A DNA stretch of 39,519 nucleotides from a virus. Location of the stretch: IMG/VR virus record IMGVR_UViG_3300017613_000438, positions 1 through 39,519 of that record, one strand, 5' to 3'. This document shows positions 1 through 39,519 of the stretch, piece by piece (within the stretch, counting starts at the first letter, position 1; each line of letters starts with the position of its first letter). A program made the position numbers and the translations under genes. The notes beneath the pieces are model-generated. The model made no database searches and was not told the origin of the DNA. It worked only from the letters and a program-made list of their open reading frames with translations.

Positions 1-1
1 C

Positions 2-58
2 AGATTTGTGGCCTTCGAAGCTCCACATATTAAAGGAGTAGTTGCTCGTGCTGACTGA
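2..58 (+). CDS. Possible C-terminal end of an upstream gene (partial)
   Basis: Frame 2 is open from the window edge to a TGA at 56-58 and encodes a plausible tail ending FEAPHIKGVVARAD. It would overlap the polymerase start by 11 bases, a junction style seen throughout this window. A competing frame from base 1 stops at 31-33 and looks less protein-like. Only about 18 codons are visible, so no family can be named; by position it would be another replication or recombination gene. Confidence 0.35.
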   Translation, partial: RFVAFEAPHIKGVVARAD

Positions 59-2072
59 CATAAAACCTTTTAAAGATATTAAAAAAGGCGCACGGATTAC
101 ATTACCTCATTATGAGCGTAAGTGGGAACCACCAAAAGATTTTCCTAATTTAAGCGGTGTTCAATCATTGGCTGTTGACACTGAAACATACGATCCTGAA
201 CTGCGTACTATTGGCCCTGGTTGGGGTCGTGGTGTTGGGCATATTGTAGGAGCATCGATTGCAACCGAAGATGCTGCATGGTACTTTCCTGTTCGCCATA
301 CAATTGATACTCATGATAATATGGATCCCGAACAAGTCTTTCGTTTTTTGAAGGATAACCTTGAAACCGAATCTACTAAAATATTTGCTAATGCTGTCTA
401 TGATTGTGGTTGGTTACGCACAGAAGGAATTCATGTTAAGGGTACTAAATATGATGTGCAATATGCAGAAGCAATTTTAGATGGAAACGCTTATTCATAT
501 GCGTTGGAAACTATCGCTAATAACTACATCGGAAGCGGAAAAACTTCTAATGACTTGTATGACTGGTGCGCCAGAGCGTACGGAGGAAAGCCTAATGGAG
601 ACCAACGGGCAAATATATACCGTAGTCCGCCAACGTTGGTCGGACCATACGCAGAGTCAGACGCTGATTTGCCATTCCGTATATTGCGAAAACAATGGGT
701 CCAATTGGACCTTGTGGGCCTTGTTGACATTTTTAAATTAGAATGTGAACTTTTAGACTTGCTTGTTGATATGCGTTGGAGAGGTATGCGCGTATCAGAA
801 GAGCGCGCTCATATTGCTGAAAAGAAACTAACTGGTGTCATTAATAATATTCAACAAGAATTAAATGAATTAGCTGGATTTAGAGTTAACGCTAATTCTG
901 GCAAAACAGATTTAGTTAAACTTTACGATCAACTTGGTGTCGAGTATAATTATACTGAAAAAGGCAATCCTTCTTTTACTCGTGATTGGTTAGAACAACA
1001 GGTAGATGATGCAAGTACCAAAGTTGTGGATATTAGAAAATATACAAAAGCAAGAGATACGTTTTTGCGTGGTGCGATCCTCGAAAAGCACACAAATGGA
1101 TATGTACATCCTTCCTTTTATCCGCTTAAAGGTGAGTCCGGAGGGGCTGTTACGGGGCGCTTTGCGGCGGCTGGCCCGCCCATTCAACAAATACCTTCAC
1201 GTGATCAAATATTAGCTCCTATCATACGTTCTTGCTTTATTCCTGAAGACGGCATGAGTTGGGTCAAGGCTGACTATAGTTCTATCGAACTAAGGATGAT
1301 GGCACACTATAGCGAAGATAAAGCTCTTATTAAAAGTTATACTGATAATCCTTTCATGGATTACCATGATTATGTTGGGGAGATACTTGGTGGTAAATTA
1401 CCCAGAATTGCTGTCAAGACACTTAATTTTTCCCTTATCTATGGAGGAGGCAAGCGAACAATATCAGTACAGATGGCGCGCATCTTTAATAAAGCAGAAC
1501 GGATGAAACTTATTAAAGATCTAGGCTTTCCTGTATTAACCAATACAGCGGAACAGCTAGCAGTCATCTTTATGAATATTTATAGTAATGAATTTCCTAT
1601 CGCAGGAGATTTGCTTAATAGCTGCTCACAAGCTGCTGCGCATACAGGACAAATGCGTACGATATTAAATCGGCGTACAACTTTTGACTTATGGGAACCT
1701 ATCAAAGGTAAAGGTATTCCTCTCAGACTAGATGCCGCTTTAGCACGATATGGCAAGATGATTAAACGTGCATATACCTATAAAGCTCTTAACTACCGTT
1801 TACAAGGCTCTGCTGCTGATCTTATTAAAAAGGGTATGGTAGCAGCTTATAAAGAAGGTTTGTTTGATCATATACCTTTACATGGACAGGTTCATGATGA
1901 ATTGTGTTTGTCGTACCATCCTGACCTTAATTCTAAATTTAGAGAATTAACTGAAATTATGGAAACAGCGATTAACTTTAAAGTACCGATTATAATGGAT
2001 GCCGAATATGGGCCATCGTGGGCTGAGGCTAAAACAAAAATAGATATTGGAGAAAGAACTTGGATTACGTAA
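48..2072 (+). CDS. Family A DNA polymerase with 3'-5' exonuclease domain
   Basis: Replicative phage polymerase of the Pol I/T7 gp5 type. Counting residues from the TTG at 42, the exonuclease motifs are Exo I VDTET (D46, E48), Exo II NAVYD (about 117-121) and Exo III YAESD (203-207). The polymerase motifs are motif A ADYSSIELR (about 409), motif B KTLNFSLIYG (about 459-468) and motif C VHDE (617-620). All catalytic acids are present. Motif B has Phe at the position of E. coli Pol I Phe762. There is no 5'-3' exonuclease domain, and the length of about 674 residues fits phage enzymes (T7 gp5 is 704). The GTG at 48 is preferred over the TTG at 42 because AGGAG at 34-38 lies 9 bases before it but only 3 before the TTG. 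It is followed by an overlapping resolvase and then a ligase, so it heads a replication/repair operon. Confidence 0.95.
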   Translation: MLTDIKPFKDIKKGARITLPHYERKWEPPKDFPNLSGVQSLAVDTETYDPELRTIGPGWGRGVGHIVGASIATEDAAWYFPVRHTIDTHDNMDPEQVFRFLKDNLETESTKIFANAVYDCGWLRTEGIHVKGTKYDVQYAEAILDGNAYSYALETIANNYIGSGKTSNDLYDWCARAYGGKPNGDQRANIYRSPPTLVGPYAESDADLPFRILRKQWVQLDLVGLVDIFKLECELLDLLVDMRWRGMRVSEERAHIAEKKLTGVINNIQQELNELAGFRVNANSGKTDLVKLYDQLGVEYNYTEKGNPSFTRDWLEQQVDDASTKVVDIRKYTKARDTFLRGAILEKHTNGYVHPSFYPLKGESGGAVTGRFAAAGPPIQQIPSRDQILAPIIRSCFIPEDGMSWVKADYSSIELRMMAHYSEDKALIKSYTDNPFMDYHDYVGEILGGKLPRIAVKTLNFSLIYGGGKRTISVQMARIFNKAERMKLIKDLGFPVLTNTAEQLAVIFMNIYSNEFPIAGDLLNSCSQAAAHTGQMRTILNRRTTFDLWEPIKGKGIPLRLDAALARYGKMIKRAYTYKALNYRLQGSAADLIKKGMVAAYKEGLFDHIPLHGQVHDELCLSYHPDLNSKFRELTEIMETAINFKVPIIMDAEYGPSWAEAKTKIDIGERTWIT

Positions 2073-2566
2073 TAGGAATTGATCCAGGTGCTACAGGCGC
2101 ATTAGCATTATATAATGTAACACGAGCAGCTGTACTAGCAGTAAAAGATATGCCTTCTAATACAGTTGTCTTAACTAGTGGCAAGAAATCTAATCGTGTT
2201 GATTTTGATCAATTAAGAGAAATATTAGAACAATGGAAATTAGCTGCATTAAAAGTTGATGCATCTATTTATGTACATATTGAGCATGTCCAAGCTTTTG
2301 GTAAACAGTCTGCACCTGCTGCGTTTAACTTTGGTTATGCCGCTGCTATTCCTTTTGCTATCTGTAGAATGTTAGATTTAGAAGTTAGACTTGTTCATCC
2401 TGCTACATGGAAGAATCAATTTGGTTTAAAAGCATCAGCTAAAGATGAGGCACGATTATTAGCATTAAAACTATTTCCTTATCTAGATAATCATCTTAGA
2501 CGAAAGATGGATGTTGATAGAGCCGACGCAATACTTATGGCAGCTTATAAACCGAGGTTTAAGTAA
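2060..2566 (+). CDS. RuvC-like Holliday junction resolvase
   Basis: Predicted RNase H-fold endonuclease that cleaves branched DNA during replication or before packaging. The N-terminus VIGIDPGATGALAL carries the first catalytic Asp (D8), a second acid sits in YVHIEHVQAF (E75), and the C-terminal acids are in MDVDRADAILMAAY (D151, D153, D156). This is the RuvC arrangement. At 168 residues it is close to E. coli RuvC (173). The start is TTG at 2060, inside the end of the polymerase gene and 7 bases after GGAG (2049-2052); no better start exists without losing the first catalytic strand. Its stop overlaps the ligase ATG by one base. The alternative label is a generic phage crossover-junction endodeoxyribonuclease of the same fold. 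Confidence 0.85.
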   Translation: MDYVIGIDPGATGALALYNVTRAAVLAVKDMPSNTVVLTSGKKSNRVDFDQLREILEQWKLAALKVDASIYVHIEHVQAFGKQSAPAAFNFGYAAAIPFAICRMLDLEVRLVHPATWKNQFGLKASAKDEARLLALKLFPYLDNHLRRKMDVDRADAILMAAYKPRFK

Positions 2567-3624
2567 TGTTACATTCAGTATTCGAAGAAGTTACTTTGTA
2601 CTATCTTGGCGGTAACAATGCTATTTATGAGTGGCATATTTGTGTAGAGAATGATACACTAGTTATTAATCATGGTAGATCAAATGGAGTTAAAACTACA
2701 ACATATGAAGTAATAGATAGGGGTAAGGGTGGTCGCTCTTTATTTGGTCAGATACAATCGCGTCTTAATTCCCGTATCCATACGCAGAGACTGCGTGGAT
2801 ATAAGGATACTATTGAAGAAGCCAGGCTGGGTCGTACTAACGTCTTAGATTTACCTAAGCCTATGCTAGCCCAATCATGGAATAAGGTTAAGAATCTTAA
2901 CATAGAAGATATGTATGTACAATGGAAATATGATGGCAATCGTTGTTTGATAACAAGACAAGGCGACAAATTAGTAGCTTATTCGCGTAAAGGCAAAGTT
3001 ATTAAATCTATTGGTCATATTTTAAATGGAATGGACTTACCAGAAGGACTTGTTATTGACGGAGAGCTTTATCACCATGGAACGCCTCTACCTACAATAC
3101 GTTCTTGGATTTCACGTAATCAACCTGATACATCTAAATTAAGTTTCCATGCTTATGATGTAGTTTTGCCAATAGACTATAAATATAGATTAAGAATGTT
3201 AGAACAATTATCATTAGGTAAAGCTACTGAAGTTGCACCAACGCTAAAGATGGAAAATTTACAATTATCAGAAATGATGAATCGTTCTCGACAATTAGGT
3301 TATGAAGGTTTAATTCTAAGAAATGAGAAAGGAGGTTATGATATAGGTAAACGTTCTAAGAATTTGATTAAAGTTAAAGTATTCTTAGATGAAGAGTTTG
3401 AAGTAAATCAAATGTATCTGTCAGAAAAAGGTATGCCCATGGCTACTTGTCTTATTGACGATGGACGATCATTTGATGTTGTATTACCTGGTACAAAAGA
3501 AGAGAAACGAAGGCAATTAGAAAATAAATATGATTATTTAGGGCGGCATTTAACAATAGAGTTTAGTCAATGGACCCCTGATGGTCTTCCTTTCCATGCT
3601 GTAGCAAAATGTTGGAGTGATTAA
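2566..3624 (+). CDS. ATP-dependent DNA ligase with WGR-like N-terminal domain
   Basis: Seals DNA nicks during replication. Nucleotidyltransferase motif I is KYDGNR with K121 as the adenylated lysine. Motif III-like VIDGEL is at 163-168, motif IV EGLILR at 247-252 and motif V LIKVKVF at 267-273, followed by an OB-fold-sized C-terminus (about 280-352). Residues about 20-85 resemble a WGR domain (W23, HGRSNG at 36-41, a GYKDTIEEA end). WGR domains occur in PARPs and some bacterial or phage ligases and may help bind nicked ends. The ATG is the first codon and overlaps the resolvase stop (TAATG). The catalytic assignment is firm; the WGR call is by pattern only. Confidence 0.93.
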   Translation: MLHSVFEEVTLYYLGGNNAIYEWHICVENDTLVINHGRSNGVKTTTYEVIDRGKGGRSLFGQIQSRLNSRIHTQRLRGYKDTIEEARLGRTNVLDLPKPMLAQSWNKVKNLNIEDMYVQWKYDGNRCLITRQGDKLVAYSRKGKVIKSIGHILNGMDLPEGLVIDGELYHHGTPLPTIRSWISRNQPDTSKLSFHAYDVVLPIDYKYRLRMLEQLSLGKATEVAPTLKMENLQLSEMMNRSRQLGYEGLILRNEKGGYDIGKRSKNLIKVKVFLDEEFEVNQMYLSEKGMPMATCLIDDGRSFDVVLPGTKEEKRRQLENKYDYLGRHLTIEFSQWTPDGLPFHAVAKCWSD

Positions 3625-3848
3625 TGGACACAAGAATAAATGAAATAATTATCAGACTAAAAAATGTAGAAGTAATGTTGATTGAAATATACCAGTTAGA
3701 ATCAACAGGTAGACTGCAAGAAGCAATAGACAGATCAATTAAAGTAAATAGTTTGTTGATAGATTCAGGACTTGCATTTAGCAATGTAGCACTAGACTTA
3801 TTAGCAAAACAAGTTACAGCTACACCAATTTTAAAAATAGTAAAATGA
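3624..3848 (+). CDS. Small hypothetical protein, last gene of the replication operon
   Basis: A 74-residue, largely helical protein with no recognisable motif, signal peptide or membrane segment. Its ATG overlaps the ligase stop in a TAATG junction, which supports it as a translated gene coupled to the ligase. It ends just before the hairpin separating the two convergent gene blocks. I do not recognise the family; by operon position it may be an accessory to replication, but nothing in the sequence shows that. Confidence 0.65.
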   Translation: MDTRINEIIIRLKNVEVMLIEIYQLESTGRLQEAIDRSIKVNSLLIDSGLAFSNVALDLLAKQVTATPILKIVK

Positions 3849-3850
3849 GT

Positions 3851-3876
3851 AAAAAAGACCCTCCACGGAGGGAGGG
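3851..3876 (-). terminator. Intrinsic terminator ending the virion-gene transcript
   Basis: Read on the minus strand, CCCTCC (3876-3871), a 6-base loop and GGAGGG (3864-3859) form a GC-rich stem followed by TCTTTTTT (3858-3851). It starts about 16 bases after the stop of the giant tail gene and lies in the 43-base gap between convergent operons. On the plus strand the stem is not followed by a strong T run, so it acts mainly on the minus strand. Confidence 0.8.
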
Positions 3877-3891
3877 CCAAGCGGGCGACTT

Positions 3892-6800
3892 TTACACAAT
3901 CACACCAGTACCTCTTCTATAGAGATTTAATATATCAGTAGCACTTAATTCATTATCATAAATAACAAAATCATTATAATATCCTAATGTTCCTGTTCCA
4001 TTAGCATTAGCAATTGAACTATCATTTGTTGCATAAGTTGAAAGATATGCTGCGGCTGTTCCTGGTCCACTTGAACCTGTACCATCTACCCAATCAATAG
4101 CAGCAGCACCTCCACTATTATTTGCTATCTCTGAACCATTTAGATAAAGTTTAACTCCATTTGTCGGATGTATACTAACAACACATTGATATGTATTGTT
4201 AGCTGTCATATTAACAATTCCTTCATTTACATCAATAAACGATGCATTACCAGTTCCAATAAGAGCTTGCAATCCATTTGTATTATGACAAATTAAATGA
4301 ACACCTTTTTTAGCTGAAGCACCATTCCAATCTTTTGGTTCGAGTGATACCAAATAATTAGATCCAGTCGGCGCAGTATGAACAGTGATCCAAATCTCTA
4401 TTGTCATTTCTGACAATTTCCATTTGTCTGGTAAAGCTCTATAGAACTTGTCACTTGTGGCATTTACATAAGCACCAAAACCAGAACTTAAATTTTGTGA
4501 TCTATATTGTGCAATTACTGATTGTATTGTAAATGTCTCTGTTCCAACTCTTGGAGTATATATTGTAGTAGTAGCCTCAGTTAGTGGTAAATGATATATT
4601 GCATCATGACTATCTATTAAATTAGCATAAGCATATACTGATTTATTATATAAGTCTAAAATTTCTGCGGCAGTTAAAACTTTATCAAAAGCAAGAACGA
4701 AACCAACATCTCCATTTGAATTAATATTAGCAGGTGATGCGGCCATCGTACCATTTACTGTATCATTATAACTAGCATTTCTAGTTTGATCTTGAAATGT
4801 TGATGCCCAAGAACCATGACCTGTACCATAAACATCAGTATCTTCTAACTTGCCGTTTATGTATGACTTTAGAGTAAATGTGCCGTCAAGGTCGCAAGTA
4901 CATGCTATCATACAAGCACCACTATTTGCAGTTTCAGTATCACCAAATGTTTGTGATAATCCGCCAACGTTTGCCTTTGGTGCCCACGTCATTCTAAATG
5001 TCGTAGTGCTATTCCAAAATAAATCAAATCTATTAGTAGCACCACCTTGAGTAACTTGTAATATTCTGTCATTAGCAGTCCCGCCACTACCCGTTACAAA
5101 AACAATATATGTTGCTCCTTTTTTGCCAGTAACAGCATTTCTTATTGATACACCAGTTTTCATATAGCCTGATCCATCAGCTTCTAATGACTTAATATTG
5201 TCAGGTGTTACAGCTATTCCTTCTGATGCAGAAGTATATGTTCCTGGAGTAGTATCACTTATTACTTCTCTAGCTGATGATCCTCCAGAATCATCTAAAG
5301 GCATAATTAGTTTTGCGCCATAATCAATAGCGGTAGTTATTGCTTTACCCCAACCTCTATAGAAATAGTATCTACTTTTAAAACCACGACCAACTACTGC
5401 GCTTTTCTGGTATATATCAATATAGAAATGTCCATATGCTGATAATCCATCTGTCTCTTGATCTGCTCCAAGATAAGTATGTGAATTGGTAGTTACGTCT
5501 ATATCCGTACCAAGAGCAACTCCATCAGAAATTCTTATGTAATCAAGATCATATAATTCTGAATCTTCATTTAGTGGACCACCAACACCGTCAGTAAGAG
5601 TATTATCTCCACCAAGAGAACCACCTTTCCTCGTCCTACGTGTCCAAGTAATATCAGAGTCATATAAATGATAGGTAGTCCAAGTAACAGTATTGTCTGC
5701 CGTGGTATCTCCGATATCTGTATCCCAAGTTGGTTCAGTAGTAGCATGACTAGTTCCTGCTGTAGTACAAATATACCTTCGCTTATCATTAGTAGAACCA
5801 ACCACTACATCAGTTAATGAATAGGCGGTATTTGCTACCCATAGAGCAGGCGCAGGAGCTGTAGCCTCAAGTTGAATTGGGCTATATGGCATGAGTTGCT
5901 GTCCGTCTATATTCAATACAGATGAATTTTGGTCAGATACTGCTTCTCCAAAAATAGGCAAACGATAATAAATGTCATTGCCTATTTGTGAATTTTGTAA
6001 AGTTTGTCTTTGTATACCTGTAAAACTTAGTTCAATAAGATAATCTTTGGCACCATGTAAAGTTGTAAAGTTATTAGTGCCTCTTCTACCTCGCAATAAA
6101 TTAGATAATGTGTAAACTTTGTTTGGTGTTGAAGCAGTTAGAGTACAAGTCTCAGCATTTATGTATTCCCATCGTCCAGGCCTACCATAAGCAAAAGCAT
6201 TTATTGTTGGATCCGCTAATATCGCAGATTTGGTAGAACTTGATAATGTTCCATCATTAACCATAGTTACAACTAAGCTAGTAAGGTCATCCCACTCTTC
6301 CCATATAGAATTATTATGAGCATTATTAACTATACCAACTATAGGTTGTGAAGTTTGTGCAAACAAACTTGAAAAAGAACTATCATCAAAAGAATACCAC
6401 CAAGATGCATTGGTATAAGAGGAAGCATAGGTGAAAGAAGTTAAGTAAGGGCCAGGATGATCATTATCAATATCACGTAACAATGGTCCATCTAATATAA
6501 GTATATTTGGTTGAATATTTAATGCTAATGTTCCAATAAAAGCATCAACACCCGGAGCAACTGCGGTTGCAACATAAGATTCGGAATAGTCTAATATTCC
6601 TTCACAGCTTAAAATCCAATTAGATCCTTTTGTAATAGCTGTGAGTCTCACTCTATAGTTAACACCACCCTTTGGTATTTCTAAAATATCTGTAGGCTCA
6701 AGATAACCATATTTAATAGGTAGAGAAAACTTAAAAGTTTTAACATTAAGCATTTGCTGATGGTATTGATCAGCTAAGTCAAATGCTTGTTGGTCAGTTA

Positions 6801-9054
6801 GAGCTACGGGTAGCTGAGAAGTATGTTTTGATATATTTTCACCAGTAGCTAAATATGATTGAGCAATACTTTTACTATAAACATTATCACTAGACTGATA
6901 TTGTATTTCATATACTTTTGGAATTTCTATATCCATTGGTATAGTTATATCAACAATTTCTGCCGGCTTAACATCCCCATGTAATTCTTGTGCGCCTAAA
7001 TCATCTTCTGGAATTGTTTTTGTGACAGCTCCACCACGAAGAGGAAATTTAAGTTTGTTATCTGAATGAACTCCATCGCCTAAAGCAATGCCTAAAAGTA
7101 TTTCAATATCTGATCTACCACTATGGCGTGAACCATGAACAAAACTGCCTACATATTTACTAGTAAGTGTAGATACGTCATATTCAGAAGATGGTATATC
7201 ACATATCTCGCAAATATCAGAAACAATTTCAGATATTGCTATGTTGCCAACACCAATTAAACTTAATTTTCTTTCCTTTATCACATAGTCAAAAGTATCT
7301 ATTGATCTTCCCCAAACAGAGTTTCTATTTGGATAAGACATTATTGGTGCTTGGCCAGGAGATAGACCAGGATACCATTGTATATTTCTAGTATCTACAT
7401 GTATACTTCCAACATCATTATTGCTCATGTAGAACCATATTCTTCTTTGTGTTTTTTCAAAACTTAGTTCAGGTTTTCCTGATCCTGTTGGCCAACTTGT
7501 TCCTGTAGTAAGAGGTCCGTCTAAAACAAAATCAAAACTATAGTTTAGACTTCCATCATCTGCATCAATAGCCAATATACCTACATCTAATTCTGTTTTA
7601 ATTGAGTCGTTATTTTGGTAAGTTAACCATATTTCATTTGTATCTTCTATAAATACACCAGGAGCGTTTACATCGCCAATAAGAATATCAACCGCAGATA
7701 CAGATGTACCTACTACCAACTGCGTACCTGGGCCTGTATGTTTTATTATTACGGCTGTACTGATTAAATCATAAGTTATAACAAGATATTCATCTGCCAC
7801 TAAAGAAGTTCTTCGGCATACGGAGCCCCAAGTTGGAACGAGATAATCAAGGAGAGTAGCTCTAAGAACAACAGTCGCCCCAAGCCATCCAGTATCTCCA
7901 GTTAAAGTATCAACACTGTGAGTTGATTCAGGAGTTAGAGAATTTTTATTAATAAAATAAATATTTACTCCAGTAGTTCTACTAGAGCCTAAGTAATGTA
8001 AAAGTGATTCATCAGCTAATGCACAACCTTCATATGGGCCAGAAAAACTACCTGTCTGAACTAGTTTGCCTGATGGATATTCTATTTTATATAAAGTAGT
8101 TACAGCATTTGTTGTATGTCTTGCTGCATAAATGAAATGCTCCGGAATTAGATTGGTATAAGTTAAAGGATTTGACCACCAAACAATAGATACAACATCA
8201 CGAGAAGCACCACTCCAAAGCGGAGCAGTATACTGAGCTGACATATCAGTATAAAATAGAAAGCTGGTATAATATGTACTATTAACACTTGCTCCACTTA
8301 TAAAAGTATCATCAGTAGGATGACGAATCGCTGGAGTCATATTATTAAATTGATTTGCTAAGCCCGAGTCGCCCATATTCCAAGTATCTAGGTCGCTAGA
8401 CGCGGTACCTGTAGTTTGTAATTCTGCTTCTATAACTGGAATTCTATTGCCAAATCTTTCTGTTAGATTTAATTTATCAATAACCATTACACATCGCCCT
8501 TTAAAAGAAGGGCAATTGTAGAGTCCTACATCTTGTTCAATAAGAGAATCAATTTCATCCGTATTACCTGGATACCAAGAAAATGAAATACCAATATTTA
8601 AGTTAGTATTAGAACCAGACGCGTCATAAACTAATTCTTGATTCATCCATATACGTCTTGGTGGATTTTCACAAATAAACTCACCAAAGCATACTGCTAA
8701 ATCTTGAAGATAAGTATAAGTTGTATGAGAACTACTTGATCCACCTTTACCACCAGTCTTTTGTTTATCAGCAATTTCTTCTGGAGGATTTTTAATCCAA
8801 ATAGGTTTAGCAGTTAATCGATTACCACCCCAAAGGATGGCCATGTCTGCGCCTTCTACTTCTCCTGTAAAAGTAGAATCCGTTAGTCTTGGACCTTTTG
8901 TATCAGTCCCTTCTGGGCCAAAGAATAAACTGCCTACAACGCTGCCTACCATCCAGCCCCATTGAACGGCGGAGATACCCATAAAAGCGGCACTGGTTCC
9001 AAAGGCTATTCCACCAATACCTGCACCGGCTGCTGCTATTGCTAATGTGGCCAT
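3892..9054 (-). CDS. Giant tail-tip protein, GTA gp15-like, with two C-terminal LamG-like domains
   Basis: 1720 residues; probable central tail-tip/fibre protein. Visible in order: a Gly/Ala-rich hydrophobic N-terminus (about 1-47); a KGPRLTD...WGGNRL...GGKGG region (about 53-110) and CVMVIDKLNLTERFGNRIPVIEAEL (about 187-212), typical of gene-transfer-agent and lambda-J-class tail proteins; a beta-rich stretch of unclear identity (about 220-590); a phage-tail hub-like region (about 600-840, including TDILEIPKGGVNYRVRLTAI); a short carbohydrate-binding-like module (about 1068-1135) also found in the hub gene; and two LamG-like beta-sandwich domains (about 1240-1470 and 1480-1720). It follows DUF2460, DUF2163 and NlpC/P60 genes, the order of GTA genes 12-15. 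ATG overlaps the peptidase stop. The C-terminal half is unlike RcGTA gp15 and probably binds the host surface. Confidence 0.85.
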   Translation of the reverse strand: MATLAIAAAGAGIGGIAFGTSAAFMGISAVQWGWMVGSVVGSLFFGPEGTDTKGPRLTDSTFTGEVEGADMAILWGGNRLTAKPIWIKNPPEEIADKQKTGGKGGSSSSHTTYTYLQDLAVCFGEFICENPPRRIWMNQELVYDASGSNTNLNIGISFSWYPGNTDEIDSLIEQDVGLYNCPSFKGRCVMVIDKLNLTERFGNRIPVIEAELQTTGTASSDLDTWNMGDSGLANQFNNMTPAIRHPTDDTFISGASVNSTYYTSFLFYTDMSAQYTAPLWSGASRDVVSIVWWSNPLTYTNLIPEHFIYAARHTTNAVTTLYKIEYPSGKLVQTGSFSGPYEGCALADESLLHYLGSSRTTGVNIYFINKNSLTPESTHSVDTLTGDTGWLGATVVLRATLLDYLVPTWGSVCRRTSLVADEYLVITYDLISTAVIIKHTGPGTQLVVGTSVSAVDILIGDVNAPGVFIEDTNEIWLTYQNNDSIKTELDVGILAIDADDGSLNYSFDFVLDGPLTTGTSWPTGSGKPELSFEKTQRRIWFYMSNNDVGSIHVDTRNIQWYPGLSPGQAPIMSYPNRNSVWGRSIDTFDYVIKERKLSLIGVGNIAISEIVSDICEICDIPSSEYDVSTLTSKYVGSFVHGSRHSGRSDIEILLGIALGDGVHSDNKLKFPLRGGAVTKTIPEDDLGAQELHGDVKPAEIVDITIPMDIEIPKVYEIQYQSSDNVYSKSIAQSYLATGENISKHTSQLPVALTDQQAFDLADQYHQQMLNVKTFKFSLPIKYGYLEPTDILEIPKGGVNYRVRLTAITKGSNWILSCEGILDYSESYVATAVAPGVDAFIGTLALNIQPNILILDGPLLRDIDNDHPGPYLTSFTYASSYTNASWWYSFDDSSFSSLFAQTSQPIVGIVNNAHNNSIWEEWDDLTSLVVTMVNDGTLSSSTKSAILADPTINAFAYGRPGRWEYINAETCTLTASTPNKVYTLSNLLRGRRGTNNFTTLHGAKDYLIELSFTGIQRQTLQNSQIGNDIYYRLPIFGEAVSDQNSSVLNIDGQQLMPYSPIQLEATAPAPALWVANTAYSLTDVVVGSTNDKRRYICTTAGTSHATTEPTWDTDIGDTTADNTVTWTTYHLYDSDITWTRRTRKGGSLGGDNTLTDGVGGPLNEDSELYDLDYIRISDGVALGTDIDVTTNSHTYLGADQETDGLSAYGHFYIDIYQKSAVVGRGFKSRYYFYRGWGKAITTAIDYGAKLIMPLDDSGGSSAREVISDTTPGTYTSASEGIAVTPDNIKSLEADGSGYMKTGVSIRNAVTGKKGATYIVFVTGSGGTANDRILQVTQGGATNRFDLFWNSTTTFRMTWAPKANVGGLSQTFGDTETANSGACMIACTCDLDGTFTLKSYINGKLEDTDVYGTGHGSWASTFQDQTRNASYNDTVNGTMAASPANINSNGDVGFVLAFDKVLTAAEILDLYNKSVYAYANLIDSHDAIYHLPLTEATTTIYTPRVGTETFTIQSVIAQYRSQNLSSGFGAYVNATSDKFYRALPDKWKLSEMTIEIWITVHTAPTGSNYLVSLEPKDWNGASAKKGVHLICHNTNGLQALIGTGNASFIDVNEGIVNMTANNTYQCVVSIHPTNGVKLYLNGSEIANNSGGAAAIDWVDGTGSSGPGTAAAYLSTYATNDSSIANANGTGTLGYYNDFVIYDNELSATDILNLYRRGTGVIV

Positions 9055-9482
9055 TAGTCAACTACTCCTTTGAAATCATAAACTCCACGAATACGATTTA
9101 ACCAACGCTTATCTAATCTAGTTTCAACAACTTGTCCTTCGTCTTCATACCCATGATAAAAAGTATTAAGTCGTTTTGTAATTATGCCCATATGCTGTCC
9201 ATGCTTACCAAAGCCAAAGAACAATATAGTTCCAGGCAATCTTTGATTTCTATCTTTTTTGACTAAGTTTGCATTAAGAATAGTTTCCATTGTTTTATCA
9301 GGGTCTCTTCCATATCTTACTATTGAATCAACGCCAGTTGTATCACATTTTAATTTTTTGCCTGTTAAATAAACATATCCAGCGCAATCGCAACCGAATA
9401 AATTTCTACCTTGATGTTCCCAAGGAGTACCAAGTAATGATTGCGCCGCTGCGATAACTTCATATCTTTTTATTTCTTTCAT
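9054..9482 (-). CDS. Tail-tip NlpC/P60 cell-wall peptidase (GTA gp14-like)
   Basis: Cysteine peptidase that would cut peptidoglycan cross-links as the tail penetrates the envelope. The catalytic Cys is in CDCAGYV (D32-C33), the catalytic His in QHMGI (H97), and a third polar residue in FYHGY (H110), giving the Cys-His-His arrangement of NlpC/P60. At 142 residues it matches the single-domain phage wall peptidases that sit between hub and giant tail proteins. ATGA overlap with the DUF2163 gene upstream and TAATG overlap with the giant tail gene downstream indicate coupled translation. No signal peptide, consistent with delivery in the virion. Confidence 0.9.
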   Translation of the reverse strand: MKEIKRYEVIAAAQSLLGTPWEHQGRNLFGCDCAGYVYLTGKKLKCDTTGVDSIVRYGRDPDKTMETILNANLVKKDRNQRLPGTILFFGFGKHGQHMGIITKRLNTFYHGYEDEGQVVETRLDKRWLNRIRGVYDFKGVVD

Positions 9483-10570
9483 TTAACTGTGCTCGCTGGT
9501 GCTGCTATTCTATCTAAATTAGGCAGTTCTGGTTCTCCGCCATAATTTTTTGCGTTTCCATTTGTTTCGGGACTAATTTTAGCTCTACAATCTCCTGTAT
9601 AAGCTGAGCCCTTAGTATCCGAAGGCATCTTCAATATATGATTACAGCCAAGACTAACTTTAAAAGTGTTGCCTACTTCTATTGTTTTAATTGATTGTTG
9701 TTTAGTAGTAAAAACGCCAGCATTCGTCGAATCTTTTATATCTAATTTTTGCCCTATATTTGGACCAGTTAACCATTCCAAAACACCAAACTTATACCAA
9801 GAATTAGCTTCCGTAAAAGTTGTGTCTGTAAAAATGTAAGAAGAAGTTATACTAGTCACATCACCATATTTTGTATAAGCTGCATATGTTTTCCATGCGA
9901 CGCCATCTGTTTCAGTGGTTGTACCACCAGGTGTAGTATTCCAGGTGGGTTCGCCTTCTGTGTCGTTTGAAGTTCCTGCGGTAGTACAAATATATCTGTT
10001 GTCATCAGCGGTCGTTGGAGAAACTATATCCCCTTCTGCGTAGACCGTACTGGCTAACCAAACATCTGGCTCAAGTATAACACCACAATTTTCATCGCCT
10101 AAAATATAACGACAATAGCGTGAATGCTTACTACCATATTTTTGACTTAGCTTAACTGTTAGCGATCTAAACTCGGCTACAAATGTTGCTTCTAAAACAG
10201 TAATTTCGCCTATTGTGCCATAGTCTAATTTCATATCTCCCCAAGCTAAATTTGGTGGAGATACAAGGAATATCCAGACTTTAGCATTTCTAAATTTATC
10301 AGATAATAAGTCATCTTCTGTAATAGAAGAATCTTCCATAATACCAATGATGTCCATGTTATCAACTGCTAAACCTTCTTTCTGGTCTATAGCTGTTCTT
10401 TCATAACCACCTGCTGCTTTATATGTTGTGCCAGAATAATCAAAGCCAACAGGCCAATCAGTAAAACCAAAAATAGTTCCATCAACTCTTATTATCTTCC
10501 AACAAGTAGCTATAAACGGTACGCCGCTTTCAATTTCTGCTTTTAAATTTGCACTTATTGTTTTGCTCAT
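9479..10570 (-). CDS. Tail hub protein, DUF2163 family (GTA gp13-like), with inserted sugar-binding-like module
   Basis: The N-terminal half (about 1-165) and C-terminal end (about 240-363, finishing near NYGGEPELPNLD) follow the DUF2163/TIGR02218 pattern, the hub between distal tail protein and peptidase. Four cysteines (C153, C162, C309, C328) are placed as expected for the iron-sulfur site known in lambda gpL-type hubs; cluster binding is inferred. Residues about 169-233 (WLASTVYAEGD ... YICTTAGTS ... EPTW) form a chitin/carbohydrate-binding-like insertion directly after the second cysteine. The insertion explains why the protein is longer than typical homologues. The start overlaps the DUF2460 stop (ATGA). 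Confidence 0.82.
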   Translation of the reverse strand: MSKTISANLKAEIESGVPFIATCWKIIRVDGTIFGFTDWPVGFDYSGTTYKAAGGYERTAIDQKEGLAVDNMDIIGIMEDSSITEDDLLSDKFRNAKVWIFLVSPPNLAWGDMKLDYGTIGEITVLEATFVAEFRSLTVKLSQKYGSKHSRYCRYILGDENCGVILEPDVWLASTVYAEGDIVSPTTADDNRYICTTAGTSNDTEGEPTWNTTPGGTTTETDGVAWKTYAAYTKYGDVTSITSSYIFTDTTFTEANSWYKFGVLEWLTGPNIGQKLDIKDSTNAGVFTTKQQSIKTIEVGNTFKVSLGCNHILKMPSDTKGSAYTGDCRAKISPETNGNAKNYGGEPELPNLDRIAAPASTVK

Positions 10571-11205
10571 ACTCTTATCTCAATAACAGGAATTCGTGTA
10601 TTACTTATTAATGGTCCTTGTAAACTCATTGGTAATCTATCAATATCAAAACGACAAGGAACATGAAAGTGAAAACCAGCGGTTACTGTATCTGTAGCAG
10701 TAAGGGCACTAAAAGACATGACTCCAGTAATATAATTCATAGTAAAGCCAACACCTTCTGTTTGTGGCACACTATTAATTTCAACTATAACAGTACCATT
10801 TATTGGTTTAGTTATAGGTCTATATGTTATTTGACCTGCGGTATCATAAGCTTTAATTAAAGGAACTGACGTTTCGCCGCCAACAGCTGACGCAATTAAA
10901 GTTTGATCAGTTGCTGATATTGTATCAGTAATATCGCAAGATTTATGATCCATAGGATCTAGGTATTTAAAACCAAATGTTTTACCTAACATACTATGAA
11001 AAAACTTAATTACAATATAGCCTAATGCTGGAGTTTTAACACCATATTGTACTTCATAGAAATGTCTGGCATAAGGCCATCCAGGTATACGTTGTTCGTG
11101 ACCACTTTGTATGCCTTGTACAAAAGTCATAAACATTGGTCCGCCTACACTACCATTTGATATATCTGTAGGAAAAATTGCTGCATCTATAAAAGGAACG
11201 GCCAT
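10567..11205 (-). CDS. Distal tail protein, DUF2460 family (GTA gp12-like)
   Basis: 212 residues with the DUF2460/TIGR02217 signature: an N-terminal FPTDISNGSVGGPMFMT segment, then SGHEQRIPGWPYARHFYEVQYG, then FKYLDP, and a C-terminal FHFHVPCRFDIDRL. In gene transfer agents and related siphophages this protein forms the first ring after the tail tube. It lies between the tape measure and hub genes, as expected, with TAATG and ATGA overlaps on its two sides. The length is normal for the family. Confidence 0.88.
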   Translation of the reverse strand: MAVPFIDAAIFPTDISNGSVGGPMFMTFVQGIQSGHEQRIPGWPYARHFYEVQYGVKTPALGYIVIKFFHSMLGKTFGFKYLDPMDHKSCDITDTISATDQTLIASAVGGETSVPLIKAYDTAGQITYRPITKPINGTVIVEINSVPQTEGVGFTMNYITGVMSFSALTATDTVTAGFHFHVPCRFDIDRLPMSLQGPLISNTRIPVIEIRV

Positions 11206-14200
11206 TACATATTTCTCCCAGCCCTTTGAACCATTGATCTAAGCTGCACTTCCATTTGTCCCCTTGACGCATTAAAACTATCTGCGTTAGGTGTTGTTAC
11301 ATTAAAATTAACAATTGTAGTTCCTCCACTTTCTATATTTGGCGTAAAGGTTCCTTTCTTTGTAGGTGGTGTTACATTAATATTTTCTCCCGGTGTTGCT
11401 CTAAATGCAACTATTTGGGAATCTGTACCGCCTGTGCCACCAACATCAAAATTACCACCATAAGCTAAACCTGGTAAATTTACAAAACCTCCACCCATCG
11501 CCATTGTACCTGGACCACCTAAGCCACTACTTGCTAAGCCACCAATAGCAGGCATAGCAGGTGCAGCACCAAATAAGGCAGAACCAAATCCTGAGCCAAG
11601 GAAAGAATCAATTAAGCCACCCCCACCTCCAGGACCCATAATATATTTAGTAAGATTAGTAGCAATAGCTTCTGCTACCATTCTATTCAGCATAGACACA
11701 AAACTATCTGCTAAATTATCAAAGTTACCTTCCATGACTTCAAAGAAGAAATTAGAAAAGTTATCTTGCATTCCTTTTGCAAACTCTTCAGATAAAGCTT
11801 CCATTGATTTTAAGCCATTATCTGCATTGTCTACAATCTGTCGCCACTCATGTTTCATAACTTCTTTAATTTGTGCATTTGAAGCACCAACCGCTTCTAG
11901 TGCTGGTACTACTTCTTCTAGTCTTAAACGAAACTTTTGCTCTAATGAAATAGTCGTAGATAAAAGTTTATGTCCTTCTTGCATTAAAGCTTTTTTCTTT
12001 TCTGTTGCTTCACGTCCTGCTTCAACAGCTGCTACTCTTAACCGCTCTTGATCTTTAAGCAAATTCATATTTTGAGATAAAGCAGCAACAGTTTGAATCT
12101 GTTCGCGCATTGCTGCGACTTGATTGCGTTGGGCTTGTGTTACAGCTTTAGTTTCTAACTCTACTGCCTTTTGTTCTAAAGCTTGAATTTTAAATTGAGT
12201 ATTTAATGTATCTAAAGCTAAACCAGTTTTACCGAAAGCTTGGGCTTGCTGCTCTAACTTAAGGATAGTACTCGCAATAGATTTAGCAGCAGAACTATGA
12301 CCAGTATCAAAAGCTTTTAAAGAAGAAACATAAGCTTTATTGCTTGCTGTACGTCTTATAATTTGTTTTTCTAATTTTTCTTGTTCATTTAATATATTAT
12401 TAGGCTCTGCTGATGCTACGCCCAACTCCAAGAAATTTTTATTGCGTAGAACTTCAAATTTATGTGATATTAATTTGATATCTCGCTCGACATCATTCAT
12501 GCCTATTGTGTTAAGTTTAATGTTCAATTCGGTTAGTTTAGCCTTATCGACTAAATCTTGAACAATTTTTTCTATTAATTCAAATTGTTGTCTTGCTAAA
12601 GCCGCTGCCGCGTCTACTTCATGTACTTGACCTATTAAGTCATCTGTGCTTAATGAAGTTTGTTCTAATGCAACATTAATTTCATGTAATTCTCTATTTA
12701 ACTTTCTCGCATGGGGTGTAACGTGCCCAGCTATTCCATTTATTTCATCCCAGACAGTATACTGATCAGCCATATAATCAGCACTCTCTTTTAATATTGC
12801 TTTACGTTCAATAAGCTTATCATTTTGAACTTTAACATCTGCTGCTTTAGTGGCAATTTCTGTTTGGCCTATATCAGCCATTGTAGTAATAACTTCTTCT
12901 AATCTTGTATTAAAAGCATCTGCTCTTTCTGAAGCTTCTTTAAATGTCTTATTTATTTCAGCATTAAGTCTCGTTGCTTCTTCCGTACCATCATTATAAA
13001 CATAAATTGCGGTTGCTGCTGCGGTTATAGCAGCAATTGCGGCTGTCCAAGGATTCAGTGCTGCTAATACAATTAAGCGCATCAATAAATAGTCAACTCG
13101 GAAAGCTAGTGCTTTAAATCCTTTTTTCAGCATATTTATTGCTTTCATTAAGCCACCTGCGCCTAACAAACCTACTAATGGTTTTAACTTGTCGCCTAAA
13201 GTAATAAACGGAGCAGCAAAGCTTTTCAATCCTTTTTTAACCCATTGAAATGCCTTGCCTAAAGCTGCAAATGCACCACCAAGTCCCGCTGTTCCTATTG
13301 TACCAAGCATAGCCATGCCAGCCACATTAGCAAAATCAAAACTTTCTTTTAATTTATTTAGGCCATCAGAAGCAGATGTAGACGCATCTGCTATTGCTGT
13401 TGTAGAATCAGTGACAGATTGAAAAGTGTCACTGACCATTGTTGCTGTTGAAGTTACTCCTTCTAAACTTGAGCTTAATTTCTCTATTTCTGTGCCTAGC
13501 AAATCTGTGGCGGGCAACCATTCGGCAAAGGCTCTTACCCATTCAGCTACCATGTCTAAACCTTTACCTAATACATTACCTACAACATGGCCTATCTTCA
13601 TACCAAGTTGTGTCCAAGCATTAGTAAAGTTTTCTAATGAAGCACTAAACTTCTTTAATGCAGTCGGTAATAAACCGATAGTACGCTCTCGTAATAACTT
13701 ACCTAAATTTTCTACTAACTCAATTGAAACAACATTACCATTAGAAACTTCTTTTATAAACTTACCTAATTCATCTTTACCATAGCCCATTGCTTGAGCT
13801 GCTAAGTTCAAAGCACCAGGAATATGCTCACCAAGCTGTCTACGGAGTTCTTCCATCGACACTCGACCTTTGGATATCATCTGCTCTAAAGCAAGGAACA
13901 TACCTGAAGTACGTTGCTGATTTAAATTAAGAACACGAGCAGCAATAGCAAAGCTCTCAAATGTATGTGTTGCTTTTTGTACTGACAGTCCAGCTATTGT
14001 CGCAGAGTTAGTAAACTTAGAATATTCTTTAGTAACAGCTGCTATTGACAGTTTTAATCTAACCGCAATGTCAATTGATGTATTTAATAGTTTTGCCGCT
14101 TCACCTTGTGATCCTGTTACAAGTTGTAAGGCATTTCTAAAACCTAACATATCACTTGCTAATTGAGGTGTATGTTTTAAGAATTGAACAAAAGTTGAAA

Positions 14201-15197
14201 CTAGCCCACCAATAACACCTGTTAGTCCTCTTGCTGCTGCTTGAAATAGGTTAGCAACAGAAACACCTTCTTTCATGTTCTGTTTAGCTAATCGCCATGC
14301 TGCGCCTAATTTATTAACTTGACCGGCTTGATTTAGTGCGGCTATACCTAACCGTTTACTACTGTCTGCTAACTTAACACCAGTACGCAAAGCTTCCTGA
14401 TCTACTTTAGTTTTATTCTTTCTGGCTAGTTCTGCCCTTTTAGTAGCTGCGGCTTGTTCTTTCATCGCCGCGGATACAGCTTTGCTCCCGCCTAAAGAAG
14501 CAGTAGAAGAAAGAGATGCGGCACTAGTTCGTTGTAAATTCTTGTACAGCTGCTGTATACTTTTTAATTTGTTGAGCGAATCTTGTGCTTGAACTGAACT
14601 ATTTAATTTGGTCCAGAAATTCTGTTGAACTTGCTCTTGTCTTTTTAGTGACTCTCTTTCCGCACGTGCGAATTCTTCACGAGCTCTATGTCTATTTTGT
14701 AGCTGTGTCTGTTGCTTGGCCAGATTTTGTTTTCGTATACTTTCGAGAGAAGCACTATGTCGTCTTAAAGCTTCTTGTTCTTTTTGATATTGTTTTTGAA
14801 TCTTACTATAGTAATCAGCTCTTGTCTTTTCAAAATCACCTTTTGGAACAAAACTTGTTTTAAGGCCTTTTGAAGAAAAGTCTAAGCCACTACTTGTTTT
14901 AAGTAAGGAAGTCTGTAATTTATTAACTTCAGAAGTAAGAGCTTTAATATCATTTTTAAGAGTTTTACCTCCTTTACTCGACATGCTAGTAACATGCGCA
15001 AAGCCTAAACCAACTTTCTCAATATTCTCTCTAAGCTTCTCAGAGGAAGATTTAAAGTCAGTTGCCCAGTCTATCCCAGACTTACGCATCTGGGTCATAA
15101 CAGTATCGACTGTAGTTAGTTGTCGACTTAGATCACGTAAACCTTGTTCAGCTCTAAGCTTATCGATTTCTACGCTTACTTTGATTTGATCTGTCAT
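11205..15197 (-). CDS. Tail tape measure protein
   Basis: 1330 residues; sets tail length and is ejected during DNA entry. The N-terminal third is Lys/Arg/Glu/Gln-rich and predicted helical or coiled-coil (about 1-290). Next comes a tape-measure domain (about 330-520) with GEHIPGALNLAAQAMGYGKDEL, the most recognisable block. A hydrophobic Ala-rich segment lies near 700-735 (LNPWTAAIAAITAAATAIYV). More coiled-coil follows to about 1200, then a Gly-rich C-terminus (GGGGG ... GGTGGTDSQIVAF) like lambda-group tape measures. By the common rule of about 0.15 nm per residue the tail would be near 200 nm (inference). ATG has AGGA 8 bases upstream. It overlaps the end of the second chaperone frame by 38 bases. 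Confidence 0.93.
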   Translation of the reverse strand: MTDQIKVSVEIDKLRAEQGLRDLSRQLTTVDTVMTQMRKSGIDWATDFKSSSEKLRENIEKVGLGFAHVTSMSSKGGKTLKNDIKALTSEVNKLQTSLLKTSSGLDFSSKGLKTSFVPKGDFEKTRADYYSKIQKQYQKEQEALRRHSASLESIRKQNLAKQQTQLQNRHRAREEFARAERESLKRQEQVQQNFWTKLNSSVQAQDSLNKLKSIQQLYKNLQRTSAASLSSTASLGGSKAVSAAMKEQAAATKRAELARKNKTKVDQEALRTGVKLADSSKRLGIAALNQAGQVNKLGAAWRLAKQNMKEGVSVANLFQAAARGLTGVIGGLVSTFVQFLKHTPQLASDMLGFRNALQLVTGSQGEAAKLLNTSIDIAVRLKLSIAAVTKEYSKFTNSATIAGLSVQKATHTFESFAIAARVLNLNQQRTSGMFLALEQMISKGRVSMEELRRQLGEHIPGALNLAAQAMGYGKDELGKFIKEVSNGNVVSIELVENLGKLLRERTIGLLPTALKKFSASLENFTNAWTQLGMKIGHVVGNVLGKGLDMVAEWVRAFAEWLPATDLLGTEIEKLSSSLEGVTSTATMVSDTFQSVTDSTTAIADASTSASDGLNKLKESFDFANVAGMAMLGTIGTAGLGGAFAALGKAFQWVKKGLKSFAAPFITLGDKLKPLVGLLGAGGLMKAINMLKKGFKALAFRVDYLLMRLIVLAALNPWTAAIAAITAAATAIYVYNDGTEEATRLNAEINKTFKEASERADAFNTRLEEVITTMADIGQTEIATKAADVKVQNDKLIERKAILKESADYMADQYTVWDEINGIAGHVTPHARKLNRELHEINVALEQTSLSTDDLIGQVHEVDAAAALARQQFELIEKIVQDLVDKAKLTELNIKLNTIGMNDVERDIKLISHKFEVLRNKNFLELGVASAEPNNILNEQEKLEKQIIRRTASNKAYVSSLKAFDTGHSSAAKSIASTILKLEQQAQAFGKTGLALDTLNTQFKIQALEQKAVELETKAVTQAQRNQVAAMREQIQTVAALSQNMNLLKDQERLRVAAVEAGREATEKKKALMQEGHKLLSTTISLEQKFRLRLEEVVPALEAVGASNAQIKEVMKHEWRQIVDNADNGLKSMEALSEEFAKGMQDNFSNFFFEVMEGNFDNLADSFVSMLNRMVAEAIATNLTKYIMGPGGGGGLIDSFLGSGFGSALFGAAPAMPAIGGLASSGLGGPGTMAMGGGFVNLPGLAYGGNFDVGGTGGTDSQIVAFRATPGENINVTPPTKKGTFTPNIESGGTTIVNFNVTTPNADSFNASRGQMEVQLRSMVQRAGRNM

Positions 15198-15498
15198 GTT
15201 TTTTCCTAAGCTTTGATTGATACTTCAACATAGCCTCATCCATCGCTACGATGATTCTAACAAATTGATCTAATGCACACATAAGATCAAAATAATCAGA
15301 GAAGATCAACATCTCTGATACAGGGATCATGCCTTGGGGCTGTCTCGACGATTCTAGCATTCTAAATGTATTTAGAAACCAAACTACAATCTCATCCCTC
15401 GCTGGACTCAAGTCATCCAGGGGAGAGGATAAACCTCTCTCCTGGCGACTTTTATAGAATTTGATATCCTTACCATATTCTAAGTTCCATTCAAGCAG
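15160..15498 (-). CDS. Second tail assembly chaperone frame, lacking a normal start (GT-like)
   Basis: The first conventional start-like codon is TTG at 15411, but the frame is open and protein-like far upstream (LLEWNLEYGKDIKFYKSRQE...), back to a TGA at 15528-15526. There is no ATG, GTG or TTG before 15411. The frame lies -1 to the upstream chaperone and overlaps its end. Two routes fit: a -1 frameshift near AAAG at 15513-15510, giving a G-GT-like fusion as in lambda, or start at CTG 15498, which is 8 bases after AAAGGAG. Coordinates here use the CTG. The product of about 112 residues is helical with a very basic C-terminus. Position between chaperone and tape measure is the classical place for this gene. 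Confidence 0.72.
   Translation of the reverse strand: MLEWNLEYGKDIKFYKSRQERGLSSPLDDLSPARDEIVVWFLNTFRMLESSRQPQGMIPVSEMLIFSDYFDLMCALDQFVRIIVAMDEAMLKYQSKLRKKHDRSNQSKRRNR
15419..15442. other. Stem-loop inside the second chaperone frame
   Basis: On the minus strand an 11-12 base stem (with one G-T pair) closes a short A/T loop around 15429-15433. It looks like an intergenic terminator at first sight, but the open -1 frame runs through it (QERGLSSPLDD). It lies about 70 bases downstream of the candidate frameshift point, rather far for a standard stimulatory structure. There is no T run on the minus side. Confidence 0.5.
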
Positions 15499-15503
15499 CC
15501 GTA

Positions 15504-15884
15504 TTACTCCTTTGTGATTTGTTCCTCATCTTCTTCAAGGTAGTTATTAATATCATTTGCAAAATCAGTAATAAAATCACGGCAGTCAGAATCATTTAGT
15601 AATAACTCAACTGCGTTCTCTTTCGTATATGCTACGTTGCCCGGAAATGTATCTTTATTCCAACCTAGTAAAATTCCTTCAGCTAATGCTTCACAAAGAA
15701 GACGATCGCTAGTATCATCGTCTAAAGTATTATTTTCAACTTCTTTTTGATAAGGCTTAATTAACTGTCGAAATACATACTTATACTTACTATTATTCAT
15801 GCGTGCAACTAACAGTTCTACTCCGCGATATATAACTTTAGCGCCTAATTCTGCCTTATCGCCCACGGGTGTAATCTTTAACAT
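15504..15884 (-). CDS. Tail assembly chaperone (gpG-like)
   Basis: 126 residues, acidic, helical, with no enzymatic motif. It lies immediately after the tail tube gene and before the tape measure, the position of tail chaperones that coat the tape measure during assembly. The start MLKITPVGDKAEL (ATG 15884) is chosen over an upstream in-frame codon because GGAG lies about 10 bases before it. The C-terminus (EEDEEQITKE) ends in the overlap with the second chaperone frame. Identification is from context, not from a strong motif. Confidence 0.7.
   Translation of the reverse strand: MLKITPVGDKAELGAKVIYRGVELLVARMNNSKYKYVFRQLIKPYQKEVENNTLDDDTSDRLLCEALAEGILLGWNKDTFPGNVAYTKENAVELLLNDSDCRDFITDFANDINNYLEEDEEQITKE
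15507..15513 (-). promoter_or_regulatory. AAAGGAG: candidate frameshift site or Shine-Dalgarno for a CTG start
   Basis: This perfect ribosome-binding sequence sits in the last codons of the first chaperone (ACA AAG GAG TAA). The AAAG within it would allow a one-base backward slip on the AAG codon, entering the open -1 frame. Alternatively it is spaced 8 bases from CTG at 15498-15496. The preceding ACA codon re-pairs poorly after a slip, so this is not a classical heptamer. Confidence 0.45.
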
Positions 15885-15980
15885 TTTATTTTCTCTCCAA
15901 TTATTGGATGGCCTCACAACTCACAGTCGGATCTGGGAGGATGAATTGAGTGCATAGCCATTGCGTCCGAATTTAACTAA

Positions 15981-17156
15981 TTAAGCATCAATAAATGTGA
16001 ACTGAATCATTGTGTCAGTTGTAGCATCGCGTAATGCTCGTAAGGAACCACTTTCCATGAGGAAGTTATCTTTACCATCTACTGGTTCTGATAGTTCTTC
16101 AAATTTACATTTAGGCATATACATAACAATCTGATTGCCTGATGCATCTTCCAATGTGAATGCCACACTGAAGTCTGTAGCCTGCTTATATAAATTATAA
16201 ACAGTTGTATCTTCAAAGTACAGTTCAATATCGCCTGTAATTTGTAAACTAAACGGTACTAGATCAACAGCACCTAATGTACCAATTGCTTCTGCTTGGT
16301 TAATTTGATTGTCAATGGCTAAGTTAAGAGTTTTAAACTCAACGCCAGCTGGCAAACCTGTAATATCAATACTAGTAATGGAACTAACAGAATTCATAAT
16401 ATCGTAAGCAGGAACTGCGTCGACACTTTCACCAGAAATAGCGGTGGCAGTACCTTCAGATGTCATACCTACAACATTCATATCGCCATTAAGAATTGAG
16501 CCTGTCTCAAAATTAAATGACATTGTATTAATCATGCAACCACGATAGTAGAATAAAGCAACTGTTCCACCAGGCGCATTCATTTGCTTACGGAAACTAT
16601 AAGCCTCAGGTACTTCTGCGCCGTTTCTGATAGTTACTGCGTCGATATCAATTGCTGGCGTTGCACTTTCGTCTACTAAAGTTGCATCAACAATTAAAGA
16701 ACTGGCTCCAACTGTTACCACACGGAAGACACCGTTATTAGCTGGATCAGAGAAACCAGAAATGCGCACAAAGTTGCCTACGACAATACCTTCAGTAACA
16801 AAGTTTGTTGTAGACGATGTATACTCACTAGTTGCATTAACAGCAGCAATATCTGTAGCGGCGCTGACAGCGACAGTAACCGCGGCTGTGCCTTGTAATA
16901 AAGATGTTAACAGAGGTTTGTAAGGGGCATAACTCAATTCATATGCGCAATCACCTCCTACAGTTGAGTTGACTACTACAAGATCATCAGTTTGACGATC
17001 TGAGCGGATAACTTCAGATACAGCAGTATCGATTTGATCACCCAAACCTACACTGGTAATCGGAAGCCGTTGAAAAGTCGGGGTAGCAGGTGTTGTACCC
17101 CTTGTGACTTCAGCAATATATGCGAAGTCTACATAGTTAGTTGATGGGATTGCCAT
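15981..17156 (-). CDS. Major tail (tube) protein
   Basis: 391 residues, beta-rich, with the N-terminus YVDFAYIAEVTRGTTPATP characteristic of siphophage tube proteins of the Phage_tube_2 kind. The middle (about 90-180) looks like an inserted Ig-like domain (YTSSTTNFVTEGIVVGNFVR...). A conserved-looking YRGCMINTMSFNFETG segment follows, then QITGDIELYFED near the C-terminus. It lies between the tail terminator and chaperone genes, as expected. This gene is the best evidence that the virion has a long non-contractile tail; no sheath gene is seen. Confidence 0.85.
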   Translation of the reverse strand: MAIPSTNYVDFAYIAEVTRGTTPATPTFQRLPITSVGLGDQIDTAVSEVIRSDRQTDDLVVVNSTVGGDCAYELSYAPYKPLLTSLLQGTAAVTVAVSAATDIAAVNATSEYTSSTTNFVTEGIVVGNFVRISGFSDPANNGVFRVVTVGASSLIVDATLVDESATPAIDIDAVTIRNGAEVPEAYSFRKQMNAPGGTVALFYYRGCMINTMSFNFETGSILNGDMNVVGMTSEGTATAISGESVDAVPAYDIMNSVSSITSIDITGLPAGVEFKTLNLAIDNQINQAEAIGTLGAVDLVPFSLQITGDIELYFEDTTVYNLYKQATDFSVAFTLEDASGNQIVMYMPKCKFEELSEPVDGKDNFLMESGSLRALRDATTDTMIQFTFIDA

Positions 17157-17158
17157 TC

Positions 17159-17548
17159 TTAATTCCTCTCATGAGACCAATAATTAGTACGTACGTTTAG
17201 TTGAAACCAACCGTGACCTTCGTCACCTGTTCTCTGAACATCAGAGGCATAACATACAATGTCATCAAATTGCGTATTACTGAACATTGCGTCCAACATT
17301 TCAGCTAGTTCGTAAGCGCGGCCTGTTCCAGTAAGTTCTGGTGTAAAAACTTGTATCCAGAAAATACCGTAATGTATTTTAGATTTACCTAAGTTACTAT
17401 TAGTAGTAGTTGAAGGTATTAAGGTACATCTAATCCATTCTATTCCTCTAGTCGGGACATAATCATCATTATCCCAAGCAATATCTGTCTCAGTCCATGT
17501 AGCCATACGCTGACTGAATGAGTTATTTATTTCTGTCCAATTAGGCAT
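17159..17548 (-). CDS. Tail terminator protein (DUF4128/gp17-like)
   Basis: 129 residues with features of the tail-completion family: a short N-terminal helix, a WIRCTLIP strand, IFWIQVFTPELTGTGRAYELAEML with the Gly-x-Gly-then-helix pattern, and a C-terminal beta strand FQLNVRTNYW. It would cap the tail tube and join it to the neck. Its ATG overlaps the stop of the gp10-like gene by 8 bases, and the tube gene begins 2 bases after its stop. Confidence 0.75.
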   Translation of the reverse strand: MPNWTEINNSFSQRMATWTETDIAWDNDDYVPTRGIEWIRCTLIPSTTTNSNLGKSKIHYGIFWIQVFTPELTGTGRAYELAEMLDAMFSNTQFDDIVCYASDVQRTGDEGHGWFQLNVRTNYWSHERN

Positions 17549-17921
17549 AGCGAATAATCACTTTATCAATTGAAAGTTTAATAAAACCAGAAGGAGCTTG
17601 TTTAGATGAGCCCCCATCTAATTCTAAGATATAAGGAGCAGTATTGGCTATATACCATTTTGTCCAGTTTCTTATATATCTATCTAAATTAGGTAAAGGA
17701 GGATAGCCATAAGTACCGTCGGGAATTTCTTTAGTAAAAGGACTACCTGCTGATATTTTCCAACTATATCTTGCTTTACCAGTTTTAACTGGAGTTGTGT
17801 TAACTAATTCTGTCCATACATCAAGCATGAACTGTCTAGTTTTAACATTAACAATTTTACCTACATAATTGCCAACATCACCAAATGTTTTAGCATTTAA
17901 CTTCGGCATTGTAATGTCCAT
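17541..17921 (-). CDS. HK97 gp10-like neck/tail-completion protein
   Basis: 126 residues with the signature TPVKTGKARYSW (about 42-53) followed by a C-terminal APYILELDGGSSKQAPSGFI block, the pattern of HK97 gp10-family proteins encoded between head-closure and tail-terminator genes. Predicted structural role at the head-tail junction. An internal ATG (17909, MPKLNAK) is a possible alternative start and would shorten the 25-base overlap with the preceding gene. Confidence 0.8.
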   Translation of the reverse strand: MDITMPKLNAKTFGDVGNYVGKIVNVKTRQFMLDVWTELVNTTPVKTGKARYSWKISAGSPFTKEIPDGTYGYPPLPNLDRYIRNWTKWYIANTAPYILELDGGSSKQAPSGFIKLSIDKVIIRYA

Positions 17922-18256
17922 GCTGCATGTGCTGGATCTTGCCTGACTTTAATTATTGTATAGGTTATGTCAGAAGTTACAATGAATGCTTCCATAATAG
18001 GTATGACAGCTAATTCATGTTGCAAGATTGTGATTTTTGAATCTGTTGGGAGTACATTAGAGTCTCTAAATAGTTCTTTTTTAAATCGTCCAATAACACC
18101 TCTAGTAGAATAGTCTGTACTTGTTTCGCTTGTTGTATTTGTATTAGTGTCGATTGTACGATCAACAATCCTATAGGTAAATGAAGTTACAGCATCTGCT
18201 AAATCAGTATCAAATGCTTCTGCTAAATCTGTTTGTAAATCGTCTCGTAAGCCCAT
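17897..18256 (-). CDS. Probable head closure/stopper protein
   Basis: 119 residues, short N-terminal helix then beta strands (GVIGRFKKEL, SKITILQHELAVIP, ITYTIIKVRQDPAHAAWTLQC). This resembles small beta-barrel stoppers and fits the position between the connector and gp10-like genes. No motif fixes the family, so the call is mainly from gene order. ATG lies 1 base after the connector stop. Confidence 0.6.
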   Translation of the reverse strand: MGLRDDLQTDLAEAFDTDLADAVTSFTYRIVDRTIDTNTNTTSETSTDYSTRGVIGRFKKELFRDSNVLPTDSKITILQHELAVIPIMEAFIVTSDITYTIIKVRQDPAHAAWTLQCRS

Positions 18257-18257
18257 G

Positions 18258-18674
18258 TCATGCTCTTATAAGTTGAACGATACCGCCGCTAAAAGGACAA
18301 AGGTTTTTAAGTATACCTTTTACAGTATTAAGCGATTTAGGTTTATTACTTTTAGGCGTAGAAAATACCTTTTTACTCCTTATCCCTTCTGCTTCCACTT
18401 CTTGCTCTTGAATTTTTACACCAGAATCAAAAACAGTATTATCTGCGACATAATCCGAAGCTAATAATGAGTTAGCATATTTTAATTCGTCAGGAATTAC
18501 ATCTACATCAGATAAGTCACAGCTAAAGGTTATATCAATATAATAGCGTCCTGCTAACAAACCATCAGCTTTAACCTCATCTGTAGCATCTTGCCATGCT
18601 GTATTATTTTCTAAATAAGCATCTGCTTCTGCTATTGTGGCGTAGCTCTCGGTAACGCCTAAACTAATCGCCAT
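18258..18674 (-). CDS. Head-tail connector, DnaT-like/gp6-like family
   Basis: 138 residues. The N-terminal ESYATIAEADAYLENNTAW followed by AGRYYID and a later LKYANSLLASDYV helix match the family annotated as putative DnaT-like ssDNA-binding proteins in phages, which in this position act as head-tail connectors (gp6-like). The DNA-binding name is historical; the structural role is inferred from order, since the next genes are a stopper, gp10-like and tail terminator. Confidence 0.72.
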   Translation of the reverse strand: MAISLGVTESYATIAEADAYLENNTAWQDATDEVKADGLLAGRYYIDITFSCDLSDVDVIPDELKYANSLLASDYVADNTVFDSGVKIQEQEVEAEGIRSKKVFSTPKSNKPKSLNTVKGILKNLCPFSGGIVQLIRA

Positions 18675-18675
18675 T

Positions 18676-19023
18676 TTATGCTCCTAACAAATTTGCATGA
18701 ACTTTAAATTTATCTGTGTCACTATGCCACTTACCAGTTGGCAATTCGACATAGCCCTGAACTTTCCAATTACCTAGCTCGTCAAGATCATCTAATACAG
18801 TTGTATAGCGTGCTACACCATCTGTAGCTGCGCCAAATACAACGGCTGTTTTAGTTACAAGTGTTCCACTGGGTTTTAAAAACTTAAATTCTAGAACTGT
18901 TGCACCAGTAAGATCTACTGGAGTTGTTACAACAGGATCAACTGTTGTATCACAATCAGTAAATTCAATCTCAAAGATTGTACCAATGTCACCTAAATGA
19001 ATTTCAGCACCACATGCGGCCAT
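18676..19023 (-). CDS. Beta-sandwich virion protein, BppU-N-like
   Basis: 115 residues: IHLGDIGTIFEIEFTD, then VDLTGATVLEFKFLKPSG, then NWKVQGYVELPTGKW. This pattern resembles the N-terminal domain of baseplate upper proteins (BppU) and similar Ig-like phage proteins next to fibre genes. ATG 19023 is chosen over GTG 19029 because GGAG lies 8 bases before it. The gene sits at the border between the fibre block and the neck genes. A role as adaptor for the repeat fibre is inference. Confidence 0.6.
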   Translation of the reverse strand: MAACGAEIHLGDIGTIFEIEFTDCDTTVDPVVTTPVDLTGATVLEFKFLKPSGTLVTKTAVVFGAATDGVARYTTVLDDLDELGNWKVQGYVELPTGKWHSDTDKFKVHANLLGA

Positions 19024-19025
19024 CG

Positions 19026-22000
19026 TCACATCTCCACGTTACTGTTAAATATTCTCTGGATACTTAGCGCTAATGTCTTTTTGCGCATAGTGCTTAATTT
19101 AAATTCTTTCTTCGATTCAATACTTAGGTCATATTTAACAGTTTGCACTAAGCTAAGCTTGAATTCTATTTTCTTCTCAATAGATAGATCAAAATGAACT
19201 ATCTCATTATTTATATAATTATATCCATGGCCTAAGCCTTCACCTTCTTCATTATCGCCTGTACCAATAAAGTCAGCAATAATTTGGCCAGCATAAGTTG
19301 TTCCTGCTGCTGTACCTGCTTGGCCTTCATCAATAAAATCAAGACCAAGTATACCACTATAACCTTGACCTGAACCTACTTCATTCTGTCCTACTAAGAA
19401 TTGATCTCTTAGATCGGTACCATCTTGCCCTTGCCCATCGCCTGTTTCTTCTTGTCCTTTTGGACTTACACCTAAAGCTATAATTCCAGTGTGAGTAGAA
19501 CCAGAAGCTGTACTATTTAGTCCTGTACCAGTAAAGGAAATAACACTTCCAAATATACCAGTACCACTTTGTCCTTGACCAGCTCCAACTTCTTCCTCAC
19601 CAGTAAGGACATGACCATTAACAATTGATCCAGCGTAGCTTGTGCCTGATCCAACTTCTTCATCACCAATACCAATAAATGGAATTGTATCAGAAGTTGT
19701 TAAAGTTCCTACATGCCCAGTACCTGTTGCTGTTTCATTCTGGCCTACGTCAATAAAATCTAATACAATTTGGCCAGCATAGCCTGTGCCATTACCAATT
19801 CCAGCTGAACCACTATTTGGCGAGACATCAAATGATACAGATCCACCCCAACCTGTACCATTACCAACTTCATTTTGGCCTACAAGTACTAAGCCTTTAT
19901 CTAGTGATCCAGCATGACCAATTCCTGAACCTACTTCTTGATCACTTTCGCCAGTAAAGCCTAATGATAGTTGTCCTGCTCTACCAGTACCAGAACCAAC
20001 ATCTTGACTTCCATTTCCTCCATTATAATCAGCAAGTAATGTTCCTGCTCGACCAGTTCCAGTTCCAACTTCTTCATCACCAGAATCTACAAAAGATACT
20101 GAGTCTGAAGTTGTTATTGTTCCTACAAATCCTGTTCCTGCTCCAACCTCTTGCTGACCAGTTCCTTTAAAATCAAGAACAATAGAACCAGCTCTTCCTG
20201 TGCCTGAACCTACCTCTTCTGATCCTTCACCTAATAGATCATGTGCCGCTGTACCAGTATATCCAGTACCTGTGCCAACTTCATTAGTTGATAAACCAAT
20301 AAAGTCAGCGATAATACTTCCATCTTGACCTGTGCCATTACCAACTTCATTAATCCCTGTATAATCAATATTAACAGAGAATATACCAATTTGGCCTGTG
20401 CCAGTCGCAACCTCTTCGTTGCCATCACCAACAAAATCAGCAGATATAATTCCAGCATGACCTATGCCAGAACCAATTCCAGCCAAGCCACCATTAGGCT
20501 TTACATCAAAAGATGTTGAACCTCCCCATCCAGTACCACTTCCTGTGCCTTGCGATCCTTGTAATATCTGATCTCTTATTGATGATCCATTTTGGCCAGC
20601 ACCAGCAGCTATTCCATTAGTTGCTGTACCAATGAAATCAATAGCATTAGACCCGACATAACCTACGCCAGAACCAGTGCTATTAACTCCAGACACAATA
20701 TAGTCGGCAACAATTGTGCCTATGTATCCAACTCCCCCACCATCCTCATATGAGCCTTCACCTATAAATGCTCTAGTCAGCGTACCACCGTAACCGGTTC
20801 CTGACCCTACATCCTCATCACCCTCGTCTATGAAATCAGCAAGGACAGTGCCGGTGCGTCCAGTTCCTGCTGCCGTGCCTGTAGCACCAACACCAGAGAA
20901 GCCAGTACCTAGGGTCAGGGTTCCTGCGTATCCGGTCCCTGCTCCAACATCTTCATCACCCTCATCAATAAAGTCGAGAATGATCTGGCCTACGTGGCCT
21001 GTGCCTGTGCCGCTCCCTGCCGATCCGCTGTTTGGGGTAACGTCAAAGGATACTGCTCCGCCATATCCGGTACCTGTACCTGATCCTTGTGTACCTTGTA
21101 GGAACTGGTCACGTATTGTGGACCCGGCATATCCAATACCTGACCCTACTTCATTAGCAGCTTCACCCTCAAAATCAATTGCTTGAGTACCGGCATTACC
21201 TGTACCGACACCAACGTCCTGTGCGCCAGTGCCAATATAGTCTGCAGCTATCTGACCAGTTTGGCCAGTGCCCGCTCCAGTTTCATCGTCACCTATCCCC
21301 GTGAAGTCTATAAGGGTAGTAGTGGTGAGCTGGCCAACGCGGCCAGTACCTGCACCGACTTCTTGTGCCCCTGTATCGAAGAAGCCAAGAACCTTCTGCC
21401 CTGCGTACCCAACGCCAGCGCCTACTTCCTCGTCACCTGTACCTGTGAAATCAATAAGTGTTGTTACACTTAGCGTTCCTGCCCGTCCTGTGCCTGCTCC
21501 GACTTCTTGAGTTCCTGTCCCTTTGAAATCGGTAGAGATAGTTCCTGCGCGGCCAGTACCTGCCCCAGTTCCATTGGTACCAGTACCAGTAAAATCAGTA
21601 ACTGCTTCTGCTATCGAATTTATGTATTCATCATTTTGGGCAGGACGCAAGAAGAAGTATTCGTTTTCTTTTAATGCTTCGCGTTCACTATCTGATAAAT
21701 TACGGTCCCAAGCATAAAAGAGTACTTGTTTGCCAGACGCATGTTCATCCTCTGCTACTACATTACCGTAGTAGGCTAAATCGCCTCCTGCAGAGTGGTA
21801 GGCAGTAGCACAACTGCCTGCTGTGCCACCAATATCTGCCTTGATTCCGCTCGCACCTTCTGACCAGACAAGAACGAGTAAATCATTCAAAGCGTATTCA
21901 GCGGCGGTTACGTTCCACCCTGCCCAACCGCTGCCACCTATATTCGCCTTATCATCATTATTCCAATATCCAAATATGCCTAGTGAATCTACCTGCCCTG

Positions 22001-23222
22001 TCGTTGCGGAACATATTCCGCAGGAGTAAACCACATTGTTTGTGAATACCATGTTGGTCATCTTGGAGACAACCGTGGCACCTCCATACAGATTTATTGC
22101 TCCCCCTGTGCTAAATGATAAAGAATTAGCTTCATTAGGGGTTGATCCGTAATCGGCGCAAATGCCGTAATCGCCATCGACAATCCGACTGGCGGTATCC
22201 ACTACAGGTCCTTCGCCATTGACGAGATTGACTTCGCCGCCTATCCAGCAAACTCTCAAACCATTGGTAATTGAGTGTGACCAATCTACCTCAACAGCAC
22301 CTATAGGCTTAGCGTGAGCATTAAGGAGTAATGGTTCACGTTGCGTAATAGTGAACACATCTTGATGCGGGGTATAAAAAAAGGTACCAGAGAATGTAGG
22401 AGGATTGGCAGTAGTCGTGCCAGCTCGGCCTGTACCTGTGGCTGTACCATTTGTGCCTACACCAGAAAAGTCTGGGTTTATCTCAAGCTCACCAAGAAAG
22501 ACAGGACTATTGTCTGATGGTCTGATTATCTGATATTCGTTCTGTACGTATCTTTCAACTTCGTCATCAGTTAGTGAACGATCCCAAACAACGGCACTCT
22601 TTACTGCGCCATCTGTTTGGTCTGTACCTTCGTTAACACCAATAGTGAGTGGGTCAGTATCGTAAACCAGCGTTCCTGTTGGTACGGTCCCGGTATTAGA
22701 ACTTACAAACTTACCTTCTACATCGTAAGTATCTATTCTGAATAAAGAGTTAGAAATCCACCTACCTACAAAGTAGTAGTAGGTGTTCGCCGTCATAGTT
22801 ACGGCTGACGTAGTTTGGTTTGTCCCTGTAGATGTCGAGATGTTGAACCTCGATGATCTATCTGTAGGACTTAGCTGATTTATAGCGTAAGAAACATACC
22901 CACTAGTTTTGTTCTTATGCAGAAATGCTGCATAAGTGTCCCCGCCTGTTGAGCCGTGACGGGCCTTAACGATGACAGTTATCTCGCTCGATGGGCGAGT
23001 CATAACATCGTGGTTAGAATACTCCAGCCCCGCCGCGCTCGGAGGGGAGAATGCATATGCTTCTTCACCTTCTTCGACAACGAGCGTTCCATCACCAGTG
23101 GGTGGGGAGAAATACCCAGTTGTATCTATCTTGTTTGGAAAGTGAAGTGCGTAGCACAGCCCATCAGTCAGCGGATGTGACCAATCAATTTCAAATGAGG
23201 CTGTGGGCTTCTTATCCGCCAC
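19026..23222 (-). CDS. Giant repeat protein: two LamG-like domains, about 35 Gly-rich repeats, decapeptide tail
   Basis: 1398 residues, probable virion fibre or surface protein. A LamG-like domain at about 1-235 (DWSHPLTDGLCYALHFP) is followed by one isolated repeat-like segment (about 252-272). A second LamG-like domain spans about 310-535 (DWSHSITNGLRVCW). Residues about 543-1340 are about 35 tandem 22-23 residue units of the form DFIGxGxxEVGxGTGxAGxIxx. Residues about 1344-1393 are five 10-residue units (FxLSIxxKxx). The GTG start at 23222 overlaps the preceding stop by 11 bases and has AGGG 7 bases upstream. Repeat units alternate strand-forming and Gly-rich stretches, suggesting an elongated beta solenoid. 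Codon and GC character change inside the repeats near 20.8 kb. Cysteines are confined to the LamG-like part. Confidence 0.8.
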   Translation of the reverse strand: MADKKPTASFEIDWSHPLTDGLCYALHFPNKIDTTGYFSPPTGDGTLVVEEGEEAYAFSPPSAAGLEYSNHDVMTRPSSEITVIVKARHGSTGGDTYAAFLHKNKTSGYVSYAINQLSPTDRSSRFNISTSTGTNQTTSAVTMTANTYYYFVGRWISNSLFRIDTYDVEGKFVSSNTGTVPTGTLVYDTDPLTIGVNEGTDQTDGAVKSAVVWDRSLTDDEVERYVQNEYQIIRPSDNSPVFLGELEINPDFSGVGTNGTATGTGRAGTTTANPPTFSGTFFYTPHQDVFTITQREPLLLNAHAKPIGAVEVDWSHSITNGLRVCWIGGEVNLVNGEGPVVDTASRIVDGDYGICADYGSTPNEANSLSFSTGGAINLYGGATVVSKMTNMVFTNNVVYSCGICSATTGQVDSLGIFGYWNNDDKANIGGSGWAGWNVTAAEYALNDLLVLVWSEGASGIKADIGGTAGSCATAYHSAGGDLAYYGNVVAEDEHASGKQVLFYAWDRNLSDSEREALKENEYFFLRPAQNDEYINSIAEAVTDFTGTGTNGTGAGTGRAGTISTDFKGTGTQEVGAGTGRAGTLSVTTLIDFTGTGDEEVGAGVGYAGQKVLGFFDTGAQEVGAGTGRVGQLTTTTLIDFTGIGDDETGAGTGQTGQIAADYIGTGAQDVGVGTGNAGTQAIDFEGEAANEVGSGIGYAGSTIRDQFLQGTQGSGTGTGYGGAVSFDVTPNSGSAGSGTGTGHVGQIILDFIDEGDEDVGAGTGYAGTLTLGTGFSGVGATGTAAGTGRTGTVLADFIDEGDEDVGSGTGYGGTLTRAFIGEGSYEDGGGVGYIGTIVADYIVSGVNSTGSGVGYVGSNAIDFIGTATNGIAAGAGQNGSSIRDQILQGSQGTGSGTGWGGSTSFDVKPNGGLAGIGSGIGHAGIISADFVGDGNEEVATGTGQIGIFSVNIDYTGINEVGNGTGQDGSIIADFIGLSTNEVGTGTGYTGTAAHDLLGEGSEEVGSGTGRAGSIVLDFKGTGQQEVGAGTGFVGTITTSDSVSFVDSGDEEVGTGTGRAGTLLADYNGGNGSQDVGSGTGRAGQLSLGFTGESDQEVGSGIGHAGSLDKGLVLVGQNEVGNGTGWGGSVSFDVSPNSGSAGIGNGTGYAGQIVLDFIDVGQNETATGTGHVGTLTTSDTIPFIGIGDEEVGSGTSYAGSIVNGHVLTGEEEVGAGQGQSGTGIFGSVISFTGTGLNSTASGSTHTGIIALGVSPKGQEETGDGQGQDGTDLRDQFLVGQNEVGSGQGYSGILGLDFIDEGQAGTAAGTTYAGQIIADFIGTGDNEEGEGLGHGYNYINNEIVHFDLSIEKKIEFKLSLVQTVKYDLSIESKKEFKLSTMRKKTLALSIQRIFNSNVEM
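19044..19193 (-). repeat. Five decapeptide repeats at the C-terminus
   Basis: Five consecutive 30-base units encode FDLSIEKKIE, FKLSLVQTVK, YDLSIESKKE, FKLSTMRKKT and LALSIQRIFN. The consensus is aromatic-x-L-S-aliphatic-x-x-K-x-x. The DNA is diverged, so the repeat is seen at the protein level. Confidence 0.75.
19204..21595 (-). repeat. About 35 tandem 66-69 bp units encoding Gly-rich 22-23-mers
   Basis: Consensus D-F-I-G-x-G-x-x-E-V-G-x-G-T-G-Y-A-G-x-I-x-x, counted by eye as about 35 copies. A composite block (a DQFLQG-type unit ending GWGGSxSF, followed by a DVxPNxGxAG unit) recurs near 21060, 20520 and 19840. This shows higher-order duplication on top of the single-unit array. Confidence 0.85.
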
Positions 23223-24081
23223 GTAACGCCCTTGCTATCGGATCATTGCCTGGAAGTATTATCTCGTAAGCTCCTCCCGACTGCGATGTGGGCAACAGCA
23301 ATGACTGGTTTTCTGCTCCAGCATAAGTAAGCATCTGGTAGGGGTCGTTGTGCAAGTCCAACATCTCAGCTTCCGAGAACCTGGCTAAAGCCCCACGTTG
23401 CCAAAGTAGTACATAGTAGATGTTGCTGTTGAAATACTCTGATGTGCCCGAAGTAGAAGAATTATACAACCCACCTATGGCTAATTCGCCCGAATCTATG
23501 CTTTCTACACTAAACGTGGTGCCAGCTGGTGCGCCATTTTCATAAAGCTGACCAGTGGCTCCGTCACTAGTATGCATTACAGCAATTGAGGTTCTATCAC
23601 CAACAGAAGCAGGACTGACTACCTCTTTTGATACTGCCCCATACCTCAGCTTTATGTATTTCGTCCCAAGACTATGATGGTAACCAAGGCTGAAATAGTG
23701 TGATGTGTTGTCGTATACCCCCAAGCATTCGTGTCGAAAGTCATTAGCAATAGGCACTTTGACGATGGCAAAAGCACAAAACCCTGCTATTGGCGATATC
23801 CCAGTTAGTGCTTTACCGTCTTCCCCGTAATCAACCGATGTTCCATATTCATCAACAAAGAACTCACCACCGTACCATCCAGCTGGTTCAGTTAATGAGT
23901 TAGTGGGGTCCGCCAAATTCACATAGCTGCCGAACATGTAGCAACCAACAAGTCCTTGGGCAAACTTGTTACTTTGATTTAGCCGTACGGCCAGACCCTC
24001 TGGCTTCCCCCCGGATAGGCGCGATGGCTCCCGCAAAGCAGAAGATGTAGCGTCACCGTGAGGCAACCACAACCTAGACAT
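23212..24081 (-). CDS. LamG-like virion surface protein
   Basis: 289 residues. After a basic N-terminus, residues about 35-255 form a LamG/concanavalin-like sandwich: GLVGCYMFGSYVNLADPT, IKLRYGAVS, GATGQLYENGAPAGTTFS, ELAIGGLYN, IYYVLLWQRGALARFSEAEMLDLHNDPYQM. The last element (helix after a strand, then NDPYQ) is typical of LamG-like proteins in phage fibre clusters. Probable sugar or surface binding; no catalytic residues seen. It lies in the GC-richer segment and shares a TAATG junction with the gene before it. Confidence 0.7.
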   Translation of the reverse strand: MSRLWLPHGDATSSALREPSRLSGGKPEGLAVRLNQSNKFAQGLVGCYMFGSYVNLADPTNSLTEPAGWYGGEFFVDEYGTSVDYGEDGKALTGISPIAGFCAFAIVKVPIANDFRHECLGVYDNTSHYFSLGYHHSLGTKYIKLRYGAVSKEVVSPASVGDRTSIAVMHTSDGATGQLYENGAPAGTTFSVESIDSGELAIGGLYNSSTSGTSEYFNSNIYYVLLWQRGALARFSEAEMLDLHNDPYQMLTYAGAENQSLLLPTSQSGGAYEIILPGNDPIARALRGG

Positions 24082-24536
24082 TATGCTTTAGCAGCAGCAG
24101 AACGTGGGTTCATATACAACTGCCAAGTCATGGCATCGTTATCATCACCATTAAAGAGATACAAGTTAAACTCTTTTGCGGGTAATGCGATAGGGCCAAT
24201 ATGCAAGTATTGTGTACCAGCAGAGGCTTTCAATTTACCAGACCCAAGATACTTACTCTTATGAGTGGTGGTTGGCACATTACCGTCTTCTGTAGATACG
24301 CCAGTTACAGTGTTAACCTTACAGTAGACATCTACAGTCTTACCTTCAGTTGGGGTGTTTGCGCCAAATGCTGCCTCAATACCAAGCTCAATCAATGGTG
24401 CATCTTCATGATTGGTTGAGGTACATTCAGTCCCTGCTACTGCCGTAAAGGCTCCAGCAGAGGTAGATGCTCCAGATGCCTCTAGTGTGACCCACCCTGC
24501 CCATTTGACGATTGCGTCACCAGCTGTTAATGCCAT
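24081..24536 (-). CDS. Conserved phage virion-associated protein
   Basis: 151 residues, beta-rich, no enzymatic motif. The C-terminal half (TQYLHIGPIALPAKEFNLYLFNG) resembles small proteins often encoded beside phage fibre genes. A TAATG junction links it to its upstream neighbour, and the two homologue types often occur together. Structural role inferred from context. Confidence 0.55.
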   Translation of the reverse strand: MALTAGDAIVKWAGWVTLEASGASTSAGAFTAVAGTECTSTNHEDAPLIELGIEAAFGANTPTEGKTVDVYCKVNTVTGVSTEDGNVPTTTHKSKYLGSGKLKASAGTQYLHIGPIALPAKEFNLYLFNGDDNDAMTWQLYMNPRSAAAKA

Positions 24537-24934
24537 TACAATGTCCTCGCGTATTCAACATCACCAGGAGTGACGAAACCAAAACCCAAATCTACAGCTC
24601 TGCTGATGGTGATCTGTCGAGCCGTACCGATGTTGGAGGTAGTTGTGCCTGCGGTGAAGATGTCGGTACCAATAACCTGACCCATACCGCCAACTTCCGT
24701 GTTGACAATATCGTGCCCAGTGAGGGCCAACCATTGGGCCTTCTCTGAGTCGGTCAACGCCAGATACTCTGTGGGATCAGTTAGGTCCATCAGCTCCTTA
24801 CCCGACATGGTTGCTTTTATAGACGACACATTAACTGCATTCAACTCTCCTGCGGCTAACGCGGAATCCACATTATATGTACCGGTTACTGGATGACTGC
24901 CATCCAGCTCGGTCTTTAATGCTTGATAATCCAT
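24536..24934 (-). CDS. Conserved phage protein of the tail-fibre cluster
   Basis: 132 residues. The pattern MDYQALKTELD ... TDPTEYLALTDSEKAQWLALTG ... ISRAVDLGFGFVTPGDVEYAR matches a family common beside phage tail-fibre genes: DxAxLxxEl start, then LTDxEKxxWLxLxG, then SRAxELG. Function unknown. AAGGAG sits 8 bases upstream of the ATG. No signal peptide or membrane segment. Confidence 0.65.
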   Translation of the reverse strand: MDYQALKTELDGSHPVTGTYNVDSALAAGELNAVNVSSIKATMSGKELMDLTDPTEYLALTDSEKAQWLALTGHDIVNTEVGGMGQVIGTDIFTAGTTTSNIGTARQITISRAVDLGFGFVTPGDVEYARTL

Positions 24935-24953
24935 CGATTACTCCTTACTAAAT

Positions 24954-25019
24954 CTAATTAGGTGGCAGCGGTCTGTCATCTGGCTCCGGCTCTGGCTCTG
25001 GCTCTGGCACAATGGGCAT
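24954..25019 (-). other. Alternative-frame Pro-Glu tail (MPIVPEPEPEPEPDDRPLPPN)
   Basis: A 21-codon frame with its own ATG at 25019, stopping at 24954 just before the ribosome-binding site of the next gene. It lies +1 to the coiled-coil gene. It could be the real C-terminus reached by a frameshift (programmed or a sequence error at GAAAATG), or a tiny separate peptide. Confidence 0.35.
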
Positions 25020-25182
25020 TTTCAAGCGCGGTTACACGCGCCTTGACCGCACTCAAATGCTCTTCAATCATGTCAATATGCGCCGCGCCCATGCCTAAGC
25101 GCAATAGAGCATCACCAAAAACCCTTTCTAATTCATCAACGGCATCAGCTGTTTTATGAATTGAATCCGCCACATCACCCAT
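24976..25182 (-). CDS. Small coiled-coil protein with an odd Arg/Ala-rich end
   Basis: 68 residues from ATG 25182, which is preceded by GGAGGAAGG. An earlier in-frame codon has no such site. Residues 1-55 are a heptad-like helix (DSIHKTADAVDELERVFGDALLRLG). The last 13 residues (CARARARAGAR) are low complexity, while the +1 frame over the same bases reads VPEPEPEPEPDDRPLPPN, a far more natural protein tail. A frame change after LEN is therefore suspected, and the true protein may end at 24954. Confidence 0.55.
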   Translation of the reverse strand: MGDVADSIHKTADAVDELERVFGDALLRLGMGAAHIDMIEEHLSAVKARVTALENAHCARARARAGAR

Positions 25183-25219
25183 GATCCTTCCTCCAATGCT
25201 ATTTAGCAGCACATTGTTA

Positions 25220-25235
25220 CTGTCATCCTTGACAG
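25220..25235. other. Small perfect stem-loop between genes
   Basis: CTGTCA, 4-base loop, TGACAG (plus strand TCCT, minus strand AGGA) in the gap between the 157-residue gene and the coiled-coil gene. There is no T run on either strand, so it is not a standard terminator. Confidence 0.5.
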
Positions 25236-25259
25236 CATGTTAATTATCCAAAACTTCTA

Positions 25260-25733
25260 CTATGGAGTCAGGGCGAGGGTGAACAGGCCGTTAGCTGCAT
25301 TCCAGTCAACGTCAAAGTCGCCGTTAGTAGAACTGACGTTAGCACTACCGCCATCATCCAGATCCATGTAACCCAAGATTAGATCACCAGCAACAAGCGA
25401 AGCACCCGCACGCCTTACAACATAGAGATAGCGTGCAGCAATGGTGACCGAGTTACCAAAGTCCATGGCTGCGCCATCGAGTTTGAAGTTACGGCTGGAA
25501 GGTGATGTCCAGGCCAGACTGCCTATTACCAGACCTTCGGCGAAAGAAGCCGTGTAGTCGGAGTCTGAACACTCATTACCAGAAATGTCAGAATATACAT
25601 CGTCACCGGTAACGCTGGGGGTTTGGGCATTATCGACAAGGACAGCCACAATAGTGTCGGTGTCGATGTCAATGGTGCCTTGTAGGAATGCGAGCATCCC
25701 CGGATCGGTGAAGGTAAACGCGCCTACGGCCAT
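25260..25733 (-). CDS. Conserved phage virion-associated protein
   Basis: 157 residues, beta-rich: an N-terminal helix (FLQGTIDIDTDTIVAVLVD), then SDISGNECSDSDYTASFAEGL, then FKLDGAAMDFGNSVTIAARYLYVVRR, and GDLILGYMDLDDGGSANVSS. This layout matches small proteins frequent near fibre genes of environmental phages. Function unknown. AGAGGA is about 8 bases before the ATG. It is the first gene inside the GC-richer segment as transcribed. Confidence 0.6.
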   Translation of the reverse strand: MAVGAFTFTDPGMLAFLQGTIDIDTDTIVAVLVDNAQTPSVTGDDVYSDISGNECSDSDYTASFAEGLVIGSLAWTSPSSRNFKLDGAAMDFGNSVTIAARYLYVVRRAGASLVAGDLILGYMDLDDGGSANVSSTNGDFDVDWNAANGLFTLALTP

Positions 25734-25749
25734 TTTAAAATCCTCTTAG

Positions 25750-25884
25750 TTAACGTTCAAGTTCAAAAGATATTTTACGCATAAGGTTTAAACTAAAACG
25801 TACTATATCTTTCCAGTAATCTTTAAGCGCACTAGCATAACCTCTAGTAATTATTGATGAAGTAAATCCTCTTGTAACAATCAT
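25750..25884 (-). CDS. 44-residue tail-cluster protein (short gene)
   Basis: ATG at 25884 overlaps the TGA of the preceding gene (ATGA) and the frame runs 44 codons to TAA at 25750. The product begins MIVTRGFTSSIITRGYAS. This resembles a family of tiny phage proteins starting with M-I-V/I-T-R-G-F and a second TRGY/TQGY copy, found after fibre-associated genes. The second half (VRFSLNLMRKISFELER) has the aromatic-x-L spacing of the decapeptide repeats at the end of the 1398-residue protein. A+T-rich codon use resembles the upstream side, so the composition change lies just after its stop. Confidence 0.7.
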   Translation of the reverse strand: MIVTRGFTSSIITRGYASALKDYWKDIVRFSLNLMRKISFELER

Positions 25885-26507
25885 ACTCTTGTACGCTTAT
25901 ATGCATCTGTGTTAGTCGGGGTACCTGTAAGATCAAATAAATCAAATCTTGCTACTTCTGTTGTATTATCTGCTTTATAGAAAATCATTTGATTACTAAT
26001 AATTTCCCATTTCCCGCCTTCTATATTTTTAATAAATTCAACATCTAGTGCGACAGTTTGACCAGTTGTATGATTCCATACTCCGTTAATAATATCTGTC
26101 TTATCTTGTGCTGTAACTCCTGATCCACTTGTTACGATTATTAAACCAGCAGCATTTGTTGGAATAACTTGAACAAGATTTTGAACCAGTATGCCATTTT
26201 GTATATCAAATAGGTTATTATTTGAACCTACTAACCGAACAGAAAATGCACCCAAAGTATCATCAAATTCTATACTATACCCATTGATTATTTCTAATGA
26301 TTGAGCAAGTGTAGTTCCAGCAACTGTAACAGGAGCATTTCTTGTTGCATAATCATCCATCCAAATATATCTTTCATTATCCATGATGTCATTCATGTCA
26401 ACACGAAATTGCTCAGTATCTAATTCATATAAAGTTCCAGCTATAAGAGTCAAATAGTCTTTTGGTACTGTAATAAGTTTTGTTGGTTCATTAAGAGATA
26501 AAGGCAT
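25881..26507 (-). CDS. Conserved phage virion protein (MPLSLNEPTKLITVP family)
   Basis: 208 residues. The N-terminus LNEPTKLITVPKDYLTLIAGTLYELDTEQFR and the block YSIEFDDTLGAFSVRLVGSNNNLFD ... LVQNLVQVIPTNAAGLIIV are characteristic of a widespread phage structural family of unknown function, usually near fibre genes. C-terminal beta strands (KWEIISNQMIFYKADN) follow. TAATG junction upstream and ATGA junction downstream with the 44-residue gene. Confidence 0.75.
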   Translation of the reverse strand: MPLSLNEPTKLITVPKDYLTLIAGTLYELDTEQFRVDMNDIMDNERYIWMDDYATRNAPVTVAGTTLAQSLEIINGYSIEFDDTLGAFSVRLVGSNNNLFDIQNGILVQNLVQVIPTNAAGLIIVTSGSGVTAQDKTDIINGVWNHTTGQTVALDVEFIKNIEGGKWEIISNQMIFYKADNTTEVARFDLFDLTGTPTNTDAYKRTRV

Positions 26508-28807
26508 TATTCATCCTTAATCATAAATACAGTTATATCAAGCCCTGCACTGGTAATGCTATCAACTATATCCGCTGTTTTGTAATAAGTAGATGAACTA
26601 CCTTTTCTTACTCTACCAACTACAGATTGCGTAGAGCTAAATCGGTATGTCCCAGATAGTATGCCTGATCCATTAGTAATGCCAGCTAATAAAACATCTC
26701 CTTCAGTTTCTGGACCAGTAGCTCCAGCTTCAAGACGAATTCTTGCCCCAACTATAACGGCACTCGTATCAATATCAAGAACAGTTATAGTTAAATCAAC
26801 ACGATCTACAACAATGATTGTTCCACTATTTGCTGACCAACATTTTACTGAATCCAAATTACATCCAGTTGGTCGTACAAGAGTTAATGTATCACTTCCA
26901 CGAAACTCAACATGTGATGTAATACGATCTTCAAAAGTCCACGGATTGCCAGAAGAATCTTCTAATGTAAGTTCAAAATCGCCGCCACTAGTTTTTGCTG
27001 GAATTCGAAGACTTAATGGCCAATCAGTTCTTGTCTCATCTAATGCTTCAAGTGCTGTTTGCATTGCTGCTTCAGTACCCGAACTAAGCGTATTTTTAGG
27101 AGCTGCGCCACGTCTGAAACAAATATCTCTTATTTCCGTCGTTTCGGCCAAAGCGCCGTAACCTGAATTATGCCATGTTGCCCAACGAGAATAGTAACAT
27201 TCACTCTGACCATCAAATGCTACGTCTGTTCCACCAACTTCTAAGTTACCATCAGGATCGCCAAAGCCACAATCACCACTATGGCTATCAAGATCAGAAT
27301 CAGCTAATGGATTACCATCGGTAGATGTTTGTTTTATACCATCAATATAAAGTCTAAATTCTGGAGTAGTATCATCATAATCAAATCTAAACATAATATG
27401 ATATGGACGATCTACAGCAAGTGCAAAATCTGAGAAAGCCTGAGCATTATCATTACTAGTATCGGCAAACGATGCAACTAGCTTGTTACCAAAACCGCTA
27501 TAAAATGCGATATTGTTTACTCCGCCTCCTTCTTCATAAATACAACTTAAAGAATGCTGTATCCCACTAAGTTGAATCCAACCACCCATTGTGCGAGCAG
27601 TTGCTGTAGCAATATTTACTGCTGTGCTATCCGCATATTCTGAACGATCTGTGATTGAATTTAACTGAAGTGAATGTGTATCACCATCACATAATTTAAC
27701 AGAAGTTACAAATACTGGTGTACCAGTACTTCCTGCATTACCTGTTGGTGAACCACCAACATTTCCGCTATCAGCATTTGTATTTTGAAGTGTCCACTTG
27801 TGATCAGGATCTAGCGATGCCAAAGCATCATCATATGGTATTAAACCAACTATTACTTCTCCTGATGATGGCGCTGACTCTTCACTAGAATTGTTTGTTA
27901 CAACTATATAAACAACAGTATCAGTAGATAAGCTACCCTGTACCGTATCAAATTGAATACTTGTATCTGACCAACTATCGATAGTTTGTGTAGTCTTTAT
28001 TGTTCCTGATGTATCAGACCATATTTCAACTTTACCGCCACCCTGCGTTGCTCCGAAGCCATCACCTGTAACTGTTTTATTTGTATCACCCCAATTAAAA
28101 CCGCTAAGTATTGTACCGCCAGTAACATGAATTGGCTGACCTTCATTTAACCCAATAGAATAGCATTGATATTCTGGAGTAGTGTTTAAAACAGAATGCT
28201 GCCAGTCTGGTGGAGAGTAATCTTCTACTGTGTCTCTTTCAATATCAGCAGTAAAATGGTTACGATGGTCATTGCTTGTTCCATTCCAAACTTGTGTTCT
28301 TAATGTAAATCCAGTTGGTGCTGCTACTGTTGAAATGTCATCATGAGTAGCATTATGACAACAAACAACTCTAGTATTTGCGTAATCAATTCTAACATTA
28401 GGATTTGGAGGATTGGCATCATTTTGTGCCCATTGCCATGTAATCTCAGTATAAGGTGAAACTGTATCTACACCTCTATACACAAGCATGGCACCAGACA
28501 TTGGCTCAGTAGTTATGCCGGTTGCCCAAGTGAAAGTAGGATTAGCTTCAGATCCTGATGTAGCAAATTTATAGTAAACAGCTGTTTCTTGATCACGTCC
28601 CCCAGTAGTATGGTTATATGCTATTCGTGTATAACCATTTCCATTGCCACCATCATCATCCCAAATCCGTTGTGTAGTATTCTCACATTGCTTTACAAAC
28701 ACAAGAATAAAATCATCAGTTGTAGTAGCAGCAGGTACAGTGAACGTTAATGATAACGCTCCAGCACTATCCTGCGTATTGCTCCCTACAAAAGATGGAA
28801 CAGCCAT
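26507..28807 (-). CDS. Multidomain virion surface protein: beta domain, TIG-like, LamG-like, regulatory-like C-terminus
   Basis: 766 residues. In order: an N-terminal beta-sandwich with DDFILVFVKQCE and AMLVYRGV (about 1-220); a TIG/IPT-like domain (about 225-320, ILSGFNWGDTNKTVTGDGFG ... VEIWSDTSG ... VVYIVVTN); a LamG-like domain (about 330-560, ending RRGAAPKNTLSSGTE); a linker strand domain (about 570-665); and a carboxypeptidase-regulatory-like domain (about 670-766, LTITVLDIDTSAVIVGARI ... GRVRKGSSSTYYKTADI). The last three parts are paralogous to the 433-residue protein encoded nearby. No catalytic residues seen; binding or fibre role inferred. Confidence 0.72.
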   Translation of the reverse strand: MAVPSFVGSNTQDSAGALSLTFTVPAATTTDDFILVFVKQCENTTQRIWDDDGGNGNGYTRIAYNHTTGGRDQETAVYYKFATSGSEANPTFTWATGITTEPMSGAMLVYRGVDTVSPYTEITWQWAQNDANPPNPNVRIDYANTRVVCCHNATHDDISTVAAPTGFTLRTQVWNGTSNDHRNHFTADIERDTVEDYSPPDWQHSVLNTTPEYQCYSIGLNEGQPIHVTGGTILSGFNWGDTNKTVTGDGFGATQGGGKVEIWSDTSGTIKTTQTIDSWSDTSIQFDTVQGSLSTDTVVYIVVTNNSSEESAPSSGEVIVGLIPYDDALASLDPDHKWTLQNTNADSGNVGGSPTGNAGSTGTPVFVTSVKLCDGDTHSLQLNSITDRSEYADSTAVNIATATARTMGGWIQLSGIQHSLSCIYEEGGGVNNIAFYSGFGNKLVASFADTSNDNAQAFSDFALAVDRPYHIMFRFDYDDTTPEFRLYIDGIKQTSTDGNPLADSDLDSHSGDCGFGDPDGNLEVGGTDVAFDGQSECYYSRWATWHNSGYGALAETTEIRDICFRRGAAPKNTLSSGTEAAMQTALEALDETRTDWPLSLRIPAKTSGGDFELTLEDSSGNPWTFEDRITSHVEFRGSDTLTLVRPTGCNLDSVKCWSANSGTIIVVDRVDLTITVLDIDTSAVIVGARIRLEAGATGPETEGDVLLAGITNGSGILSGTYRFSSTQSVVGRVRKGSSSTYYKTADIVDSITSAGLDITVFMIKDE

Positions 28808-29028
28808 TAGCCTCTAGTTTCCTCAAGCCATAAATCGTATGCTTTATTCAATTGTGCAGTTAATGCTTTATGCGCTCTTCTACTATCTTCAAAATCAGCT
28901 AAATTTACATTAACACCAATAATGATACTTCCAGGCAAATATCTATCAACATCATCAAGAGCGCGATCAGACCACTCTGCATATAACTTGTCGTTACTTT
29001 CCCAAGTCTTGATATTTGTGTTATTCAT
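28807..29028 (-). CDS. Small hypothetical protein between two paralogous surface proteins
   Basis: 73 residues from ATG 29028, which overlaps the preceding stop by 8 bases. An in-frame start at 29052 would add 8 residues and deepen the overlap. Mixed alpha/beta with NVNLADFEDSRRAHKALTAQLNKAYDLWLEE forming a C-terminal helix. No family recognised. TAATG junction to the next gene supports translation. Confidence 0.6.
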   Translation of the reverse strand: MNNTNIKTWESNDKLYAEWSDRALDDVDRYLPGSIIIGVNVNLADFEDSRRAHKALTAQLNKAYDLWLEETRG

Positions 29029-30322
29029 CTTCCACCACAAGAATTGTTGCATTTAACGGTGCAGACGTTAGTGGGCCAGGAATTGGTGCTGTCTTATAGT
29101 ATGTTGAAGCTGATCCTTTTCTGACTCTGCCAATAATTGGTTGACTATTTGTATAGTCAAATATAGCTGTGGCTATACCTGATCCATTGGTTGTTGTGTT
29201 CATTATTTCAGTACCAGCAGTCAGGTCACCGCCAGTATCTGCTTCTATATACACTCTCGCACCAACAACAACAGCTTTCGTTGAAGCATTGAGAACTGTA
29301 ACAGTAAGTGTCTGCCTTGTTGCTATAACTAATGTTCCACCATATGGTGCGCCACTTTTTGCTGCTGTAGCATTACCACCTGATACGTTAACTAATGTCA
29401 GTGTATCTGCTGTTCCATTATATCTAAAATGCATCGAAGTCAGATCATCAAAAACTTGATCTGAAGTAAGAATAAAGTCACCACCACCAGATACTACATT
29501 AATATCTACGCCCAGACATTCATTTGATCTTGATGGGCCTAATGCATCAAGTGCTGTCTGCATGACTGACTCAGTTCCTGTTGATAATGTACTAGTAGCT
29601 TTTGCTCCACGTTCAAATAACGTTACTCTTACTTCAGAGTCAGTTAACAAAGCATCAGCTTCATCACCCCAAGATACCCAGTGGTTATATTTACCATTTA
29701 TTGAAGCATTAAGAATGACTATATTACCACCAACACCTACTGTTCCTGCTGGATCAGCAAATTCTGGTACACCTCTTGCATCTAAACTAGCAGTTCCTGG
29801 TTGACGGTTGACCGGATCAGCATCAGTCATCTCTATACCATCAACAAAAAACTTTACTTCATTATCGTAAGCACTGCCTGAAAAAATACCACACAAATGA
29901 TAGACACGATCAGGGACAGCAGCAGGTCCAAAAACTTGGAGGCCTGTTGCAAAATTAGTTGGTTCTGTACACTCAAACATCATGTAGTTACCAAATCCCA
30001 TCACAAATTGAAAACAAGTGGTGTTATTTCCTTCACCATAAATCCGTTTTGGTGGAGGCTGAATAGCAGTAGTTGAAAACCAGCCAGCAACAGCTTTCCT
30101 TGCTTGTGCTGAATTATTTATATCTGTTGTAGTTGCAAGTGCTACTCTGTCACCAGTAGCATTTGTTTCCATACAGTTTGTTGCATCTAACGCAATTGCT
30201 GCGGACGTATAAAGTATACTAGTATCAGTTCCATTAACTGATCCTATTTGGTCAAGCGAATCACCATCAAAATCCCAATGATGATCCGCCCCCAAAGCAG
30301 CAATGTCGTCACTATAGGCCAT
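29021..30322 (-). CDS. LamG-like virion surface protein with regulatory-like C-terminal domain
   Basis: 433 residues. A LamG-like domain covers about 1-240 (GADHHWDFDGDSLDQIG ... FVMGFGNYMMFEC ... VKFFVDGIEMTDAD ... TEVRVTLFERGAKATST-type ending). A beta linker follows (about 245-335) and then a carboxypeptidase-regulatory-like domain (about 337-433, LTVTVLNASTKAVVVGARVYIEAD ... IIGRVRKGSASTYYKTAPI). It is a clear paralogue of the C-terminal part of the 766-residue protein but lacks the latter's N-terminal beta and TIG-like domains. TAATG junction with the 563-residue gene. Confidence 0.75.
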   Translation of the reverse strand: MAYSDDIAALGADHHWDFDGDSLDQIGSVNGTDTSILYTSAAIALDATNCMETNATGDRVALATTTDINNSAQARKAVAGWFSTTAIQPPPKRIYGEGNNTTCFQFVMGFGNYMMFECTEPTNFATGLQVFGPAAVPDRVYHLCGIFSGSAYDNEVKFFVDGIEMTDADPVNRQPGTASLDARGVPEFADPAGTVGVGGNIVILNASINGKYNHWVSWGDEADALLTDSEVRVTLFERGAKATSTLSTGTESVMQTALDALGPSRSNECLGVDINVVSGGGDFILTSDQVFDDLTSMHFRYNGTADTLTLVNVSGGNATAAKSGAPYGGTLVIATRQTLTVTVLNASTKAVVVGARVYIEADTGGDLTAGTEIMNTTTNGSGIATAIFDYTNSQPIIGRVRKGSASTYYKTAPIPGPLTSAPLNATILVVEDE

Positions 30323-32013
30323 TAAGCGTCAGAAATACGACCTGTTGTTGCTGAACCACCACTTGAACCAAGAGTACCAGTACTTTCAAAAGTTTTGATT
30401 TGAGCAGTAGCGTTTCTTACACGAATAAATAATGTTCTATCCGATGAATACACCGAAGTAAAGGCTTCTGAAGTAGTAACAGTTGCCTTATCAACATAAC
30501 TAACAAAAACATTATTACCTGTAGCACAAGAATCATTATCGCCAGAACCACTAAAGTCATATGACGGGATAGTGTATACAAAACCAGTATATGAAGTATA
30601 AGGAATTCTGATATAACGACCTTCATCATTCTCAACACGAATAGTACCAGACGAAGGAGTATCTGTTGGGATTGATGTAGTAACAGTAATAGAAGTAACT
30701 GCGGCGCCGTTTAACGTTCCATTCAGCGTATCTTGATCAAGATCAAGTCCACCACCACCATCTTCTGGTCCAACCAATACTCGGTCTCCAGACACAAGGT
30801 TAGAAACAGTAAATTGCACATTGTTCGGCGGTTGACGTGGAGTATTAGTTAAGTCAACCAGCAAATCGCTTACTGTTAAATCATCAGATCCAATACCAAG
30901 ACCAAAGGAACCGGGATTGATAGCAGAACCAGTAGAAGTACCAGCAAAAGTAGAAGGAACAAGTCGTGAAGTAACTGTAACATTAACATCAGCAGTAGCC
31001 AGACCAGCACCAGTAATCTCAACACCATCACCAGGAGCTTGGCCAGTCAACAACTGAATCCACATCTTGGTTCCAGCAGTTACTGAATCAATTGCTAACA
31101 GCTGGCCAGTACCACCAGTCCATGAAACTGCTTCTGGCTCAACAAAGGTACCTGCTGGATTATCGATATTTATTTCATGAGTAATACCACGGAAGATATC
31201 ACCGTCTAATCCATAAAGAGTCTCAGAAGTGCCTTCTCGTTGAATCCACTTTGCGCGCTCATAGAAGTTGTTCTTTGACCGTGCTCCAAGTTCCCAGTCA
31301 GAATAATAGAACTCGTTTGTAGTATCACCATTTACATCAATACCAACGTAACCTTCACTGTCGTTAACAATGTCAGTCCATGTTGCAATGGTACCAGCAA
31401 TAGTCTGGTTATTACCATCAGTGTTGGCAGTCAGAGCAAGTACGTTATTGCCTCGGTTGGTGCCGCCACCAATAAAGAACTCGGTATAAACAGTTCCAAG
31501 AACACGTTGCGTACCAAGCAAACGTCGACCATCAAGATCTGAGCCAGCATCACGAACAAGTAAGCAGAAACGATGAGTTGTAGAAGATACTGGGTCTGAT
31601 ACTGCTGCTACCATCTTGGCTTCATTCCAGAAGTCATTAGCAAGCAATGTACCATCTTGAATTACTTGGATGCTAGTTGCATTACCAAACACTTGAATGC
31701 CATCATAGATGTCATCACCACCTGCCTGCGTAAGTGAGCCGTCATACAAGTGTTCTGAAGCTGTTTGGTCAATATTGAAAAGACCCAGTAATGTGATGTT
31801 AGTATCAGCACCACCTCGATCCGAAGGAGTCTCGTCAATAATAGACAGCTCATCATCACCTGAGTCAGATTCATCATCAGCAAAATCTTGTAATGCTCGG
31901 TGAAGCTGAATCATTGTTGCATAAGATGGAGAGGCACCACCATGGGCATCTCCTATATACCGGATATTTCCGGTACTCCGTGTAATTGTCCAATCTGCTG
32001 CTACGAACGCCAT
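30322..32013 (-). CDS. Large conserved phage virion protein (563 residues)
   Basis: Starts ADWTITRSTGNIRYIGDAHGGASPSYATMIQLHRALQDFADD, a signature I associate with a conserved phage protein encoded ahead of fibre and LamG genes. Next come an EHLYDGSLTQAGGDDIYDGIQVFG block, DLDGRRLLGTQR, GNNVLAL, and FYERAKWIQREGT. The C-terminal part (about 340-563) is beta-rich. No catalytic or membrane motif. A virion location is inferred from neighbours. GAGGT lies upstream of the ATG in the 44-base gap after the lysis cluster. Confidence 0.7.
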   Translation of the reverse strand: MAFVAADWTITRSTGNIRYIGDAHGGASPSYATMIQLHRALQDFADDESDSGDDELSIIDETPSDRGGADTNITLLGLFNIDQTASEHLYDGSLTQAGGDDIYDGIQVFGNATSIQVIQDGTLLANDFWNEAKMVAAVSDPVSSTTHRFCLLVRDAGSDLDGRRLLGTQRVLGTVYTEFFIGGGTNRGNNVLALTANTDGNNQTIAGTIATWTDIVNDSEGYVGIDVNGDTTNEFYYSDWELGARSKNNFYERAKWIQREGTSETLYGLDGDIFRGITHEINIDNPAGTFVEPEAVSWTGGTGQLLAIDSVTAGTKMWIQLLTGQAPGDGVEITGAGLATADVNVTVTSRLVPSTFAGTSTGSAINPGSFGLGIGSDDLTVSDLLVDLTNTPRQPPNNVQFTVSNLVSGDRVLVGPEDGGGGLDLDQDTLNGTLNGAAVTSITVTTSIPTDTPSSGTIRVENDEGRYIRIPYTSYTGFVYTIPSYDFSGSGDNDSCATGNNVFVSYVDKATVTTSEAFTSVYSSDRTLFIRVRNATAQIKTFESTGTLGSSGGSATTGRISDA

Positions 32014-32057
32014 TAGTTGATTACCTCATTAGTACGATTTCGGTTAAATAAATCCGT

Positions 32058-32342
32058 TTAAGGTTGCCGTATTTCTAGCAACAACTGATCCATTACATTT
32101 CTTAACGCCCGTTGTTCAGTTCTTTGTTCTTGTACTTGTTTTAAAATCATTTCATTCTGTACTTTTACTGCTGCTTGGTCTCGTTGTATTAATTGTATTT
32201 CTCTTGCATTATAATCCATTGTTGTGACAGCATCTGATAAATTTTCAATTTTTTCAAATGCTAATGTTATACCAGAAATGCTTGTAATAGCAAGTCCAAT
32301 AATAGTAATTAAAATGCCAAGATTATTCTTGAACCATTCCAT
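32058..32342 (-). CDS. Membrane-anchored coiled-coil protein, i-spanin- or holin-like
   Basis: 94 residues from ATG 32342 (MEWFKNNLGIL). One transmembrane segment (about 8-28, LGILITIIGLAITSISGITLAF) is followed by a long Gln/Glu/Arg-rich coiled coil (about 40-94). This N-in membrane anchor plus periplasmic coil is the architecture of inner-membrane spanins, and a lipoprotein gene lies directly upstream. No clear ribosome-binding site is seen, so coupling to the preceding gene (stop 32323) is likely. An earlier in-frame start would add up to 26 residues. Confidence 0.55.
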   Translation of the reverse strand: MEWFKNNLGILITIIGLAITSISGITLAFEKIENLSDAVTTMDYNAREIQLIQRDQAAVKVQNEMILKQVQEQRTEQRALRNVMDQLLLEIRQP

Positions 32343-32601
32343 TAGGAGAAAACCCATTTTCTGGTTTGCATAAATCTTCCCAAACTTCTGGATTAGAACC
32401 AAATTTTCTTTGAATTGCACCTACAGAAGCGCCATAGCACAAAACAAAAACGCAACTATTAACAGCAGCATCATTAGCATTTTTACCACGGTCAACAATT
32501 TCAGCAGTTGATGCGCACGCACTAATATTTAATATAATCAATAAGGTCGTTGCAAACTTCACATGCTTGCTGAGTCCAAAAGAAAACTTCTTCACCTTCA
32601 T
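32323..32601 (-). CDS. Phage lipoprotein, possible outer-membrane spanin component
   Basis: About 92 residues. The N-terminus has basic residues, a hydrophobic core KFATTLLIILN and a lipobox ISAC, so cleavage and lipidation at that Cys are predicted. The mature part contains CVFVLCYGASVGAIQRKFG and three further Cys. The start is uncertain: ATG 32610, ATG 32601, GTG 32595 or a later GTG near 32562, which would give the most compact signal peptide. All overlap the Cys-rich gene upstream. Beside a membrane/coiled-coil protein and an endolysin it may serve in lysis, but the sequence is not a typical Rz1. Confidence 0.65.
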   Translation of the reverse strand: MKVKKFSFGLSKHVKFATTLLIILNISACASTAEIVDRGKNANDAAVNSCVFVLCYGASVGAIQRKFGSNPEVWEDLCKPENGFSPNGMVQE

Positions 32602-32758
32602 CTGCTCCATTCGTTATGATCATACCTGCAATAAGGAGATGCTCAACGCCCCACTTCTTTATAAACTCTTCACTTACAGTTTTTATTCTACGGCAACTGT
32701 CTCTACGGCCGCATAATGTACATCGTCCTAATGATGGTTTACATAAACTCAAAACCAC
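32522..32758 (-). CDS. Small Cys-rich, probable zinc-binding protein
   Basis: 78 residues from GTG 32758. Paired cysteines LCxxxxxxRCTLCGRRDSC near the N-terminus and CEVC near the C-terminus suggest one zinc knuckle or treble-clef site. The middle is EFIKKWGVEHLLIAGMII. Start alternatives are GTG 32758 and TTG 32752, both overlapping the DUF1353 stop. Its 3' end overlaps the lipoprotein gene by up to 89 bases in another frame. Function unknown. Confidence 0.6.
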   Translation of the reverse strand: MVLSLCKPSLGRCTLCGRRDSCRRIKTVSEEFIKKWGVEHLLIAGMIITNGADEGEEVFFWTQQACEVCNDLIDYIKY

Positions 32759-33096
32759 CCATTACTACGTGTCTTCTTACAACCAAAGATAAAGGTCATC
32801 CAACGCCAATACCTCGCCCTAGCCCATCTACCTTCTTGGCTAAGTACGTCTCCAATAGTTTGTGCAGCCATCCACGCAGTACAAGGAGTGCCATCATTCC
32901 AAACAGCATTATCACAAAGATTATCATGTATAAACCAAGCGGATGAGTAAATATCAAAAGCTCCAGATGCTCCGTCACTATCGTCACCTTCTTCTATAAC
33001 AACTTTTTTACCATATCTAGCTGATTTCCATTCATATCGTTCGGTACAGATATATGGCTTTGCAACATCACCTGGCAATTTATGGTATTTAATCAA
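32749..33096 (-). CDS. DUF1353 family phage protein
   Basis: 115 residues. The core DDSDGASGAFDIYSSAWFIHDNLCD, followed by a helix with MAAQTIGDVLSQEG and ARYWRWMTFIFG, matches the DUF1353 pattern (DGAS, then HDxL, then a helical end with Y and FG). Members usually sit in phage lysis or tail regions with unknown role. The ATG overlaps the endolysin stop (ATGA), linking it to lysis functions. Confidence 0.7.
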   Translation of the reverse strand: MIKYHKLPGDVAKPYICTERYEWKSARYGKKVVIEEGDDSDGASGAFDIYSSAWFIHDNLCDNAVWNDGTPCTAWMAAQTIGDVLSQEGRWARARYWRWMTFIFGCKKTRSNGWF

Positions 33097-33551
33097 CTCA
33101 TCACCTCTAAAGCTTCGTTTAAACTAACTTTGGTAATATTCTCAGCTGTTCCAATATAGCCCCATGTAGTAGGGAATCCAGGCTTAATATCGTATCGCAC
33201 ATCAACATGGAATCCAGGCGTTGGTTTCCAGTCAGGATAAAAACCGATTCCGGTAAAGCCGATTTCAGTCGCCAACAAGAAGAAAGCATAAACATCTTCG
33301 TGTGTCTCCAAACCATCTGGCATGATATCTACAGCACGAACAGTTCCCCAATGCTCTACATTATGCTGACTAAGTGACGAACCTTTATATCGTCCTACTG
33401 CGGCCGGGTGACCACTAATACTTATTCTTTTGCCCCATCTATATCGTAATAAGTCAAGCATGACTAAAAGTCGGTGGTCCATACGACTAATCCAACTTTC
33501 TTGTCCTCGTATAAATTCCCAAGGCTGAAAATGATATAATTTAGGTATCAT
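33093..33551 (-). CDS. M15-like peptidoglycan peptidase (endolysin candidate)
   Basis: 152 residues. Zinc-peptidase motifs of the M15 D-Ala-D-Ala family are visible: SQHNVEHWGTVRAVD (H63, D75) and GFHVDVR (H115, D117). GHPAAVGRYKGSS precedes the first motif. No signal peptide, so it would need a holin; the small membrane protein immediately upstream fits that. The ATG lies in a TAATG junction. It could instead be a structural wall peptidase, but the lysis-type neighbours favour endolysin. Confidence 0.75.
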   Translation of the reverse strand: MIPKLYHFQPWEFIRGQESWISRMDHRLLVMLDLLRYRWGKRISISGHPAAVGRYKGSSLSQHNVEHWGTVRAVDIMPDGLETHEDVYAFFLLATEIGFTGIGFYPDWKPTPGFHVDVRYDIKPGFPTTWGYIGTAENITKVSLNEALEVMS

Positions 33552-33784
33552 TAAGGGTTTCCATTTCTATACGGTTTAAAATTATCATCGCTATGTTCTA
33601 AATGCGCTTCAATTTTTGTCAGCCTGTTTGAAAGTGTATAGTTCATTTCTTGCGTTTTTTTAGACAAATCTCTTATTTCAGCTGTAATTTTACTACCAAA
33701 ATGAAATACAACCCAAGCCCAGGCTAAAAATGCTAAAGACATAATGGTATGATCTTGCAATAATTCTAAAAGAGTTTCCCACAT
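33551..33784 (-). CDS. Single-membrane-segment protein, holin candidate
   Basis: 77 residues from ATG 33784, which has AGGA 6 bases upstream; an in-frame TTG further upstream has no such site. One hydrophobic segment (about 12-30, HTIMSLAFLAWAWVVFHFG) is followed by a charged helical tail (about 31-77). It directly precedes the endolysin with a TAATG overlap, the usual place for a holin. A membrane regulator of another kind remains possible. Confidence 0.55.
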   Translation of the reverse strand: MWETLLELLQDHTIMSLAFLAWAWVVFHFGSKITAEIRDLSKKTQEMNYTLSNRLTKIEAHLEHSDDNFKPYRNGNP

Positions 33785-33809
33785 TCTATGTCCTAAACTC
33801 GGAATTAAC

Positions 33810-33834
33810 AGTTGGCCCTCAGAGAAGACCAACT
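33810..33834 (-). other. Stop-proximal hairpin after the coiled-coil gene
   Basis: AGTTGG (33810-33815) pairs with CCAACT (33829-33834), about 10 bases after the stop of the 90-residue gene. The flanking bases and loop start (CAGTTGGCCCTC) match the hairpin at 34154 (CAGTTGTCCCTC). No T run follows on the minus strand. Confidence 0.55.
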
Positions 33835-33843
33835 AGTAATTAA

Positions 33844-34116
33844 TTAAACACCAGCTTTTAACACACGTTTAAGAGCTTCTTCTTGAGCTTTCCTCTTATT
33901 AGTTTCAGCTAGACGAGATGCATATTGTTGATCTAAACATTCTTTTAAAGTAGCTTGACGCGGTGGTGGAATCTTAGCGTTAAGTTCTTTAACTTTATCT
34001 TTCAATCTCTCAAGTTCAGCTTCAGTTTCTTTAATTTTAGTTTCAGTAGCTACTAACTCTTTACGAGCTACTTCAACTTCATCTATTGGTTCTACTTTTT
34101 TAGCTGCGATTACCAT
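33844..34116 (-). CDS. Coiled-coil hypothetical protein
   Basis: 90 residues, almost entirely charged helix (VEVARKELVATETKIKETEAELERLKDKVKELNAKI, about 15-50), then a Pro-Pro break and a second helix with one Cys. AGGAG is upstream of the ATG. It lies between head and lysis genes with hairpins on both sides. I do not recognise the family. Confidence 0.65.
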   Translation of the reverse strand: MVIAAKKVEPIDEVEVARKELVATETKIKETEAELERLKDKVKELNAKIPPPRQATLKECLDQQYASRLAETNKRKAQEEALKRVLKAGV

Positions 34117-34144
34117 TATTATCTCCTACGCCCGTTGTGACTGT

Positions 34145-34199
34145 CAGTACTACAGTTGTCCCTCTTATGAAGGACAACTATACTATTTACAGTACTACA
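34145..34199 (-). other. Hairpin flanked by a 10-base direct repeat
   Basis: AGTTGTCC (34154-34161) and GGACAACT (34172-34179) form an 8-bp perfect stem with a 10-base loop, 8 bases after the stop of the 170-residue gene. CAGTACTACA occurs on both sides (34145-34154 and 34190-34199). No T run follows, so it is a poor intrinsic terminator; RNA processing or mRNA protection is possible. Confidence 0.6.
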
Positions 34200-34699
34200 T
34201 AACTTAATTCAAGTTTGCCTGAAACAACAATAGTTGCATCTTCGGCATTAGTAATTTCATCCGCGTCAACAACTAGATTTAAGTTTACTTCAAGTGAACC
34301 ATCACGGTTATCTAGTGGTACTAACGTAGCTACTGAAGATACAGCTCGTGCGGCTGGTACAATTTTATCCGCAGCACCAGCAATTAATGCAGTAGAAGGA
34401 ATAATATCTACTTCAGTACCACTTAAAGTAGTATCAGAAGTCGGCGTTGTACCTACTGAATAATCGCCTTCCCACTCATCAGCAATATGGGTATCACCAG
34501 TTGCATCAAAACCAATATCTGATGTAACACCAAGTAATACAATATCACCAGCTGCCATATCCCCAACTACTTGGGTACCATATACAGCAACACCAGTGCT
34601 ACCAGTAATATCAATTGAAAAATTAACATTAATTGCTTTTTTAACAATCTTTTGGCTGCTTTCTGGTGCTCGACTTAAAGAACGTTGTAAGCCTTTCAT
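34187..34699 (-). CDS. Head-associated virion protein candidate
   Basis: 170 residues, beta-rich after a basic N-terminus (MKGLQRSLSRAPESSQKIVKK). It contains VAVYGTQVVGDMAAGDIVLLGV, then WEGDYSVGTTPTSDTTLSGTEVDII, and ends EDATIVVSGKLELSYVVL. It follows the capsid gene by 44 bases with AGAGG before its ATG. Position and fold type suggest a capsid accessory or decoration protein, but no family is recognised. Confidence 0.6.
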   Translation of the reverse strand: MKGLQRSLSRAPESSQKIVKKAINVNFSIDITGSTGVAVYGTQVVGDMAAGDIVLLGVTSDIGFDATGDTHIADEWEGDYSVGTTPTSDTTLSGTEVDIIPSTALIAGAADKIVPAARAVSSVATLVPLDNRDGSLEVNLNLVVDADEITNAEDATIVVSGKLELSYVVL

Positions 34700-34717
34700 A
34701 ATATTTAACCTCTTAAA

Positions 34718-34733
34718 TTGACGTCCCTGTCAA
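34718..34733 (-). other. Small hairpin just after the capsid gene stop
   Basis: TTGAC (34718-34722), 6-base loop, GTCAA (34729-34733), about 11 bases after the capsid stop codon. A weak stem on its own; noted because similar hairpins follow the next two genes. Confidence 0.4.
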
Positions 34734-34743
34734 ATATTAAAAA

Positions 34744-35754
34744 TTAGCCGTTAGTCTTCAAAAAGGCTACACCAATGTTTTTACGATTAACGTAAACACG
34801 ATTCCAGTTAGCAGCGGCAGCTAATTCAGCTTCGGTCGCAGATTGACCAGCCACAGAACCTTCCAGCCAAGCAAAACCAGCAGGATGCACGATATCAGCA
34901 CGACGTGAGTGGATGATATCTTGACCACCGCCATTACCAGCAGAAGCATTACGCTCTAATTCAGACGGCTGCAACGGTGCGCCTGCACCATGTGCAAAAG
35001 CACCAGCTGAGAATAAAATAGAAGTGTAAGTAATGCGGTTAGTACCGGCAACAGCTGGCATAGCATCATCAACAATAACTTCATATCCTAAGTATGTAGC
35101 AATTTTAATTTCGCCACGAGCATCGGGAATAAAGTCAATTAAGTTGTTGGTCTGCAGTGTGTTGTAAACAACTGAATGCATAGCAATGGCAGATAATGCA
35201 CTAGCAGCATCGCCCATACTTGCACCAGCTGCGATAACCGCTTCAGCAGAGATTTTCTCGGCTGGATCTACGGCTGCAACATTATCAGTAGCAATGTCAT
35301 GAACCATATCGCTGCTATCATTAGCTACGTTATCAGCTAATACACCCAACGAGGATTGGATCAAACGACGTTGTAATGCAACAGCCCAATAGTGACCGAT
35401 ACGATTAGTAATAGCGCCTAACGGATCTTGCAGAGCTAATTCACGCGCTAAATCCATCGTAGACCAAGATTTGTGCATGTTGGCTAAGCGCCATACTTGC
35501 TTACCACCTGCAATGTTAGCTGGCGTACTATCAACAGCAGGATTATCAGTAGTATAATCAGGCTCGTCGTTAGTTAATGGATTGAAATGTGGTAAATCAC
35601 CCAAAGTACCACCGACACTAGCCATAGCAGATAATTGTGGTGATTCTAATAATACATTAGAACGCAAAAATGCGTTATTTTCGATAGCCGCTTCTTGGGC
35701 AGCGGCGTTAAAAGTTACTGGTTCGTAAATGTCGGCAATTTGTACAACGGCCAT
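34744..35754 (-). CDS. Major capsid protein
   Basis: 336 residues forming the icosahedral shell. N-terminus MAVVQIADIYEPVTFNAAAQEAAIENNAFLRSN, then LPHFNPLTNDEPDY, then AIAMHSVVYNTLQTNNLIDFIPDA and IATYLGYEVIVDDAMP, and a C-terminal INxxNxGVAFLK-like end. These blocks match HK97-fold coat proteins of the phage gp13-like group. It follows a scaffold gene and GGAG precedes the ATG. There is no separate protease gene, so a prohead protease is not evident here. Confidence 0.9.
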   Translation of the reverse strand: MAVVQIADIYEPVTFNAAAQEAAIENNAFLRSNVLLESPQLSAMASVGGTLGDLPHFNPLTNDEPDYTTDNPAVDSTPANIAGGKQVWRLANMHKSWSTMDLARELALQDPLGAITNRIGHYWAVALQRRLIQSSLGVLADNVANDSSDMVHDIATDNVAAVDPAEKISAEAVIAAGASMGDAASALSAIAMHSVVYNTLQTNNLIDFIPDARGEIKIATYLGYEVIVDDAMPAVAGTNRITYTSILFSAGAFAHGAGAPLQPSELERNASAGNGGGQDIIHSRRADIVHPAGFAWLEGSVAGQSATEAELAAAANWNRVYVNRKNIGVAFLKTNG

Positions 35755-35796
35755 AATAATTTCTCCAAAAAGTTAGCGTACGCCAGTACAACCGGC

Positions 35797-36603
35797 TTAG
35801 CTTCCCGCCTTAGCTTCTTGTAAAAGACGGTCAGCAAGTTCAGGGTTAGTCTTACGAAGTGTTGCTTGTGCCGTAAGATTATAATGTTTTCCCTTAATAA
35901 AAGGGTTTGGTGTATTGTCGCCACCGGCGCCGCCACGAGCCCCACTACTCTTACTATCTGGCCAGTAGTGTGGGTATGTTTCACGTAACTGCTCGACAAA
36001 TAAATCGGGAGTTAGTGCTTTTCCTTTGACAGTTTTGAGATTACCTTCAGAATCTCTTGCTTCCAAAGCACCGTCATTAGCGACAGTAAATACACCGCGA
36101 GCCCTCATCAGAGCATCGTCCAAAGCAGTATCACGGATACCTGCTTTGACGGCAGCACTGCTGATAGCATGCCCTGCCTCTGACTCATGGTATAATTGTT
36201 CGTATTTTGATCCACTTTTATCCGAATTCTCGAGTTTATTAGTTAGATCATCAATTCTAGCATTAAAATCAAGCGTTAAACGCTCAGTATGCTTCTTTAA
36301 AACTTCGTTGCCCTTACCTTCAGCGAAGAGTTTAGCATCTTCGTCAGTATTAAACTGCTTAAGCATATTTCCAAGAATTTCTGGGTCTCCAAGGCCTTCA
36401 AAAGCCTTAAAGTCTTGCTGCAGCTTTTTCTTTTCATCCAGTAGCTTGTTTGAATGGGTACGTAACCTTTCGAGTTCACTATTTTGTGCTGTTACAGTCT
36501 GTTGTAATTCAGTCATTTGTGCTTGAATAGCTTCTATACTACCACCAGCTCCACCGCCAGCTCCTGGCTCGCCTTCCATATATACATGTCTGTTGATAAA
36601 CAT
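35797..36603 (-). CDS. Scaffolding protein
   Basis: 268 residues. After a Gly-rich leader (GEPGAGGGAGG) residues about 25-75 are coiled coil (AQMTELQQTVTAQNSELERL). Then come acidic helical stretches, ISSAAVKAGIRDTALDDALMRA, and a C-terminal LTAQATLRKTNPELADRLLQEA helix. The Glu/Lys/Gln-rich helical make-up and the position between portal and capsid genes are typical of phage scaffolds. ATG 36603 is preferred over ATG 36609 because GGGGA lies 7 bases before it. Confidence 0.85.
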   Translation of the reverse strand: MFINRHVYMEGEPGAGGGAGGSIEAIQAQMTELQQTVTAQNSELERLRTHSNKLLDEKKKLQQDFKAFEGLGDPEILGNMLKQFNTDEDAKLFAEGKGNEVLKKHTERLTLDFNARIDDLTNKLENSDKSGSKYEQLYHESEAGHAISSAAVKAGIRDTALDDALMRARGVFTVANDGALEARDSEGNLKTVKGKALTPDLFVEQLRETYPHYWPDSKSSGARGGAGGDNTPNPFIKGKHYNLTAQATLRKTNPELADRLLQEAKAGS

Positions 36604-36627
36604 TATCATTTCCCCACAGGGTTTAAG

Positions 36628-38157
36628 TTAACCGGTCGATTTACCAACCGCCGGATTTGGTTGTGAACCTGCTGGTAAGCCACCAGTAGGACCTTTTTGG
36701 TCGGGTTTCGCTGCTGCGGCTGCTGCTTCATTGGCTGCAACGATATCCGAATATTTATGTGTGTCATTTTTAATACGTTCAAGTTCTGCTTTCGCATCTT
36801 CGCCCTCATGCAACATACCCGCACGACGGTAGTTTTCAAGAGCTGTTTCAGAGCTAAGCATACCAGACTGCCAAGATTGAACTAGCGCAATTTGCTCGTT
36901 TGCGGTCATTTGGAAGCTGGAAAATTCTTTATTAACCAATACTTCTGCGTTCATAACTTTAGTGAGCCAGTCTGCGGCCATATTTACAACTTTTTGCAGT
37001 CCTCGACCTACAGTTGATACTGTTGACGCAACAGTAGCAGACGCCATTGACTGTCTTAAGCGAATAGCTTCGCCAGATTCAGCCATAGTATTGTCATTTC
37101 CAAGTAAATTTGCGCCTAAACGAATAGCTTCAGACTGTTTATCCTTAATATACATGCGAACATGGTCTAAAGCGGAAGTATCAGTCTTAGGATAGTAAGC
37201 TTTAGCAGTATAGCTCTCCAGAATCATAGCAACATTGCTACCGATAGCCGCAGGAATATCATCTTTGTCAACACCTGACAAAGTTAACATCGGATTACAA
37301 CTCATATATTGAGCATTACGCAAATCTGCATCTACTTGATACATTCCGACAGCAAGATTAGATAATGGCCACATTGGCGGACTATCAATATCGGGTGTCA
37401 GATCCATTGTGCCTGCGGTGACAAATGGTATGTAATCTAACGTTTTTCCTTGGATTGTTGGTTGTAACGACGCGTATCTCTCACCATTTTTAAACTTTGC
37501 CACAGTATAAATGCCATCCTCATCCAATAAGAGCAGCATTTGGTAATTGTCGTTAGGAGCTTCTGTCCAAAAATCATTTTCAATAGTTCTATCTTGTAAT
37601 AAAACACCAGTATAAACTATATTTTCGTCACTGCCTTCCGTTTGCCAGTCAAGAATGTCCTCAGTTTTATATACAACAATTTTTGGCTTGTTAATGTCTT
37701 CTGCTGGATCTAATAATATGCCAACCCTACCAACAGCCATGACCTCCGTATTGAGCATAAGCTCTAGTTCCTGGAGCGTCTTTCCGTCCGGGGTCGCATC
37801 TTTTTCAAATTCTGTATAGGGTAAGTTATGATAAGCAGAAGGATTCCGCAAGATAAGACCAATAATACCGCGAAGAGTAGCATCTGTAAATTCCGGAAAG
37901 CGTGCTCTTGTCTTATATGCCGAATAAGGTAGATTTGCGTGGTTGTTGTAACTGAAAACTTCGTTAGAAGCCCAATAAGTGGGAGCAACAGCTTCCGACC
38001 GTAACATTGCTGCAGGCATTGGTAAATAGCGGGTGTTAGCAGCTTTGATTGCTGTTTCGCCATTTAATGCGTCACGAACGCATATCCACTTATCCCTTAC
38101 AGCTCTATATTGATTATGGCGTAAACCTGTATCAATCTTAGTTGGAATCATGCTCAT
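36628..38157 (-). CDS. Portal protein, DUF4055 family
   Basis: 509 residues; dodecameric DNA-entry ring. The segments YSAYKTRARFPEFTDATLRGIIGLILRNP, VGRVGILLDP, VVYKTEDILDWQ and EAIRLRQSMASATVASTVSTVGRGLQKVV follow the DUF4055 portal pattern. The C-terminal 40 residues are low complexity (AANEAAAAAA, then GPTGGLPAGSQPNP). ATGA overlap with the terminase stop; a second Met two codons later is an alternative start. Confidence 0.88.
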   Translation of the reverse strand: MSMIPTKIDTGLRHNQYRAVRDKWICVRDALNGETAIKAANTRYLPMPAAMLRSEAVAPTYWASNEVFSYNNHANLPYSAYKTRARFPEFTDATLRGIIGLILRNPSAYHNLPYTEFEKDATPDGKTLQELELMLNTEVMAVGRVGILLDPAEDINKPKIVVYKTEDILDWQTEGSDENIVYTGVLLQDRTIENDFWTEAPNDNYQMLLLLDEDGIYTVAKFKNGERYASLQPTIQGKTLDYIPFVTAGTMDLTPDIDSPPMWPLSNLAVGMYQVDADLRNAQYMSCNPMLTLSGVDKDDIPAAIGSNVAMILESYTAKAYYPKTDTSALDHVRMYIKDKQSEAIRLGANLLGNDNTMAESGEAIRLRQSMASATVASTVSTVGRGLQKVVNMAADWLTKVMNAEVLVNKEFSSFQMTANEQIALVQSWQSGMLSSETALENYRRAGMLHEGEDAKAELERIKNDTHKYSDIVAANEAAAAAAKPDQKGPTGGLPAGSQPNPAVGKSTG

Positions 38158-39470
38158 AAGGCAACTACACTCAGGTAAGACTTACGATTAGTAATCGGCA
38201 TGATATAGACAATCGGATAGCCACCGGCATCCGTCGCATGATCATGTCCACTAGTTTTGTCGGGACGGTTACTTGTGTCGTAAACTTGTTGTTCCAATGC
38301 ATCAGTGAATTCAGGGCAATTTTCCACATTCACATACAGTGAGCCTTTTTCAAAGGCGCTATTGACAGCTGCGACACGATCTTTAACTAATGGGTTAGCC
38401 GGGCGAACTTTTAAGTTGCCGACTTGTTTTAGTAATGTGTGATCGCTTACACCTGCATTAGTCGTATTTCGTGCACTACCAGTATTATCTGGATAGAACA
38501 CTAACGGATTCTTAGGAAAACGGTCCTTAATTGCTTGTATCGTTTGGGGTGTATCAAGTTTACCAGTAAATTCCCATACTGCATGGTATGCTTCGCTTCG
38601 TTTAACATAAACTATGGCTACTTGCTTACCAACGTTAAAATCCATCCCAATATATAGGATTTCTTTATCATCAGCTTGTTCACGGCTGTAGTGAGTATGA
38701 CGATCGAACGCATAGTAGACAGCACCAGATGTTAAGTTAACGAATTCACCATTGAGGTAAGCTTCAATTAACTGCGCTGGATATGTGTCCCGTAGTGATT
38801 GTACAAAATCGGCAGGAAGAAAGGGATTATCGACTGTCTTAGCTCTAACCATACCATATTCTTGTCCTCCCAGCTTCACCCAACGCTTATAACAGAATTT
38901 GAAACCTTCTGGCGTTGAGAAAGCCCACACACGGTTTGAAATAATCTCATCGCTATGTTCAAGGACTTGGCGAGTTCTAGCTAAAGTCTTATTCCAGGCG
39001 ACTTCCATCTGCGTAATAGTCGGAACATCTGCCTCATCAATATATGAACGACAAACTTCAAACGCTACGATCCTGGACGGATTGTCCATCGAGCGAAAGA
39101 TAATTTGTGCCCCATTCTCTAAGTGTATGATATACTCAGATTTATTAAAATTATACTTGATGCCCCATTCGTCAAGGATTTCAAGGAGACCAGGTACATT
39201 GTTTAGACGAAGTAAGTCAAACGATGGAGCAAGCACCAAAACTTTAATATTTGGATACTGCACTACATCGATTGCCGCACAAAGATGAAGGGCATGGCTC
39301 TTACCAGAACCGTACCCCGCAACAAGTAGCATAAACTTCTTATTCGCCGCTAACATAGCAGCTTGATGCTTTAATGCTTTAATATGACGTACAGAACCAC
39401 GCTGCCTGCCGCGCGTACGCATGCGAGCGGGCGATTGGTTTGAACCTATACGTGCTAGACCTAAAGACAT
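38154..39470 (-). CDS. Terminase large subunit
   Basis: 438 residues; ATP-driven DNA packaging motor and nuclease. Walker A GYGSGKS (52-58), Walker B SYIDEAD (142-148), coupling motif FSTPEG (184-189), and nuclease acids in IGMDFNVG (D277), YPDNTG (D328) and the HDHATDAGG region (about 412-420). All ATPase and nuclease elements look intact and the length is normal. TAATG overlap with the partial gene upstream; portal follows. Packaging type (cos or pac) cannot be read from this alone. Confidence 0.95.
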   Translation of the reverse strand: MSLGLARIGSNQSPARMRTRGRQRGSVRHIKALKHQAAMLAANKKFMLLVAGYGSGKSHALHLCAAIDVVQYPNIKVLVLAPSFDLLRLNNVPGLLEILDEWGIKYNFNKSEYIIHLENGAQIIFRSMDNPSRIVAFEVCRSYIDEADVPTITQMEVAWNKTLARTRQVLEHSDEIISNRVWAFSTPEGFKFCYKRWVKLGGQEYGMVRAKTVDNPFLPADFVQSLRDTYPAQLIEAYLNGEFVNLTSGAVYYAFDRHTHYSREQADDKEILYIGMDFNVGKQVAIVYVKRSEAYHAVWEFTGKLDTPQTIQAIKDRFPKNPLVFYPDNTGSARNTTNAGVSDHTLLKQVGNLKVRPANPLVKDRVAAVNSAFEKGSLYVNVENCPEFTDALEQQVYDTSNRPDKTSGHDHATDAGGYPIVYIMPITNRKSYLSVVAL

Positions 39471-39517
39471 TATTCTATAACTTCAATTTTTATTGCTTTA
39501 ACGCCGCCAGTACCCTC
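39470..39517 (-). CDS. C-terminal end of probable small terminase subunit (partial)
   Basis: The frame entering from the right edge encodes EGTGGVKAIKIEVIE and stops in a TAATG junction with the large terminase. Gene order (small then large terminase) makes the small subunit the most likely identity, but only 15 codons are visible. Confidence 0.5.
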   Translation of the reverse strand, partial: EGTGGVKAIKIEVIE

Positions 39518-39519
39518 AG

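Follow-up and report, generated by a model that had tools for sequence, protein, structure and literature searches.

Probable −1 frameshifting at A_AAG_GAG in a phage tail assembly chaperone pair that lacks the canonical slip heptamer

Few recoding events of tailed phages are as conserved as the G/GT frameshift of tail assembly chaperones (TACs), which both programs and annotators detect mainly through an X_XXY_YYZ heptamer. In lambda, the genes run in the order tail tube, G, T and tape measure, with T lying in the −1 frame, overlapping G and having no start codon of its own; lambda-type slip sites have the form X_XXY_YYZ, that of lambda being G_GGA_AAG. The locus described here has the same gene order and the same startless, overlapping −1 frame, and a fusion would likewise be expected beside the G-like product; it differs in its junction, A_AAG_GAG. 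The TACs of the phrog_313, phrog_8233 and phrog_3817 families (YuA-like phages, Xp15, RcTitan, Dinoroseobacter R5C and others like them) are homologous to the present pair over both domains, but A_AAA_AAC or G_GGA_AAC is kept in all 22 of these phages that were read and is not found here. In actinophage TACs, PRFect has predicted the motifs GGGGGAA (“fivetwo”) and CCCGGAA (“threetwotwo”), for which re-pairing of GAA with GGA by a G:U pair was proposed (PMC10885494). The present site would share with them P-site re-pairing on XXX and the shift of a Glu-tRNA from GAR onto GGA, with G:U as its middle pair; it differs in that X is A, the last codon is GAG and the phage lineage is another, and AAAGGAG is missing from the main-text motif examples of that paper. 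Finally, the A_AAG tetramers of IS1222 (PMC5009743) and of synthetic E. coli constructs involve the same Lys-tRNA slip from AAG to AAA as would occur here; such tetramers usually have a pseudoknot or stem-loop close by and a Shine-Dalgarno sequence ahead of them, whereas the strong hairpin of the present locus lies about 55-60 nt off.

The locus is found in an IMG/VR viral contig of 39,519 nucleotides, referred to here as the window; the gene coordinates are on the minus strand (Table 1). The TAC1-TAC2 pair sits between a tail tube gene (PF18906) and a tape measure gene (TMP_3), and both of its parts are homologous to known chaperone domains. TAC1 alone matches the fused-TAC profile phrog_8233 with 39.5 bits (E=8.7e-10), while the conceptual −1 fusion of 241 aa matches it in a single stretch (25-235) with 71.5 bits (E=1.5e-19); the fusion is thus collinear with the fused families, and the gain in score speaks for slippage. 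Judged by position, phase and homology, the two frames are a G/GT-type tail-assembly chaperone pair. TAC1 has tblastn matches in 188 phage records. A relative roughly 70% identical to the window (L019) shares 78% amino acid identity in the tail tube protein, 67% in TAC1 and 61% in the T frame, and homology of the T frame to relatives begins at about 15513. At its other end, the T frame is overlapped for 38 nt (15197-15160) by the start of the tape measure gene, and neither the window nor L003-L007 nor L017 has the small extra gene that many relatives carry between T and tape measure.

Table 1. Features of the chaperone locus and its junction in the window.
Feature	Position	Strand	Remarks
Tail tube protein, upstream neighbour	15981..17156	−	PF18906 Phage_tube_2, E=8e-35
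TAC1, first tail assembly chaperone, G-like	15504..15884	−	126 aa, ATG, GGAG upstream; phrog_313, E=1.6e-17
TAC2, second chaperone frame, T-like	15160..15525	−	−1 frame relative to TAC1; phrog_3817 “tail chaperonin”, E=2.1e-5
Tape measure protein	11205..15197	−	ATG 15197; phrog_2335, E=6e-43; PF20155 TMP_3, E=3e-22
GAGGA, tentative weak upstream Shine-Dalgarno stimulator	15523..15527	−	9 nt before the shift site
Inferred shift site A_AAG_GAG, also Shine-Dalgarno-like	15507..15513	−	aligned position of the relatives’ heptamer
TAC1 stop TAA, immediately 3′ of the shift site	15504..15506	−	most relatives have their stop at this position too, counted from the heptamer
CTG, rival start codon	15496..15498	−	in L019, missing in L022
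Stem-loop 1, AUGGAA/UUCUAU plus inner pairs	15454..15490	−	16 nt after the shift site; consensus of the window and L019
Stem-loop 2, in the T frame	15411..15450	−	−25.1 kcal/mol, z −7.0; core common to L019

A first-pass annotation of the window, made from its letters, had described the T frame as open and startless, and that description holds throughout. After TGA 15528-15526 the frame is open on the minus strand to a stop at 15162-15160, a run of 122 codons including the stop; it overlaps the end of TAC1 at ACA AAG GAG TAA and contains no ATG, GTG or TTG ahead of TTG 15411. The same −1 phase, overlap with the end of TAC1 and lack of a standard start are found in L019 and in a more distant relative, L022. 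As had also been noted, no in-phase X_XXY_YYZ heptamer is present at the junction of the window, which counts against slippage, and AAAGGAG is separated from CTG 15498 by eight bases, TAATACGG. The position of the window’s GAGGA is occupied by GAAGA in L019 and by GAGGA in L022, and a search of the junction against Rfam returned nothing. The junction is no product of a sequencing or assembly indel, a possibility that was weighed and dismissed: it recurs in a second contig (L002), which over 10.4 kb shows 12 mismatches to the window, without gaps (99.88% identity), and in L019, which aligns across the junction without gaps (ttACAAAGGAGTAATAaGGCTGCT in L019, tcACAAAGGAGTAATAcGGCTGCT in the window).

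Outside the clade to which the window belongs, all 27 relatives that were read, namely five IMG/VR records (L003-L007) and 22 phages, carry A_AAA_AAC or G_GGA_AAC in phase at the end of TAC1. The phages include Erwinia AH03, Xanthomonas Xp15, Rhodobacter RcRudolph and RcThunderbird, Stenotrophomonas Sonora, Pseudomonas YuA, Dinoroseobacter R5C, Klebsiella e270.1, Salmonella Solent and Caulobacter CcrSwift. In the heptamer-bearing relatives the −1 frame runs on from the site with K-L, and a joined TAC product is annotated in the records of several. The site aligns base for base with that of the window, ATC ACA AAA AAC TAA in L038 standing against ATC ACA AAG GAG TAA, and at the level of the junction CAAAAAACTGATAGATGTC-CTTGAATGG in L006 corresponds to CAAAGGAGTAATACGGCTG-CTTGAATGG in the window. 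Relatives were reached through TAC1, through the T frame of L006 and through scans of IMG/VR; the T frame of the window or of L019 found no matches in a collection of 50,697 phage records, bacterial and archaeal genome scans with TAC1 and TAC2 profiles returned no relative, a broad T alignment of 10 sequences held no stretch conserved enough for scanning, and additional searches among viruses, with queries taken from TAC1, the tail tube protein and L022, yielded no further members of the clade.

That clade consists of the window, L019 and L022, which group together with support of 100/99 in a tree built by maximum likelihood from the joined proteins and are placed with Xp15 (97/94), nested among heptamer-bearing relatives. 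None of the three has a heptamer. L019 has an AAAGGAG identical to that of the window, and L022, whose T frame is 32-34% identical, has A_AAG_CCA, its TAC1 ending ATC AAA AAA GTA AAG CCA GAA TAA before the −1 continuation KARIIRSLKWNLEYGK. The sole element common to all three is an in-phase A_AAG at the homologous junction. Because the three form one supported clade, the heptamer was probably lost once, and because that clade is nested among relatives that retain it, the −1 frame would then have been kept open while the lineages diverged considerably.

The point of entry into the T frame can be approached through what is conserved ahead of its possible starts. Ahead of TTG 15411, the window, L019, L022 and L003-L007 all encode an identical peptide, WNLEY, despite DNA differences at synonymous positions, in keeping with the earlier suggestion that this part of the frame encodes protein. 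Over the same upstream part, the window and L019 show 7, 8 and 11 differences at codon positions 1 to 3, with 6 synonymous codons in this frame against 1-2 in the other frames; this coding signal is modest, so the argument rests on the wider homology. TTG 15411 therefore cannot be the only start. That T might begin there alone, as a protein of 83 aa with the upstream part of the frame, including VIRLLEWNLEYGK, left untranslated, has little to recommend it beyond the fact that no standard start codon precedes this TTG in the frame, and is scarcely tenable: in L019 the codon is TTA, with no ATG, GTG or TTG close by. The first-pass annotation had named a normal downstream start in homologues, or peptides beginning only at this TTG, as the outcome that would speak against its proposal; what the homologues display is the TTA of L019 and a conserved block ahead of the TTG. 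Further upstream, ahead of CTG 15498, an Ile-Arg pair is kept through varied codons (ATA CGG in the window, ATA AGG in L019 and ATC CGT in L022), its Ile being invariant in an alignment that also includes L003, L005 and L006. This conservation, of two codons only, speaks for entry from TAC1 rather than for initiation at CTG. In the alignment of homologues proposed earlier, conservation of the −1 frame reaches as far as the position of the slip site and does not begin just at 15498.

The RNA downstream of the junction is structured. The hairpin previously drawn at 15419-15442 proved to be real and to lie within the coding frame, but its size had been understated, the core spanning 15444-15418 and the extended element 15450-15411. 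This second stem-loop ranks first of 26,320 segments of 41 nt taken from the whole contig on either strand (its mirror on the opposite strand being the same element). In L019, which has it at the same place, G-C stands where the window has an A.C mismatch, G-U has taken the place of two other pairs, and the loop sequence differs. The region from +7 to +130 folds with −41.0 kcal/mol in the window and −41.9 kcal/mol in L019, against means of −21.8 and −21.2 kcal/mol, respectively, for synonymous recodings that used the phage’s own codon usage, and not one of the 300 trials for either sequence was as stable. Since recoding never reached the observed stability, the structure appears, from these comparisons, to be under selection in the window and L019, two of the three lineages; L022, in the same comparison, has no unusual structure after the junction. 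A stimulatory role is probable, such that the downstream structured RNA helps slippage, although stimulators usually lie 5-8 nt downstream of a slip site (PMC4066793), and here stem-loop 1 is at 16 nt and stem-loop 2 at about 55-62 nt. Both the distance of the strongest hairpin, far beyond the usual one, and the case of L022 count against slippage. A search by eye for a pseudoknot between hairpin loop and spacer found none that was supported, the loops being UUUAU and UAAAG. It is also conceivable that the downstream hairpins act as a ribosome termination structure that affects re-initiation (cf. PMC7518266).

Taken together, these observations favour programmed −1 frameshifting at A_AAG_GAG, yielding a TAC1-TAC2 (GT) fusion beside TAC1, with a probability of roughly 76%. 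What we infer beyond the sequence comparison is the slippage itself, along with the codon at which it takes place, how often it does so and what the hairpins contribute. A small share of the ribosomes translating TAC1 would slip back by one base at A_AAG_GAG before the TAA and continue in the −1 frame, giving a 241-aa GT fusion beside abundant TAC1. The Lys-tRNA would re-pair from AAG to AAA with a full match, and a Glu-tRNA on GAG could shift onto GGA by way of a G:U pair in the middle position, or would be absent if the Lys-tRNA slipped alone; the tandem slip predicts the junction ...QITKE-VIRLLEWN and the single slip ...QITKG-VIRLLEWN. By analogy, AAAGGAG would obey the logic of GGGGGAA-type sites, with X=A. 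In E. coli, A_AAG was the strongest of sixteen tetramers when a stimulator was present, the six clearly active tetramers giving 0.26-5.6% frameshifting with the IS3 pseudoknot, but it is barely shifty without a stimulator (PMC4066793), which counts against slippage. A low efficiency would suffice, given that the G:GT ratio of lambda is about 30:1 (PMC5009743). No report of AAAGGAG as a slip site was found in the open-access literature, and the site is filed as a non-canonical variant because it departs from the X_XXY_YYZ form of canonical −1 signals.

The first-pass annotation had left the choice between a frameshift and a CTG start open. Three lines of evidence, namely conservation up to the slip site, the heptamer in relatives and the missing CTG and Shine-Dalgarno sequence in L022, now tip it towards the frameshift. 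If AAAGGAG acted instead as a Shine-Dalgarno sequence, a separate T protein would start at CTG 15498 or, with less likelihood, at ATA 15504, perhaps using ribosomes that had ended at the TAA. The motif and the CTG are ideally spaced, an arrangement kept in L019 that counts against slippage, and similar Shine-Dalgarno sequences, aaggagtaatcgATG and aaaggagtagttgactaATG, precede other genes of the contig (ATG 24934 and ATG 9054). Sharma et al. inferred low initiation in their own constructs at a −1-frame AUA lying 7 nt past a Shine-Dalgarno-like motif (PMC4066793), and weak initiation could also explain a low G:T ratio. Such a start is nevertheless unlikely. L022 has neither the Shine-Dalgarno sequence nor the CTG, although it lacks a heptamer and a standard start as well; Ile-Arg is preserved upstream of the CTG; every relative with an annotation implies a fusion; a weak hairpin, AGGAGU/GGCUGCU, is predicted that would mask both the Shine-Dalgarno sequence and the CTG in the window and L019; and CUG is poorly used by the E. 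coli initiator tRNA (PMC11497404). Initiation at a non-AUG codon would further imply that the clade had exchanged frameshifting for weak coupled initiation, with T unfused to G, and this wider proposition, in which an AAAGGAG-driven, stop-coupled CTG start replaced programmed frameshifting throughout the clade and no GT fusion is made, is distinctly unlikely.

Two other possibilities can be set against slippage at A_AAG_GAG. The fusion might be reached by another route, such as slippage of RNA polymerase, bypassing over the stop or ribosomal slippage at another codon. A polymerase or ribosome could indeed slip on the A6 run that lies upstream in L022, but the longest run at the junction of the window and of L019 is AAA, and bypassing is not needed, since homology aligns without gaps across the junction; this route is highly improbable. 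It is more improbable still that the T domain is dispensed with or decaying in the clade, as the loss of the heptamer and the absence of a start codon might suggest, for the frame is open in three diverged lineages, with 61% amino acid identity to L019, and the RNA structure appears to be under selection.

The clade offers two natural replacements of the heptamer, A_AAG_GAG and A_AAG_CCA, together with codon-selected RNA structure in two of its members, and the AAAGGAG junction constitutes a natural test of the minimal sequence needed for a slip. Should −1 slippage prove true, it would show a slip site drifting to a minimal form, and possible compensation, and would extend to an A-type site the G:U-assisted re-pairing of Glu-tRNA that has so far been predicted in GC-rich actinophages. 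It would also explain why T domains are missed or assigned false downstream starts. Should the CTG be used, the clade would instead exemplify a rare change in which recoding gives way to initiation at a non-AUG codon, with a tail chaperone escaping recoding through one of the rarest bacterial start codons.

Several additional features deserve mention. In the public phage records L011 (1968-2225), L028 (794-1087), L035 (821-1060) and L036 (833-1081), the T frame is annotated separately with a downstream start, even though the first chaperone of each closes with a slip heptamer in phase; these annotations are likely to be truncated, missed frameshift fusions. The A6 run of L022 (2970-3000) is out of phase and precedes the chaperone stop (ATC AAA AAA GTA AAG), and polymerase slippage there, or ribosomal slippage on A_AAA or A_AAG, could provide a second non-canonical solution within the clade. 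Elsewhere in the window, the second strongest short hairpin of the contig (34185-34145, minus strand, −21.9 kcal/mol) lies just past the end of a gene at 34187 and is probably a transcription terminator. Finally, 19026-23222 on the minus strand encodes a protein of 1398 aa made up mostly of repeats around TGTGxxGTGxGRAGT, with an N-terminal part that looks lectin-like on visual inspection; it is an unusual protein of repetitive make-up, structural or for adhesion, amid the head-tail genes.
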